Positions 1 to 64,000 of a stretch of DNA of 64,000 nucleotides are shown here, in pieces; the first letter of the stretch is position 1, and every line of letters starts with the position of its first letter. This stretch comes from Hyphomonas atlantica corrig. (lineage in GTDB: Bacteria; Pseudomonadota; Alphaproteobacteria; Caulobacterales; Hyphomonadaceae): positions 1 to 64,000 of the forward strand of contig NZ_AWFH01000045.1 in the NCBI RefSeq assembly GCF_000682715.1, read 5' to 3'. Position numbers and translations under genes: made by a program. Below the pieces are notes generated by a model. That model saw only the letters and a list, made by a program, of their open reading frames with translations, had not been told where the DNA came from and did not search any database.

Positions 1-21
1 CCTGAAGTCTCAAATACCTGA

Positions 22-2202
22 CGACGGACAGGTGAAAACTCGACCGCAGGGAAAGTTGTCGACGATCAAGGCGAGAACATTCGCGCCACTGGCCTCTACG
101 CAACCAGCTTCGGGTCGCAGGATCAGTTCGGATTTGTCGCGGCGGGTTCATTTGAAAAATTCTACGCGACCACGCGCGCCGTTCGGCCAGGTGGTGAAAG
201 CGGAACCTACTATTTCTACACGGATGACCCGGCAAGCAACGCAACCGTCGATTCATTCGCCGATTCCAATGGCTTTGCGGCCCCTCGCCGTAACCAGATC
301 TATTTGTTCGAGAACGAGCAGGAACGCGCCTCAGCTGTCGCCAAACTGGAATGGCGTCCTTCAGCCGCGACGTATGCTTCGTTGTTCGGGGGGTGGTTCT
401 ACCAGGATGAACAGGAAGTTCGCCATGAACACCTGGCGATTTCCAACCAGAGCATCCGCCCTGAAAATCAGACTGAAAACACAGGCGACTGGACGCAAGG
501 GCGTATCGAAGCCGGCTACGTTTATCAGCCAGAGGAAACGACTACGACTGCAATTACCGGCCGTTTGACTCACGACTTTTCAGAAGACAATGCAATCGAT
601 CTGACAGCATCCTTCTCAAGTGCGGAGGTCGATATCGTCCGGAACATGTCCAAGTTCCTGCCTGCCATGTCCGAAGACACAACCTTTTCCTACGACCAGT
701 CGAGTGGGAATCCGCTTTTGACATTCGTGAACCCAGACTTGTCGAACGACCCGTCCATCTCTTCCAACTCCTACATTCGCGAACGCTATCAGGACATCAA
801 ACAGGACCTGATCTATCTCGATGGCGCCTGGATGCACAATTACGAAGAAGATGATCGCGGTTTTGGATACAAACTCGGTGGTTCCTTCGTAAACCGGTCC
901 CATAGTTTTGACCGGGAATATATTGAAGGCGACGTGTTCAACACGGACGGATGCACAGAGGCCGACATTACCAATTGTCCGCTCGTCACGTTTGACCAGT
1001 ATGTCGAAGATCCAACGTTCTCGACAACAGACCCGAATGTCCGCTTCTTCCTTGTGGACGACGCAGCACTGCGTGCGGACTGGATTGCTCAAGGCAAACC
1101 CCAGACCACGGACAGAACGGACAATTCGATCAATACGGACTATGAGATCGATGAAACGATCTACGCTTTCTACGCTCAGGCGGCCTATCAAACGGATCGA
1201 CTCAAGGTGCATGCCGGCCTGCGCTACGACAAGACCGAGGCTGACGTTGATCTGTATATACGCGACGTCCGTCTGCCCAGCGATCCAGACTCGGCACAAT
1301 TCGTCCCAGCCAAGCGATCCTACGAATACGACTTCCTGCTTCCGTCGATCATTGCATCCTACGAAGCCACAGATGACGTACTCCTGCGCGCGGCCTACAC
1401 CCGCACGATTGGGCGACCAAACTTCGAATATATCAAACGGGGTGAAGCCTACAGCGCCCCGGACGACACAGACCCAAGCGATCCTCGCATCTCGATTTCG
1501 CGTGGAAATCCGGATCTGAAACCACTCGTAAGTGATAATTTCGACATCTCTGCCGAATACTACTTCGACAATGGCGGCTCGCTTATTTCGATTGCCGGCT
1601 TCTACAAGGACGTCGACGATTTGATTTATATCGTTACCGCGGAAATCCCTGATTTTGAGTATGAAGGAAATCTGTATACGGCGACCGTCAACCAGCCCGT
1701 CAACGCAACGGGGGCATCTGTCTACGGTGTCGAATTCGGTCTTCGGAAAGACTTCGCAGATCTTCTGCCCGCCCCCTTTGACGGATTTGTGTTTGACGCA
1801 AACGCCACCTGGATTGGAAGCGAGTTCACTTACATCAACGCCGAAGGCGATGAGCGCGACCCAGGCGGCTGGGTCAACCAACCAGAGCTCATGTTGAATG
1901 CTCAACTCTCATACGAATACGGTCCGTTCGGAGCCAAGATTGCCTACAGCTGGGTTGACGAATATTTGTCAAACATTCTTGCCGACAGCGGTGACGTCTA
2001 CGACGTCTACGCCCAACCGAATGGCGTGATCGATATGCAGGCTCGATATGAGTTGACAGACCGGATCACAATTCTGGGTGAAGTGCAGAACGTCACGGAA
2101 GAGAAACTTGAGTTCAATCGCCGATTCCCCACTGGCGATTTGTTGAGCGGAAATACTCAGCGCGGCCGCGTGGTCTGGCTCGGTGTGAATTTCCAATACT
2201 AA
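22..2202 (+). CDS. TonB-dependent outer-membrane receptor, 3' part (5' end outside window or disrupted)
   Basis: This is the beta-barrel part of a TonB-dependent receptor, which imports a specific ligand across the outer membrane using TonB energy. The frame reads about 726 residues of alternating-hydrophobicity strands and acidic loops, with receptor-like segments such as LRAAYTRTIGRPNFEYI and GNPDLKPLVSDNFDISAEYY. It ends in the aromatic residue typical of barrel proteins (VNFQY). Overall it resembles the large Caulobacter/Xanthomonas-type receptors. No plug domain or TonB box is visible, so the 5' end lies upstream of the window. The frame is open back to an in-frame TGA at 19-21, while the neighbouring frame (from base 2) is open across that point. 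So there is either a frameshift or sequencing error near bases 20-60, or the gene is broken. The first in-frame start-like codon is a TTG at 304, too far inside the barrel to be real. The ligand is unknown; the downstream phosphodiesterase hints at a phosphorylated compound. Confidence 0.88.
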   Translation, partial: RRTGENSTAGKVVDDQGENIRATGLYATSFGSQDQFGFVAAGSFEKFYATTRAVRPGGESGTYYFYTDDPASNATVDSFADSNGFAAPRRNQIYLFENEQERASAVAKLEWRPSAATYASLFGGWFYQDEQEVRHEHLAISNQSIRPENQTENTGDWTQGRIEAGYVYQPEETTTTAITGRLTHDFSEDNAIDLTASFSSAEVDIVRNMSKFLPAMSEDTTFSYDQSSGNPLLTFVNPDLSNDPSISSNSYIRERYQDIKQDLIYLDGAWMHNYEEDDRGFGYKLGGSFVNRSHSFDREYIEGDVFNTDGCTEADITNCPLVTFDQYVEDPTFSTTDPNVRFFLVDDAALRADWIAQGKPQTTDRTDNSINTDYEIDETIYAFYAQAAYQTDRLKVHAGLRYDKTEADVDLYIRDVRLPSDPDSAQFVPAKRSYEYDFLLPSIIASYEATDDVLLRAAYTRTIGRPNFEYIKRGEAYSAPDDTDPSDPRISISRGNPDLKPLVSDNFDISAEYYFDNGGSLISIAGFYKDVDDLIYIVTAEIPDFEYEGNLYTATVNQPVNATGASVYGVEFGLRKDFADLLPAPFDGFVFDANATWIGSEFTYINAEGDERDPGGWVNQPELMLNAQLSYEYGPFGAKIAYSWVDEYLSNILADSGDVYDVYAQPNGVIDMQARYELTDRITILGEVQNVTEEKLEFNRRFPTGDLLSGNTQRGRVVWLGVNFQY

Positions 2203-2264
2203 TCACCTGAAAAGGTGATTGTGCGCTGTCGGATGCCCCACCCCGCATTCGGCAGCGCATTTTT
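2201..2264 (+). terminator. Tandem hairpins with T-run after the TonB receptor
   Basis: A perfect 8-bp stem with a GAAA tetraloop (AATCACCT / AGGTGATT, 2201-2220) overlaps the receptor stop codon. A second, imperfect stem follows (GCGCTGTCGGATG with CATTCGGCAGCGC, 2223-2258), ending in a run of five T (2260-2264). The second has the layout of a rho-independent terminator. The next gene starts 17 bp later, so read-through is possible. Confidence 0.65.
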
Positions 2265-2280
2265 ACAGCAAGGATTTTCC

Positions 2281-3225
2281 ATGAAACATTTCACTTTTGC
2301 TTTCTCGACGCTCGCCTTGGCCTTGGGTGCCTGCTCCACAAACTCACCAGACACACGCCCTTCAGTTTCGCCATTCGATCTGCCTCCACATCTCGCCAGG
2401 ACTGTCGAAATAGCGCACGACCCCACTGACCCCTACGTGCTGATTGAGGCGCATCGGGGGTGTTTCTCAACCGAACGCCCAGAGAATACATTGCCATCCC
2501 TTGAGCACTGCATCACCATTGGGGCTGACTGGATCGAAATAGATGTTGCGCTCACGAAGGACAAACAACTTGTTCTCATGCACGACAAGACTGTTGATCG
2601 CACAACGACTTTGAGCGGAAAGACGACACAATACACGCTCGCGGAAATTACCAACGCAACAATCCTGGATGATGCGGGAAACCCGACAAACCTCACGCCT
2701 CCGTCGCTCTCTGATGCGCTCGACCTTATGGCAAATCGCATCATGTTCCGGCTGGACCTGAAATGCGGCAACGGGTGCCTTGATCAAGTGTACGACATGG
2801 TCGAGGCAAAAGGTCTGCTCGATCAGGCCGTCGTACCGGAAAGAGCGCGCCGTCGATTGATTTCGGCCGGCCTGACCGACGATCAGATCATTGTCGTCGG
2901 TGCCAACATCGAAGCCATTGGCTCACCGGACCAGATACCGGCCCATGTCGACCATGTTCAGGTGAAGGATTTCAAAGCCGACAATCCTCCGATCGAGTTG
3001 ATGGCCCAGTTTGAACCCGAAACCAGAATGATCGCTTTTCCGTATAGTGATGACCGCTCGGGTGGTCATGGCGACAAGGCTTCTGAAAGCGATCCCGATT
3101 CGGGCTGGGGTTGGCTGGTCGATCACGGCATAGACATGTTCCTGACCGATCACCCAGACGCCGCCATCGCGTATTTGGAATCCCGTGGTCTTCGTAACCG
3201 CGAAGCTGTCTCCTCGACAAATTAG
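2281..3225 (+). CDS. Glycerophosphodiester phosphodiesterase-family lipoprotein
   Basis: Enzymes of this family hydrolyse glycerophosphodiesters to an alcohol and glycerol 3-phosphate. The ATG at 2281 is preceded by AAGGAT and gives a lipoprotein signal: a hydrophobic stretch, then LALGAC with the lipidated Cys at residue 18. The GDPD signature follows: EAHRG (H58, R59), PENT at 67-70, the metal-binding pair E86 and D88 in EIDV, and H101-D102. The length of 314 aa is normal for a single GDPD domain. An open frame runs further upstream, but starting there would destroy the signal peptide. It lies 78 bp behind the TonB receptor on the same strand, which suggests a scavenging pair for phosphodiester compounds at the cell surface or periplasm. 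The family call is firm; the substrate and the link to the receptor are inference. Confidence 0.88.
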   Translation: MKHFTFAFSTLALALGACSTNSPDTRPSVSPFDLPPHLARTVEIAHDPTDPYVLIEAHRGCFSTERPENTLPSLEHCITIGADWIEIDVALTKDKQLVLMHDKTVDRTTTLSGKTTQYTLAEITNATILDDAGNPTNLTPPSLSDALDLMANRIMFRLDLKCGNGCLDQVYDMVEAKGLLDQAVVPERARRRLISAGLTDDQIIVVGANIEAIGSPDQIPAHVDHVQVKDFKADNPPIELMAQFEPETRMIAFPYSDDRSGGHGDKASESDPDSGWGWLVDHGIDMFLTDHPDAAIAYLESRGLRNREAVSSTN

Positions 3226-3331
3226 GCGGTGAAAGGACCCAACCTCCTAATTCCCGCGTCAAATACCATCAGAAAGCCACCACTCTGAACGCGGAAAGAC
3301 CGCGCAAACTTCTCTGCGCTCAGGCTGCTTA

Positions 3332-3364
3332 CCTCGGGCGAGGCCGTTTAAACCTTGCCCGAGG
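3332..3364. terminator. Hairpin between convergent GDPD gene and guaA
   Basis: CCTCGGGCGAGG and CCTTGCCCGAGG form a 12-bp stem with one mismatch and a 9-nt loop. It sits in the 221-bp gap between two genes that point at each other. No clear T-run follows on either strand, so it is terminator-like rather than proven. The rest of the gap holds no convincing gene. Confidence 0.45.
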
Positions 3365-3446
3365 TTCAGCATAACTGACCTGGAGTTACTCAGCGCCATC
3401 GAGACGGCCCACACAGACCGTGACCGGCCCGACTGTCAGAATGAAA

Positions 3447-5009
3447 TCATTCCCACTCAATCGTTCCGGGTGGCTTCGAGGTGACGTCGTAGACGACGCG
3501 GTTGACGCCTTTTACCTCGTTGATAATGCGCGTGGCCACGCGGCCGAGGAAGTCGTGTTCGAACGGGTAATAATCCGCCGTCATACCATCGGTTGAGGTC
3601 ACGGCGCGCAGGGCGAGCACGGCTTCATAAGTACGCTCGTCGCCCATCACGCCGACCGTGTTCACAGGCAACAGCACGCTGAAGGCCTGCCAGATTTCAT
3701 CATAGAGCCCGGCCTTGCGAATTTCGTCGATATAGATCGCATCCGCCTTGCGCAGCGTATCGGCCTTCTCCCGTGTGATCTCACCCGGAATGCGGATGGC
3801 AAGGCCCGGTCCCGGGAATGGATGCCGCCCGATAAAGCTTTCCGGCAGCCCAAGCTCGCGGCCCAGCGCGCGCACTTCATCCTTGAACAATTCACGCAGC
3901 GGCTCGACCAGCTTCATGTTCATGCGTTCAGGCAGGCCACCGACATTGTGGTGGCTCTTGATCGTGACACTTGGCCCGCCCAGGGCCGACACGCTCTCAA
4001 TGACATCTGGGTACAGAGTACCCTGAGCCAGGAAGTCCGCCCCGCCGATCTTCTTTGCCTCTTCCTCGAACACGTCGATGAACAGGCCGCCAATGATCTT
4101 GCGCTTGCGTTCGGGGTCCGACACGCCGTCTAACTTGCCCAGGAACAGGTCAGACGCGTCCACATGTACCAGCGGAATGTTGTAATGCTCGCGGAACAGG
4201 GTCACCACCTGCTCGCTTTCGCCCTGGCGCATCAGGCCGTGGTCGACGTAGACGCAGGTCAGCTGGTCACCAATCGCTTCATGGATCAACACCGCTGCAA
4301 CGGAGGAATCCACGCCGCCTGACAGGCCGCAGATCACACGACCCTTGCCCACCTGTTCGCGGATCTTCTCGATGGCCTCGGCGCGGTACGCCGCCATCGT
4401 CCAGTCGCCCTTCAGGCCAGCAACACCATGTGTGAAATTGCGGAGCAGCTCACGACCATGCACCGTATGCACGACTTCCGGGTGGAACTGCGTGCCGTAA
4501 AATTTCCGCTCGGGGTTCGCGATAATCGCATAGGGCGCGCCCGGCGATTTTGCGATCACACCGAAGCCCGGCGCCATCTCGGCGACATGATCACCATGGC
4601 TCATCCAGACCTGCTCACTATCGCCCGCGTGGAACAGGTCTGACAGGATCGGATCATCGACAACTTTTTCGATGAAGGCACGGCCAAATTCGCGGCTCGT
4701 GCCGCTTTCCACCTTGCCGCCCAGCTGCTGCATCATCACCTGCTGGCCATAGCAAATGCCCAGCACGGGTACACCCAGCTCAAAGATGGCGTCATCGGCG
4801 CGTGGGCTGTCTTCCCAGGTCACGCTGGACGGGCCACCGGACAGGATCACCGCCTGCGGGCCATAGGCGTCGAGAAAGGCGCTATTGACCTTGTTGAACG
4901 GGTGAATTTCACAATAGACGCCGCTCTCGCGCAGGCGCCGTGCAATCAGCTGCGTCACCTGGCTGCCGAAATCGACAATGAGGGCGCGTTCATGTCTTTG
5001 CTCAGTCAT
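3447..5009 (-). CDS. guaA: GMP synthase (glutamine-hydrolysing)
   Basis: GuaA converts XMP, ATP and glutamine to GMP in the cytoplasm, the last step of guanine nucleotide synthesis. The 520-aa protein has the expected domains in order. First is a class I glutamine amidotransferase with ILSGGPSS (55-62), the catalytic Cys86 in GICYGQQ and a FHPEV His. Next is the ATP-pyrophosphatase P-loop SGGVDSS near residue 230. Last is the GMP-synthase C-terminal dimerisation domain, ending in KPPGTIEWE. The start [15 protein letters not shown] places the first beta strand where it should be; the ribosome site is weak. It belongs to the same minus-strand block as rsmB and guaB, a grouping common in alphaproteobacteria, although foreign-strand genes now separate them. 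Confidence 0.97.
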
Positions 5010-5107
5010 GGCGCCCGATAGCCGAGACGGACAGATTCGTCCACATCTTAAGGGCTGTTCCGCTGCCCCTATTGACGGTTTGGGGCAAAGTGGCTGACCT
5101 TCCGGTC

Positions 5108-6154
5108 ATGACTGACACGCTTTCACTCGCCGAATTGAAACAAACCGCGCTGGATCGCGCCCGTGCGGGCGACTGGGCGGGATCAGCTGATGCGCTCCGC
5201 ACCATACTTGCGCAGGCCCCGAATGATCTGGGCAGCCTGCTCTTGCTCGGCGATGTCAGTCATTCCAGTGGCGACACACAATCGGCATCAGACGCCTATC
5301 GCGCGGCCTTATCCCTTGCGGCGCAGGCCCCAAACCTGCCGCCGCCGGTTCAGGCCGGTCTCCAGCGCGCTCAGGCCCGGCTGGCGGAGTATGCCTCAGA
5401 CTATGCCGCGCGCCTTGATGGTCTGATCCCGCCAGACCAGCGCTCTGCACGATTTCATCAATCGCTCGACATCCTGCTCGGCCGGCAGCGCATCTTCCTG
5501 CAGGAGCCGCGGCGCTACTATTTCCCCGGCCTGCCCCAGATCCAGTTCTATGATCCCGGCGCGTTCGACTGGGTGCCGGATCTGGAAGCCAAGACTCCAG
5601 TGATCCAGAATGAACTCCGCGCCGTCCTCGCCGAAGATCAGGCGAGCTTCCGTCCCTACATCGAACGCACCAGCGGACATCTCGGCGCGCAGGATCATCA
5701 TTTGCTCGACAATACGGATTGGAGCGCCTTCTATCTCTGGAAAGATGGACGCAAGGTGGAAGAGAACTGCGCGCGCTGCCCCGCGACCGCGGCGGCGCTG
5801 GAGCAAGTTCCGCTGGATTTCGCGGACGGCAAATGCCCGTCGGTTCTGTTCTCTGTCCTGAAGCCCGGCGCGCACATACCGCCGCACAATGGCATGGTGA
5901 ACACGCGCCTCATTTGCCATCTGCCGCTGATCGTCCCCGGCCCGGCCTGGCTGCGGGTCGGCAGCGAAACGCATCACTGGCAGGAAGGCAAGTTGGTCAT
6001 CTTCGATGACACGATCGAGCACGAAGCGAAGAACGAGGCCGACCAGACGCGCATTGTGCTGCTGTTCGATGTCTGGCGTCCGGAACTGACCGAACAGGAA
6101 CGACGCGAAATCGCCTCCCTGCTCGGCGCCATCGACAATTTCAGCGAAAGCTAG
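5108..6154 (+). CDS. TPR-containing aspartyl/asparaginyl beta-hydroxylase family protein
   Basis: The C-terminal half resembles the aspartyl/asparaginyl beta-hydroxylase fold, an Fe(II)/2-oxoglutarate dioxygenase. It has a conserved PPHNG around the first iron-binding His, a following R-L-I-C-H-L-P strand, and FDDTIEHEAKN carrying the second His. The N-terminal 90 residues are helical and Ala-rich, with the look of tetratricopeptide repeats (LLLLGDVSHSSGDTQSASDAYRAAL). This TPR-plus-hydroxylase architecture is known in proteobacteria; the substrate (a protein side chain, or lipid A as in LpxO) cannot be told. The ATG at 5108 was chosen over a TTG at 5072 because the protein homology begins there. 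No good ribosome site is visible for either. Its stop lies only 2 bp from the convergent rsmB stop. Confidence 0.82.
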   Translation: MTDTLSLAELKQTALDRARAGDWAGSADALRTILAQAPNDLGSLLLLGDVSHSSGDTQSASDAYRAALSLAAQAPNLPPPVQAGLQRAQARLAEYASDYAARLDGLIPPDQRSARFHQSLDILLGRQRIFLQEPRRYYFPGLPQIQFYDPGAFDWVPDLEAKTPVIQNELRAVLAEDQASFRPYIERTSGHLGAQDHHLLDNTDWSAFYLWKDGRKVEENCARCPATAAALEQVPLDFADGKCPSVLFSVLKPGAHIPPHNGMVNTRLICHLPLIVPGPAWLRVGSETHHWQEGKLVIFDDTIEHEAKNEADQTRIVLLFDVWRPELTEQERREIASLLGAIDNFSES

Positions 6155-6156
6155 GC

Positions 6157-7464
6157 TCAGCCCGCCTTGCGCAGCACAGCAAAGAAGAAGCCGTCTGTCC
6201 CGGCCCGGCGCGGGGTCAGGCGCACACTGCCTGTCGGGGCACGGAATTTCCGGATCATGGCCGCGCCGTCTTCAGTCAGCAAGCCTGAAGCGATTGCCGC
6301 TTCCGCCGCATCTTCTTCACTGAAGTCAGCATGGGAAGACAGGAAATTCGCCACGCGGTCTTCGTCTTCCTCAATCAGGAAGGAACAGGTTGCGTAGACT
6401 AGCCGCCCGCCCGGTTTCACATATTGGCTCGCCGCCGCCAGGATCTCGTCCTGCTCTCCCATACGCTTCTCAAGCTGGCGTTCTTTCAGCCGCCATTTTG
6501 CATCCGGCCGACGACGCCAGGTGCCGGTCCCCGTACAGGGCGCATCCACAAACACACAATCCATCTGGCCGGTCAGGTCGCTCAATTGGGTTGGCTCGCT
6601 GGGATGAACCAGTTGCACATTGTGCGCGCCGGAACGCTTCAGGCGCGGGATCAGTGCCGACAGGCGACGCCCATCAATGTCATAGGCAAAGATCTGCCCC
6701 TTGCCCTGCATCTGAGAGGCCATGGCCAGCGTCTTGCCGCCGCCGCCAGCGCAATAGTCCAGCACCTGCTCGCCCGGCTGGGCGTTGGCTGCCGCCGCCG
6801 CAATCTGCGATCCTGCATCCTGCACCTCGACCCAGCCCTTGGAATAGGCCGGAATACTCTCAAGAGACGCTTCGCGCTCGCTCGGATCGCGCGCCGGAAT
6901 ATGAAACGCATTGACCAGCAACGGGGAGGCTTCCGCCTTGGCGCTGCGTAGCGGCTGGGCCGCTTTCTCGGCGTCCACTTTCAGCGTGTTCACACGAAGG
7001 TCCACATCAGCGCGCACAGCCATGGCTTGCGCTTCAACAGCGGCCTCCTCGCCAAACACGCGCGCCATCATCGGCGCCATCCATTCCGGGAAATCGCCCT
7101 GCACGTGCGGCGGGGCCACCGGGTCCGGGGCCATCACCAGCCGCTCGCGCTCTTCCAGCGTCAGCTTGCTGGGCGCGTGGTCTTCATCCATCGCGTCGTC
7201 AATCTGGCGGATATTCCAGCCCCAGGCATGCGCCAGCGCACCCAGGATCAGGCCGCGCGGGCTGTCATCGCCCATCGCATGGGCAATCGAGTTCTTCTTC
7301 CGCAGCGCATCCAGCACCAGGCCGCTGACCCAGGCCCGATCCTTCGATCCGGCATAGCGCGCACGCTTCCCCCAGTCCCGCGCAGCCGATTTCACCGGCT
7401 GGTGCCGGGTCAGCACGTCTTTCAGCACGTCAATTGCCGCTGCGATGCGTCCGCCATTGCGCAT
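6157..7464 (-). CDS. rsmB: RsmB/NOP2-family rRNA cytosine-C5 methyltransferase
   Basis: This is an S-adenosylmethionine-dependent RNA m5C methyltransferase, most likely acting on 16S rRNA. In the 435 aa, the SAM-binding loop VLDYCAGGGGKT lies at 234-245. The two catalytic-region cysteines of the RsmB family sit in VDAPCTGTG (C310) and YATCSF (C360). The N-terminal 150 residues are helical like the NusB-type domain of RsmB, but the match is loose, so the exact target (C967 or another position) is inferred. The ATG at 7464 follows a GAGAGG ribosome site. The gene is part of the guaA-guaB minus-strand block. Confidence 0.88.
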   Translation of the reverse strand: MRNGGRIAAAIDVLKDVLTRHQPVKSAARDWGKRARYAGSKDRAWVSGLVLDALRKKNSIAHAMGDDSPRGLILGALAHAWGWNIRQIDDAMDEDHAPSKLTLEERERLVMAPDPVAPPHVQGDFPEWMAPMMARVFGEEAAVEAQAMAVRADVDLRVNTLKVDAEKAAQPLRSAKAEASPLLVNAFHIPARDPSEREASLESIPAYSKGWVEVQDAGSQIAAAAANAQPGEQVLDYCAGGGGKTLAMASQMQGKGQIFAYDIDGRRLSALIPRLKRSGAHNVQLVHPSEPTQLSDLTGQMDCVFVDAPCTGTGTWRRRPDAKWRLKERQLEKRMGEQDEILAAASQYVKPGGRLVYATCSFLIEEDEDRVANFLSSHADFSEEDAAEAAIASGLLTEDGAAMIRKFRAPTGSVRLTPRRAGTDGFFFAVLRKAG

Positions 7465-7536
7465 GGGAATAGCCTCTCGGGTCTCTGCAAACCGCCCTGT
7501 TACCGTGCAAATCGGGCGAGGGAAACCGGCAAAGGC

Positions 7537-8439
7537 TTAACCGGCTGCGTCCAGCACATGCGCTGCCATCGCCTTGCCGCTCTCAATGGCGTGGCTGGCA
7601 AGGTCTCCCAGCGCCCAGTCGCCGCCGGCGATCAGGCTGGCTTCGGCATTCGCAACGAAGGGGCGGCCCAGCGGCGTGCGCACCCGCGCATAGCGCCAAC
7701 GATGGGCCGCAAGATAGTCCGGCTCTCCCGGCACATCCGCCTGCTCCCGGAACGCGTCGAACAGCGCCTGCGCGGCATCATCTTTCTTAAGCTCCAGATT
7801 GGCCTCGCTCCACGCTTCGCTGGCGTGCACTGTCCAGCGCTCCAGCCCTGTCTGGCCCGGCTTTGCCAGCATCGGGATGGCTTTCGACAGCGCCCCCTCA
7901 AGCGGCAACACCTCTTGCTCCAGTCCCGTCGGATCGGCGAAGGCCAGCAGCAATGTCCAGAGCGGCGACATCTCGGCCGTCTCAACCTCGGCGGCAAGCC
8001 CCGCATCCGCCGCGGTCAACGCCGCAGCCTGCACCGGCGGCGCGGTGACAAGAACGCGGTCAAACACGCCCAGGCTCGCGCCCGCCTGATCGGTCAACGC
8101 CCAGGCCGCTCCAGCGCGCATCAGTGGCTGCACCTCCACCTGCGTGCGGATCTCCAATCCGTCTGACAGCTTTCGCGCCAGCGCGCTCACGCCCGGCAGT
8201 CCGGTCTGGCGCATGCTGGCATCCGCGCCCGGCCACGCCTCGCCGTCGATCGCCACGTTCTCCGGAATGCCGGGCGCGCCGTGATCGATCGGCCCAAACT
8301 CTGTGCGCCGCGTCGCCAGACGACCGCCAAGACCGCGGCTTTTCTCGAACACGACCGGTGTGTGCCCCGCCGCCGTCAAGGCGCGCGCCGCGCTCAGGCC
8401 CGCTAGGCCCGCCCCGATAATGGCTATCCGCTCTGTCAT
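7537..8439 (-). CDS. NAD(P)/FAD-dependent amine oxidoreductase (renalase-like)
   Basis: A flavoprotein with the N-terminal dinucleotide-binding motif AIIGAGLAGLSAARALTAAG (6-25), then an acidic strand end (VVFEK) and the flavin-contacting GLGGRLATRR. The 300-aa length and the compact layout match the renalase-like/COG3380 group of the amine oxidase superfamily, for which no single bacterial substrate is established. A good ribosome site (GGGAG) precedes the ATG. It sits 72 bp upstream of rsmB on the same strand and could share its transcript. The flavin-binding call is firm; the reaction is unknown. Confidence 0.82.
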   Translation of the reverse strand: MTERIAIIGAGLAGLSAARALTAAGHTPVVFEKSRGLGGRLATRRTEFGPIDHGAPGIPENVAIDGEAWPGADASMRQTGLPGVSALARKLSDGLEIRTQVEVQPLMRAGAAWALTDQAGASLGVFDRVLVTAPPVQAAALTAADAGLAAEVETAEMSPLWTLLLAFADPTGLEQEVLPLEGALSKAIPMLAKPGQTGLERWTVHASEAWSEANLELKKDDAAQALFDAFREQADVPGEPDYLAAHRWRYARVRTPLGRPFVANAEASLIAGGDWALGDLASHAIESGKAMAAHVLDAAG

Positions 8440-8527
8440 AGGCGTCTCCCTGTTACCAAGGCTGACCTAGGGCGGCCTCTGGTCAAGTCCCGTCAAAAAT
8501 GCCGTAATGCCCGCAAGGGAGACACTT

Positions 8528-9130
8528 ATGCTGCAACTGGACCTGCCGGGCGGCCTGCCGCGCGCCGCCCCATCGGATTGGCGACAGCTGGGGGACATCA
8601 CCGCCGAGGCTTTTTCGGAAGATCCGATCAATCGCTGGATTTTCGGCACGGACGCCGCAATGAAGGCGACCTTCAGACAGCTTGCGCGGGACATCTACCT
8701 GCCACATGGCATCTGCCACATGATGGGGGATGACGCGGCAACCATGTGGAGCCTGTCTGACACACGCCAGGGCATGTCCGGCTTTCAGACCCTGCGGCTT
8801 GTCTGGTCCCTGATGAGCAAGGGATCAAAAGGCGCCATGAAGCGCGCGATGGGCGCGGGAGAGATCATGGCGAAGCATCATCCCTCAGACCCGCACCTCT
8901 ACCTCTTCACCATCGGCACACGGAAGGCCGCCCGCGGCACCGGGCTCGGCAAGGCGATCCTGCGCCCCATGCTGGACGCCGCCGACCGCGCGGGCCTGCC
9001 CTGCTATCTGGAAAACACCAACCCCGCCAATTCCGGCTTCTATATGAGCCACGGCTTTGAACGGATGGAGATATTTGAAGTGGGGGAAGGCTCGCCGCCC
9101 ATGGAGGCGATGTGGCGGGGGTCGGACTAA
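8528..9130 (+). CDS. GNAT-family N-acetyltransferase
   Basis: This is a 200-aa protein with the acetyl-CoA-binding core of GNAT enzymes: a beta-4 strand (LYLFTIGT), the pyrophosphate-binding loop RKAARGTGLGKAIL, a helix, then CYLENTNPANSGFYMSHGFERME. That pattern is typical of standalone small-molecule or peptide acetyltransferases. The ATG at 8528 has AGGGAG seven bases upstream; an earlier in-frame ATG at 8507 has no such site. Its TAA shares bases 9127-9130 with the stop of the convergent gene. The substrate is unknown. Confidence 0.85.
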   Translation: MLQLDLPGGLPRAAPSDWRQLGDITAEAFSEDPINRWIFGTDAAMKATFRQLARDIYLPHGICHMMGDDAATMWSLSDTRQGMSGFQTLRLVWSLMSKGSKGAMKRAMGAGEIMAKHHPSDPHLYLFTIGTRKAARGTGLGKAILRPMLDAADRAGLPCYLENTNPANSGFYMSHGFERMEIFEVGEGSPPMEAMWRGSD

Positions 9131-9816
9131 TAATTTGGAAGCTGATCAGTCAATTCAACAGCCTTTATTGCTGCTCGAATATCTTCCTTCTGGTCCTTCG
9201 TAAAGAAACGAGCACCAGTCCAGTGCTTAGTGAACAGCCAAGGCAAACCTGACTCATCTCGCCACAACTCCACTAACCTATGATGATTTGAAGCACGAAT
9301 AATACTCTCGAAACTTAAAGAGTAATACTTCGCAAATTTTGCTGAACTCAAACCCGGCGCAATCACACTTTTGGGCTTCACCTCGTCCAACAAAATCTTG
9401 TTCATGCGCATGCAAAATTTCAGATGATCTTCACATTCTTCTAGCGGACGACCAAAACGCTCTACGAACTTCGAATTAGTTCTCGGTGAACTCCAAAAGA
9501 AAAACTCGGTTTGAAGACTTCCCTTCAACCCACAATAATACTCGACACAATTTCTCCATTTAACACTGTTGGTCGACAACCTGTTGACTTGGTACTCGTC
9601 ACGAAAGTTCCGCACACGCGTTTGAGGTTGCGCACTGTCGGGGCAAGTTTTCCAATCTTGCTTTGTCTCTCCAGGATTAATCCCGAAGATAACTCGATCA
9701 AAACTTGTGTCTCCGGCATCCCATGGGAAATCATATAGAAAATGGTGGGACGATTTTAGTTCGCTGAAAGCATGAGTGTAACGAAGTACTTCGCAGTGCC
9801 GAGATTCAGCATCCAT
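9127..9816 (-). CDS. Uracil-DNA glycosylase-like protein, guaB-coupled, atypical composition
   Basis: A 229-aa protein with two features of the uracil-DNA glycosylase fold. GINPG sits at 45-49, the motif that carries the catalytic Asn in the MUG/TDG branch. Near the C-terminus, HWTGAR at about 198-203 lies where MUG-type enzymes have an N/H-P-S-G-x-R loop. The middle is not recognisably similar to classical family members, so DNA repair activity is a hypothesis. Its DNA is visibly richer in A and T than all neighbours, with many AAA/TTT runs and codons such as AAT, TTT and ATA, a sign of transfer. The ATG at 9816 was chosen because AGGGGG lies five bases upstream; a GTG three bases earlier is too close. 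That ribosome site overlaps the guaB stop codon, so translation is probably coupled to guaB. Confidence 0.55.
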   Translation of the reverse strand: MDAESRHCEVLRYTHAFSELKSSHHFLYDFPWDAGDTSFDRVIFGINPGETKQDWKTCPDSAQPQTRVRNFRDEYQVNRLSTNSVKWRNCVEYYCGLKGSLQTEFFFWSSPRTNSKFVERFGRPLEECEDHLKFCMRMNKILLDEVKPKSVIAPGLSSAKFAKYYSLSFESIIRASNHHRLVELWRDESGLPWLFTKHWTGARFFTKDQKEDIRAAIKAVELTDQLPNY

Positions 9817-9825
9817 CACATCCCC

Positions 9826-12619
<2,794 letters not shown>

Positions 12620-12630
12620 GAGGGGTGGCG

Positions 12631-13050
12631 CTAGTCGACGCAGAGCATGGGCGTCGCTCGCCCGTGCTCGACTGTGGCGTAACAGCCAAACGGCGTATCG
12701 GTGACCTGGCATGTCCCGGTCACCTTCACGTCCTGGCCCGGCATGTCAGCGGATGAGGTCAGACGGCACTGGCCAAGGCAATCGGAATTGTCCGAACACG
12801 CCTTACCTGCATCCGCAAACCTTTGTATGCATTGTTCCCATCCCAACAGGCCATCCCGTGCGACAGTCCCGCCTGCAGCTTCACAGCTGGCGCGTTCGGT
12901 CGGGGTGGCGCGCTCTCCCGCGAACTGGATCTTTTCATAAGGATCCGCACCCGACTCGAACCCGCGCCCGTCGGCGTAAACGTCCTGCAAATAGGCGCAA
13001 CTGGCCAAGGCCAGCGCTGACAACGCGCTCAGAAAAATCCGGCCAAGCAT
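12631..13050 (-). CDS. Small cysteine-rich lipoprotein, function unknown
   Basis: The ATG at 13050, with AGGG upstream, gives MLGRIFLSALSALALASCAY, a lipoprotein signal with the lipidated Cys after LALAS. The mature part (about 120 aa) contains eight further cysteines in spaced pairs, including CSDNSDCLGQC, CQVTDTPFGC and a C-terminal MLCVD. This points to a disulfide-stabilised periplasmic or surface domain. The frame is open 50 codons further upstream, but that extension is not signal-like. I do not recognise the family. It ends 11 bp from the convergent dioxygenase gene. Confidence 0.65.
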   Translation of the reverse strand: MLGRIFLSALSALALASCAYLQDVYADGRGFESGADPYEKIQFAGERATPTERASCEAAGGTVARDGLLGWEQCIQRFADAGKACSDNSDCLGQCRLTSSADMPGQDVKVTGTCQVTDTPFGCYATVEHGRATPMLCVD

Positions 13051-13254
13051 CCCAAACCCTCCACTCACAAAATGCAATCCTTTGCAATTTCTGGAGCCCG
13101 CCAATCCGTATGCGCCCCAATCGGTATCGTTAACCGTAACGCTGTGAAAACGCCTGCGCAACTCACGAGAAAATTGGAACCAGATACCCTGCTTTTGCAT
13201 AGTCCTTGCATAGACCCATCATTCAACAGGACCCTATTATTCGTGGCACGCGCT

Positions 13255-13548
13255 ATGTCTCCCAATCGCCAGATCATCGGCACCTCTCCCATCTCCGTGG
13301 ATGATGCGATTGATCGTGCACTTGTGCTGGCACGGGACACTTACGGTGAGCCAGACTGGTTCGAAGTGTCGAATACGCGCGGTTTCATCAAGGATGGACG
13401 GGTCACGCATTACCAGGTCAGCGTCGAGATCGGCTATGATCCGGTGTGTGCCAATCCGGGCCGCAATCCCGATCACTATCTCAATTCCGTAATTGATAAT
13501 CGCCGCCGCAATCGCCGCGTGCCGAACACAATCGACCGCCGCTTCTAG
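13255..13548 (+). CDS. Dodecin-family flavin-binding protein with C-terminal extension
   Basis: Dodecins are small dodecameric flavin-storage proteins. The core (residues 6-62) matches the family: GTSPISVDDAIDRALVLA, then DWFEV with W35, and HYQVSVEIGYD with Q54. These are almost the same positions as the Trp and Gln that sandwich the isoalloxazine ring in halophilic dodecin. Normal dodecins stop at about 68 aa. This one continues for roughly 35 more residues rich in Arg and Asn (CANPGRNPDHYLNS to the end). A GTG at 13243 is an alternative start with a better-spaced AGGA. Its stop shares the tetranucleotide CTAG (13545-13548) with the convergent rlmE stop. Confidence 0.8.
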   Translation: MSPNRQIIGTSPISVDDAIDRALVLARDTYGEPDWFEVSNTRGFIKDGRVTHYQVSVEIGYDPVCANPGRNPDHYLNSVIDNRRRNRRVPNTIDRRF

Positions 13549-14255
13549 CGGCCCTTGAACCCCTTCGCGACAACGAAGATCTCCGGGCTGCCCGCGCGAC
13601 TGGACGGAGGCTTTATATGCTTAACGGTCTTGAAGTGCGCCTTCAGCGTTTCGAGCACTTCTTTTGTTGCCCCACCCTGGAAGACTTTCGAACAGAAGCT
13701 GCCGCCCGGTGCCAGATGCTCAACTGCGAACGCCACGGCCATCTCGACCAGCGCGACCGTGCGCAAATGATCTGTCTGCTTGTGCCCGGTCGTGTTCGCC
13801 GCCATGTCTGACAAGACGAGGTCCGGCGCTCCGCTCAGCCCCTCCAGCATGGCCTCGACATCTTCAGGATTGGTCACATCCCCTTCGATGATGTGCGCGC
13901 CCTCCATCGGCTCCACCGGCAGCAGGTCGATGCCGACCACTTCCAGCGCGCCCTTCTTGACCGCCACCTGCATCCAGCCACCCGGCGCACAGCCCAGATC
14001 AACGACCCGCTGACCCTTGCGCAACAGATCCATTTTCTCATCGATTTCGAGCAGCTTGTAGGCCGCCCGTGCGCGATAGCCTTCATCCTTGGCCTTGCGT
14101 ACATAGGGGTCCTGCAACTGGCGCTCGATCCAGCGTTTGGAGCTTTCATTCTTTGCGCGGTGCGCAATCACCTTCCGCTCGCTCATCTGGCGGCCGGACG
14201 TGTTCTTGCTTTCCTTGCCGGGGCCTTTCCAGCGGCGTTTTCCGTCGTCACTCAT
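13545..14255 (-). CDS. rlmE: 23S rRNA 2'-O-ribose (uridine) methyltransferase
   Basis: RlmE (FtsJ) methylates the 2'-OH of U2552 in the A loop of 23S rRNA on the 50S subunit. The 236 aa carry the SAM motif VVDLGCAPGGWMQVA (84-98) and the full catalytic tetrad K67 (AAYKLLEI), D150 (VLSDMA), K190 (CSKVF) and E225 (SPEIFVVAKGFK). A Lys/Arg-rich tail of about 40 residues precedes the core, as in other alphaproteobacterial forms. The ATG at 14255 has GGAG upstream and lies one base after the gppA stop, so the two form an operon. Confidence 0.95.
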   Translation of the reverse strand: MSDDGKRRWKGPGKESKNTSGRQMSERKVIAHRAKNESSKRWIERQLQDPYVRKAKDEGYRARAAYKLLEIDEKMDLLRKGQRVVDLGCAPGGWMQVAVKKGALEVVGIDLLPVEPMEGAHIIEGDVTNPEDVEAMLEGLSGAPDLVLSDMAANTTGHKQTDHLRTVALVEMAVAFAVEHLAPGGSFCSKVFQGGATKEVLETLKAHFKTVKHIKPPSSRAGSPEIFVVAKGFKGR

Positions 14256-14256
14256 A

Positions 14257-15387
14257 TCAATTCTCCGCCGATGGGCTGGACGTCTGGGTTGGGGCTGCCT
14301 CGCCCGCGCCGCCACCGCGTTTGCGCCCGCCCCTGCGACGCCGCGCCGGTTTCTTGCCATACATCATGCTCAGCAACAGACCTTCGCGCAGCCCTCGGTC
14401 ACCAACACGCAGTCGCCCAGCCGGATAGGCCCGCCACAGCGCGTCCAGGATAGCACATCCTGCCAGCATCAGTCCGGCGCGTTCCTCACCGATCGTCGGC
14501 AGCGCCGCGCGGCCATCCGGCCCCGCTGCACGCAGCATGTTCAGCACTTCTTCGCCGGACTTGCGGCTCATCCATGTACCGTCAACGCGATCCCGGCGGT
14601 ACCGGTCCAGTTTCAGGTACACACCCGCCAGGCACGTCACCGTGCCGGATGTTCCGATCAGGTGCGCCCCGCGCAGGCCCATTGCAGACCGGATGGCCTT
14701 GGTGCCCTTCCAGTCCTCAATCACCTCGCTGCAATGGTCCAGCATCGCCTGATAGGCCTCAGCGTCCGGCAGGTGCGCATAGGCTTCGGTCAGGGTGACC
14801 ACCCCCAGCGGCAGGCTCGTCCAGTTCTGGATCGGAGCGCGCTTGATCAGGCCGTTCAGCCCATTGGCGCGGGCCAATTCTGCATTCAACCAGGACAGCT
14901 CTGTCGAGCCGCCGCCAATGTCCACTACCAGAACCGATGGCGCATCCTCGCCAATCAGGTCATGGCAGCCGATACTGGCCAGACGCGCCTCTTCCTTCGC
15001 GCCGATGATCTTGAAGGTGAGCCCGGCTTCCTTGTGCACGCGCTCAATGAATTCCGCGCCATTCTCGGCCTTGCGGCAGGCCTCGGTCGCGATGCAGCGC
15101 ACCTTGCCCACGCCATGCGACTTCAGCTTGCGACGGATCGCCTTCAGCGCATCAAGCGCGCGTTCTATGGAAGCGTCGGACAGCCGTCCGGTTTCGTGCA
15201 ATCCCTCGCCCAGCCGGGCAATCTGGGAATGCGAGTCCACGACACGAAAGGTCTTTCCGTGTGGGGCGGCCACCAGGAGGCGGCAATTATTTGTTCCCAA
15301 GTCCACCGCCGCATACAGGTCGGAAGGCTTGGCGGGTCGCGATCGGCTGCGTTTTCCGCGCCGCACCGCTGATTTTTTATCAGCCAT
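14257..15387 (-). CDS. Ppx/GppA-family exopolyphosphatase / pppGpp phosphatase
   Basis: This is an ASKHA-fold phosphatase that removes phosphate from polyphosphate or from pppGpp. In 376 aa it has the phosphate-1 loop AVDLGTNNCRLLVA near residue 28 and the phosphate-2 loop VVDIGGGSTELSWL near residue 155. It lacks the C-terminal HD-like domain of long enterobacterial Ppx/GppA, matching the short alphaproteobacterial version usually found beside rlmE. An N-terminal tail rich in Lys and Arg precedes the core. The ATG at 15387 is used because the longer frame opens with TTG. It is divergent from hspQ (51-bp gap). Whether it prefers polyP or pppGpp cannot be read. Confidence 0.88.
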   Translation of the reverse strand: MADKKSAVRRGKRSRSRPAKPSDLYAAVDLGTNNCRLLVAAPHGKTFRVVDSHSQIARLGEGLHETGRLSDASIERALDALKAIRRKLKSHGVGKVRCIATEACRKAENGAEFIERVHKEAGLTFKIIGAKEEARLASIGCHDLIGEDAPSVLVVDIGGGSTELSWLNAELARANGLNGLIKRAPIQNWTSLPLGVVTLTEAYAHLPDAEAYQAMLDHCSEVIEDWKGTKAIRSAMGLRGAHLIGTSGTVTCLAGVYLKLDRYRRDRVDGTWMSRKSGEEVLNMLRAAGPDGRAALPTIGEERAGLMLAGCAILDALWRAYPAGRLRVGDRGLREGLLLSMMYGKKPARRRRGGRKRGGGAGEAAPTQTSSPSAEN

Positions 15388-15438
15388 AGTGTGGCCCAAG
15401 TTTTATCGTTGATGCATGGTGTACCACAGGAGTGGGAA

Positions 15439-15891
15439 ATGGCCAGACGCACAACGCTCTTGGAGAAGCTGCAACGCAGCATCGGGCTCGGCCGCCGCAA
15501 GGAGGCCGAGGATCCGCTATTGCTGGACAAGCCGCTGAATCGAGAACAGCGTTACAACGACATCACACCCCTTCTGGCCAAGTTCCAGATTGGTCAGGTC
15601 GTGCGCCACCGCCACTTTCCGTTTCGCGGCATCATCTTCGATGTGGACCCCGTCTTCGCCAATACAGACGAATGGTACGAATCGATCCCGGAAGAAGTGC
15701 GCCCGCGCAAGGACCAGCCCTTCTACCACCTGTTCGCCGAGAACGAGCGCACGCACTACGTCGCCTATGTCTCCGAACAAAACCTGATCATCGACGATTC
15801 TGAAACGCCGCTCAGCCATCCGGACATTCAGGAATGGTTCAATGAGACCGGCCGCGGCCGCTACGAGCTGAAAAAGGGCGTCGCGAACTGA
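15439..15891 (+). CDS. hspQ: HspQ / YccV-like hemimethylated-DNA-binding domain protein
   Basis: HspQ is a small heat-shock protein with a YccV-like beta-barrel; in enterobacteria it modulates Lon protease and was first described as binding hemimethylated DNA. The core, residues about 48-138, reads KFQIGQVVRHRHFPFRGIIF, then DEWY, PFYHLFAEN and YVAYVSEQNL, all typical. An additional basic N-terminal 45 residues (MARRTTLLEKLQRSIGLGRRK) is longer than in E. coli. The ATG at 15439 follows AGGAGTGGGA. The stop is 2 bp from the convergent small gene. Confidence 0.85.
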   Translation: MARRTTLLEKLQRSIGLGRRKEAEDPLLLDKPLNREQRYNDITPLLAKFQIGQVVRHRHFPFRGIIFDVDPVFANTDEWYESIPEEVRPRKDQPFYHLFAENERTHYVAYVSEQNLIIDDSETPLSHPDIQEWFNETGRGRYELKKGVAN

Positions 15892-15893
15892 CG

Positions 15894-16076
15894 CTAGTTT
15901 GCCGGCCCTTCCGGCGCGCCGGACCCTGACAGGCAGGCAATCACGTCATCCCAGTGCGCCAGGGCCTCTGCGTCTCCTTGCGCCGCGACTTCTGCAGCGC
16001 GCAGAGTTGCGATGACTTCGGCATCATCGCCGTACTGGCGCAGCAGCTGCGCCGCCACTTGTACAGCCTGGCTCAT
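15894..16076 (-). CDS. Small hypothetical protein coupled to hldE
   Basis: A 60-aa frame beginning at ATG 16076, whose first bases overlap the hldE stop in an ATGA arrangement typical of translational coupling. The predicted protein is two amphipathic, acidic Ala-rich helices ending SGSGAPEGPAN. It has a single Trp (HWDDVIACL) and no signal or membrane segment. I do not recognise a family. The overlap and the clean stop 2 bp from hspQ suggest a real gene rather than chance. Confidence 0.5.
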   Translation of the reverse strand: MSQAVQVAAQLLRQYGDDAEVIATLRAAEVAAQGDAEALAHWDDVIACLSGSGAPEGPAN

Positions 16077-17533
16077 TCTGCCTTGGCCCGCGCAATGGCT
16101 GCCGTCGTCGACTGGCCGTCCACCAGCGGTACGATATGCACGCTGCCCCCACGCGCCTGCACGATGTCCGCGCCGACAATCGTTTCGATCGTGTAGTCTC
16201 CGCCCTTCACCAGCAAATCCGGCTGCAGGGCCTCGATCAGTGCCTGCGGCGTGTCATCCTTAAAGACAACCACGGCGTCCACAGCCATCAGGCCGGACAG
16301 GACCCGCGCCCGGGAATCTGCATCATTTACCGGCCGGGTGGGGCCTTTGAGGCGCTTGACGGACGCGTCAGAGTTCAGCCCCACCACGAGCCGCCCACAG
16401 CGCGACTTTGCCTCTTCCAGAACCCGCAGATGCCCTGGATGAAGAATGTCAAAACAGCCATTGGTGAAGCCCACAGTCAGGCCCGCTTCACGCCAGGCGG
16501 CGATCTGCGAAGTCGCGGCCTCAAGCGACAGATAGCTGACGCCTCCATTGTGCAGTCCCAATTGCAGGGCTGAGAGCAATTCACTGGCCGAGACCGTCGC
16601 CGTGCCGGCCTTGCCAACTGCAATGCCGGACGCCGCGATCGCCAGCGCCACCGCATCGGCAAGGTCGCCGCCCCCCGCAAGGCCAAGCGCCAGTGCAGCA
16701 ATACTCGTATCGCCTGCGCCGGAAACATCATAAACCTCCCGCGCCTGCCCGCTCAGATGCACGATCGGCTCGCCATTTGCGGCATAGGACATGCCCTTCG
16801 CGGCGCGCGTGACCACAATCGACTTCGCGGGCAGCGCCGTCTGCGCCGCCGTCAGCGCGTCTTCGATCTCCTGATCGGTCTCGACGGGCAGCCGCATGGC
16901 GGTTGAGAGTTCGCTGGCATTCGGCTTGATCAGGTCTACCGCGCCATACCGGGCGAAATCCCGCCCCTTCGGGTCTGCGATCACAGGAATGCCATACGTC
17001 TTCCCGGCTGCCAGCGCCGCGGCGATGACACCATCCGTGACGGCACCCTTGGCATAGTCTGACAGGATGATGACGCTGGCCCGGCTGGCTTCATCGGCGA
17101 TGGAGGCGATCAATTCCGCCTCGGACGCCGCGCCGATGGGGCTCGTATCTTCGGCGTCCACGCGCAGCAATTGCTGGCCACCCGCCACAAAACGCGTCTT
17201 CAGCGTCGTGGCTCGCTCACGCATGGCGATCAGGTCCGCTTCCACGCCATCGATATCGCCCAGCAGCGCGGCCAACTCACGGCCTTCGCCATCATCGCCG
17301 ACCACACCGATCAGCGACACGGCAAGACCCAGCGACGCCAGATTTCGCGCCACATTGCCCGCGCCGCCCGGCATGGCCGATTCCCGCGTCCGACGCATGA
17401 TGGGCACTGGCGCTTCGGGAGAGATGCGCGTCACACCGCCATAAATGAACCGGTCCAGCATGACGTCCCCGACGCAGACAATGCGTTTGCCCGCTGCAGC
17501 GCGAACGAGACCGGGAAGATGTGCGCCTGACAT
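16073..17533 (-). CDS. hldE: Bifunctional heptose 7-phosphate kinase / heptose 1-phosphate adenylyltransferase
   Basis: HldE makes ADP-heptose for the LPS inner core. Two domains are fused in 486 aa, the usual size. The N-terminal half is a PfkB/ribokinase-type kinase (KRIVCVGDVMLDRFIYG at 16-32; catalytic DVSGAGDTSIAALALG near 265). The C-terminal half is a nucleotidyltransferase (GFTNGCFDILHPGHLRVLEEA with the HxGH signature near 360; then VGLNSDASVKRLKGPTRPVN). The presence of hldE indicates a heptose-containing LPS. It is divergent from the photolyase operon across a 160-bp gap. The small gene behind it overlaps by 4 bp. Confidence 0.96.
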   Translation of the reverse strand: MSGAHLPGLVRAAAGKRIVCVGDVMLDRFIYGGVTRISPEAPVPIMRRTRESAMPGGAGNVARNLASLGLAVSLIGVVGDDGEGRELAALLGDIDGVEADLIAMRERATTLKTRFVAGGQQLLRVDAEDTSPIGAASEAELIASIADEASRASVIILSDYAKGAVTDGVIAAALAAGKTYGIPVIADPKGRDFARYGAVDLIKPNASELSTAMRLPVETDQEIEDALTAAQTALPAKSIVVTRAAKGMSYAANGEPIVHLSGQAREVYDVSGAGDTSIAALALGLAGGGDLADAVALAIAASGIAVGKAGTATVSASELLSALQLGLHNGGVSYLSLEAATSQIAAWREAGLTVGFTNGCFDILHPGHLRVLEEAKSRCGRLVVGLNSDASVKRLKGPTRPVNDADSRARVLSGLMAVDAVVVFKDDTPQALIEALQPDLLVKGGDYTIETIVGADIVQARGGSVHIVPLVDGQSTTAAIARAKAE

Positions 17534-17629
17534 AATTCATGAATCCCTTTGGGGGTTTTGATTCTGAGCCGTTTTTAAGTGGTATACCTGTCCATATAGG
17601 GTGGCGGAAGGCTAAGGCTCACTCCGGCG

Positions 17630-17658
17630 TGATCCAATCTGCGCGCCCATGCGTAAAC
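17630..17658 (+). promoter_or_regulatory. Candidate ECF-sigma (RpoE/ChrR-type) promoter of the photolyase operon
   Basis: TGATCC at 17630-17635 is followed after 16 bases by CGTAAAC (17652-17658). As I recall, promoters of the alphaproteobacterial RpoE-ChrR (ECF11) sigma factor combine a TGATCC -35 with a -10 around CGTA/TAAGA at this spacing. In Rhodobacter sphaeroides that regulon, induced by singlet oxygen, includes photolyase and cyclopropane-synthase-like genes. Transcription would begin about 10 bases further on, which rules out the ATG at 17649 and supports the GTG start at 17694. No rpoE-chrR pair is in the window. Confidence 0.6.
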
Positions 17659-17693
17659 ACATCAGAACCGCTCGCATGCAATCCGGAGGTCTT

Positions 17694-19148
17694 GTGTCAC
17701 AATCTGCGCCCGCCATCGTCTGGTTCAGGGAAGATCTGCGTTTATCGGACAATCCTGCATTACATGCTGCAGTGGCATCGCATCGGCCGCTTATCCTGCT
17801 TTACATCCACGATGAAGAAACAGACGGCCTGCGCCATCATGGCGGAGCATCGAAATGGTGGCTCGACAAATCCCTCCGTGCGCTCGCGGGCGACATAGAA
17901 GCCGCTGGCGCCCAGTTGACCCTGCGCTCTGGCAAATCCAACGAAGTCCTCGATGCTGTCCTGAACGTCACCGGGGCGGACGCGGTGTTCTGGAACCGTC
18001 GCTACGACAAGCCTGAGCGCGATCTGGACGCCCGCATCAAGGCAGATCTCACCGAACGCCGCATCGACGTGACCAGCTATAATGGCCGCCTGCTCAACGA
18101 GCCCTGGGCGGTCGAAACCAATGCGGGCGGCTATTACAAGGTCTTTACGCCCTATTGGAAACAGGCACGCCAGTGCATCAATGCCCGCGACACGTATGGT
18201 CGTCACAAGACGCTGAACGGACCGGACGTCGACAGCGAGTCTCTCGACGATTGGGGCCTGCATCCAACCAAGCCAGACTGGTCGACCGGCTTCGACGATT
18301 GGACGCCCGGAGAGGACGGCGCACTCGCCCGGCTGAAGGAATTCCTCGACGGGCCGATCAATGGCTACAAGGACAATCGCGACCGGCCTGACTTGGACTG
18401 GTCGACATCCGGCCTGTCCCCGCATCTCCGCTTCGGAGAAATCGGCCCGCTGCAGATCTGGCGCGCTGTCCATGCCGGCATGGAAGCGGGCAACATCCAC
18501 GAAAAGGATGGCATGCATTTCCTGTCCGAAGTGGGTTGGCGCGAATTCTCCCACACGCTGCTCTACTACAATCCGGACCTCGCGACGGAAAACTACAACG
18601 ACTCCTTCCAGCACATGCCCTGGCGCACGGACGAGACCGCGCTGGACGCATGGAAGAAAGGCCAGACCGGCTACCCGATGGTCGATGCCGGCATGCGCCA
18701 GCTATGGCAGACAGGCTGGATGCACAACCGGGTACGGATGATTGTCGCGTCCTTCCTGACCAAACATCTTCTTCTGCCCTGGCAAGAAGGCGAAAAATGG
18801 TTCTGGGATACGCTGGTCGATGCCGATCCGGCGAACAATTCCGCCAGCTGGCAATGGACCGCGGGGTCCGGCGCTGACGCTGCGCCCTATTTCCGCGTGT
18901 TCAACCCGATCAGCCAGGGAACCAAGTTTGACGAATCCGGCGACTATGTGCGCCGCTTCTGTCCGGAACTGAAAGACCTGCCCGACAAATACCTCCACGC
19001 CCCGTGGGAGGCCGACAAGGCCACGCTGAAGAAAGCCGGCATCACGCTGGGCGAGACCTATCCGAAACCCATTGTCGACCATTCTGCCGCGCGCCAGCGC
19101 GCCCTCGACGCCTATGATACGCTGAAAGAAAAAAGAGACGCCTCATGA
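17694..19148 (+). CDS. phrB: Deoxyribodipyrimidine photolyase (class I CPD type)
   Basis: Photolyase uses FADH- and blue light to split pyrimidine dimers. The N-terminal antenna domain starts AIVWFREDLRLSDNPAL. The FAD domain carries LSPHLRFGEIGPLQIW, EVGWREFSHTLLYYNP, TGYPMVDAGMRQLWQTGWMHNRVRMIVASFL and DADPANNSASWQWTAGSGADAAPYFRVFNP, all diagnostic of class I CPD photolyases. The GTG at 17694 was chosen because GGAGG (17685-17689) lies just before it and because the likely promoter overlaps the ATG at 17649; an ATG at 17676 has no ribosome site. The protein is then 484 aa. It is the first gene of a four-gene operon whose members overlap by 4 bases each. Confidence 0.95.
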   Translation: MSQSAPAIVWFREDLRLSDNPALHAAVASHRPLILLYIHDEETDGLRHHGGASKWWLDKSLRALAGDIEAAGAQLTLRSGKSNEVLDAVLNVTGADAVFWNRRYDKPERDLDARIKADLTERRIDVTSYNGRLLNEPWAVETNAGGYYKVFTPYWKQARQCINARDTYGRHKTLNGPDVDSESLDDWGLHPTKPDWSTGFDDWTPGEDGALARLKEFLDGPINGYKDNRDRPDLDWSTSGLSPHLRFGEIGPLQIWRAVHAGMEAGNIHEKDGMHFLSEVGWREFSHTLLYYNPDLATENYNDSFQHMPWRTDETALDAWKKGQTGYPMVDAGMRQLWQTGWMHNRVRMIVASFLTKHLLLPWQEGEKWFWDTLVDADPANNSASWQWTAGSGADAAPYFRVFNPISQGTKFDESGDYVRRFCPELKDLPDKYLHAPWEADKATLKKAGITLGETYPKPIVDHSAARQRALDAYDTLKEKRDAS

Positions 19149-20461
19149 AGAAAATCGCCATCATCGGTTCCGGCATTTCGGGTCTCGGCGCAGCCTGGGC
19201 GCTGCGCAATTCCGCACACGTAACAGTTTTTGAACAATCAGGCCGGGCCGGGGGGCACGCATGCACGCATGCGTTCGACTATGACGGTCATGAAACGCGG
19301 GTTGATCTCGGCTTCATTGTCTACAATGCGCTGAACTATCCCAACCTGATCGGCTTCTTTGATGCGCTCGGCGTCGAGACGCAGGCGTCGGATATGAGTT
19401 TCTCCGTGTCCGACCCGAATGGCTGGGAATGGGCCTCGACCCTGAACGGCATCTTCGCCCAGCGCCGCAACCTGCTCAGCCCGCGTTTCCACCGCTTCTG
19501 GCGCACCATCCTGCGCTTCAACGACATTGCCCGCGAGGAACTCGCCGCTGGCCACATCACCGATACAACGCTCGGCGCCTGGCTGGAGCGGCACGGCTTC
19601 GACGAGGATTTCCGCGTCAATTACATCCTGCCAATGGGCGCGGCGATCTGGTCGACCTGTGAAGACAAGATGCTCGACTATCCCGCCATGAGCTTCTTCC
19701 AGTTCTTCGACAATCATCGCCTGATGCACAAGGAGCGCCCGAAGTGGCGCACCGTGTCCGGCGGCAGCAATCACTATGTCCGCCGCGTTGTGGACACGCT
19801 CGGCGACCGTATGCGCCTCGATGCGGGCGTCGAGCGTCTTTTCCCCTTCGGTCACCAGACCGCCCTCGTCACGTCGGATGGCCGCCGCGAGGTGTTTGAC
19901 GAAGTCATCATCGCCACGCATTCAGATCAGGCCCTGCGCCTGACGCAGGAACACTACGAAGATCAGGCCTTTCTGCTCCGCTCCGTTCGCTATCGCCCGA
20001 ACCGCATCTATCTTCACCGCGACCCTGCCCTGATGCCCGCCCGCAAGGCGGCATGGGCCAGCTGGAACGTGATGAAGCAGGACAGCGGAGACATCTGCCT
20101 GACCTATTGGATGAACCGCCTTCAGGGCCTACCGGATGAACGCCCGCTGTTCATCACGCTGAACCCGGATACACCGCCGCGCGACGATCTGGTCTTTCAC
20201 GAATACGAGTTCGACCATCCGCAGTTCGACGCGGCCGCCGAGGCTGCCGTGCGTGGCCTGAAGCGCATTCAGGGGCAGGATGGCCTCTGGATCGCCGGGG
20301 CATGGATGGGGCGCGGCTTCCACGAAGATGGCCTGAAATCCGGCCTGTCGCCCGCGCTTTCGCTCGGCGGTTCGGTTCCGTGGACACCGGAAGGCGTGGA
20401 CATCGTGCAGCCAATGCGCAAGCCTCGCCTTGTGGAAGTCGCTGCCGAGGTATCTGTGTGA
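19145..20461 (+). CDS. FAD-dependent amine oxidase-like protein (COG2907 type)
   Basis: A 438-aa flavoprotein opening with IAIIGSGISGLGAAWALR (4-21), then the FEQSGRAGGHACTHAF flavin loop; RVDLGFIVYN is typical of the COG2907 branch. The C-terminal FAD-closing segment is GLWIAGAWMGRGFHEDGLKSGL. Proteins of this group sit beside DUF1365 and cyclopropane-fatty-acid synthase-like genes in many proteobacteria. A relative in Rhodobacter has been linked to modification of unsaturated membrane fatty acids, so a lipid desaturase/oxidase role is plausible but not shown here. The start overlaps the photolyase stop (ATGA), and its own stop overlaps the next start (GTGA). Confidence 0.85.
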   Translation: MKKIAIIGSGISGLGAAWALRNSAHVTVFEQSGRAGGHACTHAFDYDGHETRVDLGFIVYNALNYPNLIGFFDALGVETQASDMSFSVSDPNGWEWASTLNGIFAQRRNLLSPRFHRFWRTILRFNDIAREELAAGHITDTTLGAWLERHGFDEDFRVNYILPMGAAIWSTCEDKMLDYPAMSFFQFFDNHRLMHKERPKWRTVSGGSNHYVRRVVDTLGDRMRLDAGVERLFPFGHQTALVTSDGRREVFDEVIIATHSDQALRLTQEHYEDQAFLLRSVRYRPNRIYLHRDPALMPARKAAWASWNVMKQDSGDICLTYWMNRLQGLPDERPLFITLNPDTPPRDDLVFHEYEFDHPQFDAAAEAAVRGLKRIQGQDGLWIAGAWMGRGFHEDGLKSGLSPALSLGGSVPWTPEGVDIVQPMRKPRLVEVAAEVSV

Positions 20462-21279
20462 CGAAACTGACCGCCCAGCCAGCCCTGAGCCTCTGGACCG
20501 GCCAGACCGTCCATGTGCGCTACACCCCGTTCGAGCGGCGCTTCGCCTACAAACTTGTGCTGATCGACCTGGACATCGACCGTCTCGATGAGGCCGCCGC
20601 ATCTTCTGCTCTGTTCAGCGTCAACGCTCCGGGCCTGTTTGCCTTTCGCACACAGGATCATGGGCCGAAACAGGCAGGCGCGCCCTTGCGTCCCTGGGCT
20701 GAGGCGGAACTCGCCAAGGCAGGTGTCAGCCTCGATGGCGGCGCGATCCGGCTGGTCACCTTCCCGCGCCACCTGTTCTACAAATTCGCGCCACTCTCGC
20801 TCTGGTATGGCTACGGACCGGATGGCGACCTTCGCGGTATCATCTATGAAGTGAACAACACTTTCGGCGAAAGCCATAGCTATGTCGCCGCCGTAAAGGC
20901 CGGCCGCAACCGTCACAGCGCGCCGAAATCCTTCCACGTCTCGCCTTTCTTCGACGTGACCGGAACCTATCGCTTCACCCTGCGTTCGCCGGAAGACAAA
21001 TTGGGGGTGGTCGTGGAAAGCCTGAAAGACGGAAATTGCCTGCACATGGCCAATATCACGGCCCGCAAGCGGCCCGCGACCCGCGCAAACCTGCTCAAAC
21101 TCGCTGTGACAAACCCACTTTCCACGCTTGGCGTAACCGTCGGGATCCACTGGCAGGCCTTGAAGATCTGGCTGCGCGGCGCAGGCTATCGCAGCAAACC
21201 CAATCCGCCAGAAACAACCTCAACCATTGCCTTGCCGTTACAGATACGTAATGCTGGGAAACGGAGGGATGCCGCATGA
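20458..21279 (+). CDS. DUF1365 family protein
   Basis: A 273-aa protein of the DUF1365 family, recognised by the opening LWTGQTVHVRYTPFERRFAYKLVLIDLDIDRL, by LVTFPRHLFYKFAPLSLWYGYGPDGDLRGIIYEVNNTFGESHSY, and by its position between the flavin oxidase and the CFA synthase homologue. The start is a GTG that shares bases with the stop of the preceding gene, and its stop shares ATGA with the next start. The biochemical role of DUF1365 is not established; context points to membrane-lipid modification under oxidative or photo-oxidative stress. Confidence 0.88.
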   Translation: MTKLTAQPALSLWTGQTVHVRYTPFERRFAYKLVLIDLDIDRLDEAAASSALFSVNAPGLFAFRTQDHGPKQAGAPLRPWAEAELAKAGVSLDGGAIRLVTFPRHLFYKFAPLSLWYGYGPDGDLRGIIYEVNNTFGESHSYVAAVKAGRNRHSAPKSFHVSPFFDVTGTYRFTLRSPEDKLGVVVESLKDGNCLHMANITARKRPATRANLLKLAVTNPLSTLGVTVGIHWQALKIWLRGAGYRSKPNPPETTSTIALPLQIRNAGKRRDAA

Positions 21280-22499
21280 CCGAGGTCATACACGCCAGCG
21301 CCCAGACCATTCGGAACCTCAAGGATGTTCCGGCAAGCTTTCGTCTGGCCGCCTTCGCGCTGCTGAACACACAGAGTGGCAGCATATCCTTTGTCCTGCC
21401 GGGTGATCGTGTCCTGGAATACCGACATGACGAAACCGGTCCGCACGCGACCATTATCGTGCACAATTACGACTTCGTGAAACGCGCCATGGCAGGCGGG
21501 GATGTCGGCTTTGCCGAGGCGTATATGGATGGCGACTGGTCCACGCCGGACCTGACCGCCGTGTTGCGCTTCTTCTCGGCCAATTTCGACAATATCGGAA
21601 AGCTTGCCGTAGGCGGAACGCTTGTTCGCTGGATCAACATGGTCCGCCATATCTTCAATCGTAACTCCCGCGAGGGCGCGAAGAAGAACATCATGGCCCA
21701 TTATGATCTGGGCAATGATTTCTACAGCCTTTGGCTGGATCCCAGCATGACCTATTCCTCGGCCATCTTCGATAGCCCGAACATGAGCCTCGAACAGGGC
21801 CAGCACAACAAATACAGCAACATCTGTGACCGGATCAGTGCCGGGCCGACTTCGGAAATTCTTGAAATTGGGTGCGGCTGGGGCGGCTTTGCCGAATACG
21901 CCGCCAAGCATCGCGGCTCGAAAGTCACGTGCCTGACCATTTCGCCCTCACAGCGCGACTTTGCCATGCAACGGATGCAGAAGCAGGGCCTGAACGAGCG
22001 CGTAGAGATCCGGCTGGAAGACTACCGGGATCACAAAGGCTCTTATGATGGCGTCGCCTCCATCGAAATGTTCGAAGCGGTCGGGGAATCCTACTGGCCC
22101 AGCTATTTTGCGAAAATCTTCGAGAGCCTGAAACAGGGCGGCAAGGCGGCGCTGCAGATCATCACGATTGATGACCATCTCTTCCCCAGATACCGCAAAC
22201 GGGTGGACTTCATCCAACGTCACATTTTTCCGGGCGGCATGTTGCCCAGCGAGACAGCGCTGAAAGACCAGTTCCAGTCTGCGGGCCTGCGCCATGATGG
22301 TGTCACCTATTTCGGCCAGGATTATGCCCGCACCTGCCGTGAGTGGGCGCGTGATTTCAACGCCAATTGGGACACGATCTCGAAATTGGATTTCGATGAG
22401 CCTTTCCGCCGCATGTGGAATTTCTACCTGTCCTACTGCGAAGCCGGCTTCACCGATGGCCGCATCAATGTCGGCCAGTTCCAGGTGTCAAAGGCTTAG
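21276..22499 (+). CDS. cfa: Cyclopropane-fatty-acyl-phospholipid synthase-family methyltransferase
   Basis: Members transfer a methyl(ene) group from SAM to a cis double bond of membrane phospholipid acyl chains. In 407 aa, the N-terminal lipid-binding region contains GDVGFAEAYMDGDWSTPDL. It is followed by AHYDLGNDFYSLWLDPSMTYSSAIF, the SAM loop ILEIGCGWGGFAEYAA, IEMFEAVGESYWPSYF and HIFPGGMLPS, the CFA signature blocks. Its operon partners suggest it may belong to the methylated or furan fatty-acid branch rather than being the housekeeping Cfa; that is inference. The start overlaps DUF1365 by 4 bp. A GAAA-loop hairpin lies 11 bp downstream. Confidence 0.9.
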   Translation: MTEVIHASAQTIRNLKDVPASFRLAAFALLNTQSGSISFVLPGDRVLEYRHDETGPHATIIVHNYDFVKRAMAGGDVGFAEAYMDGDWSTPDLTAVLRFFSANFDNIGKLAVGGTLVRWINMVRHIFNRNSREGAKKNIMAHYDLGNDFYSLWLDPSMTYSSAIFDSPNMSLEQGQHNKYSNICDRISAGPTSEILEIGCGWGGFAEYAAKHRGSKVTCLTISPSQRDFAMQRMQKQGLNERVEIRLEDYRDHKGSYDGVASIEMFEAVGESYWPSYFAKIFESLKQGGKAALQIITIDDHLFPRYRKRVDFIQRHIFPGGMLPSETALKDQFQSAGLRHDGVTYFGQDYARTCREWARDFNANWDTISKLDFDEPFRRMWNFYLSYCEAGFTDGRINVGQFQVSKA

Positions 22500-22510
22500 G
22501 TTCGCTCCGC

Positions 22511-22532
22511 CTCTCCGGCGAAAGCCGGGGAG
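22511..22532. terminator. GAAA-tetraloop hairpin after the lipid operon
   Basis: CTCTCCGGC-GAAA-GCCGGGGAG makes a 9-bp stem with one wobble pair, 11 bp after the cfa stop. There is no T-run, so it may stabilise the 3' end of the operon RNA or be a dispersed palindromic repeat rather than an intrinsic terminator. Confidence 0.4.
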
Positions 22533-22634
22533 ACGGCCCCCATAATGCCCCACAAACCTTCCCGAAACTTCAATTAAAACAACACCCCACCAGATCCGAA
22601 TCCGACAGGTAAATCCGCCGCGCATCCTGCTCGC

Positions 22635-23318
22635 ATGTCGGATTTGCGCTACACCCCTCCCACCGAAATCCGCTCGGCGGTCTGGCTGATGCTGAACGTG
22701 CTCAGCCTCGCCGTGATCTCCCTGCGAGAGCGGTTTGGCATTGCGCCGTGTACGCCTTTCTTGCCCCGGCATGTCCTCAGCAGCCTGTCCAGCTTTCTGG
22801 CCCAGGCTGAACCGGCGCTGCGCCGATGTCTCTATCTCAGCGCGGCAGAGCTCGGCGCCCTGCCCGCACCGGCCCCCATCATGGCGTCGCCTAACAGGAA
22901 ATCCCGGCCCGGCAATGCCGTCGCTCGTTCGTCGGCACCTCCGACATTTCGACTGTTCGAAGCCGGCTTAGGCCGCAAGGACGCGTCGCCCCCACCCAAG
23001 ACCTTCCGCACCGGTCCGCGCATCCGCTTCCTTGATGGAGATGATACGCCAGACATTCACGAATATGATGCGCACTCTGATGACATCCTGCCGGCTCGCG
23101 CACTCGTGCGTCGGCTGGCCGCCTTGGACCACGCGCTCGACCATCGAGACGTCTACATCCGCAAGCTCCGCCGCGCCCTCGGTGCGCCGCGAGCCTTGCT
23201 CAAACCCATCGGCAAACGCCTCTACCGGCGCGGCCCGCTCAGCTTCCTGCAATGCCAGACGGCCCGGGCGCTGGAGGCGGAAGCGCAGGCCGTCCAGCCC
23301 TATTTCAATTCATCCTAA
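22635..23318 (+). CDS. Hypothetical protein, 227 aa
   Basis: A soluble-looking protein without signal peptide. Residues 10-50 are a hydrophobic helical stretch (RSAVWLMLNVLSLAVISLRERFGI). The centre is a proline-rich, low-complexity linker, and the C-terminal 80 residues form a charged helical region (LVRRLAALDHALDHRDVYIRKLRRALG). I recognise no domain. The long frame with a normal high-GC third-position pattern supports a real gene. The ATG at 22635 has no strong ribosome site and the start is uncertain. It follows the lipid operon on the same strand at 135 bp and faces pyrG. Confidence 0.6.
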   Translation: MSDLRYTPPTEIRSAVWLMLNVLSLAVISLRERFGIAPCTPFLPRHVLSSLSSFLAQAEPALRRCLYLSAAELGALPAPAPIMASPNRKSRPGNAVARSSAPPTFRLFEAGLGRKDASPPPKTFRTGPRIRFLDGDDTPDIHEYDAHSDDILPARALVRRLAALDHALDHRDVYIRKLRRALGAPRALLKPIGKRLYRRGPLSFLQCQTARALEAEAQAVQPYFNSS

Positions 23319-23401
23319 CACGCACAAAAATGAAAACTTGTCACCGGCCGGAGCCTCTCCGCGCCGGATGCATGTGCTGGTCGTCTCGTCGCGTCACACC
23401 C

Positions 23402-23418
23402 GATGAGCGCAGCTCATC
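23402..23418. terminator. Hairpin between hypothetical gene and pyrG
   Basis: GATGAGC-GCA-GCTCATC is a perfect 7-bp stem in the 154-bp gap between convergent genes. No T-run follows. It is weak evidence for a terminator; the remaining gap holds nothing recognisable. Confidence 0.3.
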
Positions 23419-23472
23419 TGGGGGCCCATCTCCCAATCGGACCGCTGGCGGATGACAGGAGGGGACTAATCC

Positions 23473-25173
<1,701 letters not shown>

Positions 25174-25638
25174 TTATTGGGGATTACCCGTTTCTTCGTC
25201 AGAAACCGGCGCCGTCTCTTCCGGGGCGGCATCTGCCGTCGGGTCGATCAGAACACCCGGCTCAACCGCTTCCGGCGCTGGCGTGGCAGACAGGCCATCC
25301 TGTCCTTCCAGCAACGGCGCCGTTGGGTCGAGAAGGTCGACCGGGCCGCTTGCACCGTCTTCATCCGCGCCCAGCGCGCGCTCGACTTCGGTGCGCGTGT
25401 CATTGTTGCGGTTCGCCAGCGTGGTCAGGCCCAGGCTGGTCAGGAAGAAAATGCCGCCAAACATGATCGTGGACCGCACCAGCGCGCCTGCAGCGCCGCG
25501 CCCGGACAGCAGCGATCCTGCGCCGCCGCCACCGCCGCCGCCGATGCCGAGACCGCCACCTTCAGACTTCTGAAGAAGGACCAGGCCCGTCATGACGATA
25601 CAGGCAATGATGTGGACAACGAGGATGACGTTCTGCAT
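25174..25638 (-). CDS. secG: Preprotein translocase subunit SecG
   Basis: SecG is the small inner-membrane partner of SecYE. MQNVILVVHIIACIVMTGLVLLQKSEGGGLGIG forms the first membrane helix and the conserved VLLQ-K-S/GG-G turn. A Gly/Ser cytoplasmic loop follows, then the second helix (STIMFGGIFFLTSLGLTTLA). The long acidic Pro/Ala-rich C-terminal tail (about 80 residues), unlike the short E. coli protein of 110 aa, is usual in alphaproteobacteria. The ATG at 25638 was chosen because it begins exactly at the first helix. It lies between tpiA and pyrG. Confidence 0.93.
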   Translation of the reverse strand: MQNVILVVHIIACIVMTGLVLLQKSEGGGLGIGGGGGGGAGSLLSGRGAAGALVRSTIMFGGIFFLTSLGLTTLANRNNDTRTEVERALGADEDGASGPVDLLDPTAPLLEGQDGLSATPAPEAVEPGVLIDPTADAAPEETAPVSDEETGNPQ

Positions 25639-25721
25639 GGCTGGTGCGTTTCCAGTAAAATTCAAGCCGCCCGCATATCGCCATTGCGCGCAGGAGCCAA
25701 GCCTTGGGGTTCAGTCTTTGG

Positions 25722-26471
25722 TTACTTTGCTTGAGCGTAAATGGCGAGGAAGTCGTCCGCCTTCAAGCTTGCACCCCCGATAAGACCGCCATTTACATCC
25801 TTTACTTCAAGGATTTCAGCAGCGTTACCCGGCTTCATGCTGCCGCCATAGAGCAGCGGGATCTGGTCTGCGCCGTCCGCGCCGAATCGCTGGGCAAGAC
25901 GTGTGCGAATAGCGGTATGGACCTCGTCGATCTGGTCCGGCGTGGCCACTTCGCCTGTGCCGATGGCCCAGATTGGCTCATACGCGATCACGATTTCCTC
26001 GGCCTTCGCGCCCTCTGGAATGGAGCCGTCAATCTGGCTGGCCACGAAGTCCAGCGTCTCACCGGCCTTGCGCTGGTCCAGGCTCTCACCGATGCAGATG
26101 ATCGGCGTCAGGCCTGCGCGCAGGGCTGCAGCGGCTTGTGCAGCAACGATCTCATTGGTCTCGCCATGATCAGTGCGGCGCTCGGAATGACCGACAATTA
26201 CGTGGCTCGCCCCGGCATCCGCCAGCATCTCTGCAGAGATATCACCCGTATGCGCGCCGCTCTCATTGGCGTGGCAGGTCTCGCCACCCACTTTCAGTTC
26301 AGATCCGTGCGCGGCCTCCGCGGCAACCGTCAGAAGCGTGGCTGGCACACACAAAAGCGCCTCCACTCCGGCCTTGCCCTTCCCGACACCTGCCGCGGCA
26401 TCCCGGATTTCCCCCAGGCTGGCCTTCAGGCCATTCATCTTCCAATTACCTGCGATAAGTGTTCTGGTCAT
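25722..26471 (-). CDS. tpiA: Triosephosphate isomerase
   Basis: TpiA interconverts dihydroxyacetone phosphate and glyceraldehyde 3-phosphate. The 249 aa show the N-terminal GNWKMNG with the catalytic Lys, the electrophilic His in IVGHSERR, the catalytic Glu in AYEPIWAIGTG, and the phosphate loops LLYGGSM and LIGGASLK. It heads the tpiA-secG-pyrG operon and diverges from ppiD across 85 bp. Confidence 0.97.
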   Translation of the reverse strand: MTRTLIAGNWKMNGLKASLGEIRDAAAGVGKGKAGVEALLCVPATLLTVAAEAAHGSELKVGGETCHANESGAHTGDISAEMLADAGASHVIVGHSERRTDHGETNEIVAAQAAAALRAGLTPIICIGESLDQRKAGETLDFVASQIDGSIPEGAKAEEIVIAYEPIWAIGTGEVATPDQIDEVHTAIRTRLAQRFGADGADQIPLLYGGSMKPGNAAEILEVKDVNGGLIGGASLKADDFLAIYAQAK

Positions 26472-26556
26472 AAGCTATCCCTATCTTGAAAGACCTAACG
26501 GGGTCGCCTAGCAAGCACTGGACCACTCCTCAACCTGCCAGAAAGACGCTGCCGAT

Positions 26557-28470
26557 ATGCTAGCCCTGATGAAAAGCCTGATGAATTCCTTCGTCGGCAA
26601 GATTGTAGTCATGATCATCATCGCGGGGATGGCTTTCTGGGGTGTGGACCAGATGTTCGCCCAGATTCGCGGTGGCCTCGGCTCAAACATGGCAGCGGCG
26701 GGCAGCCGTGGCTTTGACGCGGCGGCCTTTGACCGGCGGGTCGAGAGCGTGGTTCGGAACATCAATGCCGATTCCGAAGAACCGGTGACAAAGCCGGACC
26801 TGGTGGAACAGGGCATCATCGACCAGATCTTCAACATGGAAGCCGCCAAGCTGACCCTGCTCGGCTATGCCGACTCCATCGGGGTCCGCCCGTCCACAGA
26901 TGCCGTGGTCGAGGAATTGAGAAACACGGACGCATTCAAGAACCCCCTTACCGGTTCCCTGGATCTGGACACTTACCGTCTGGTGCTGAACCAGAACCGG
27001 ATCAGCCAGGCAGATTACGAGCAGCAGCTCTCCGACGATCTCACGATGGCTGCCATGCGCGATGCTGCCGGCGCTGCGATCTATCCGGCCAACGCGCTGG
27101 CGGCCATTCAGGGGCGGTATCTGGGCGAGTCCCGCAACGTGGCCTGGTTCATCCTGAACACCGATACACTGCCAGAGCCGGACGCCCCGACTGAAGAAGA
27201 TGTCCGTGCCTATTACGATGAAAACCTCGAAGCCCTGAAACAGCCTGAGCGCCGCATGATCGATGTGCTGCGCATGTCCGCTGAAGACTTCCTCTCCGAA
27301 GTAACCGTGACCGATCAGGAAGTTGCCACGGTCTATGAGGCCAGCAAGTCCGAGCGCTTCTCGGAACCGGACACCCGCACCTATGTCGAGTTGCTGTTTG
27401 ATACGCGCGAGGCTGCTCGCACCGCATTCGGCCTGCTCGCCGCTGGCTCGGACCCGGCATCCATTGAGGGCGTCGCCTCCCGCGAGACCAAGACCGGTCG
27501 CCGCGAAAGCGTCAGCGATCCCTTGCTCGCCGACGCCATGTTTGGCGCTGGCCGCCAGAGCGGCGCCCTGTTCGGCCCGGCCGAGCGCGGTGACCAATGG
27601 TTGGTAGCGCGTCTCATCTCCGTCCAGCCGGGCGCCGTCTTCCCGCTGGAACAGGTTGAAGGCGAGATCCGCGACCAGCTGTCCCGCGAGCGCGCATCGG
27701 TTCTGCTCTTCGACAAGATGGAAGCGCTCGACCGCGCCATCGGTGCCGGATACCCGCTCAGCCAGATTGCCGAAGATGTAGGCGTGCCGCTGATCACCTA
27801 CGCTCCGGTCGATACGTCTGGCCGCACGCGTGACGGTGTCACCCTGCACGGCCTGCTGCAGGCCGGGGAAGCCTTCCAGCAATCCTTCCAGATCGGTGTC
27901 GGCGATACCAGCAACCGGTTCGACATTGGCGAAGCAACCTATCTGACCTCGCCGCGCGAGATCATCGAAAGCTACACGCCGGAATTCGAGGAGCTGAGCG
28001 ATCAGGTCCGCGCCGTTCTCGTGGCTCAGCGCCAGCAGAACAGCGTCCAGTCCGCGCTCGACGACCTGACCAAGCGGATCGAGGTGGGTGAAACCACGCT
28101 GGAGGCCGAAGCCCAGGCAGCCGGTGAAGTGGTGGAAACACCGCTCGCCCCTGTCACCCGCCGGAATGCGGGTGAGGCGGGCCTGCCAAGCGCTGCCCTT
28201 GGCCAGATCTTCAATGGCAAGGAGGGCGATGTGTTCACCCTGCCAAGCCGGGCCGGTGACATGGTCATGGTGATGCAGCTGACCGAGGTCACGCCGCCGA
28301 GCGAGGCCGAGCTGGCCGAACTGGCCCCACTGGCCAATTCCAATTTGCTTGCTGAACTCCAGAGCGACCTCATTGCGGCGACCGAGGCCGAGATCTCTGC
28401 CAGCATGAAGCTTCGCAAGAACCAGGGCGCCCTCAACGTCTACAAGGCATCGATCTCGACCGAACAATGA
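26557..28470 (+). CDS. ppiD: PpiD-like peptidyl-prolyl isomerase / periplasmic chaperone
   Basis: PpiD is anchored in the inner membrane and helps proteins leaving the Sec channel. The 637-aa protein has a single N-terminal membrane helix (GKIVVMIIIAGMAFWGVDQMF at about 14-34), a SurA-N-like helical region, and a central region where parvulin should be (about 245-365). That region is only loosely parvulin-like, so isomerase activity may be weak or absent. ATG 26557 gives the usual short cytoplasmic N-terminus; ATG 26569 is possible. Its stop overlaps the trpE start (ATGA), and the order tpiA/ppiD/trpE is conserved in the class. Confidence 0.85.
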   Translation: MLALMKSLMNSFVGKIVVMIIIAGMAFWGVDQMFAQIRGGLGSNMAAAGSRGFDAAAFDRRVESVVRNINADSEEPVTKPDLVEQGIIDQIFNMEAAKLTLLGYADSIGVRPSTDAVVEELRNTDAFKNPLTGSLDLDTYRLVLNQNRISQADYEQQLSDDLTMAAMRDAAGAAIYPANALAAIQGRYLGESRNVAWFILNTDTLPEPDAPTEEDVRAYYDENLEALKQPERRMIDVLRMSAEDFLSEVTVTDQEVATVYEASKSERFSEPDTRTYVELLFDTREAARTAFGLLAAGSDPASIEGVASRETKTGRRESVSDPLLADAMFGAGRQSGALFGPAERGDQWLVARLISVQPGAVFPLEQVEGEIRDQLSRERASVLLFDKMEALDRAIGAGYPLSQIAEDVGVPLITYAPVDTSGRTRDGVTLHGLLQAGEAFQQSFQIGVGDTSNRFDIGEATYLTSPREIIESYTPEFEELSDQVRAVLVAQRQQNSVQSALDDLTKRIEVGETTLEAEAQAAGEVVETPLAPVTRRNAGEAGLPSAALGQIFNGKEGDVFTLPSRAGDMVMVMQLTEVTPPSEAELAELAPLANSNLLAELQSDLIAATEAEISASMKLRKNQGALNVYKASISTEQ

Positions 28471-29894
28471 GCACTGCACAGCTGATCGTCCGGCGCCGGA
28501 TCGGGGATATCGAGACCCCGGTTGCGGCCATGCTGAAGCTCGGTGCGGAAACGCCCGGCAGCTTCCTGTTCGAATCCATTGCCGGGGGCGAACGGCTTGG
28601 CCGCTATTCCTTCATCGGGCTGGAGCCGGACCGCTGGTTCCGCATCCTCGATGGCAAGGCCCAGATTGCCAGTGATGCGGAGTTCTCGGATGCCCGCACG
28701 CTGGAGGCTGGACCGGTCGAAGCGCTGAAAGCGTTCGCCCGTGACGCCCGCGCCGAAGCCGATGAGGCCCTGCCGCCAATGGCCTCAGGCGCGTTTGGCT
28801 ATGTCGGCTATGACATGATCCAGTATGTCGAGCCGGTGGAAATCACCAAGCCGGACATGCTGAACGTTCCCGAAGCGCTGCTGGTCATCCCGCGCGTCGT
28901 CATCGTTTTTGATCACATCTATCAGGAAATCCTGCTGATCGGCCGCGTCGAAGGCGGCGACGAGGCAGAGATCAACGCCCTGCTGGACGATGTGGAAACG
29001 CGACTGGAGCGCTTGCCCCAGATGCCGCCCAAGGATCAGGATCCGGCCCCGGTCGACCTGCAATCCAACACATCGAAAGAGCGCTATTTCGAGATCGTGG
29101 ATCGCTGCAAGGAGTACATACGCGCAGGCGACATCTTCCAGGTGGTGCCGAGCCAGCGTTTCTCCGCGCCCTTCCCGCGCCAGTCGATCAGCTATTATCG
29201 CGCCCTGCGCCGTCTGAACCCGTCCGCCTTCATGTTCCACATGAACCTCGGCACGGTCAGTCTTGTCGGCTCCAGCCCGGAAATCCTCGTCCGCGTGCGT
29301 GATGGCCGCGTCGCCATCCGCCCCATTGCCGGCACCCGTCCGCGCAGTGGCAATGATGAAGAAGACGCCCGCCGCGCCGCGAGCCTTCTGGCCGATCCGA
29401 AAGAGATCGCCGAACACCTGATGCTGCTGGATCTTGGCCGCAATGATGTGGGCCGCGTTGCCGCCTATGGAAGTGTGACGGTTACGGAGCAATTCATCGT
29501 CGAGCGCTATTCCCACGTGATGCACATTGTCAGCCATGTTGAAGGGGATCTGCGTGAGGGGCTCGACAGTGTCGACGCCTTGTTCGCGGGCTTTCCGGCA
29601 GGAACCGTCTCCGGCGCACCAAAGATCCGCGCCATGCAGATCATCAACGAGATGGAATCCCATCGCCGCGGCATCTATGGCGGCGCGGTCGGCTATTTCG
29701 GCTGGAATGGCGATCTCGACACCTGTATCGCGCTGCGCACAGCCGTGCTGAAGGATGGCCAGCTGCACATTCAGGCTGGCGGAGGGGTCGTGCTCGATTC
29801 CAACCCTCAATACGAATATGATGAGACGGTCCACAAGGCAGGCGCCCTGAAGCGTGCAGCCGAACTGGCAGCAGCCTATGAGTTCGACCAATGA
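28467..29894 (+). CDS. trpE: Anthranilate synthase component I
   Basis: TrpE turns chorismate into anthranilate using ammonia from TrpG, the first step of tryptophan synthesis. In 475 aa the N-terminal domain includes GSFLFESIAGGERLGRYSFIG, the area where tryptophan binds for feedback inhibition. The chorismate-using domain has IFQVVPSQRF, RPIAGTRPRSG, the ALLADPKE-like LLADPKEIAEHLMLLDLGRNDVGRVA, GAPKIRAM and IQAGGGVVLDSNPQYEYDET. It overlaps ppiD and trpG by 4 bp on each side. No leader peptide or attenuator is visible, since ppiD is directly joined. Confidence 0.96.
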   Translation: MSTAQLIVRRRIGDIETPVAAMLKLGAETPGSFLFESIAGGERLGRYSFIGLEPDRWFRILDGKAQIASDAEFSDARTLEAGPVEALKAFARDARAEADEALPPMASGAFGYVGYDMIQYVEPVEITKPDMLNVPEALLVIPRVVIVFDHIYQEILLIGRVEGGDEAEINALLDDVETRLERLPQMPPKDQDPAPVDLQSNTSKERYFEIVDRCKEYIRAGDIFQVVPSQRFSAPFPRQSISYYRALRRLNPSAFMFHMNLGTVSLVGSSPEILVRVRDGRVAIRPIAGTRPRSGNDEEDARRAASLLADPKEIAEHLMLLDLGRNDVGRVAAYGSVTVTEQFIVERYSHVMHIVSHVEGDLREGLDSVDALFAGFPAGTVSGAPKIRAMQIINEMESHRRGIYGGAVGYFGWNGDLDTCIALRTAVLKDGQLHIQAGGGVVLDSNPQYEYDETVHKAGALKRAAELAAAYEFDQ

Positions 29895-30469
29895 GCCGGA
29901 AGAAAATCCTCGTCATCGACAATTATGACAGCTTCACCTGGAACCTCGTCCACTATCTGGAAGAGCTGGGCGCGGAGACACGCGTTGTCCGCAATGACGA
30001 ACTGACCGTTGAAGAAGCGCTCGCCAGCGATGCAGACGGCGTGCTGTTGTCGCCGGGCCCGTGCTCGCCGAATGAGGCAGGTATCTGCGTCGCCCTGATT
30101 GAGCAGGCCCCGGATGATCTGCCGATCCTGGGCGTGTGCCTTGGTCATCAATCCATCGGCCAGGCCTTTGGCGGCGAAGTGGTCACCGCCAGGGAAATCC
30201 GCCATGGAAAACTGTCAGAGATCCGCCAGACGGGCGGAGACCTGTTCGATGGCCTGCCGGAAACCTATCAAGTTGTCCGCTACCACTCGCTCGCCGTAAA
30301 GCCGGAAGACCTGCCAGATGTGCTGGTCGCCGATGCGTTCACGGAGGATGGCGAAGTCATGGCCCTCCACCACAGGACGCGGCCCGTCTACGGTGTGCAG
30401 TTCCATCCGGAAAGCATCCTCACCGAACACGGCCACGCCTTGCTGAAGAACTGGCTGGACCGGCTCTAG
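29891..30469 (+). CDS. trpG: Anthranilate synthase component II (glutamine amidotransferase)
   Basis: This class I glutaminase supplies ammonia to TrpE. In 192 aa: ILVIDNYDSFTWNLVHYL (6-23), LLSPGPCSPNEAG, the catalytic Cys in GVCLGHQSIGQAFGG, RYHSLAV, and YGVQFHPESILTEHG with the catalytic His and Glu. Its start overlaps trpE. In many relatives trpD and trpC follow directly. Here two minus-strand genes intervene, and the trpG stop shares the tetranucleotide CTAG (30466-30469) with the convergent stop. Confidence 0.95.
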   Translation: MSRKKILVIDNYDSFTWNLVHYLEELGAETRVVRNDELTVEEALASDADGVLLSPGPCSPNEAGICVALIEQAPDDLPILGVCLGHQSIGQAFGGEVVTAREIRHGKLSEIRQTGGDLFDGLPETYQVVRYHSLAVKPEDLPDVLVADAFTEDGEVMALHHRTRPVYGVQFHPESILTEHGHALLKNWLDRL

Positions 30470-30942
30470 AAGCGCACTTCGAAATGCTCGCCAACGTCCG
30501 GCTTGTCGTCGGTCAGATTGGCTTTCGCAACTTCGTAGAAGAATTTTGCGCCGCCTTTTGATGTCCAGACTTCACCATAGTCGAGCGACAGCTTGAGCAG
30601 AAGAACGTCGGGATCCTGCTTGCCGTCTTCGTACCAGCTGGCGGCAATGAAGCTCCAGTATTCGTCGAGCTTTTCCTTGTTGATCTCGGGCGTCAGGCGA
30701 CCTGACAGGCTGGCATAGAGGCCTTCCTTGTCATTGCACAGAACATAGTGTGCCTGCCCGCCCTTGGCGTTTTCCGCCATGTAGGTTCCCTTCGCCGTGA
30801 TGAACCAGAGCTCGCGCTTGTTCTCATCGACATAGTGGGACATCGGCACCGCGCGGCCTTCGATGACCAGCATGCCGGTCCGACAGTCTTCCAGACGGTC
30901 CCAGAAAGTTTCGGTCATGTCCTTGTCAGCGAGTTGGGTCAT
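30466..30942 (-). CDS. Pyridoxamine 5'-phosphate oxidase-like general stress protein
   Basis: A 158-aa split-barrel flavin-binding-type protein of the general-stress-26 group (COG3871). It has the features RTGMLVIEGRAVPMSHYVDENKRELWFITAKGTYMAENA, HYVLCNDKEGLYASLSGRL and DPDVLLLKLSLDYGEVWTSKGG. Such proteins may bind FMN or pyridoxal phosphate, but they are not the biosynthetic PdxH. The ATG at 30942 has GGAG ten bases upstream; the longer upstream frame is a Gly/Pro-rich non-homologous stretch. It is inserted between trpG and trpD. Confidence 0.83.
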   Translation of the reverse strand: MTQLADKDMTETFWDRLEDCRTGMLVIEGRAVPMSHYVDENKRELWFITAKGTYMAENAKGGQAHYVLCNDKEGLYASLSGRLTPEINKEKLDEYWSFIAASWYEDGKQDPDVLLLKLSLDYGEVWTSKGGAKFFYEVAKANLTDDKPDVGEHFEVRF

Positions 30943-31017
30943 TGGGGAAAAGCTCCATGTTTGGGTTTCCTGTCCAACGCCTGCCTGCTGTCGTGGTTCC
31001 GCATGACCACGCAGCCC

Positions 31018-31049
31018 CCCAAAAGAAAAGGGCCCCTGAGGGCCCTCTC
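31018..31049 (-). terminator. Rho-independent terminator of the methyltransferase-like lipoprotein gene
   Basis: Read on the minus strand, AGGGCC-CTCAG-GGGCCCT forms a GC-rich stem followed by TTTTCTTTT, 23 bp past the stop codon at 31072. Polarity fits the minus-strand gene only. Confidence 0.75.
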
Positions 31050-31071
31050 CCGATACGGATGGATTCAACGC

Positions 31072-32079
31072 CTATTCAGGCTTGCGGAACCGCAGGGTCA
31101 TGCGGTCGGACTCGCCAATCTTCGCAATCGCCTCGCGCTCCGGCGTGCCTTCCTCGGTCGTGGCGAAGCTTGGCGCGAGACGCCAGACAATGTCGCCCTC
31201 GCCCGCATCATCTGCCGGATTGCTATTGATCTCGCTCGACTCTTCGAGAACGAACCCGGCCGCCTCGAAACTGTCGACCACAAAACTCGTCTTCAGGTAT
31301 CCGGCATTGCCATCGGCCCAGGCATCCGGCGTATCTTCAGACGCGCGGTGCTGGACCACGCCGACCACGCCGCCCGGCTTCAGGATGCGATAGGTTTCAG
31401 CAATCGTCGCCGTGTAGGTGCCAAGTTCTTCCTCGGTCCGGTTCAGATTGTGCAGCGCGCGGATAAAGAGTGCCGCATCGGCCTTCTCCGCCTTGTCTTC
31501 CGGCAGCGTCGTCAGCTTGTAGTCATAGACTTTCGCGCCCTTCTCACCGGCCCATCCCTCGGCGGTTTCGACCCAGCCTTCCAGCTGCGCCAGAATACCG
31601 GCGACGCGCTCCTCATCTGCGCCGGGCAGGATACGGATCCACATCTCATCGGGATAGTGCGCGCCGATCAGCTTGCCCTCCGGCCCGAGATACGGGAGCA
31701 GGATCTTGCTGTACCATCCGCGGCCCGGCAGCGCCTCGACCACCGTCATGCCGGGCTCAATTCCAAAGAACTCCAGCGTCGCACCGGGATTGCGCGCGTC
31801 GTAACGGGCCTGCACCTCTTCCGGCTGCATGGCCAACGCCGCGGCGAGCGCAACGGAGTCGGACACGTTCATCGCGTCATCGACCGTTTCGGCGGCTTCG
31901 GCCATCTCGGCTTCAACCGCAGCCTCCACTTCCACGTCTTCTTCCGCGTCCATCACGGTTTCGACTTCGATCGTCTCTTCGACCACTGTCTCGTCCGTCA
32001 TGTCGTCAGCAGGCGGCGTCTGGCACGCTGCGAGAAGTGCAATACCGGCTGCACCGGCGAGCAAATATCTGGGTTTCAT
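31072..32079 (-). CDS. Lipoprotein with class I SAM-methyltransferase-like domain
   Basis: The ATG at 32079, with AGGAGG just upstream, gives MKPRYLLAGAAGIALLAACQ, a clear lipoprotein signal with Cys19. A low-complexity acidic linker of about 55 residues rich in Glu, Val and Ala follows. Then comes a Rossmann-type domain: GMTVVEALPGRGWYSKILLPYLG resembles SAM motif I, and TYRILKPGGVVGVVQHR resembles the post-motif III strand. Similar exported methyltransferase-like proteins (COG4798-type) occur in Caulobacterales. SAM is not known to be available outside the cytoplasm, so the domain may do something else. Its own terminator follows. It is located between trpG and trpD. Confidence 0.8.
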   Translation of the reverse strand: MKPRYLLAGAAGIALLAACQTPPADDMTDETVVEETIEVETVMDAEEDVEVEAAVEAEMAEAAETVDDAMNVSDSVALAAALAMQPEEVQARYDARNPGATLEFFGIEPGMTVVEALPGRGWYSKILLPYLGPEGKLIGAHYPDEMWIRILPGADEERVAGILAQLEGWVETAEGWAGEKGAKVYDYKLTTLPEDKAEKADAALFIRALHNLNRTEEELGTYTATIAETYRILKPGGVVGVVQHRASEDTPDAWADGNAGYLKTSFVVDSFEAAGFVLEESSEINSNPADDAGEGDIVWRLAPSFATTEEGTPEREAIAKIGESDRMTLRFRKPE

Positions 32080-32283
32080 GGTGTCCTCCTCCATCAGGTT
32101 TCTGGTCTCTTGGAAATTCCCCTGTGGCGAGAGACTAGCCCAATCCGCCAGAAAACGCGATCAAGTCTTCGTGTAGGCTGGCTGAAGGCTTTGTGACGAT
32201 CTTTGCGCCTGCGTCACTGACGGGCTTGATCAGGCAGGCTCCAAGCCCCTATGCAGGCGCGAAGAGAAACCGGAATTCCCGCC

Positions 32284-33315
32284 ATGTCCCAAGACAGTCT
32301 CACCACCGCCCTTCTGGCCATTGCCCGGCGCCAGCCGCTGGACTCTGAAACGCTGGAAGGCGCCTTCGACAAATTACTGTCTGGCGAAGCTGCGCCAGAG
32401 GAAATTGGCGCCTTCCTGATGGGCCTTTCCGTGCGCGGGGAAACCGCTGACGAACTTGCCGCCGGCGCGCGCATCATGCGCCAGCATGCCCGGAAAGTTC
32501 ATGTGGAAGGTCCGGTGCTGGACACGTGCGGCACGGGTGGTCTTCCATGGAAAAGCCTGAACACATCCACCGCCAGCGCCATCGTCATTGCCGCAGCGGG
32601 CGGGCGCGTCGCCAAGCATGGCAACCGGTCGGTGCCGCCGAAGACCGGCTCTGCGGACGTGTTGGAGGCGCTGGGCGTCAACCTCGACATGGATGAGGAG
32701 ACCTTCCTCGATTGCCTGAATGGTTGCGGCGTCGCCTTCATGTTCGCGCGCAGCCATCACAGTGCCATGCGCCACGTCGCTCCGGTCCGCGCCAAGCTGG
32801 GCATTCGCACCATCTTCAACCTGCTTGGCCCGCTCAGCAATCCGGCCAGCGCGGAATACCAGGTGCTGGGTGTGTTCGCGCCGGAATGGGTGCGCCCGAT
32901 GGCTGATACGCTGGCGCGCCTCGGCACCCAGCGCGCCTGGGTCGTTCATGGCATGGACGGCATTGATGAAATCTCCATCGCGGGAACCACCAGGGTCTGC
33001 GAAGTCACCCCTGACGGCGTGCGCGAGTTCGACCTGACCCCGGCCGATGCCGGACTCGAGACCAGCCCGCTCTCGACGCTTGAAGGCGGCAGCCCGGCAG
33101 AGAATGCGCTGGCCATTACAGAGCTGTTTGACGGCCAGGAGGGCCCGTTCCGCGACGTGGTGCTGCTGAACGCCGCTGCCGGCCTGCATGTCTTTGGAAA
33201 GGTTGACACGCTGAAACAAGGCGCAGACATGGCCGCGCAGGCCATCGACAGTGGCAAGGCCCGCCAGACGCTTCGCGCCCTCGCCGCACTTTCCAACGGA
33301 CAGGACCCGGAATGA
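32284..33315 (+). CDS. trpD: Anthranilate phosphoribosyltransferase
   Basis: TrpD joins anthranilate and PRPP. The 343 aa contain the PRPP-binding glycine loop DTCGTGGLPWKSLNTSTASAIV, KHGNRSVPPKTGSADVLEALG, FMFARSHHSAMRHVAPVR, GIRTIFNLLGPLSNPA and HGMDGIDEIS. The ATG at 32284 was preferred over one 33 bases upstream because homology begins there. It overlaps trpC by 4 bp. Separated from trpEG by two inverted genes, it must have its own promoter in the 204-bp region before it. Confidence 0.96.
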   Translation: MSQDSLTTALLAIARRQPLDSETLEGAFDKLLSGEAAPEEIGAFLMGLSVRGETADELAAGARIMRQHARKVHVEGPVLDTCGTGGLPWKSLNTSTASAIVIAAAGGRVAKHGNRSVPPKTGSADVLEALGVNLDMDEETFLDCLNGCGVAFMFARSHHSAMRHVAPVRAKLGIRTIFNLLGPLSNPASAEYQVLGVFAPEWVRPMADTLARLGTQRAWVVHGMDGIDEISIAGTTRVCEVTPDGVREFDLTPADAGLETSPLSTLEGGSPAENALAITELFDGQEGPFRDVVLLNAAAGLHVFGKVDTLKQGADMAAQAIDSGKARQTLRALAALSNGQDPE

Positions 33316-34115
33316 GCACAGCCCTTGATCGCATCATCGCCTACAAGGTGGATGAAGTTGCTGCCGCAAAGCGCGAGACGCCTCTGGCCGCACTTGAGGC
33401 ACGCCTTCCGGATGCCAGCGCGCCGCGCGGCTTCGCCCAGTCCATGGCGCTGATTGCCGGCATCAACGAGAATGCCCTGATCTGTGAACTGAAGCGTAAG
33501 AGCCCCTCAGCGGGCGACATCCTGCCCGGGGCCGACCCGGTCGAGATTGCGCGTGAGTACGAAGCGGGCGGCGCTGCCTGTCTCTCCGTTCTGACAGACG
33601 GACCGAGCTTTGGCGGCAGTCTGGAAGACTTCGCCGCCATCCGGTCTGCGGTTGCCCTGCCGATGCTGCGCAAGGATTTCATGATCGACCCCTATCAGGT
33701 GATCGAGTCCCGCGTTTATGGCGCAGACTGCATCCTGGTTATCATGGCCTGTCTCAGTGATGATCAGGCCAGCGAACTGACCAGCACAGCGCTGGAGTTG
33801 GGCATGGATGTCCTGCTCGAAACGCACAATGAGGATGAACTGGAGCGCGCCCTGCGGCTTCCGTCTCCGCTGATTGGCATCAACAATCGCGACCTGAAAC
33901 GAATGGTGACCGATCTGGCGACCACCGAACGGCTCGCGCCGCTGGTGCCGGAGGACAAGGTGCTGATCTCCGAAAGCGGCGTTTCCTCGGCTCAAAGTAT
34001 TGAAAGGCTGCGCGAGACTGGCGCACGGCGGTTCCTGATCGGCGAAAGTCTTATGAAAATGGGCATAAACCGTCAGAAAAGCGTAACGGAAATGAGGGTA
34101 GCTGGCACGAATTGA
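33312..34115 (+). CDS. trpC: Indole-3-glycerol phosphate synthase
   Basis: TrpC closes the indole ring from CdRP. In 267 aa the TIM barrel shows CELKRKSPSAGDILPG (catalytic Lys), YEAGGAACLSVLTDGPSFGGS, LPMLRKDFMIDPYQVIESRVYGADCILVI, LIGINNRDLKRM, and VLISESGVSSAQSIERL. It is overlapped by trpD. In other alphaproteobacteria moaC and moeA often sit between trpC and lexA; here lexA follows after 61 bp. Confidence 0.96.
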   Translation: MSTALDRIIAYKVDEVAAAKRETPLAALEARLPDASAPRGFAQSMALIAGINENALICELKRKSPSAGDILPGADPVEIAREYEAGGAACLSVLTDGPSFGGSLEDFAAIRSAVALPMLRKDFMIDPYQVIESRVYGADCILVIMACLSDDQASELTSTALELGMDVLLETHNEDELERALRLPSPLIGINNRDLKRMVTDLATTERLAPLVPEDKVLISESGVSSAQSIERLRETGARRFLIGESLMKMGINRQKSVTEMRVAGTN

Positions 34116-34125
34116 CCCGAAGCAT

Positions 34126-34150
34126 GAACACATGTAGAACATAAGTGAAC
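34126..34150 (+). promoter_or_regulatory. LexA operator (SOS box) of lexA
   Basis: GAAC-N7-GAAC occurs at 34126-34140, the direct-repeat SOS box described for alphaproteobacteria. A third GAAC at 34147-34150 lies after six bases and could extend it. It is 37 bp before the lexA start codon, consistent with autorepression. Confidence 0.88.
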
Positions 34151-34176
34151 AGAGATTCGCCCGAAGGGAGTCCCCC

Positions 34177-34857
34177 GTGCTGACTAGTAAACAAAAGGAA
34201 TTGCTGCTCTTCATCAATGAGCGCATTCAGGAAACCGGCGTTTCGCCATCTTTTGACGAAATGAAAGATGCGCTGAACCTTGCCTCCAAATCCGGTATTC
34301 ACCGCCTGATCACGGCGCTTGAAGAGCGCGGGTTCATCCGGCGCCTCGCGCACCGGGCGCGCGCCCTTGAAGTGCTGAAATTGCCGGATGCCGTCGCGCC
34401 CGGCGCACCGCGTGGCCGGAAGGAATTCAAGCCCGCCCTCGTCGCAACTGGCCAGCCAGCCCCTGCTCCGGCGGCAAATACCGTGCCCCTCATCGGTCGC
34501 ATCGCAGCCGGTCTGCCGATTTCCGCGATCCAGCAGGAGAATGGCCACGTCAATGCACCGGACGGCCTGTCCGATGGCGACGAACATTTCGCCCTCGAAG
34601 TTCAAGGCGACTCCATGATCGATGCCGGCATTCTGGAAGGCGACATTGTCGTTTGCCGCCGCACCGATACAGCCAATACGGGCGACATTGTCGTGGCGCT
34701 GATCGACGGTGAGGAAGCGACGCTGAAACGCCTGCGCCGCAAGGGCGCGTCGGTTGCTCTGGAAGCGGCCAACCCTGCTTTCGAAACCCGCATCTTCGGA
34801 CCAGACCGCGTGCAGGTACAAGGCCGCCTTGTGGCCCTGATCCGTCGCTACGACTGA
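34177..34857 (+). CDS. lexA: LexA repressor, SOS regulator
   Basis: LexA represses DNA-damage genes and cleaves itself when RecA filaments form. The 226 aa have an N-terminal winged helix ([48 protein letters not shown]), then a proline-rich linker. The Ala111-Gly112 cleavage site in GRIAAGLPI follows, with the Ser146 nucleophile in [10 protein letters not shown] and the general base Lys184 in [11 protein letters not shown] 34177 is the start, with AAGGGAG six bases upstream. It overlaps the 3' end of comEC by 10 bp, tail to tail. Confidence 0.97.
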
Positions 34858-36974
34858 CCTGAATCCTTTGAACATGGCTTCCAGGCCCGCGCCTTGCAGG
34901 GCGTGGCCCTTTGCGTTCTGGCACCGGTTGTGTCGATGGTCACGCCGCCCTGGCGGGATATGTCCGACCATGCCAGCGACGGCCCACACGCCTCACTTGG
35001 CCGCGTCATGACCAGATCCAGCGATACCTCGTCTGACGGCTCACAAGACTGCTGACCCTCAAGCGAGCCCTCGTCTCCCTCCGGCGCGTTGAGACGGATG
35101 GGCCCGATCACGCTGTCCAGGACACATGGCCAATTACTACACGAGCCTGAAGGCTCCAGCGTACTGAAGCGCATTGGCGACAGGCCATCCCCGTCGACAT
35201 AGCTGATCTTCTCGATGTCGCCCCCCTTTAAGCGGACGAACACATCCCCGGATGCGGACCAGTGCAGCGCCAAGCCGGGGGCGGTGAACCACAGCCAGAG
35301 AGCCGGCCCGGTCAACGCCGCCGCAAAGATCCACCGCCAGACACCATGCGCCACGACTGCCGCCGCCAGCGCTGCCGTGAACAGGACAAGCGAAAGGTCT
35401 GGCATCTGTTTGCCCGGTGAGATGCCGTCTGGAGCCTGCGCCGTGCACGTCTCGGCAATCCAGAGGATCGCCTCCAGCGAATAGCCGAACACGCGCAAGC
35501 CCAGATCGCCATAACCAAGCGGCGTGAGGATCAGTGCGGCAGCAGCGGCCGGCGCACTGACAAAGGTGATGATCGGCATCGCAGCCAGATTGGCGATCAG
35601 GCCCAGCCCGGCCAGACGGTCGAAATGGTAGAGCGCATAAGGCGCTGTTGCCGTGCCCGCGACCAACGACGTTACGGCGAGTGAGGCCCAGCTATAGCTG
35701 ACCGATCCCATCACGCGATCCGATACTGCCCGCCGCGCCGTCCATGCTTCATAGGTGGCGATCAAGGCACCGGATGCCGCGAAGGACATCTGGAAGCCAG
35801 GCGACATAACGCTTTCCGGCTGCAGCAGGATCACCAGAATCATGGCGATGGCAAAGGAACGAAGGCTGAGCGCGGCCCGGTCGAACAGAACCGCACCGAA
35901 CACGACCGCCAGCATGATAAACGCCCGCTGGGTAGAGACCCCCGCGCCGGAGATCACCAGATAGGACAGGCTGGCCAACAGGGCGATGATCGCCGCTGGC
36001 TTCTGGACAGGAACCCTCAAGGCCAGCGGTTCGATGCAGGCCAGCAATCGCCGCATGACGTAAAATACCAGCCCGCCAACGATGGCCATGTGAAGCCCTG
36101 AAATGGCCAGCAGGTGCGCGAGGCCCGAATTGCGCAGCGCCACCTGGTCCTCCACCGGCATGAAACTGCGGTCGCCGGAAACGAGCGCCGCCGCAAAGCC
36201 CCCAGCGCGCTCACCCGCCGCTTCATCGACATGCGAAGCCAGTTGCCGGCGGAAGGCAGCGATATGCATCCGGACATCCGAAACGATGCCCCCCGGCGCG
36301 CCCAGAGCCCCGCCCCGGCAGCGGCCCTGAACATAGCCCACACCGCCCAACTGCTCGAACCAGGCTTGTCGTCGGAAATCATACTCGCCCGCCATGCCCG
36401 GCGCGGGTGGCGGCCTCAGTACAGACCAGCACCTGACAAAGCGGCCTGAAGAGACTTCCAGCCGCGAGCGATGCGTGACCCGCACGGTCTTCGGTGTCGC
36501 CTCTGGCGGCATGCCGGCAATGGCATGAACCTCGATCCTCAGGCGCGGCCCCTTTGCACCAGTCTCAACCTCTGACAGCCAGCCTTCGACCATGACCGGC
36601 CCAGTCATCTCGGAAATGACCGGCGCTGCCACCAGACGCGCCCGTACCGCCCCGGCGCTCAGGCCCAGAACCACGCCAAAAGCCAGCCAGAGAACAAACT
36701 GAACCAGCGAGGGCGCCAGCAATCTCCGCCCTACAGCGATCAGGGCGACCGCCAGCAAAGGCGCGAGCAGAATCGCCTCCATAGCCGGTTCAGATGGCAT
36801 CGTGAAATAAGCCGCCGCGCCAGTCGCCATTGCAAAGGCCAGCAGGAGTGGCTGTGCATCCACCCCGGAAATCGCCCAGAAGCGCTGGCCGCTGACTGCA
36901 CGCCAGAGGCCCAGCCCCTTGCCATTGGCCGGGGAGTTGTGTTTCTGCGGCGCAAGAGCATCACCCACGATCAT
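34848..36974 (-). CDS. comEC: ComEC/Rec2-family DNA-uptake channel protein
   Basis: ComEC is the inner-membrane channel for single-stranded DNA in natural transformation. The 708-aa protein has several N-terminal membrane helices, a DUF4131-like soluble region (about 135-230), and the competence domain with [41 protein letters not shown] and helices to about residue 560. The C-terminal 130 residues carry no HxHxDH metallo-beta-lactamase motif, unlike the Gram-positive form; they look degenerate or unrelated. The ATG at 36974 was chosen because the preceding 40 codons are not conserved. It is divergent from gltX by only 21 bp and ends inside lexA. Confidence 0.88.
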
Positions 36975-36995
36975 AAATCGGAGCCTGCCTGTCCC

Positions 36996-38465
36996 ATGAA
37001 CGTCATTACGCGTTTTGCCCCTTCTCCCACCGGCATGCTGCACATTGGAGGGGCAAGGACGGCACTTTTCAACTACCTCTTCGCGAAACGTCACAACGGG
37101 AAGTTTCTTTTGCGGATCGAGGATACCGATCGCGCACGCTCAACGGATGAGGCAACGGCGGCGATTCTGGAGGGCATGGACTGGCTCGGCCTGACGCCGG
37201 ACGAAGCGCCGGTGATGCAGTTCAGCCAGGCGGCGCGGCACACTGAAGTCGCCAATGAGATGATTGCGCGAGGCACGGCCTTCCGCTGCTACGCTACGCC
37301 GGAAGAACTCCAGGCCCGCCGGGATCTGGGTGAGGAAAAGCGCCAGGCCGCCAAGGCAGAAGGCATTTCGGAAGCGGAGAAGACCGCGCTGCTGGCCGAG
37401 GCGAATGAGCTGCTCGCCCCTTATCGGTCTCCTTGGCGCGATGGCGCCCCGTCCCCATCAGCCGATGCGCCTTTCACCGTGCGCCTGCGCGCGCCGGATG
37501 GCGGTGACCGCATCCTTGAAGATGGTGTTCAGGGCCGCGTGACCATTCAGGCGAGCGAACTGGACGACATGATCCTGCTGCGCGCCGATGGCACGCCGAC
37601 TTACATGCTGGCAGTTGTGGTGGACGATCACGATATGGGCGTGACGCACGTGATCCGCGGCGACGATCATTTGCGCAATGCTTTCCGCCAGATCCCGATC
37701 TATGAGGCGATGGGCTGGGACGTACCGACCTTTGCCCACGTCTCCCTGATCCACGGACCAGATGGCGCGAAACTGTCCAAGCGCCACGGCGCGCTCTCCA
37801 CGCTGGCCTATCGGGAAATGGGCTACCTGCCGGAAGCCATGAAGGCCTATCTGCTCCGCCTCGGCTGGAGCCACGGCGATCAGGAAATCTTCACCGAGGC
37901 CGAGGCCATTTCCCTCTTCGATGTCGAGGGCATCAACAAGGCCCCTGCACGCCTGGACCTGGAGAAGCTGGGCCAGATCAATTCCCATTTCATGCGCCTT
38001 GCCGATGATGATCGCCTGTTCGAATTGCTGAAGCCGCTGCTGGAGGCGGAGGCCCCGCTCAGCGAGGCGGAAGCCGGCCGGGTCCGTACGGCCCTGCCGC
38101 ACATGAAGGATCGCGGCACCACGCTGCCAGAGCTTGCCGCTGCGTTCGCCTTCCTGCGTGACATTCGCCCGATTGAAATGAACAAGAAGGCGCGCAAGGC
38201 ATTGTCCGAAGAAGGACTTGACCGGCTGGCGGGTCTGCGCGACGAACTGCAGCAATTGCGCCAATGGACCGCAGAAACTATATCGCTCGTCATAAGCTCG
38301 TATTGCGCTGACCGCGACCTTTCGATGGGACAGGTGGGTCAGCCACTCAGAGCTGCGCTCACGGGCGGGTTACCCGCGCCAGACATCGCTCCAGTCCTTG
38401 AATGGCTCGGGCAGGATGAGGCGCTGGGAAGAATTGAAGATCAAACGGCGAAAGCCGGGACCTAA
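36996..38465 (+). CDS. gltX: Glutamyl-tRNA synthetase
   Basis: GltX charges tRNA-Glu (and in many alphaproteobacteria also tRNA-Gln). The 489 aa begin [45 protein letters not shown], with the HIGH-type motif near residue 15. The KMSKS-type motif is [10 protein letters not shown] near 259, and the C-terminal half is the helical anticodon-binding domain. The ATG at 36996 has CGGAG upstream. It lies before gltA, as in most alphaproteobacteria. Confidence 0.97.
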
Positions 38466-38512
38466 TCCCGAGCGATGCCGAGTGGAACAATGATTTGGAA
38501 GGGCTAGAGTTG

Positions 38513-39817
38513 ATGGAAAACAAGACCAAAGACGCCGGTACGGCGAAGATCGAGATTGACGGAAAGACCTATGACATGCCGGTACTGTCCGGCACCCACG
38601 GTCCAAACGTCGTGGACGTGCGCAAATTCTACGCGCAATCCGGACAGTTCACATTTGACCCGGGCTTCACCTCCACGGCGAGCTGTGAAAGCCAGATCAC
38701 GTTCATCAACGGGGAAGAAGGCGTCCTGCTGCACCGCGGCTATCCGATTGGCCAGCTGGCTGCGCAAGCAACCTTCCCGGAAGTATGCTACCTGATCCTG
38801 AATGGCGAACTGCCATCCAAGTCGGAACTCAGCACGTTCAACGACGAGATCAAGCAGCACACCCTGCTCCACACACAACTGGACCGTTTCTTCGACGGCT
38901 TCCGCCGTGACAGCCACCCGATGGCCATGCTGACCGGTACGGTTGGCGCGATGGCGTCCTTCTACCCGGGTGCGATGGATAGCGAAGATCCGGAAGAGCG
39001 CCGCCTCGCTTCGATCCGCCTGATTGCCAAGATGCCGACGCTCTGCGCACGCATCCTGAAGTACAATCTCGGCCAGAAATTCGTCGATCCTCGCAACGAT
39101 CTGTCCTACGCCGAAAACTTCCTGAACATGTGCTTCTCGGTCACCGCCGAGGATTACAAAGTGGATCCAAAAATCGCCAAGGCGATGGACCGTTTCTTCA
39201 TCCTGCACGCAGACCACGAGCAAAACGCGTCGACCTCGACCGTTCGCCTGGCAGGGTCTTCAGGCGCGCATCCATTCGCCGCTGTTGCGGCTGGCGTGGC
39301 CTGTCTCTGGGGCCCAAGCCATGGCGGCGCCAACGAGGCCTGCCTCAACATGCTGCACGAAATCGGCACTGTGGACCGCATCCCGGAATTCATCGAGAAG
39401 GCAAAGGACAAGTCTGATCCGTTCCGCCTGATGGGCTTCGGTCACCGCGTCTACAAGAACTACGACCCGCGCGCGACCGTGATGCGCGAGTCTGCTCACG
39501 AAGTGCTCGACCTGCTTGGCCTGAAGGATCAGCCGATCCTGAAAGTCGCCATGGAACTGGAGCGCATCGCTCTCGAAGACGAATACTTCGCAGAGAAGAA
39601 GCTCTACCCGAACGTCGACTTCTACTCCGGCATCATCCTCGATGCGATCGGCTTCCCGAAGCAGATGTTCACCGTGCTGTTCTCGCTGGCCCGCACCGTC
39701 GGCTGGATTGCCCAGCTGAACGAGATGCTGGTCGACCCGACCCAACGCATTGGTCGCCCGCGCCAGATCTACACCGGCGCCGCCATGCGCGACTACGTGC
39801 CGATGGACCAGCGCTAG
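38513..39817 (+). CDS. gltA: Citrate synthase (type II)
   Basis: GltA condenses acetyl-CoA and oxaloacetate. The 434-aa length, the N-terminal beta domain ([29 protein letters not shown]) and [33 protein letters not shown] identify the hexameric, NADH-sensitive Gram-negative type. Catalytic segments include [45 protein letters not shown] and [15 protein letters not shown]. The ATG at 38513 has GGAAGG upstream. A strong terminator follows at 39842. Confidence 0.97.
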
Positions 39818-39841
39818 GCGCATTTCAGTATCCCGAACAAG

Positions 39842-39871
39842 AAAGGCCCCGACGTCGCGTTGGGGCCTTTT
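39842..39871. terminator. Bidirectional terminator between gltA and entericidin-like gene
   Basis: AAAGGCCCC and GGGGCCTTTT flank an 11-nt loop; the A-run before and the T-run after make it usable on both strands, fitting the two genes that converge on it. Confidence 0.85.
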
Positions 39872-39904
39872 GCGTTCTGAGGGCTGGAAAGACGAAGGCC
39901 GAAT

Positions 39905-40057
39905 CTATTTTGACATCTTCTCCTTCACGTCCCGCGCAGTTTCGGAGACGACTTCGCCACCTGCCTGAACATCGCGGCCAACGCCTTCGACCGTGTTGCA
40001 CGCCGTCGCCAGCGGCAGCAGAGAGAGCGCAAGCGCTGCAGCCATGAGTTTCTTCAT
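39905..40057 (-). CDS. Entericidin A/B-family small lipoprotein
   Basis: A 50-aa protein, MKKLMAAALALSLLPLATAC followed by NTVEGVGRDVQAGG. The Cys-N-T-V-E-G-x-G-x-D pattern right after the lipobox is the entericidin signature; in E. coli these are a bacteriolytic/antidote lipoprotein pair. In alphaproteobacteria they are single abundant lipoproteins of unclear role. The ATG at 40057 follows GGGAG eight bases upstream. It shares the 39842 terminator with gltA. Confidence 0.85.
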   Translation of the reverse strand: MKKLMAAALALSLLPLATACNTVEGVGRDVQAGGEVVSETARDVKEKMSK

Positions 40058-40215
40058 CTGGTCACTCCCATGAATATGAATGGCCAGAACAATGTGCCTG
40101 AAGCCCTCATTCGGCAAGGCGGCATGCGCGCCTCTGTGCTTTTTGCCGCTCTTTCACCCTCACCACCGCAAATGCCTGTTCCCTTTTCACCCGACTCCCT
40201 GCTAAAGCCCTGCGC

Positions 40216-40884
40216 ATGAAAACCGCTGTGATTGTCTTCCCCGGATCGAATTGTGACCGCGACGCTTATGACGCGCTTGCACAGGTAACCGGCCAGGCCC
40301 CGGCTATGGTCTGGCACAAGGACGGAACCATTCCGGACGGCACGGACCTCGTCATGGTCCCCGGTGGCTTCTCCTATGGCGACTATCTGCGCTGCGGCGC
40401 GATGGCTGGCAATTCACCGATCATCTCTCAGCTTCACGCGCATGCGGAGCGCGGCGGCTATGTGCTCGGCGTCTGCAATGGCTTCCAAATCCTGTGCGAA
40501 ACGGGCCTTCTGCCCGGCGCGCTGATGCGCAATGCATCGCTCCACTTCGTGTGCCGTCCGCAGGCGTTAAGCGTGGAGTCAGCGAACACGGCCTATACCA
40601 GCGCCTATTCCGGTACGCCGGAAGTCGTCATTCCGGTCGCGCATCATGACGGCAATTATTTCGCCGATGACGCCACGCTGGACACGCTGGAAGGCGAAGG
40701 CCGCGTGGCGTTCCGTTATGCCAAGGGCCAGAACCCGAATGGCTCGGCGCGCGACATCGCCGGCATCCTCAGCGAGAATGGCCGCATCCTCGGCATGATG
40801 CCCCACCCGGAGCGCGCCATTGGCGGGCATGAAGGCGGCACCGACGGTCTTGGCGTCTTCGAAAGCCTGCTTAGCGCGGCCTAG
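40216..40884 (+). CDS. purQ: Phosphoribosylformylglycinamidine synthase subunit PurQ
   Basis: PurQ is the glutaminase of the PurQ-PurS-PurL complex (fourth step of purine synthesis). The 222 aa show [34 protein letters not shown], the catalytic Cys in [20 protein letters not shown], and GMMPHPERA with the catalytic His and Glu. PurS, usually directly upstream, is not here; the preceding gene is the inverted entericidin. purL lies 3.2 kb downstream. Confidence 0.96.
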
Positions 40885-40916
40885 CCTCTACTACCCAATC
40901 GGCTTCGAGATAGCTC

Positions 40917-40955
40917 TTGACGCTCCGTACACCGGGCATTATCGAATTTCGATAA
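40917..40955 (+). promoter_or_regulatory. Promoter-like -35 with 17-bp dyad operator upstream of DUF418 gene
   Basis: TTGACG at 40917-40922 is followed 16 bases later by the perfect dyad TTATCG-AATTT-CGATAA (40939-40955), which would cover the -10 region (TATCGA at 17-bp spacing). The gene begins 23 bp further on. The same half-site and spacer occur at 54648-54662 before the GIN-domain genes, pointing to one regulator; none in the window is an obvious candidate. Confidence 0.6.
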
Positions 40956-40977
40956 AGCCGTGCCGGAGGGGAAACGC

Positions 40978-42174
40978 ATGACATATCTCGAGGAAAGTCA
41001 GGCTGCTGGCCGCGAAATATTTCCGGACCTCGCCCGCGCATGGGCACTCTTCGGCATAGCGCTGGTCAATGTTGGCGTGCTCGCCTGGCCGATGATGAGC
41101 AGCTATCATTATGAGGGTGCTGCCCCGACTTCGCTCGATACAGCCGCCTGGTTTGGCGTGAATGCGCTGTTCCTGATGAAGTCCTACTCACTGTTTTCCT
41201 TCATGTTCGGGGTGGGCTTTGCCTATCAGATGCAATCGGCCGCGCGGCGCGGCGTCGCCTTTTCGGGGCGATACTGGCGCCGCATCATCGGCTTGCTCGC
41301 CTTTGGCGCCCTCAACATTGCCTGCTTCTTCTTCGGCGATATTCTCGTCGTCTATGCTGTTCTCGGGACGATCCTGTTCCTGTTCCGCAATGCATCCCAG
41401 AAAACCCTCATAGTGTGGGGGTGCATCATCTATGGCATCCAGATCCTGGTGATCGGACTGATGGCACTGATGGTCTATCTGGGGGTGACGTTCGCGCCGG
41501 AAGAAATGGCGAAGACAGCAGCGGAATTTGCGGTCGAAGATTCAAGAGCCATTGAGGTCTTTGGATCAGGCAGCTTCCTTGATGCGGCAGCGTACCGGAC
41601 AAGCGAATACGTTTCGGGGTTCCCGTTTATCCTGATGTTCCAGGGCTTTGGCGCATTTGCCTTCTTCCTGTTTGGTCTCGCCGCCGTGCGCAGCGGTGTC
41701 ATAGCTCGCGCATCCGCCCCAATCTGGAAGCCTGCCCGCCGGTACGCTTTGCCGCTCGGCATGCTGATCAGCGGCGCCGGAGGTTGGCTCATGCTCGTCG
41801 GAACCGGCATGATGGATCCGCTGATGATGCTCGGCATGCTGCTCGTGGCCATAGGCAGCCCATTCTCGACGTTCGGCTATCTCGGGGTGATTGCCAAATG
41901 GGCGGAAGGCCAGCCCGGCCCGATTACCGTGTTCTTCGCGAGAGGCGGCACGTCATCTCTGACGGCCTATCTGCTTCAAGGTCTGATCTTTTCGCTGCTG
42001 TTCAGCGCCTATGGGTTTGGTCTGTTTGCGACCCTCCCGGCGGCGCAGAGCATCGGCGTCGCCTTCCTCGTCGCCCTGTTCAGCGTGACCTTTGCGAGCC
42101 TCTGGCGGATGCGCTTCCAACGCGGACCGATGGAGATGATCCTGCGCAACTGGACCTATCTCGGCGCGCGTTAG
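40978..42174 (+). CDS. DUF418 family multi-pass membrane protein
   Basis: A 398-aa inner-membrane protein with about eight to ten hydrophobic helices. The opening DLARAWALFGIALVNVGVLAWPMM and SLFSFMFGVGFAYQMQSAARRG, and the C-terminal TSSLTAYLLQGLIFSLLFSAYGFGLF followed by LWRMRFQRGPMEMILRNWTYLG, are the marks of DUF418 (YeiB-like) proteins, which are distantly related to acyltransferase-3 transporters. Function is unknown. The ATG at 40978 is preceded by GGAGGGG; a GTG 18 bases earlier would include that site in the gene. An operator-like dyad lies just upstream. Confidence 0.85.
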   Translation: MTYLEESQAAGREIFPDLARAWALFGIALVNVGVLAWPMMSSYHYEGAAPTSLDTAAWFGVNALFLMKSYSLFSFMFGVGFAYQMQSAARRGVAFSGRYWRRIIGLLAFGALNIACFFFGDILVVYAVLGTILFLFRNASQKTLIVWGCIIYGIQILVIGLMALMVYLGVTFAPEEMAKTAAEFAVEDSRAIEVFGSGSFLDAAAYRTSEYVSGFPFILMFQGFGAFAFFLFGLAAVRSGVIARASAPIWKPARRYALPLGMLISGAGGWLMLVGTGMMDPLMMLGMLLVAIGSPFSTFGYLGVIAKWAEGQPGPITVFFARGGTSSLTAYLLQGLIFSLLFSAYGFGLFATLPAAQSIGVAFLVALFSVTFASLWRMRFQRGPMEMILRNWTYLGAR

Positions 42175-42238
42175 GCAGTTGTGACTTGCCCTTGAGACCG
42201 GCTTCCCGCTCTATGGGCGAAAGACCGGAGGCCCTCTC

Positions 42239-43258
42239 ATGTCCGCGCACTCAGACCTGATCCACAAACTCCCCAAGGCCGAACTCCACCTTCACATTGA
42301 AGGCAGTTTCGAACCTGAAATGATGATGACGCTGGCCGAGCGTAACCGGATCGACATCCCGTTCAAAACGCTGGACGAAGCCAAGGCGGCCTATGACTTC
42401 AACAATCTCCAGGAATTCCTCGACCTTTACTATCAGGGCATGAATGTCCTGCGCACCGAGCAGGACTTTCACGAGATGACATTCGCCTACCTGCAGCGCG
42501 CAAAGGCGGACAATGTCGTTCATGTCGAAATGTTCTTCGACCCACAGGCTCATACGGAGCGCGGGGTGGCCTTTGGCGCTGTCACAGAAGGTATTCTGGG
42601 TGCGCTGGAGCGGGGTGAGAAAGAACTCGGCATCACGTCCGAACTGATCATGAGCTTCTTGCGGCACCTCAGCGAGGAGGACGGTTTTGTCCTGCTGGAT
42701 GAGTCGACGCCCTGGCACGAACACTTTGTCGGAGTCGGGCTCGACAGTTCCGAAGTCGGCCACCCGCCCCTGAAATTCCAGCGTCTGTTCGAACGGTGCC
42801 GCGAACTCGGCTTCAAGCTCTGTCTCCATGCGGGCGAGGAAGGTCCGCCGGAATATGTACGTGAAGCCTTGCTGGACATCGGCGCAGACCGGATCGATCA
42901 CGGCAATCGGGCGATGGAAGATCCGGCGCTCATTGAAATCTTGCGCGACACGCAGATTCCCCTGACCAACTGCCCGCTCTCCAACCTGTCACTGTGCGTA
43001 CTGGACGATTTGCGAAAGAGCCCGGTGAAGCGTCAGCTCGAAGAAGGTCTGCTCGTCTGCGTGAACTCTGACGATCCCGCTTATTTCGGCGGCTATATCG
43101 GGCAAAACTATGAGGCGATCACCGAAGCGCTCGAACTATCGTCAGATCAGATCGTCCAGCTCGCCAAGAACAGCTTTACAGGGTCCTTCCTGCCGGACGA
43201 TCAGAAGACAAAGCACGTCGCCGCAATCGATCAGATTGCAGCGACGATGGGAGGCTGA
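42239..43258 (+). CDS. Adenine/adenosine deaminase family enzyme (adenine deaminase type)
   Basis: This is a zinc TIM-barrel deaminase. The metal ligands are in LPKAELHLHIEGS (HxH at 17-19), LHAGEEGPP, DHGNRAMED and VNSDDPAYFGGY. The motif GLDSSEVGHPP and the overall length of 339 aa resemble the bacterial/fungal adenine deaminase (Aah1-type) group more than true adenosine deaminases. The likely reaction is therefore adenine to hypoxanthine, feeding purine salvage. It lies between the purine-synthesis genes purQ and purL, though the DUF418 gene intervenes. Its TGA abuts the stop of the convergent gene (TGATCA, 43256-43261). Confidence 0.87.
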   Translation: MSAHSDLIHKLPKAELHLHIEGSFEPEMMMTLAERNRIDIPFKTLDEAKAAYDFNNLQEFLDLYYQGMNVLRTEQDFHEMTFAYLQRAKADNVVHVEMFFDPQAHTERGVAFGAVTEGILGALERGEKELGITSELIMSFLRHLSEEDGFVLLDESTPWHEHFVGVGLDSSEVGHPPLKFQRLFERCRELGFKLCLHAGEEGPPEYVREALLDIGADRIDHGNRAMEDPALIEILRDTQIPLTNCPLSNLSLCVLDDLRKSPVKRQLEEGLLVCVNSDDPAYFGGYIGQNYEAITEALELSSDQIVQLAKNSFTGSFLPDDQKTKHVAAIDQIAATMGG

Positions 43259-43900
43259 TCAGGAGCCGGTTGCCGGATCTTCGGATTCTTCCATTTCCGC
43301 GTCCTCAGCATCGCTCGCATCCTCGGCTTCAAGGCTGGTTTCGATTGGCGGACGGCAGGATTCGATCAGGGCTTCGATCCGCTCATCTGTCGGGACGACA
43401 TATTCGCTCTGTGCCACCACCAGGCGCAGGTCACCTGCACCATTGGCAAGCGCACGAGCGGCTTGGGACCTGGTGTCGAAGACGCCGGACACTTCCCCCG
43501 CATCCTCATCCAGCTGGGCCGGAATGGCAGCGTTCCCAGCGGAGGTCAGCAGGCCAATCTGGTTTGGCGCTTCATCGTCGGAATAGACGCGTCGCATGAC
43601 GAGCGCATTCGCAGCGCCTTCGCCCGCAAATGCGTCCGGCTTCTGGCACGTCAGCGAAACCAGAACCGTCTCGCCATCTTCCGAAACGAATTCAAGGCGT
43701 TCTCCAGACGTTGCATCTGCGTCAGCCCAGCTTCCCGCGGCCTGAGTGACCTGCCTTTCAGGTTGCTTCGTTTCAGGCTTTTCCTTGTCAGATGAGGCTA
43801 TGGGCGACGGTGCGGGCATCGTGTCTCCACCAGTCTGGCTAACCTCAGAGCCGCACGCCACGAGCGCCAGCGGCGCGGCAAACAAAAGCAAGTGTCTCAT
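43259..43900 (-). CDS. Hypothetical lipoprotein, acidic
   Basis: MRHLLLFAAPLALVACGS is a lipoprotein signal with Cys16; the ATG at 43900 has AAAGGA upstream. A Pro/Ser/Lys linker precedes a domain of about 110 residues with short beta strands (VSLTCQKPDAF, LVMRRVYSDD, DLRLVVAQSEYVVPTDERIEALIESCRPP). The tail is very acidic (Glu/Asp-Ala repeats). I recognise no family. It is convergent with the deaminase with no base between the stops. Confidence 0.65.
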   Translation of the reverse strand: MRHLLLFAAPLALVACGSEVSQTGGDTMPAPSPIASSDKEKPETKQPERQVTQAAGSWADADATSGERLEFVSEDGETVLVSLTCQKPDAFAGEGAANALVMRRVYSDDEAPNQIGLLTSAGNAAIPAQLDEDAGEVSGVFDTRSQAARALANGAGDLRLVVAQSEYVVPTDERIEALIESCRPPIETSLEAEDASDAEDAEMEESEDPATGS

Positions 43901-44064
43901 GGTCGGGGTCCTTTCCAATCGCTGTCCCGGTTGCCCAATGAAACGCGCATCTGTCCGGCGCGGTTTCCGTTAAATCCTGTCCATCATGGCAAATCGTTCA
44001 TCTTCGGCGGCTGAACCGCAATAGAGTCTGGCGACTCGGGCCATTTGCGGTTAAAGCGCCGGGC

Positions 44065-46332
44065 ATGACTGACACATCTGCGATCCTCGCCCACCTCACC
44101 GCCGAGCAGGACGATACTGCCGGCCTGGAACATGGCATCAAGGCCGATGAATGGGAGCGGCTGGTCTCCCGACTCGGACGCAAGCCGAACCTTGTCGAAC
44201 TCGGCATCTATTCGGTGATGTGGTCAGAGCATTGCTCCTACAAATCCTCGCGTCGTCACCTGTCCAAATTCCCGACGAAGAATGACCGAGTCATTCAGGG
44301 CCCCGGCGAGAATGCGGGTGTGATCGACATTGGCGACGGACAGGCCGCTATCTTCAAGATGGAGAGCCACAACCACCCGTCCTATATCGAGCCCTACCAA
44401 GGCGCGGCGACGGGCGTGGGCGGGATTCTGCGAGATGTGTTCACAATGGGCGCGCGGCCAATCGCGCTGGTCAATGCATTGCGCTTTGGCGATCCGAGCC
44501 ATCCGAAAACGCGCAGCCTGGTGGCCGGCGTCGTCGCCGGTATTGGCGGATACGGCAATTGTGTCGGTGTGCCGACCGTCGCGGGCGAGACCCAGTTCGA
44601 CGAAGGCTACAATGGCAACATTCTTGTCAATGCGATGGCTGTGGGCCTGGCCGATCAGGACAAGATTTTCTATGCGCGCGGCGCGACGCCCGGCAACCCG
44701 ATCTTCTATGTCGGCTCCAAAACGGGTCGTGACGGCATCCACGGTGCCACGATGGCGTCTGCCGAGTTCTCCGAAGGCGACGAAGAAAAGCGCCCCACGG
44801 TTCAGGTCGGTGACCCATTCACCGAAAAGCTGCTGATCGAAGCCTGTCTAGAGCTGATGGCGACCGATGCCATTCAGGCGATCCAGGACATGGGCGCAGC
44901 GGGCCTGACCTCTTCCTCCGTCGAGATGGCCGCAAGCGGCGGCGAGAATGGCGAAGGCATTGGCGTGGTCATGGACCTCGACAAGGTTCCACAGCGCGAA
45001 GAAGGCATGACGGCCTACGAGATCATGCTGTCCGAGAGCCAGGAGCGCATGCTCATGGTGCTCTATCCGGACAAGATCGACGTGGCGAAGGCAATCTTCG
45101 AGAAATATGATCTCGACGCAGAAGTTATCGGCGAGACGACCGACAATGGCCATCTCGTCCTGAAGCAGTTTGGTGAAAAGGTTTGCGATATTCCTGTCGC
45201 GCCTTTGGCCGACGACGCACCAAATTATGACCGCCCCTGGACCGAGCCGCCAAAGCGCGCGCCGCTGGACATCACGAAGTATCCCGAGCCGGAAAACTAT
45301 GGCGAGGTTCTGCTGAAGCTGATGTCGTCTCCCGATATGGCCTCCAAGCGCTGGATCTGGGAACAATATGACCGCCACGTGATGGGCGACACGGTCGACT
45401 CCTCGCAAAGCCAGGGCGACGCCGCCATTGTGCGCATCCACCGCACGAACAAGGCGCTCGCCATCTGTTCCGACTGCAACCCACATTATGTGGCCGCAGA
45501 CCCCTTTGAGGGCGGCAAGGCGGTCGTAGCAGAAGCCTATCGCAACCTGTCCGCCGTCGGCGCCACGCCGATCGCGATCACGGACAATTTGAATTTCGGC
45601 AACCCGGAAAAGCCGGCCACGATGGGCTATATCGTCAAAGCCATTGAAGGCATGGCCGAGGCCTGCCGCGAGCTCGACTTCCCCGTCGTGTCCGGCAATG
45701 TGAGCCTCTACAACGAGACTGACGGCAAGGCGATCCCGCCGACGCCGGTGGTCGGCGGCGTGGGCCTGATCGAGGATGTGTCGAAAACTGCGACGTTGAA
45801 AGGTGCGCAGGATGGCGATTTGGCCTTCCTGATCGGTGACGCTGGAGGTGAGTTAGGCGCAACCCTGTACGCTCGCACAATCCTCTCGCTCAAGGGCGAG
45901 GACCTTGGGGCACCGCCATCCGTCGATCTGGCCACCACAGTTAAAACCGCCGGGACTGTCCGGGATCTCGTCACGTCGGGCATGGTTGCGGCCGTCCACG
46001 ACGCCAGCGATGGCGGCATGGCCTGCGCGGTGACAGAAATGGCGCTCGCTGCTGGCATGGGTGTCGAAATCTACGCCCCAGCGGAGAGTACGTCCGCATT
46101 CCTCTTCGGCGAAAACCATGACCGCTATGTCGTGGCTGTATCAGCCGACCAGGAAGAAGCATTCCGCAAGGCCATCGGCGAGGCCGGACTGTCACTCACA
46201 CAAGTGGGTAAGTTTGGCGGTGACGCGATTGGCTTCAAGGTCGTTGGCGCAGGGGAGCAGTCCTTGCCTGTAGCGACGCTGCGGGACGCTCATGAAGGCT
46301 GGCTGCCGTCCTACATGAACTCCGTCGACTGA
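44065..46332 (+). CDS. purL: Phosphoribosylformylglycinamidine synthase subunit PurL
   Basis: PurL is the ATP-dependent synthetase part of the FGAM synthase complex. The 755 aa are the small PurL type, which needs PurQ and PurS. Diagnostic stretches are [21 protein letters not shown] (36-56), [70 protein letters not shown], and [16 protein letters not shown]. No purS or purC lies alongside. The bolA and grxD genes that normally follow purL are displaced by 2.1 and 4.4 kb. Confidence 0.96.
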
Positions 46333-46340
46333 ACGAGAAA

Positions 46341-46369
46341 CACCCCTCCTGCATTCTGCAGAAGGGGTG
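46341..46369. terminator. Terminator hairpin between purL and beta-barrel gene
   Basis: CACCCCTCCTGCA-TTC-TGCAGAAGGGGTG forms a 13-bp stem with one wobble. On the minus strand it is followed by a short T-rich stretch (GTTTCTCGTT). Two genes converge here. Confidence 0.7.
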
Positions 46370-46394
46370 CTCGCTCTGGTGATCAAGTGATCGA

Positions 46395-47012
46395 CTAGAA
46401 TTTGTAGCCGACGCCCAGCATCACACCATTCGTGTCGGTGTCTTCGAACGAATAGTAGGTGTAGTCACCGCGCAGCTGCCAGTTCTCGGTCAGGTCGTAA
46501 GTTACACCCGCACCAACGGCTGGGCCTTCCTCGGAATCCTCGACGGTGATAGGCGCACCGCCTGGTGTGGCCAGCGAGGCATCCAGGTCGATGTAGGCAT
46601 AACCAGCACGAGCGAACAGGTCCATGCGTTCCGTTACCGGAAGGTCCGCACGACCATAGAGACCCACCAGGTAGTTCAGGCCAATATCACCTGAAGCAGC
46701 GATCAGGTCGTTGAAATCGCCGTCATTGTTGTCATCGAGATTGAACTCGTCTTCATCGACATTGTAGTCGAACTCGCCATCATCAATACCGGAGGCCAAT
46801 TCACCTTCAAGGCTGAAGACATTGTTGAATTTGTAACCGAGACGCGCGGCGATGCCGTTCGTGTCAACACCTTGTTCTGCGCCATCCGGTTCGATTTCGA
46901 GATATTGATAACCGCCGTCCAGATAGAAGCCGGTATCGCTGTCATAAGACTGGGCCTGTGCACCCATAGCCAGGCCTGTTGCCGTCGATGCGATCAGAAA
47001 ATACTTAAACAT
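46395..47012 (-). CDS. Outer-membrane beta-barrel protein (OmpA/OMP_b-brl type)
   Basis: MFKYFLIASTATGLAMGAQAQ is a Sec signal cleaved near residue 21; the ATG at 47012 follows AAAGGAG. The mature 184 residues alternate as eight short transmembrane strands (GFYLDGGYQYLEI, GIAARLGYKFNNVFSLEGEL, YLVGLYGRADLPV, LFARAGYAYIDLDA, PAVGAGVTYDLTENWQLRGDYTYYSF, VMLGVGYKF), ending in Phe as barrel proteins do. One loop is an Asp/Asn-rich segment, DDNNDGDFND, resembling a calcium-binding EF-hand loop. Function is unknown; it is probably a surface or structural OMP. Confidence 0.85.
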   Translation of the reverse strand: MFKYFLIASTATGLAMGAQAQSYDSDTGFYLDGGYQYLEIEPDGAEQGVDTNGIAARLGYKFNNVFSLEGELASGIDDGEFDYNVDEDEFNLDDNNDGDFNDLIAASGDIGLNYLVGLYGRADLPVTERMDLFARAGYAYIDLDASLATPGGAPITVEDSEEGPAVGAGVTYDLTENWQLRGDYTYYSFEDTDTNGVMLGVGYKF

Positions 47013-47305
47013 GTGGTCTCCTTTAAAGACGTGATCAGCTCCCGCCAGAGCGGCGAGACCACAAGGAAACCGTGTCTGAACTGTGTCCGTTCCGATGACA
47101 AATCCGCAACCTGCACACGTTGCCGCAAAGCCACACATTCTTAATGCGGATTAATCACCATTACCGTTGTTTTATAAAAGTATTTTTTAGGTTTCAGCCA
47201 GCCCTGAGACGATACGAAAAGGCCGTCTGGCAGCGCCTCTGGAACCAAATTCAACCTCCAACGTTTGCGCCCACCTGTCCTTTACAGGATCAATATGAAC
47301 CCCTG

Positions 47306-48298
47306 CTATTCTGGCGCGCTGGAGAGTGAGATCCATTCATCCATTCTATCGACCGTCATTGCCAGAGTGTCACCCGCACGCACGAAGAAATCATGCGTGA
47401 TATTCAGGTAGTCATCAGACGGATCATGATAGCCATCATGATCTTCGACACCGAAATAGAGAAACGGGATACCGACTTCGTGAAAGGCGACATGATCTGA
47501 CTGGCTCGTCCAGTCATCATATCCAAGATCCGGAGAATCATGGCCGGTCAGCAGCGTGACCGGTGCGTCTGTGGAAAGCGCCTCTATCACTGGCTTAAGT
47601 TGCGGATAGGGTGTTGTCCCGGCCACATGAAGTTCTCCCGCTTCGGATCGGCTGACCATGTCAAAGTTGATATTCAGCGCCACGCGTGACAAGTCGATCA
47701 AGCCAGATCTCACCATCGCGCGCGCGCCCAACATACCCTTCTCTTCGGCATCGAGCGCTGCGAACACAATGTCATGGGTCGGAGGATTGCGCCGAAAATA
47801 GTCGGCAACACCGATCAACGCCGCAACGCCGGAGGCATTGTCGTCCGCACCATTGTAAATTTCGCCCTTCTGAATTCCGAGGTGGTCATAATGCGCCGTC
47901 ACGACCAGCATCGGCCCTTCGCCGGGTGTCTCGCCTGCAATCCAGCCGATCAAATTCGTGCCTTTGTCCGGCGTGCCGTCCTCCGCGTCTGTCTGAATGA
48001 TTGCGAATTCGTGCGCATACGTCTCGCCGGGCCGGCGCAGGCCAAGAGTCTCGAACCGTTTGAGAATGAACCCTTGAGCAGCCGCATTGCCCGACGTTCC
48101 GGTTTCCCGTCCCTCCAGCGCATCAGATGACAAAGTCTCGGTGAAGTTCAGCATTGCCGGGCCATCAATATAGATTGGTCGATACTGGTTCAGCGCTGGC
48201 TCAGTCTCCTGATCCTGATTCATGTAGACGAACACAACGCCGATAATGGTCAGCACGAAAAGAACTTCAGCGAGAATGAAGGCGCGCAGCTTGGTCAT
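47306..48298 (-). CDS. Membrane-anchored M28-family zinc aminopeptidase
   Basis: A 330-aa peptidase with an uncleaved N-terminal helix (FILAEVLFVLTIIGVVFVYM at 7-26) and a periplasmic M28 domain. The two-zinc site is complete: TAHYDHLG (H136), NGADDNASG (D152/153), DAEEKG (E185/186), NFDMVS (D213) and DHDGYHDPSDDY near the end. M28 enzymes remove N-terminal residues from peptides. The 293-bp stretch downstream, shared with the beta-barrel gene's promoter side, shows only an AT-rich patch around 47165-47190 and no gene. Confidence 0.88.
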   Translation of the reverse strand: MTKLRAFILAEVLFVLTIIGVVFVYMNQDQETEPALNQYRPIYIDGPAMLNFTETLSSDALEGRETGTSGNAAAQGFILKRFETLGLRRPGETYAHEFAIIQTDAEDGTPDKGTNLIGWIAGETPGEGPMLVVTAHYDHLGIQKGEIYNGADDNASGVAALIGVADYFRRNPPTHDIVFAALDAEEKGMLGARAMVRSGLIDLSRVALNINFDMVSRSEAGELHVAGTTPYPQLKPVIEALSTDAPVTLLTGHDSPDLGYDDWTSQSDHVAFHEVGIPFLYFGVEDHDGYHDPSDDYLNITHDFFVRAGDTLAMTVDRMDEWISLSSAPE

Positions 48299-48429
48299 GG
48301 GAAAATCCGGGAATCTAACTGAAACAGCATATTAGGTGCGTAACGCGCTCACCTCAATCGCTTCATCCGGGCGCTTGACGTCGCGGGCATGACACGCCAC
48401 CTCTGCGGCGCAACTGGAAGGAACAGCCC

Positions 48430-48666
48430 ATGGCCATGTCACGCGAGACCCTGCTCGGTTATCTCACCGATGCCTTTCCTGAAGCGGAAATCACGCTGAC
48501 TGACCTGGCGGGCGACGACAATCATTGGCAGGCCGAAATCGTGAGTCCCCAGTTTTCCGGCCTGAACCGCGTAAAACAGCACCAGCTTGTCTATGCTGCC
48601 CTCAAGGGCACGATGGGTGGCGAGCTGCATGCCCTCGCCCTGAAGACCAAGGCGCCAGAATCCTGA
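48430..48666 (+). CDS. bolA: BolA-family protein
   Basis: A 78-aa BolA/IbaG-type protein: LLGYLTDAFPEAEITLTDLAGDDNHWQAEIVSPQFSGLNRVKQHQLVYAALKG, then GELHALALKTKAP. The conserved His in RVKQHQ and the loop with Asp/His can ligate a shared [2Fe-2S] cluster with a CGFS glutaredoxin. The matching GrxD is encoded 2.1 kb downstream. ATG 48430 has AAGGA upstream; ATG 48436 is possible. Confidence 0.9.
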   Translation: MAMSRETLLGYLTDAFPEAEITLTDLAGDDNHWQAEIVSPQFSGLNRVKQHQLVYAALKGTMGGELHALALKTKAPES

Positions 48667-48734
48667 CACCGGAACATTGACGAAAACGGCAGTTCGATAT
48701 TGTTTCATCCGAAACCAAGGATGAGGAATTGCCC

Positions 48735-50672
48735 ATGAAACGCCTGAGCCTGACAACCAGCGCCATTGCGCTGAGCTTTGTTGTCGCCGCCTGTACGGCA
48801 CCCGAGAAGAGTGAGGACGCCGCAACCGCAATGCCTGAGACGCTCGCGGAGATTACCGAAGCGCCTGATCATTCGGAAGAAATCGCCGCCGCCTACGCGT
48901 TTATGGAACGCGCCGAAGCGGAACTTGCCGCTCAGAGCCATATCGCAGCCCAAGCCTACTGGAACCAGGCCACCAACATTACGCCAGAAACGAACGCCGC
49001 CGCGGCGGAAGCTGGTGCCGCCTCTACGAAATTGGCTGTTTCACTAGCCAATGAGTCCAAGCAATTCGATGTCAGCGTCCTGCCAACGGAACTGGCGCGC
49101 AAATTCAACATGCTGCGCACTGGCATCACCATCCCCGCCCCATCTACTGCCGGTGCGGCAGAGGAATTGTCCCAGATCACCACACGCCTCGACGCGACCT
49201 ACAGCACGGGCCGCTACAAGCTGAAAGAGAACACGGACTCGGTCCTGAGATTGCTCGGCGACCTCAGTGAAGCGGAACGTGACGACATCGTCGAAAAAGG
49301 TCTGACGCTCGATCAGCTGTCCACGCTCATCGAGAACAATCGTGATCCTGAAGTGCTGAAGGAAGTCTGGGAAGGTTGGCGCACAATATCGCCGCCCATG
49401 AAGGGCGATTATGCGCGCATGGTCGACATCGCCAATGAGGGCGCCAACGAATTGGGCTTCGAAAGCCTCGATCAGATGTGGCTGTCTGGCTATGACATGC
49501 CACCCGCGGACATGGAAGCAGAAGTCGAGCGACTTTGGAGCCAGGTGGAGCCACTGTACGAAGAGCTGCACTGCTATACGCGCGCGAAACTGAACGATGA
49601 ATATGGCGATGACGTACAGCCACGCACCGGCCCGATCCGCGCTGACCTGCTCGGCAATATGTGGGCCCAGCAATGGTCGTCCATCTATGACATCGTGGAA
49701 CCGGAAAATACGGGCGAAATCCCCTACGACCTGACCAAACGGCTGAACGAGCGGGGCTATGATGCCATCAAGATGGTCGAGACCGGGGAAGCCTTCTTCA
49801 CCTCGCTCGGACTGGACCCGCTGCCGGAAACGTTCTGGGAACGCTCCATGATTGTTCGCCCGGAAGGCAAAGAGGTCGTTTGCCACGCCTCCGCCTGGAA
49901 CCTCGATGACGAAGAAGACGTGCGCATCAAAATGTGCACAGAGGTGAATTCGGAGGACTTCTACACGGTGCACCATGAGCTGGGGCACAATTTCTATCAG
50001 CGCGCCTACAAGCATCAGGACTATCTCTACAAGACCGGCGCGCATGACGGCTTCCACGAGGCCATTGGCGATTTCGTCGCCCTGTCGATCACGCCGGAAT
50101 ATCTGGAACAGATCGGCTTGATCTCGGAAGACGAAAAACCGGGCGCAGACGCCGACACGGCCCTGCTGATGCAGACCGCGCTCGACAAGATCGCGTTCCT
50201 GCCCTTCGCCATCACAGTCGATGGCTGGCGCTGGGGTGTACTGTCGGGTGAGACAGCGCCAGATGCCTACAACACGGCCTGGTGGGATCTGCGCCTGAAG
50301 AATCAGGGCCTTGTGCCGCCTGCCCCGCGCCCGGCCGACGCGTTCGATCCCGGCGCGAAATACCACATTCCGGGGAATACGCCTTATTTGCGCTACTTCC
50401 TCAGCTTCGTGATGCAGTTCCAGTTCCACAAGGCGGCTTGCGACCAGGCTGGCTGGGAAGGACCGCTGCACCGCTGCTCGATCTATGACAACAAGGAAGT
50501 CGGCGAACGCTTCAATGCCATGATGGAAGCGGGTGCGTCGCAGCCTTGGCCGGACACGCTGGAAGAGTTCACCGGAACGCGTGAAATGGATGGCAGCGCC
50601 ATTATCGAGTATTTCGATCCCCTGATGCTGTATCTGAAGGACGAAAACGCCACGGAAAGCTGTGGCTGGTAA
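48735..50672 (+). CDS. M2-family (ACE-like) metallopeptidase lipoprotein
   Basis: This is a bacterial relative of angiotensin-converting enzyme. The ATG at 48735 gives [20 protein letters not shown], a lipoprotein signal with Cys20, followed by an acidic linker. The zinc site is in [15 protein letters not shown] (HExxH near residue 414-418), with the third ligand Glu in [36 protein letters not shown] near the C-terminus is typical of M2 enzymes. The 645 aa fit a single ACE domain, so it is probably an outer-membrane-anchored dipeptidyl carboxypeptidase. It is inserted between bolA and grxD. Confidence 0.92.
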
Positions 50673-50686
50673 CTCATTCATGTGCT

Positions 50687-50713
50687 CGGCAGCGTCAGAG
50701 CTTGACGCTGCCG
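50687..50713. terminator. Perfect 11-bp hairpin before grxD
   Basis: CGGCAGCGTCA-GAGCT-TGACGCTGCCG, with no mismatch, 14 bp after the M2 peptidase stop and 42 bp before grxD. No T-run follows, so it may act as a processing or partial-termination hairpin between co-oriented genes. Confidence 0.5.
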
Positions 50714-50755
50714 GGTATCCACCTCACATGCTGTGGCAACAGCGGAGATACCAGT

Positions 50756-51094
50756 ATGACCGACCAAGCCACGCTCGACGCCATCGACAAGGCCGTCAAA
50801 TCCAACGACGTTGTGCTTTTCATGAAAGGCACACCGACCTTCCCGCAATGCGGGTTCTCCTCGGTCGTCGTTCAAGTGCTGGATTATCTTGGCGTTGAAT
50901 ATGTTTCGACGAACGTTCTGGAAGATCAGGCTGTGCGCGAAGGCATCAAGGCCTATTCCGACTGGCCAACCATCCCGCAGCTCTATGTAAAGGGCGAATT
51001 TGTCGGTGGTTGCGACATCGTGAAAGAGATGTTCGAGAGCGGCGAACTGCGCGACTTCATGAAAGACAATGGCATCGCGCTGGAAGAGGCCTGA
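50756..51094 (+). CDS. grxD: Monothiol glutaredoxin, CGFS type
   Basis: GrxD binds and hands on [2Fe-2S] clusters, usually with BolA. The 112 aa contain [25 protein letters not shown] with the CGFS active site, then [23 protein letters not shown], the glutathione-binding cis-Pro and GG-CD motif. The ATG at 50756 follows GGAG nine bases upstream; 18 more upstream codons are open but not homologous. It ends 2 bp from the convergent small membrane-protein gene. Confidence 0.95.
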
Positions 51095-51096
51095 TC

Positions 51097-51339
51097 TCAG
51101 ACCGAGAAGAGATGCGCGAGGCCAGCATGCTGGATCAGTGTGTTGCCATGCACGAAAGCTGGCGCCGCAAAGAATAAAGCACTGAATGCCAGACCGCTGA
51201 GATAGCTTTTGCGGCGACGAAACGGCATCGGGTAGCAAGCCTTGGCAGCCAGCCGCCATTTCTTGAGCGTATACGCCACGAGAACCAGCCCCAGCAGAGC
51301 TGCGCACCACGCGGCAATGGTCAGAAACGGATCGGACAT
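51097..51339 (-). CDS. Small two-helix membrane protein, unknown function
   Basis: An 80-aa frame starting at ATG 51339 with GAGG upstream. It predicts two membrane helices (LTIAAWCAALLGLVLVAYTL and LSGLAFSALFFAAPAFVHG) separated by a strongly basic loop (KKWRLAAKACYPMPFRRRKSY). No family is recognised. The good start site and the exact 2-bp spacing from grxD support it being real. Confidence 0.55.
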   Translation of the reverse strand: MSDPFLTIAAWCAALLGLVLVAYTLKKWRLAAKACYPMPFRRRKSYLSGLAFSALFFAAPAFVHGNTLIQHAGLAHLFSV

Positions 51340-51349
51340 ATCGGCCTCT

Positions 51350-51369
51350 TGCTACAACTTCGTGTAGCA
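51350..51369. promoter_or_regulatory. Perfect dyad upstream of the small membrane protein
   Basis: TGCTACA-ACTTCG-TGTAGCA is a perfect 7-bp inverted repeat, 11 bp upstream of the start codon at 51339. It could be an operator or a leader hairpin that affects translation. Confidence 0.4.
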
Positions 51370-51522
51370 TAGCCCTTTATCCTTTACAGAACGCAAAGCG
51401 TGTTTCTGCAAATTGCCTGTTTGGGAAAATGCGCCAGAAGGCATGTTGCAACTGCCAATCGCGCAATCGCGAGAAACATTCCCTTCTAGGCATGCAGGCT
51501 CGTTTCCTGTAGCTGAGCGCGC

Positions 51523-52878
51523 ATGACCACAGCATCCCTCGCTCCCGCTCCCATTCGCCCCGCCAAGGCACCGAAAGTCGGCATCGTGTCGCTCGGTTGC
51601 CCAAAGGCGCTGGTGGACTCTGAACGCATCGTGACCCGCCTGCGCGCGGAAGGGTACCAGATCGCACCTGACTATGAGGGCGCTGACCTCGTGCTCGTGA
51701 ACACGTGCGGGTTCCTCGACTCCGCTCGCGACGAAAGCCTGGGCGCAATTGGCGAGGCGATTGAATCAAACGGCAAAGTGATCGTCACAGGTTGCCTTGG
51801 CGCTGAGCCGGACGTCATCGAAAAGGCTCATCCAAAGGTTCTGGCGATCACTGGTCCGCAGCAATATGAGGCCGTGATGGACGCCGTCCACACGCACCTC
51901 ACACCGCCGCACAATCCTCACATGGACCTTGTGCCCGAAAGCGGCCTGCGCCTGACACCCCGCCACTATGCGTATCTCAAGATTTCTGAAGGCTGCAACA
52001 ATCGGTGCAGCTTTTGTATCATCCCGAAACTGCGCGGTGACCTGGTTTCCCGCCCGATCCATCATGTGCTGACCGAGGGCGAACAGCTTGTACGCGCGGG
52101 CGTGAAGGAGTTGCTGGTGATCAGCCAGGATACGTCTGCCTATGGCCTTGATGTGCGGTACAAGCCGGAGGTCTGGCGCGGCACCGAATACCAGACCCGC
52201 TTCCTGGATCTCGCCAAAGGGCTTGGCAGCCTCGGCGTGTGGACGCGCATGCATTACGTGTACCCCTACCCTCATGTGGACAATGTCATTCCCCTGATGG
52301 CCGAGGGTTTGATCACGCCCTATCTGGACATCCCTTTTCAACATGCGTCTGCGAACGTGCTGAAGGCTATGAAACGCCCGGCCAAGCAGGACAAGGTGCT
52401 TGAGCGTATCCTGCAATGGCGCCGCGATGTACCGGATCTTGCCATCCGCTCAACCTTCATCGTCGGCTTCCCCGGTGAGACCGAAGGAGACTTCGAAATC
52501 CTGCTGGACTTCATCCGTGAGGCAAAGATCGACCGTGCAGGGTGCTTCAAGTATGAAAACGTCGCCCATGCAGACAGTCGCAGCTTGCCGGACCATATCC
52601 CGGAAGAAGTGAAAGAAGAGCGCTGGCACCGTTTCATGGAAGTGCAGGCGAAAGTATCTGCTGACCGCGCGGCCGCGCAGATCGGCACCGTGCAGGACGT
52701 CATCATCGACGGCCCATCCGACACGCCGGGAGAAATGATCGGACGCACAAAGGCAGATGCCCCCGAAGTCGATGCGGTCGTCTATCTTGACGATGCCAGC
52801 CATCTGAAGCCGGGCGATATCGTTTCAGCCTCCATCGAAGATGCAGACGAATACGACCTCTACGGACGTCCGGCCTGA
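51523..52878 (+). CDS. rimO: Ribosomal protein S12 methylthiotransferase
   Basis: RimO adds a methylthio group to Asp89 of ribosomal protein S12 using two [4Fe-4S] clusters. In 451 aa: the N-terminal UPF0004 domain with cysteines in [23 protein letters not shown] and [10 protein letters not shown]. The radical-SAM motif CNNRCSFC lies in [22 protein letters not shown], and ARPD-type TRAM residues end the protein. The Asp-rich [15 protein letters not shown] segment and the C-terminus favour RimO over MiaB. Its last 19 bp overlap the convergent DJ-1 gene. Confidence 0.95.
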
Positions 52879-53564
52879 GCTCGCATCCGCGCGCCAGCCT
52901 CAACCGCTTCAGCGCGTCGCGCATCCATCAGCCCTTTCATGCGTGCATGGTAGACTTCCAGAATGTCGGGCTCGGCGAGTTCAGGTCGCCCTCCCGCAAA
53001 GGGCGGTGATGGCGCGTATTCATAGCCGAGCGTCAAAGCCTTGGCGTAGGCTTCGCCCGCAATCTCTGCAACCATGGTAAAGGCGAAATCAATTCCCGCC
53101 GTTACACCGCCTCCGGTGATGATGTTCCCGTCACGAACAACTCTCGAATCGTCGATCACGGCTCCAAACTCTGCGAGGAGATCTCGCCATGCCCAATGGC
53201 AGGCCGCCCTCTTACCCTGCAAGAGGCCAGCCGCGCCCAGGATCAAGGACCCGGTGCACACTGACGTGATGTAGGTGGCCTGCAGCCCCAGTCGGCGGAC
53301 CTGCTTAATGAAGGCGTCGTCCAGCGTCCACTGCGTTGCAGTCACCCCGCCCGGAACACACAGCAAGTCGCAGCGATCGATGGTTGAAAGCGCCTGCGTC
53401 CTGCCAATCACAAGATTGCCTTCGGCAACCACAGCCCCCCCGTCTCGGCTTGCGACCAGCGTTTCAGACTTCGGCAGGCGGCACAGCACTTGGTGCGGTC
53501 CAGTGAAGTCCAGATGGGTCATGTCATCATAGATCGCGAAGACTGTTCGGAATGGCGGGGACAT
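52860..53564 (-). CDS. DJ-1/PfpI superfamily protein (isonitrile hydratase-like)
   Basis: A 234-aa cytoplasmic protein of the class I glutamine-amidotransferase-like fold. [20 protein letters not shown] starts the domain. The nucleophile elbow is [26 protein letters not shown], with the reactive Cys in [29 protein letters not shown] matches isonitrile hydratase (InhA)-type members. The ATG at 53564 has AAGGAG seven bases upstream. It is divergent by 66 bp from a GATase1-AraC regulator of the same superfamily, so the two are probably a regulator-enzyme pair. The substrate is unproven. Confidence 0.85.
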
Positions 53565-53630
53565 GGCGTGCTCCTTGTTTGCCTTCGCAGTTTCGCGTAA
53601 GACGCACTTGGCAGAAAGGACATTATTCCA

Positions 53631-54596
53631 GTGATTCATGCCAAGCCAATTTCCCGAAAGATCGGACTGCTCGTCTTTGACGATTTCCAGCTTCTGGATA
53701 TGGCAGGCCCAACGAGCGTCTTTGAAATGCCGATACGGGGCATGGATCCAGCGCCTTACGAGTTCACGCTCTACTCCCAGCACGGAGGGAGCGTCCGCGC
53801 ATCTTGCGGCGTGCGGGTTCACACAGAGCCCCTCGCGGAGCGTATGGCTCTGGACACGCTGATCATCTCCGGCGGCGAAGGTACGCGCACCGCCATGCAT
53901 GACGGCGGATTGCTGACAGCAATCCGCAGCCTCTCAAAGCGCACACGCCGCACAACGTCCGTCTGCTCAGGCGCATTCCTTCTGGCGGCCGCAGGCTTGC
54001 TGGATGGCCGGAAAGCGACGACCCATTGGCGTCGATGCCCGGACCTGACACGCCGCTTCCCGAATGTTCAGGTGCAAGCCGATCGCATCTATGTACGAGA
54101 CGATAAATTCTGGACGTCGGCCGGCATTTCAGCAGGCATTGATCTCGCACTGGCTCTCGTTGAGGACGATTTGGGAGAAGAGGTCGCCCGAAAAGCAGCC
54201 CGCGAACTCGTTATTCACCAAAGACGGCATGGCGGTCAGTCACAATTCTCGGTGATGCAGGAGGTGAAGCTCGCATCTGGCAAGTTCGACTCACTCATTT
54301 CCTGGATCAAAACGAATCTGGACAGCGAGCTCACCGTCGACATCCTGGCAGAAAAGTCCCGCATGAGTCCCAGAAATTTCGCGCGCGTTTTCAAAACCGA
54401 GACCGGCACAACACCGGCGCGCCTGATCGAAAAGCTACGCCTCGAAGCTGCGCGCGATCTTGTCGAAGGCTCTACCACCTCTTTGCAACAGATTGCTCAG
54501 GCGACGGGATTCCGAGAGGCTGATCGCATGCGCCTGTCATTCCTGCGTGCCTATGGACAGCCCCCTATGGTGCTGCGCCGCCAAAGAGAGACCTGA
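53631..54596 (+). CDS. GlxA-type transcriptional regulator (DJ-1-like sensor plus AraC HTH)
   Basis: A 321-aa regulator. Residues 10-190 are a DJ-1/PfpI-like domain (KIGLLVFDDFQLLDMAGPTSVFE; TTSVCSGAFLLAAAGLLDGRKATTHW). Residues 215-315 are an AraC/XylS DNA-binding domain with two helix-turn-helix units (LTVDILAEKSRMSPRNFARVFKTETGTTPARLI; LQQIAQATGFREADRMRLSFLRAYGQPP). The start is a GTG with AAGGA upstream; the nearby ATG is out of frame. It probably controls the divergent DJ-1 gene, as is common for this arrangement. Confidence 0.9.
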   Translation: MIHAKPISRKIGLLVFDDFQLLDMAGPTSVFEMPIRGMDPAPYEFTLYSQHGGSVRASCGVRVHTEPLAERMALDTLIISGGEGTRTAMHDGGLLTAIRSLSKRTRRTTSVCSGAFLLAAAGLLDGRKATTHWRRCPDLTRRFPNVQVQADRIYVRDDKFWTSAGISAGIDLALALVEDDLGEEVARKAARELVIHQRRHGGQSQFSVMQEVKLASGKFDSLISWIKTNLDSELTVDILAEKSRMSPRNFARVFKTETGTTPARLIEKLRLEAARDLVEGSTTSLQQIAQATGFREADRMRLSFLRAYGQPPMVLRRQRET

Positions 54597-54641
54597 CCGG
54601 GGCAGATGCTCAGCCCCGCTGAATTTATCGAAAAACAACGA

Positions 54642-54671
54642 TTGACATATCGTATTTCGATAACTCATAGT
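54642..54671 (+). promoter_or_regulatory. Promoter with internal dyad operator for the GIN-domain genes
   Basis: TTGACA (54642-54647) and CATAGT (54666-54671) are separated by 18 bp. Between them lies the perfect dyad TATCG-TATTT-CGATA (54648-54662), placed to block RNA polymerase. A partial copy, TATCG-N8-CGAT, lies at 54626-54642. The dyad matches the one before the DUF418 gene (40939-40955) in half-site and spacer length. Confidence 0.6.
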
Positions 54672-54696
54672 GTCTTCAACGCAAATGGAGACTTTC

Positions 54697-55617
54697 ATGC
54701 AACGCGCACTCATTTCGCTTTCCGCTCTCGCTATCGCTGCCCTTCCCGCGCTCGCTGACACAAAGGATTATGCTGTCGGCGACTTCACAAAGCTCGACGT
54801 CAGCGAAGCCATTCTGGTCATTTATGACAATGGCCCGTCCAGTTCCGTAACGGTCGAACAGTCAAACGGTGACTTCTCTGACATCAATATTGAGACAGAC
54901 GGCGACACATTGTTGATCGATCGCATCAGCGTAGGCAGTGGCTGGCGCTCGAACATCTCCACGGACTTCAGGAATGGTGAACTTCGCGCCAAGGTGAATG
55001 GCAAGAAAGTGCCGTCCTACACAGTGCGCATCAGTTCGCCTGCAATATCTGGAATTGACGTATCTCGCTCCGCCCGTACTACGGCCAACTCCATCAACGC
55101 TGACGCCCTCGATCTCAAGGCTTCCTCAAGCGCGGATCTCATCATCTCCGGGCGCGCCAATTCAGTCCGCATTGATGCCTCATCATCCTCCGATATCGAG
55201 GCTGAGCGTCTCGTTGCAAATCGCCTTTCAATTGACGCCTCCTCAAGCGCCGACGTTGAAGCTCGCGCCGAAACGGATCAGCAGATCCGCATCGCCGCCT
55301 CGTCCAGCGCGGATGTAGAACTGAACCTGTCAGGCGGGGCTGACATCGAACTCGAAGCCTCGTCGAGCGCAGATCTGGAACTCGACGGCACGTGCGACCA
55401 CATCGTCATCACAGCCTCCTCCTCGGCGGACGTAGAAGGGCGCGAGCTCATCTGTGCCTCCGCGAAGGTAAAGGCCTCCAGCAGTGCAGACGTGAACCTC
55501 TCAGTCACCGACACTGTGGAAGCGTCTGCTTCCAGTGGCGGAGACATAAATATCTTTGGAAACCCTGCCCAGCGTGACGTGCGCGAATCCAGTGGCGGTG
55601 ACGTTTCTTTCAGATAA
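54697..55617 (+). CDS. Exported GIN-domain (DUF2807) beta-helix protein with ASSSAD repeats
   Basis: MQRALISLSALAIAALPALA is a Sec signal; the ATG at 54697 has GGAG seven bases upstream. After a head-GIN-type start (KDYAVGDFTKLDVSEAILVIYDNG), residues from about 142 on are built of seven or eight repeats of roughly 20 aa. Each carries ASSSAD or a close variant, with the pattern x-A-S-S-S-A-D-V-E, predicted to stack as a beta helix. The last repeats change to ASSGGD. The repeats are visible at DNA level (55119-55512). The role of GIN-domain proteins is unknown; an envelope adhesin or stress protein is possible. It is followed 27 bp later by a second family member. Confidence 0.82.
   Translation: MQRALISLSALAIAALPALADTKDYAVGDFTKLDVSEAILVIYDNGPSSSVTVEQSNGDFSDINIETDGDTLLIDRISVGSGWRSNISTDFRNGELRAKVNGKKVPSYTVRISSPAISGIDVSRSARTTANSINADALDLKASSSADLIISGRANSVRIDASSSSDIEAERLVANRLSIDASSSADVEARAETDQQIRIAASSSADVELNLSGGADIELEASSSADLELDGTCDHIVITASSSADVEGRELICASAKVKASSSADVNLSVTDTVEASASSGGDINIFGNPAQRDVRESSGGDVSFR
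55119..55512 (+). repeat. Degenerate 60-63-bp tandem repeats inside the GIN-domain gene
   Basis: Seven copies centred on GCCTCnTCnAGCGCnGAt recur about every 60 bp, each encoding A-S-S-S-(A/S)-D. Bases vary mostly at third positions, so the repeat is maintained at the protein level. Confidence 0.8.
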
Positions 55618-55644
55618 AAATACTCAGCCCAGGAGGCCCTTCCC

Positions 55645-56295
55645 ATGAAAAAGCTTGCCCTCATCACATCCGGACTGGCGGCGCTGGCCGTATCAGCAAC
55701 CATGCTGCACGCTGCCGCCGATGCCCCCAAGGTTTACAAACTATCCGGCTTTGACGAACTGGATATATCCGCAGGTGTTGACGTCAAATTCGTCCGGGCA
55801 CCGGAATATTCCGTGACTGCAGACTTCACACGTGGAGGCCCGGAAGACGTGAAAGTCCGTCTTGATGGTGACCGGCTCTATCTTTCACGCAAGTCGACAA
55901 GCGGTTGGGGCGACAAGGTGCGCGTGAAATTCACTGTCACCGCTCCGAACCTCGAAGAGATTGAGGCAAGCTCCGGATCGTCCCTGCTTGTTGAAGGGCT
56001 GGAAGAAGGCAGTGTGCAACTGGATGTCTCCAGCGGCGCAGCAGTATCAGTGTACGGCACATGCTCCAGCTTGAAGGTGAAAGCCAATTCCGGCGGCAGC
56101 GCCAACGCCAAGGGACTGGAATGCGGCTCTGTCTCCGCAAAAGCCAGCAGTGGTGGATCAGTCAAGGCATTTGCCAGTAACGCCGCGACGAGCAAGACGT
56201 CGAGCGGTGGCAGCGTCGCCATTTATGGTAACCCCACATCTCGCTCAGCGAACAAATCCATCAGCGGTGGCTCAACGTCCTTCCACGGCGGCTAA
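55645..56295 (+). CDS. Second exported GIN-domain (DUF2807) protein
   Basis: A 216-aa protein with signal MKKLALITSGLAALAVSATMLHAAA and CAGGAGG upstream of the ATG. The domain begins VYKLSGFDELDISAGVDVKFVRAPEYSVTADF, the classic head-GIN pattern, and continues in beta-helix rungs with SSGSSLLVEG, NSGGSANAKG, SSGGSVKAFA and SSGGSVAIYG. Its repeats use S-S-G-G-S where the first protein uses S-S-S-A-D, suggesting duplication and divergence. It is in an operon with the first gene. Confidence 0.82.
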   Translation: MKKLALITSGLAALAVSATMLHAAADAPKVYKLSGFDELDISAGVDVKFVRAPEYSVTADFTRGGPEDVKVRLDGDRLYLSRKSTSGWGDKVRVKFTVTAPNLEEIEASSGSSLLVEGLEEGSVQLDVSSGAAVSVYGTCSSLKVKANSGGSANAKGLECGSVSAKASSGGSVKAFASNAATSKTSSGGSVAIYGNPTSRSANKSISGGSTSFHGG

Positions 56296-56309
56296 CTCAA
56301 TCAGTGCAC

Positions 56310-56331
56310 AGAGGGGGAATCACCCCCCTCT
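56310..56331. terminator. Terminator hairpin between GIN operon and ppk2
   Basis: AGAGGGGG and CCCCCTCT pair perfectly around a 6-nt loop in the 45-bp gap between convergent genes. It is followed by TTG rather than a long T-run. Confidence 0.55.
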
Positions 56332-56340
56332 TGCCGAATG

Positions 56341-57168
56341 TCAACCGATATCAAAATCAGCCGGATTGTAGCCGGGGTTTGGCCATTCCAGGCTCAGGTC
56401 TTCCAACGCGCCCCGCACCAGCCGCGCGATCATCGCGTTCCGGCGTGTGCGGCTATCGGCCGGCACCACGTACCAGGGCGCATGTTCCGTGGAACAGCGC
56501 TCAACCGCTGTCTCATACGCCCCCATGAATTTCGCCCAGTCCTTGCGATCTTCTAGATCTCCCGGATTGAATTTCCATAGCTTGTGCGGCTCCACCAGTC
56601 GCTCAGCCAGGCGTTCGCCTTGTTCTTCATAGCCGACGTTCAGCATGCATTTGACGATCACCACCCCATTTTCGGTCAGGTGCTTTTCGAATGCATTGAT
56701 CTGATCGTAACGGCGCTCGACGTCTTTCGCGCTTGCAAAATTGCGAACTTTGACGACCAGCACATCTTCATAATGCGAACGATCAAAGATGCCGATATTT
56801 CCTTTCTTCGGAACCGCATTGTGGACGCGCCACAAATAATCCCGCGCAAGTTCGTTCTTGCTGGGCGCTTTGAACGCCTTCACTTCCATGCCCAGAGGCG
56901 TGGTGTCTGCGAACACGCTGCGGATGGTTCCCGATTTGCCAGCCGTATCCATTCCCTGCAGCACCACGAGCACCGACTGCTTCTTGTGCGCATAGAGCAT
57001 GTCTTTCAGTTCGTTGATGACCGCGGCGTCCTTTTTCAGACTTGTCTTCGCATCTTCCTTGTCATCGAACAGGATTGGGTCGCGGGTCGGTCTGGCAGCC
57101 AGTGAAAAGGACTGGCCCGGCTTCGCGATCAGATGCTGACGGACATCATCGATATCGGGAATGTTCAT
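56341..57168 (-). CDS. Polyphosphate kinase 2 (PPK2) family
   Basis: PPK2 enzymes move phosphate between polyphosphate and nucleotides. The 275 aa have the Walker A loop VVLQGMDTAGKSGTIRSVF (68-86), the lid/PolyP region FKAPSKNELARDYLWRVHNAVPKKG, and Walker B IGIFDRSHYEDVLVVRV-like sequence near 126-140. These fit a single-domain PPK2 of the class making NTPs from NDPs or NMPs. The ATG at 57168 has GGAG upstream. It may share purpose with the Ppx/GppA phosphatase at 14 kb, but no physical link exists. Confidence 0.9.
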   Translation of the reverse strand: MNIPDIDDVRQHLIAKPGQSFSLAARPTRDPILFDDKEDAKTSLKKDAAVINELKDMLYAHKKQSVLVVLQGMDTAGKSGTIRSVFADTTPLGMEVKAFKAPSKNELARDYLWRVHNAVPKKGNIGIFDRSHYEDVLVVKVRNFASAKDVERRYDQINAFEKHLTENGVVIVKCMLNVGYEEQGERLAERLVEPHKLWKFNPGDLEDRKDWAKFMGAYETAVERCSTEHAPWYVVPADSRTRRNAMIARLVRGALEDLSLEWPNPGYNPADFDIG

Positions 57169-57187
57169 GAATTTTGGTTCTCCAATG

Positions 57188-57218
57188 AAAAAGGCCGCAC
57201 CAGTCTGGCGCGGCCTTT
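57188..57218 (-). terminator. Rho-independent terminator after rpsD
   Basis: AAAAGGCCGC...GCGGCCTTTT, with T-run on the minus strand (CCTTTTTC), 26 bp past the rpsD stop. An A-run on the other side makes it symmetric. Confidence 0.8.
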
Positions 57219-57244
57219 TGAATTCTTCAAGGAATTCAGCCCTC

Positions 57245-57862
57245 TTACGAGGAGTAGAATTCGACGACCTGAGCAGGTTCCATCTGCACCGGATATGGCA
57301 CATCAGACAGTTCAGGCACGCGAACGAAGGTTGCCGTCATCGCTTTCGGGTCAACGTCAACATACTCGGGAATGTCGCGTTCGGCACTGCCGAGAGCTTC
57401 CAGAACCAGAGCCATATTGCGGGACTTCTCGCGGATCTGAACCACATCGCCTGGCTTCAGGCGCGCAGAACCGATGTTGCAACGACGACCATTGACCAGA
57501 ACGTGGCCGTGATTGACGAACTGGCGCGCTGCGAAGATCGTCGGCACGAATTTCGCGCGGTAAACGATGGCATCGAGGCGGGATTCCAGAAGACCAATCA
57601 GGTTTTCGGACGTGTTGCCTTTCAGGCGGTTGGCCTCTTCGTAAATGCGAAGGAACTGCTTTTCCGTGATGTCGCCGTAGTAGCCTTTCAGCTTCTGCTT
57701 GGCCATCAGCTGCAGACCAAAGTCAGACGTCTTGCTGCGACGGTTCTGACCGTGCTGACCTGGCTTGTAGTTGCGCTTGTTGACGGGGGACTTCGGACGG
57801 CCCCAGATGTTTTCACCGACGCGACGGTCGATTTTGTACTTCGCGCTATGGCGACGTGACAT
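57245..57862 (-). CDS. rpsD: 30S ribosomal protein S4
   Basis: S4 nucleates assembly of the 30S body and binds 16S rRNA. The 205-aa protein starts [39 protein letters not shown]. It has the S4 RNA-binding domain [40 protein letters not shown] and ends with the conserved VVEFYSS-type tail. It is a standalone gene, as usual in alphaproteobacteria where rpsD is outside the alpha operon. Confidence 0.97.
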
Positions 57863-58029
57863 GGTAGTACCTCATTGTCGACGCAGGCCGGTGGGCGACG
57901 CTCATTCGCACCCACGATTTCAACGGCGGCTCTGCACCATCCCGTTATCAGGCGGCGGGTAAACCCGAAAACCACTGGCAGGTCAAGCCACACCGCTGCT
58001 ACACATTCCGCAAAAAGCGGGAGGAAAAC

Positions 58030-58845
58030 ATGGCTCAAATTGAAGGCAAGGTCGCTATTATCACTGGCGCGGCAAGTGGGATCGGCAGAGCGTGCGCAAT
58101 CGTGCTCGCTCGGGAGGGCGCGTGCGTCGTCGCTACGGATGTGGACAGCGAGGGCCTGCGTGACACGGAAAAGCTGGTTTCCGACGCTGGTGGCAAGATT
58201 CTTACGCTTACTCAGGATGTGACAGACGAGGCTGTCTGGGAGGACGTTTTCACCGAGGCCACAGAAAAGTTCGGAACGCCCTCGGTGCTCGTCAACAATG
58301 CCGGCATTGCCATCGCAGGCGGCATCACTGATTTCACGCTGGACGACTGGCGGCGACAAATGGCGGTAAACGTAGACAGTGTGTTTCTCGGCACGCGCGC
58401 CGCCATGAACGCCATGAGCAGTGGCGGCTCCATCATCAACATCTCGTCGGTCGCCGGCTTGCGCGGTGCGGCTGGGGCCAGCGCCTATTGCACGTCAAAA
58501 GGGGCTGTTCGCTTGTTTACAAAAGCCGCCGCTGTTGAATGCGCTCAGATGGGCACAGGGATTCGCGTGAATTCGGTGCACCCCGGCATCATCGATACAC
58601 CCATCTGGCAGAAATCGATCACGCGGATGACTGAAGTCATGGATGAAGAGCGCATATCCGCCCTTACCGCGCATTCCGGGGCAAACCAGATGGACGTCGA
58701 AGCAATCGCCTCGCAGTCGAGCCCAATGGGGCGCGCAGGCCGTCCGGAGGAGGTTGCCGAACTCATCCTGTTCCTGGCGTCAGACGCATCGAGCTATATC
58801 AGCGGCCAGGAACATGTTGTCGATGGCGCCATGACGGCCCGCTGA
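58030..58845 (+). CDS. Short-chain dehydrogenase/reductase
   Basis: A classical SDR of 271 aa: the cofactor loop TGAASGIGRA (13-22), the Asp at the end of beta-2 (ATDVDSEG) suggesting NAD(H) preference, NNAG, the catalytic Ser in INISSVAG, and YCTSKGA (YxxxK). LFLASDASSYISGQEHVVDGAMTA near the end is typical. A strong GGGAGG precedes the ATG. The substrate is unknown. A weak dyad (GTTGGA...TCCAAC, 58849-58867) follows the stop. Confidence 0.9.
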   Translation: MAQIEGKVAIITGAASGIGRACAIVLAREGACVVATDVDSEGLRDTEKLVSDAGGKILTLTQDVTDEAVWEDVFTEATEKFGTPSVLVNNAGIAIAGGITDFTLDDWRRQMAVNVDSVFLGTRAAMNAMSSGGSIINISSVAGLRGAAGASAYCTSKGAVRLFTKAAAVECAQMGTGIRVNSVHPGIIDTPIWQKSITRMTEVMDEERISALTAHSGANQMDVEAIASQSSPMGRAGRPEEVAELILFLASDASSYISGQEHVVDGAMTAR

Positions 58846-59093
58846 GCTGTTGGAATATACATCCAACTTCTACAGCACGGTCCCTACCCGTCTCGCCAAA
58901 CCTGGTCTAATGACTTCGCACGGTTGGATTAATTCATCTGAGCGCAGATGTGGAGCCGACGCACCAACCTGGCGGCTGCGCGTCTGAGTGGGACTCGCTC
59001 TGGTACTTTGGACAGACCAATGAGATAGGGTCTGCAACAGAACAGAATACCACTGGCTTGCGAACCAGTGCGTGGGAGACGAGCAACAGGCGC

Positions 59094-60182
59094 ATGTCAG
59101 CAGTTGATCAAACTGAAGAGAACCCGTCCGCCAAGACCGGTACATATCTCGTCACCGGTGCCGCCGGGTTTATCGGGTTCCATGCGACTTGCCGCCTTCT
59201 GGAACAGGGCATTGAAGTCGTCGGCTTGGACAATCTGAACGATTACTATGACCCGGCCCTGAAACAGGCACGGCTCGACGAGATTGCGCGCGTATCCAGC
59301 CGCACCGGGACACGGTTTGACTTTGTGAAAGCCGATCTCGCAGACAAGTCCGCCGTCGATGCCTGTTTCAACTCGCACCATTTCAGCCGCGTCATCCATC
59401 TGGCCGCGCAAGCTGGCGTGAGGCACTCGATCGAGGCGCCTGATGAGTACGTCTCATCTAACCTCGTCGGATTTGCCAACATTCTCGAAGCATGCCGGAA
59501 TGCGAAGACACCGCATCTGGTGTATGCGTCAACGTCTAGCGTCTATGGCGCGAATGACGACACGCCCTACTCAGAACACAGGGGCGCGGATCATCCACTC
59601 CAGCTGTATGCCGCCACCAAACGAGCCAATGAACTGATGGCGCATGCCTACAGCCATCTCTATAATATACCGACGACAGCGCTGCGCTTCTTTACGGTGT
59701 ATGGCCCCTGGGGCCGCCCGGACATGGCACTCTTCCTCTTCACAGAAAAGATCCTGAAAGGCGAGCCGATCCCTATCTACAATGAGGGGCAGCTGGAGCG
59801 CGACTTCACTTATGTCGACGATATCGTCGAAGGCGTCCTGCGTGTAGCGGCTGATGTGGCAAAGCCAAATCCCGAATGGGATGCGAGATCTCCAGACCCA
59901 GCGACATCAAGCGCACCGTTCCGAATACTCAATATCGGAAACAACGAACCGGTACCATTGCTGGACTTCATCGACGCCCTGGAAGACGTACTCGGCAAGA
60001 AAGCGATACGTGACCTTTTACCCATGCAGCCGGGAGATGTGAAACGCACCCATGCCGACGTGTCGCTGCTGAAGTCCGCAGTGAACTACAACCCGACCAC
60101 ATCAGTGCGCGAAGGTGTCGGGCGTTTTGTTGACTGGTACCGTGCTTTCTACGGAGTGCCGGGCAATACGAACGACGTCTAA
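59094..60182 (+). CDS. NAD-dependent UDP-glucuronate 4-epimerase-like protein
   Basis: A 362-aa extended SDR: YLVTGAAGFIGFHATCRLLEQGIEVVGLDNLNDYYDPALKQARL (NAD loop and the NDYYD signature of UDP-glucuronate epimerases), HLAAQAGVRHSIE, YASTSSVYG, LYAATKRANELMAHAY (YxxxK), and LRFFTVYGPWGRPDMALFLFT. It would provide UDP-galacturonate for LPS or capsule. The ATG at 59094 was chosen because the 48 codons before it are not conserved. The stop shares CTAA (60179-60182) with the convergent stop. Confidence 0.9.
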   Translation: MSAVDQTEENPSAKTGTYLVTGAAGFIGFHATCRLLEQGIEVVGLDNLNDYYDPALKQARLDEIARVSSRTGTRFDFVKADLADKSAVDACFNSHHFSRVIHLAAQAGVRHSIEAPDEYVSSNLVGFANILEACRNAKTPHLVYASTSSVYGANDDTPYSEHRGADHPLQLYAATKRANELMAHAYSHLYNIPTTALRFFTVYGPWGRPDMALFLFTEKILKGEPIPIYNEGQLERDFTYVDDIVEGVLRVAADVAKPNPEWDARSPDPATSSAPFRILNIGNNEPVPLLDFIDALEDVLGKKAIRDLLPMQPGDVKRTHADVSLLKSAVNYNPTTSVREGVGRFVDWYRAFYGVPGNTNDV

Positions 60183-60709
60183 TCAGGCTTCACAGTGGTG
60201 CGATACTCACGGCTGGCATAGATCAGCGAATTTCCCGTGTCTCCCAACACCGTATCGATCACTTCGCCAATGCAGACATGGTGCGTCCCGACCTGATTAT
60301 GGGAAACCAGTTTGCATTCAAAGGCGACCAGAGAACCGGCAATAACCGGCTGGCCGAACTTGCCGGATTGCCACTGGGTGCAATCAAACTTGTCCGCAAA
60401 TGTGTCCCGCTGCATGCCCGCAAATACGTCGGCGACAAGAGATTGATCGTCCTTCAGCACATTGACGCAGAACGTGCCATTGCCCAGCAGGACCGGCGTC
60501 AAGGATGACGACTCATTGATGCAGACCAGAAGTGTGGGGTTCGGCGTATCGGCACTCACTGACGACATTGCAGTTGCCGTGGTACCTGCCCGACCAGCTT
60601 TGCCATCTGTCGTGATGACATTCACCGTTGCCGCAACGAGGCTCATCCCTTCCAGAAAGCGCTGGCGAAGAGACGCGGCAACTGGGTCTGTATGGCTCGG
60701 TTCACTCAT
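60179..60709 (-). CDS. Flavin reductase-like FMN-binding protein
   Basis: A 176-aa split-barrel protein of the flavin reductase family (HpaC-like): VAATVNVITTDGKAGRAGTTATAMSSVSADTPNPTLLVCINESSSLTPVLLGNGTFCVNVL, then FECKLVSHNQVGTHHVCIGEVIDT. It normally supplies reduced flavin to a partner monooxygenase; no such partner is adjacent. ATG 60709 is chosen; ATG 60724 with GAGG upstream is equally possible. Confidence 0.88.
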   Translation of the reverse strand: MSEPSHTDPVAASLRQRFLEGMSLVAATVNVITTDGKAGRAGTTATAMSSVSADTPNPTLLVCINESSSLTPVLLGNGTFCVNVLKDDQSLVADVFAGMQRDTFADKFDCTQWQSGKFGQPVIAGSLVAFECKLVSHNQVGTHHVCIGEVIDTVLGDTGNSLIYASREYRTTVKPD

Positions 60710-60878
60710 AGTCGCTGCTTTCATCCTTACCGGCCTCACCTTGATGCCTCATCTGTTGATATTGAGGTAAGGTGTACACATCTCGCGGCAATGGTCTTGT
60801 CTCTGCGCGCACGGTTACGGTCAAGCCAGCAACGCTGGGGAACCGCAAGAGCGGTGATATTCAATAGTATCGAGAAAT

Positions 60879-60953
60879 TGGAGCGGGCGATGAGATTCGA
60901 ACTCACGACCCCAACCTTGGCAAGGTTGTGCTCTACCCCTGAGCTACGCCCGC
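60879..60953 (-). tRNA. tRNA-Gly (anticodon GCC)
   Basis: The minus strand reads GCGGGCGTAGCTCAGGGGTA at the 5' end, an anticodon stem-loop with TTGCCAA (anticodon GCC), the T-loop GTTCGAATC, and an acceptor 3' strand CGCCCGC followed by discriminator T and an encoded CCA. All four stems pair. The total length of 75 nt includes CCA. Confidence 0.96.
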
Positions 60954-61082
60954 ATCCTTATTGGGGTATTCACGACGTCTCCGCCGAGAGGCGTGATAAA
61001 GCGCATCAGACCGGGCAATGCAAGACGGAAAATCCGCGAAACTGCACAATTTGATGGTTGGGCTTGAGACAGCTGTGGAAAC

Positions 61083-61547
61083 CTAACCGCGAAGCACCGG
61101 ACGGATCTGGTCGGGCCGCACTTCCCGTCCTTCCACGTCCACGAATGCTGCACGTATAGCGCTTTTCGACCCGGCCTTTGTAAAGCTGATCGGCGGCGCC
61201 TCTCCCTGACCAAGCCAGGCATCGCCCCATTGGGTCAAGCCGATCAGGATCGGTCGCAACGACAATCCGGTTGCTGAAAGGACATATTCAGGGCGCGCGC
61301 GCTTCCCTGGTGCTTTGTATGCCTTTTTTGTCAGCAGTCCTGCGTCGACCAATTTCTTCAACCGACCCGACAGCACTGTGCGTGGACACCCGAGTTCAGA
61401 CTGAAAATCGTCAAATCGACGGACCCCATAAAGCGCCGCCCGCAGAATCAGCAGGGTCCAGCGATCGCCTATCAGGTCGATGGCCTTTGCGAGATTGCAG
61501 GTGTCCGGCGGAACCGGTGAACGGCGGGCGAGCGGAATCTGAGACAT
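61083..61547 (-). CDS. HxlR-family transcriptional regulator
   Basis: A 154-aa winged-helix regulator: CNLAKAIDLIGDRWTLLILRAALYGVRRFDDFQSELGCPRTVLSGRLKKLVDAGLL is the HxlR DNA-binding domain, with the N-terminal Cys that can act as a redox or aldehyde sensor in some members. The C-terminus (about 40 residues beyond the domain) is unique. The target is unknown. The flavin reductase lies beyond the tRNA on the same strand. Confidence 0.9.
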   Translation of the reverse strand: MSQIPLARRSPVPPDTCNLAKAIDLIGDRWTLLILRAALYGVRRFDDFQSELGCPRTVLSGRLKKLVDAGLLTKKAYKAPGKRARPEYVLSATGLSLRPILIGLTQWGDAWLGQGEAPPISFTKAGSKSAIRAAFVDVEGREVRPDQIRPVLRG

Positions 61548-61652
61548 GCGCCTGTTTTGTATAGGTTCGCATTCTAAATCCAGATCAATTCCCTATTCCT
61601 GCCTTAAATTTTCGGTCAAAAACTCATGTTCTGGCAAACAATGAGGCCGCCC

Positions 61653-62744
61653 ATGCACTTCCTTCGCACTTCTGTCCTGACAGGCCTCCTCGGCGCTTTG
61701 ATATCCTGCGCCGCGCCGCAGGATCATGGTTCGGCTAGCCTCCCTGCTACACAACAGTCACACACCCTACCGTCCTCAATTGAACTACATCGACAGTCTT
61801 GCCCGGCAGGCACAACATATGCGTCTCCAAACAAATTCACGATCCGGTCTGAGCCCGTCCCGCTTGCGAACAGGCCAAGTCAGGCGGCATTGCCGCCCGG
61901 TGTACGGTTCGCCGGTGGCTGGTCCCTGACCTCCCCACACGCCGAGTTCGGCGGATTGTCAGGAATCGAGATTCTGCCGGATGGCAGGCTACTCACTGTA
62001 TCTGACGTGGGGGCCTTTATCTGGATCGGGATGGCAAATGGCGCTCCGGATGGGACTGGCGAGATTTCCTACATGAAGGGTCCCAACGGCCAGATCCTGA
62101 GGGGCAAGCGCGATGGCGATTCCGAGGGGTTGGCCTTGGCAGACGGACTTGCTTTTGTGAGCTTTGAACGGCGCCATCGCGTGGCTGCGTTCGACCTGGA
62201 AACTTGCGGCGCGTCTGCTCGCGCAGCCCCGTTCACTGAATTGCCCAGCGAACTCTCAGGAATCAGAATCAAGGAAAATTCCGGCGCAGAAGCTCTGTCT
62301 GCCGGCAAGGTCATGATTGCGGGATACGAGCAGCTTATCGATGGATACTCACCTCTCGTATCCGTCTCGAAGGGGGGATCAAGCACAGAACTGCTTGCCC
62401 CGGCGAAGCGTGATTATAACGGTCCGCTTGTTGGCATGACGAACACAATCATGCTGGGCGACGCGGCCACTGCCGGGTCCGTCGTCTACAGTCTCCGAAG
62501 ATCCTACAATCCGGTGTTCGGCAACCGATTGACCGTCGAAGCCGCGTATGAGGATGCCGGAGGCGCAAGTCGTCGAGCGTTGTTTGAATTGAAGCCACCC
62601 ATGAATGTGGACAATTTCGAAGGCATTTCCGCAGAGACGTTGAACGACGGCACACATCGGCTCTGGCTAGTTTCTGACAACAATTTTTCCGACCAGCAGC
62701 GAACACTGTTGTTTGCTTTCGACCTCATCGGCGAAGCTCATTGA
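61653..62744 (+). CDS. Lipoprotein with phytase-esterase-like (PF13449-type) domain
   Basis: MHFLRTSVLTGLLGALISCAAP is a lipoprotein signal (Cys19); ATG 61653 has GAGG six bases upstream, better than ATGs at 61626 and 61641. The 363-aa protein has the hallmarks of the 'esterase-like activity of phytase' beta-propeller: FGGLSGIEILPDGRLLTVSDVG, EGLALADGLAFVSFERRHRV, and VDNFEGISAETLNDGTHRLWLVSDNNFSDQQRTLLFAFDL. Function is not established in most bacteria; a periplasmic phosphoester hydrolase is possible. Confidence 0.83.
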   Translation: MHFLRTSVLTGLLGALISCAAPQDHGSASLPATQQSHTLPSSIELHRQSCPAGTTYASPNKFTIRSEPVPLANRPSQAALPPGVRFAGGWSLTSPHAEFGGLSGIEILPDGRLLTVSDVGAFIWIGMANGAPDGTGEISYMKGPNGQILRGKRDGDSEGLALADGLAFVSFERRHRVAAFDLETCGASARAAPFTELPSELSGIRIKENSGAEALSAGKVMIAGYEQLIDGYSPLVSVSKGGSSTELLAPAKRDYNGPLVGMTNTIMLGDAATAGSVVYSLRRSYNPVFGNRLTVEAAYEDAGGASRRALFELKPPMNVDNFEGISAETLNDGTHRLWLVSDNNFSDQQRTLLFAFDLIGEAH

Positions 62745-62888
62745 CGGTTATCGACAAAAGGCGACAGCGGGCCCCCTTACAATCATCGGGGCAGCGGATT
62801 ACATCCTGAATCAGCATGAGGGCTGCGACGTTTGCGACGGACTGATCTCCGGCGACCTTAATTTCCGTCAGGGAGCTGGCATTCTGGT

Positions 62889-62936
62889 CCGGACCGTGGT
62901 CCGGGCTCACCCGGCGCCCACCTAGTATCTAGGTTG
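62889..62936. terminator. Two short hairpins after the phytase-esterase-like gene
   Basis: CCGGACC-GT-GGTCCGG (62889-62904) and ACCTAG-TAT-CTAGGT (62922-62936) lie in the 290-bp gap between this gene and the cyclo-ligase gene. No T-run follows either. The remainder of the gap has short reading frames on both strands but nothing convincing. Confidence 0.35.
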
Positions 62937-63034
62937 ACGGGAGTGAATATGCCCCGCGGCGTTCGTGGTTCTCATGCGCTCGAACAAGTTTCCGTGACTT
63001 GTGTTTAACCAACTGGCCAAATAGGGACGCCTCG

Positions 63035-63646
63035 ATGGACAAGACAGACCTTCGACACCGCATGCGGACCCTACGCGCAGAGGCGGCCGCACGAGATCCC
63101 GACGCGGCCGAAACCCTGGCGGACAAGTTTCCCATGAAACTCCTTGAGCGCTACGGCCCTGTGGTGGCCGGCTATGTTGCCATCAATGAGGAACTCGACC
63201 CTTCGCCCCTGATGCAAAAACTCGCCAAGGCTGGTGCGGAGCTGTGCCTGCCGCGGATTGAAGATTCTGGCGAACTGACTTGGCGGTCCTGGAACTTCGG
63301 AGAACCCCTAGAGCGGCGACCGTTTGGCTTGTCGGAACCTTCCGCCGACGCACCGCTGGGTCAACCCACACTGATTCTGACACCGCTTCTGGCGTTTGAC
63401 GGAATGGGAAACCGCCTCGGATATGGCAAGGGGCATTATGACAAGGCTCTTGAGCGGCTGAGAGAAGACGGCAGAGCATTCGCTTGTGCGGTTGCCTACG
63501 CTGCACAACAGATAGAGACCGTTCCCGCCGAACCGCACGATCAACCACTTGATTGGGCAGTGACGCCAATTGGGTCGGTGCCGCTATTCATGATGCGGAA
63601 CCTGAAAAGTCTGGCGGAATCGGACGAACGCAGTTCCAGCAGCTAA
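63035..63646 (+). CDS. 5-formyltetrahydrofolate cyclo-ligase family protein
   Basis: This ATP-dependent enzyme converts 5-formyl-THF to 5,10-methenyl-THF. In 203 aa: MDKTDLRHRMRTLRAEA, a basic N-terminal helix; GYVAINEELDPSPLMQKLAKAGAELCLPRIEDSG; and the ATP/folate loop DGMGNRLGYGKGHYDKALERL. The ATG at 63035 is used; the upstream part of the frame is not homologous. Near the equivalent gene many proteobacteria encode 6S RNA; no convincing 6S structure could be drawn here. Confidence 0.92.
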   Translation: MDKTDLRHRMRTLRAEAAARDPDAAETLADKFPMKLLERYGPVVAGYVAINEELDPSPLMQKLAKAGAELCLPRIEDSGELTWRSWNFGEPLERRPFGLSEPSADAPLGQPTLILTPLLAFDGMGNRLGYGKGHYDKALERLREDGRAFACAVAYAAQQIETVPAEPHDQPLDWAVTPIGSVPLFMMRNLKSLAESDERSSSS

Positions 63647-63699
63647 AACCGGCTTGTCTCTTGCGAACGTGATCTTCACGGTAAACGCAAGGTGAAAAC

Positions 63700-64000
63700 A
63701 TGCCCCGTTTTGGTCAAATTCGAACATCTTCCCCCAAGGCACCTGCTCCATTTCAACACATCACATTGATTGGTAGCGTTATCATGGCGGTCGCCACGGG
63801 TATCATGGTGTATTCCAATGGTGGTCCTGAACGCGCCTCCCAAAGTGTTCAGCCTCCAGCAGCCCAATACTACCCGGTAAATCGTGCCACCCCGGACTTG
63901 AGAGGCCGCACGGAGCTTGAACCGCTGGAAATCGCTCCTGCCAAGCCTGTGCCCGTCAAACCCGCAGTCAAACTGCAGGCGAACTCCGGCGCCGCCATGC
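63700..64000 (+). CDS. Membrane-anchored hypothetical protein, 3' end outside the window
   Basis: An open frame from ATG 63700 (AAGG eight bases upstream) runs off the end of the window after 100 codons. It predicts a short basic N-terminus, one membrane helix (ITLIGSVIMAVATGIMVYS at about 22-40), and then a Pro/Ala-rich periplasmic stretch with PAKPVPVKPAV. This looks like the anchor of a periplasmic enzyme whose catalytic part lies beyond the window. The family cannot be named. Confidence 0.6.
   Translation, partial: MPRFGQIRTSSPKAPAPFQHITLIGSVIMAVATGIMVYSNGGPERASQSVQPPAAQYYPVNRATPDLRGRTELEPLEIAPAKPVPVKPAVKLQANSGAAM

Follow-up and report, generated by a model that had tools for sequence, protein, structure and literature searches.

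The RpoE-ChrR regulon of Rhodobacter sphaeroides includes rpoE-chrR, phrA, cfaA/ufaM, RSP1087-1091 with ufaD and ufaO, and rpoHII, which is reported to be driven directly by sigma-E (PMC6852236). UfaD (RSP1091), UfaO (a DUF1365 protein) and UfaM produce the 9M5 furan fatty acid, and the three homologues from R. palustris are described as sufficient on their own for its formation in an R. sphaeroides triple mutant (PMC7380195). In Pseudomonas syringae, an operon running from PSPTO_1121 (phrB) to PSPTO_1114 is under PSPTO_1043; it has aGATCC-N16-CGTA upstream, shows a ChIP peak, and is induced when the ECF11-type sigma factor is overexpressed (PMC5507510). The SO_3386-SO_3374 operon of Shewanella oneidensis is under RpoE2 (PMC4336711). 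The ChrR system of Caulobacter also responds to singlet oxygen. According to a review of the model system, it is unknown what exactly the anti-sigma zinc does in the response to singlet oxygen (PMC6852236), and a peptide study proposed cysteine oxidation in the anti-sigma zinc site as a possible key sensing event (PMC6432622).

Organization of the phr-ufaD-ufaO-ufaM locus

A 64,000-nucleotide stretch of Hyphomonas atlantica corrig. DNA (the window) was analysed. The features of the locus are as follows.

17630..17655, forward strand: predicted ECF11-type promoter, -35 element TGATCC (17630-17635), N16, -10 element CGTA (17652-17655); read in the sequence and conserved in homologous loci
17685..17689, forward strand: GGAGG, probable ribosome-binding site of phr, read directly, 4 bases upstream of GTG 17694
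17694..19148, forward strand: phr, DNA photolyase of CPD-photolyase type, GTG start (PF03441/PF00875; best solved relative 4u63, E 2.8e-161)
19145..20461, forward strand: ufaD-like flavin oxidoreductase, predicted methyl-fatty-acyl desaturase (Amino_oxidase PF01593; 42% identity to the homologue beside rpoE in Luteovulum azotoformans, locus L146)
20458..21279, forward strand: ufaO-like DUF1365 protein, predicted furan-forming oxygenase, GTG start (PF07103, 228 bits, E 1.5e-67; 35% identity to L146)
21276..22499, forward strand: predicted ufaM-like SAM methyltransferase of the CFA-synthase superfamily (CMAS PF02353; 49% identity to the phr-linked ufaM product of L. azotoformans)
22507..22536, forward strand: GC-rich hairpin 3' of the operon, from fold energy, a possible transcript end lacking a T run

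The phr product contains both photolyase domains, PF00875 and PF03441, and its best solved relative, 4u63, is presumably a class III enzyme. The preliminary description had placed TGATCC-N16-CGTAAAC before the photolyase GTG and joined four genes by 4-base overlaps, and both statements are confirmed by the sequence and the reading frames: the bases at 17652-17658 read CGTAAAC, 38 bases separate CGTA from the GTG, and three such overlaps are present (phr/ufaD, ufaD/ufaO and ufaO/ufaM). The start that it had assigned to the photolyase, GTG 17694, is also the best one. The hairpin is part of a predicted fold with an energy of -23.8 kcal/mol (z -2.36), equalled by 5 of 200 shuffles, and is absent among the terminator-like hits. 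The order phr-ufaD-ufaO-ufaM was found in 45 of 46 loci, with phr in 45 and the complete ufa trio in all 46.

We propose that the four genes form a single transcription unit, read from TGATCC-N16-CGTA by the one RpoE-like sigma factor of the genome, and that this unit serves photorepair and furan-lipid synthesis. As a whole, this explanation appears very likely to us.

The locus resembles the R. sphaeroides regulon in promoter type and in having a photolyase gene, ufaM, ufaD, ufaO and an rpoH gene among the targets. In contrast to R. sphaeroides, H. atlantica merges both lipid loci behind phr in one operon, and its sigma-chrR pair is unlinked to the operon, has no motif, and encodes a ChrR that lacks the zinc ligands. 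In Luteovulum azotoformans, the gene set is split in two: phr-ufaM, with an exact promoter, and ufaD-ufaO beside rpoE-chrR. The P. syringae operon, like that of H. atlantica, unites a photolyase, a flavin amine oxidase, a UfaO homologue and cfa, but has more genes, and its rpoE-chrR has a motif of its own; the word furan is absent from the main text of that paper (PMC5507510). In S. oneidensis, phrB and cfa also share an operon behind TGATCC-N16-CGTA, but the operon is longer, rpoE2-chrR has both the motif and a mapped start, and the regulon was defined by promoter match (PMC4336711). Since a Pseudomonas photolyase operon with these genes and the same promoter type has been published, the operon part of our findings is of a known kind, which the preliminary description had not foreseen.

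Conservation of the promoter

In the window, the exact motif occurs once, versus a shuffle mean of 0.08 (at least one occurrence in 6 of 100 shuffles); when one mismatch is allowed, there are five matches versus 2.70 expected. By these counts the motif is only mildly unusual in a single sequence, and conservation decides. Across the window and 40 homologous loci, the exact motif is present 62-80 bases upstream of phr in 38 of 39 scorable loci, and the remaining locus (L073) has it with one mismatch; two unscorable loci, L059 (cut off) and L075 (no phr), were left out. In letter-shuffled 250-base stretches, the rate of the motif is 0.000175. Footprinting revealed that the spacer drifts among the homologous loci (13 of its 16 columns are below half a bit), which supports the assignment of TGATCC-N16-CGTA as a candidate ECF11 (RpoE/ChrR) promoter made earlier. 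Among phr loci from other families, the exact motif was found in only two of five, which weighs against the proposed explanation.

Relatives also share two other target promoters. One, before a second ChrR-like gene, is exact in 30 of 31 scorable loci. The other, before an RpoH gene, is exact in 23 of the 30 best-scoring loci; the remaining seven each deviate by a single mismatch, always in the same position, and one of them also has a 17-base spacer. In agreement with membership of an ECF11 system, TGATCC-N16-CGTA is carried by the targets, namely the phr operon, the second ChrR-like gene and rpoH.

A variant RpoE-ChrR pair

The promoter reading of the preliminary description hinged on the genome having an ECF11-type sigma factor, and one RpoE-like sigma gene, adjoining a ChrR-like anti-sigma gene, is present. 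R. sphaeroides RpoE is by far the best solved relative of its product (E 5.8e-41; the next is at 7.9e-18), and 16 of 19 residues of the region-4 helix are identical between the two. When 101 genomes of relatives were examined, the sigma factor was single-copy in 75 of the 76 that possess it; 75 have both UfaO and the sigma factor, 1 the sigma factor only, 12 UfaO only and 13 neither (Fisher p 8e-9, with relatives that are not independent).

The pair is a variant of the known one, which the preliminary description had not foreseen either. Upstream of the sigma gene of this type, the motif was found, exact or relaxed, at none of 27 loci within 300 bases. In a contrast set made up of the 80 titled loci nearest to R. 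sphaeroides RpoE, the exact motif precedes rpoE in 77 loci and the relaxed motif in all 80. This departure from the model system weighs against the proposed explanation, as does the lack of phr within the fetched stretch in 14 relatives with a linked sigma-chrR-ufaD-ufaO cluster. The zinc ligands of the ChrR anti-sigma domain are absent in all 27 loci of this type, our own included. The H-x3-C-x2-C site, kept in 76 of 78 ChrR proteins of the contrast set, reads Q, R and V at its three positions in the H. atlantica protein. The metal ligands of the cupin (H, H, E, H) are kept in all 27. The H. atlantica protein scores 121.0 bits, slightly below the curated ChrR cut-off of 124.5, which speaks against the proposed explanation; relatives of the same type fall above and below that cut-off.

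What differs here is the control: the protein expected to hold the switch off lacks the zinc site required by its best-studied relative. Zinc is needed for R. sphaeroides ChrR to inhibit its sigma factor, which counts against our main explanation, and in V. cholerae ChrR the C33S substitution is reported to cause constitutive expression, although C36S behaves as the wild type does. With no ligand left at four aligned sites in any of the 27 proteins, the ChrR-like protein might no longer inhibit, and the sigma factor would be always on or controlled only by its amount, so that the operon would not be stress-induced. We regard this as unlikely, since the mean pairwise identity of the anti-sigma domain (0.616) is nearly that of the cupin (0.672), with the linker at 0.458; Gln and Arg are fixed at two former ligand sites in 27 of 27 proteins; RseA-type domains keep their fold without zinc; and, within this class of anti-sigma domains, some 28% of the soluble ones are reported to lack the motif (PMC7406223). 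Tentatively, the singlet-oxygen switch may instead run without an anti-sigma zinc finger: a re-packed, zinc-free ChrR domain would hold the sigma factor, the cupin alone would sense, and a second ChrR-like protein, itself induced from a promoter of the TGATCC-N16-CGTA type, would replace sigma autoregulation and damp the response. We see this arrangement as plausible, though somewhat short of probable.

The predicted lipid product

The preliminary description had suggested that the trio makes a modified fatty acid, and the three families do match the published UfaD, UfaO and UfaM set (PMC7380195), so that the phr operon is likely to yield a methyl furan fatty acid. The comparison with the furan pathway was made through L. 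azotoformans proteins: UfaD and UfaO were compared with homologues encoded beside rpoE (L146), and UfaM with the phr-linked protein. The two UfaM proteins share Ser, Gln and IEMFEAVG; at these positions, the three solved CFA synthases in the comparison carry Cys, His and VGMFEHVG. We take these residues to be the ones that mark UfaM off from cyclopropane synthase, and by them the ufaM product is predicted to be UfaM-like. The pathway behind the right promoter might nevertheless end elsewhere, for example with only a methylated or methyl-diene acid, or with a different oxygenated acid. The L. azotoformans proteins are moderately similar (42%, 35% and 49% identity for UfaD, UfaO and UfaM), and no solved relative of UfaO was found by sequence. 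The presence of the whole trio in every locus tested for gene order, the UfaM residues, and the sufficiency of the R. palustris homologues argue against another product, which we judge quite improbable.

Proposed mechanism and significance

We propose that singlet oxygen or an organic peroxide would cause the ChrR-like anti-sigma factor to let go of the sigma factor, which would then transcribe at least three target units: phr-ufaD-ufaO-ufaM; the second ChrR-like gene with a DUF6134 gene and a second photolyase gene; and the gene of an RpoH-type sigma factor, which would widen the response. The photolyases would carry out light-driven DNA repair. UfaM would methylate a vaccenoyl chain on a phospholipid, UfaD would introduce a second double bond, and UfaO would insert oxygen, yielding a methyl furan fatty acid able to react with singlet oxygen in the membrane. 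We infer the enzyme activities, the product and the inducer from the named homologues. The sigma factor would be made at a steady level, with the induced second ChrR-like protein providing feedback. That another sigma factor reads the motif while the RpoE-like one governs something else is highly improbable: the genome has 14 region-4 matches (11 over the cut-off, the RpoE-like sigma included) and the motif is missing at the sigma operon itself, but the exact motif precedes rpoE throughout nearly all of the contrast set, it is present in published RpoE/ChrR targets, and UfaO and the RpoE-like sigma factor co-occur.

The view of the locus as a photo-oxidative membrane and DNA repair module is supported by the RpoE-like sigma/ChrR-like pair, the conserved promoter and the published lipid set. 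The gene set probably acts in the repair of DNA damaged by light and in the synthesis of a furan lipid with a protective function. A single small, conserved operon would unite these two tasks, and no photosynthetic reaction-centre gene was found in the genome with PF00124; the singlet oxygen may therefore come from an external source, a point against the proposed explanation. Because the zinc site was lost in this natural clade while both the targets and the cupin site were retained, the debated role of the anti-sigma zinc in singlet-oxygen sensing is directly testable in it. If the zinc-free reading is true, the switch in this bacterial group would be independent of the zinc finger proposed as the sensor.

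Layout of the Operon and Start of phr

A candidate TGATCC-N16-CGTA promoter of the ECF11 (RpoE/ChrR) type and four genes joined by 4-base overlaps had been claimed in the preliminary description, and both the promoter pattern and the three junctions are present in the sequence.

Promoter, operon and related targets of the motif
17630-17658, forward strand: promoter pattern TGATCC-N16-CGTAAAC, read in the sequence
17694-19148, forward strand: phr, photolyase (Pfam)
19145-20461, forward strand: ufaD, flavin amine oxidoreductase (Pfam)
20458-21279, forward strand: ufaO, DUF1365 (Pfam)
21276-22499, forward strand: ufaM, CMAS (Pfam)
L010:1291-1815: second ChrR-like gene, own copy, motif upstream
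L267:5059-7796 (own contig C5): row of second ChrR-like gene, DUF6134 gene and PF04244 photolyase-related gene, same promoter

The photolyase start proposed earlier, GTG 17694, is likewise supported, with GGAGG 4 bases upstream. An alternative in-frame start, ATG 17649, lies just upstream of the -10 element and therefore could not be used from the motif promoter. Elsewhere in the window, a 227-residue reading frame without a family match over cut-off follows the operon (22635-23318), and 11339-12619 holds a gene of the indoleamine 2,3-dioxygenase family (PF01231, E 1.5e-85), which is unusual in bacteria.

In the furan fatty acid pathway (PMC7380195), UfaM methylates vaccenate, UfaD yields the methyl diene and UfaO, a DUF1365 protein, is required for furan formation; a triple mutant needs no more than the three R. 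palustris homologues to make the product. Luteovulum azotoformans has a sigma that, in the stretch compared, shares 94% of its residues with the R. sphaeroides protein, and its rpoE neighbours are 42% and 35% identical to the window UfaD and UfaO, respectively; phr and ufaM are adjacent in that organism, with the exact promoter upstream, and their products are 42% and 49% identical to the window proteins. Residues common to the two UfaM proteins differ from three solved CFA synthases. Compared with one of these, 6bqc, probably the CFA synthase of E. coli, both UfaM proteins have YSSA for YSCA, IEMFEAVG for VGMFEHVG and LQIIT for LHTIG; some of the differing positions are presumably bicarbonate ligands in CFA synthase. 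A Rhodobacteraceae-like rpoE-chrR-ufa locus was also found in a record titled Exiguobacterium profundum (L217), a label that is probably wrong.

Conservation of the phr Promoter

A single exact occurrence in the window is, taken by itself, no more than mildly unusual (shuffle mean 0.08; at least one in 6 of 100 shuffles). A UfaO protein search of 101 genomes, the own genome and 100 relatives, gave a match in 87, own included. Forty loci, chosen largely among the highest-ranking matches, were fetched from the 86 matching relatives as the main set (29 of the same genus, nine of the same family, two of the same order); 14 linked-type loci, with sigma-chrR beside ufa genes, and five loci of other families were fetched later and counted apart, and 27 of the 86 relatives fall outside all fetched sets. 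With the window, this makes 41 loci, 39 of them scorable, as L059 ends at a contig edge and L075 lacks phr. The exact motif was found 62-80 bases upstream of phr in 38 of the 39; the last, L073, has TCATCC-N16-CGTA. An alignment of these 38 loci on the motif necessarily shows no variation at the ten box positions, as only exact-motif loci are included; 13 of 16 spacer columns carry less than 0.5 bit, and the strongest exception is an A directly after TGATCC (95%). The motif rate was 0.000175 in letter-shuffled 250-base stretches and 0.0107 in unshuffled ones, real sites included. Among the five loci of other families, the motif before phr was exact in two, had two mismatches in two, and was no better than three mismatches in one. 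Adding these five to the 41 gives 46 loci, and 45 of them carry phr, ufaD, ufaO and ufaM in this order on the same strand; the exception is without phr. No phr was found within the fetched stretches of the 14 linked-type loci.

Sigma and ChrR of the Own Genome

A search for an rpoE-chrR pair yielded a single fitting one (L009), in which a ChrR-like protein accompanies a sigma of 196 residues. Among solved structures, the sigma is closest to R. sphaeroides RpoE (E 5.8e-41, against 7.9e-18 for the next) and agrees with it at 16 of 19 positions in the region-4 stretch compared. For the ChrR-like protein, the solved ChrR of R. sphaeroides is a match at E 7.3e-26; its family score of 121.0 bits falls just short of the curated ChrR cut-off, 124.5. 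At E 1e-35, sigma is present in 76 of the 101 genomes, in single copy in 75. Both UfaO and sigma occur in 75 genomes, sigma only in one, UfaO only in 12 and neither in 13, the entries of five genomes being deduced by elimination (Fisher p 8e-9, a guide only, since the genomes are related).

Other Targets of the Motif

The own and four same-genus genomes contain 47 exact N16 patterns versus five for the reversed pattern. Besides phr (5/5), sites recur in them before a second ChrR-like gene (5/5). The motif lies 87-102 bases upstream of the second ChrR-like gene in 31 of 31 scorable loci (L262 is unscorable); thirty of these sites are exact, and the other has a 15-base spacer. A DUF6134 gene follows it 3', in the own genome with a 4-base overlap and then a photolyase-related protein (PF04244). 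In L070, a similar row is convergent to phr-ufaDOM. The second ChrR-like protein may provide feedback on sigma.

The third target, an RpoH-type sigma gene, belongs to NF005693 (over cut-off). Among the best 30 loci of a 61-genome search, the motif before rpoH was exact in 23 and had one mismatch in seven, at the same place; one of the seven also has a 17-base spacer. This resembles the R. sphaeroides RpoE-ChrR regulon, where sigma-E directly drives rpoHII (PMC6852236). An exact motif also stands 8 bases before an ATG that opens a frame of about 213 residues for a membrane-like protein (L007, own contig C3:60300), without support from relatives.

Loss of the Zinc Site and of the Motif before Sigma

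Twenty-seven loci, own included, have sigma-chrR not adjacent to ufa genes. The H-x3-C-x2-C of the ChrR anti-sigma domain was found in none of them, its three positions being occupied by Q (27), R (27) and V/I/L (18/8/1), and none has histidine at the aligned fourth zinc site. All 27 retain the H, H, E and H ligands of the cupin. Averaged over pairs, the anti-sigma domain has an identity of 0.616, close to that of the cupin (0.672) and above that of the linker (0.458); the anti-sigma domain is therefore under constraint. The zinc-free ChrR may still bind sigma. No motif, exact or relaxed, was found within 300 bases upstream of sigma in the 27 loci, and four more unlinked loci from three other families have neither zinc motif nor target motif. 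The control comprised the 80 loci in titled genome records that best match R. sphaeroides RpoE: the exact motif precedes rpoE in 77 of 80 and H-x3-C-x2-C is present in 76 of 78 with a chrR match; L223 and L225 retain the histidine and have lost both cysteines.

Linked loci of the same taxonomic order have the zinc motif in five of 13 and the exact motif before sigma in seven of 14. All six linked loci L107-L112, of the own genus, are zinc-free, and since five of them retain the motif before sigma, the two losses are separate. The sigma tree, with several long branches and weak deep forks, places the unlinked zinc-free rows on one side together with L107-L112. The linked architecture itself, ufaD-ufaO beside sigma-chrR, was seen in L101-L114 (same order, seven of the same genus); L113 is not zinc-free. 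A nearly constant GGTTGC and a GA-A-TG precede sigma in 24 unlinked loci and look like a housekeeping promoter. Sigma may be synthesized steadily.

According to a peptide study, oxidation of the zinc site may be a key event and the cupin is required too (PMC6432622); in V. cholerae ChrR, the change C33S leads to constitutive expression, and C36S is like wild type (PMC11976125). Anti-sigma domains without zinc are common in general (PMC7406223). No report of zinc-free ChrR in this bacterial group was found in a search largely confined to open literature. P. syringae has photolyase, amine oxidase, UfaO and cfa genes in one operon behind the same promoter type, for which both ChIP and induction were reported (PMC5507510), and S. 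oneidensis has phrB and cfa together in an operon with TGATCC-N16-CGTA in front (PMC4336711); the present operon resembles both, and its type is therefore already known. The departure from known systems is on the control side, in sigma and ChrR, not in the operon.
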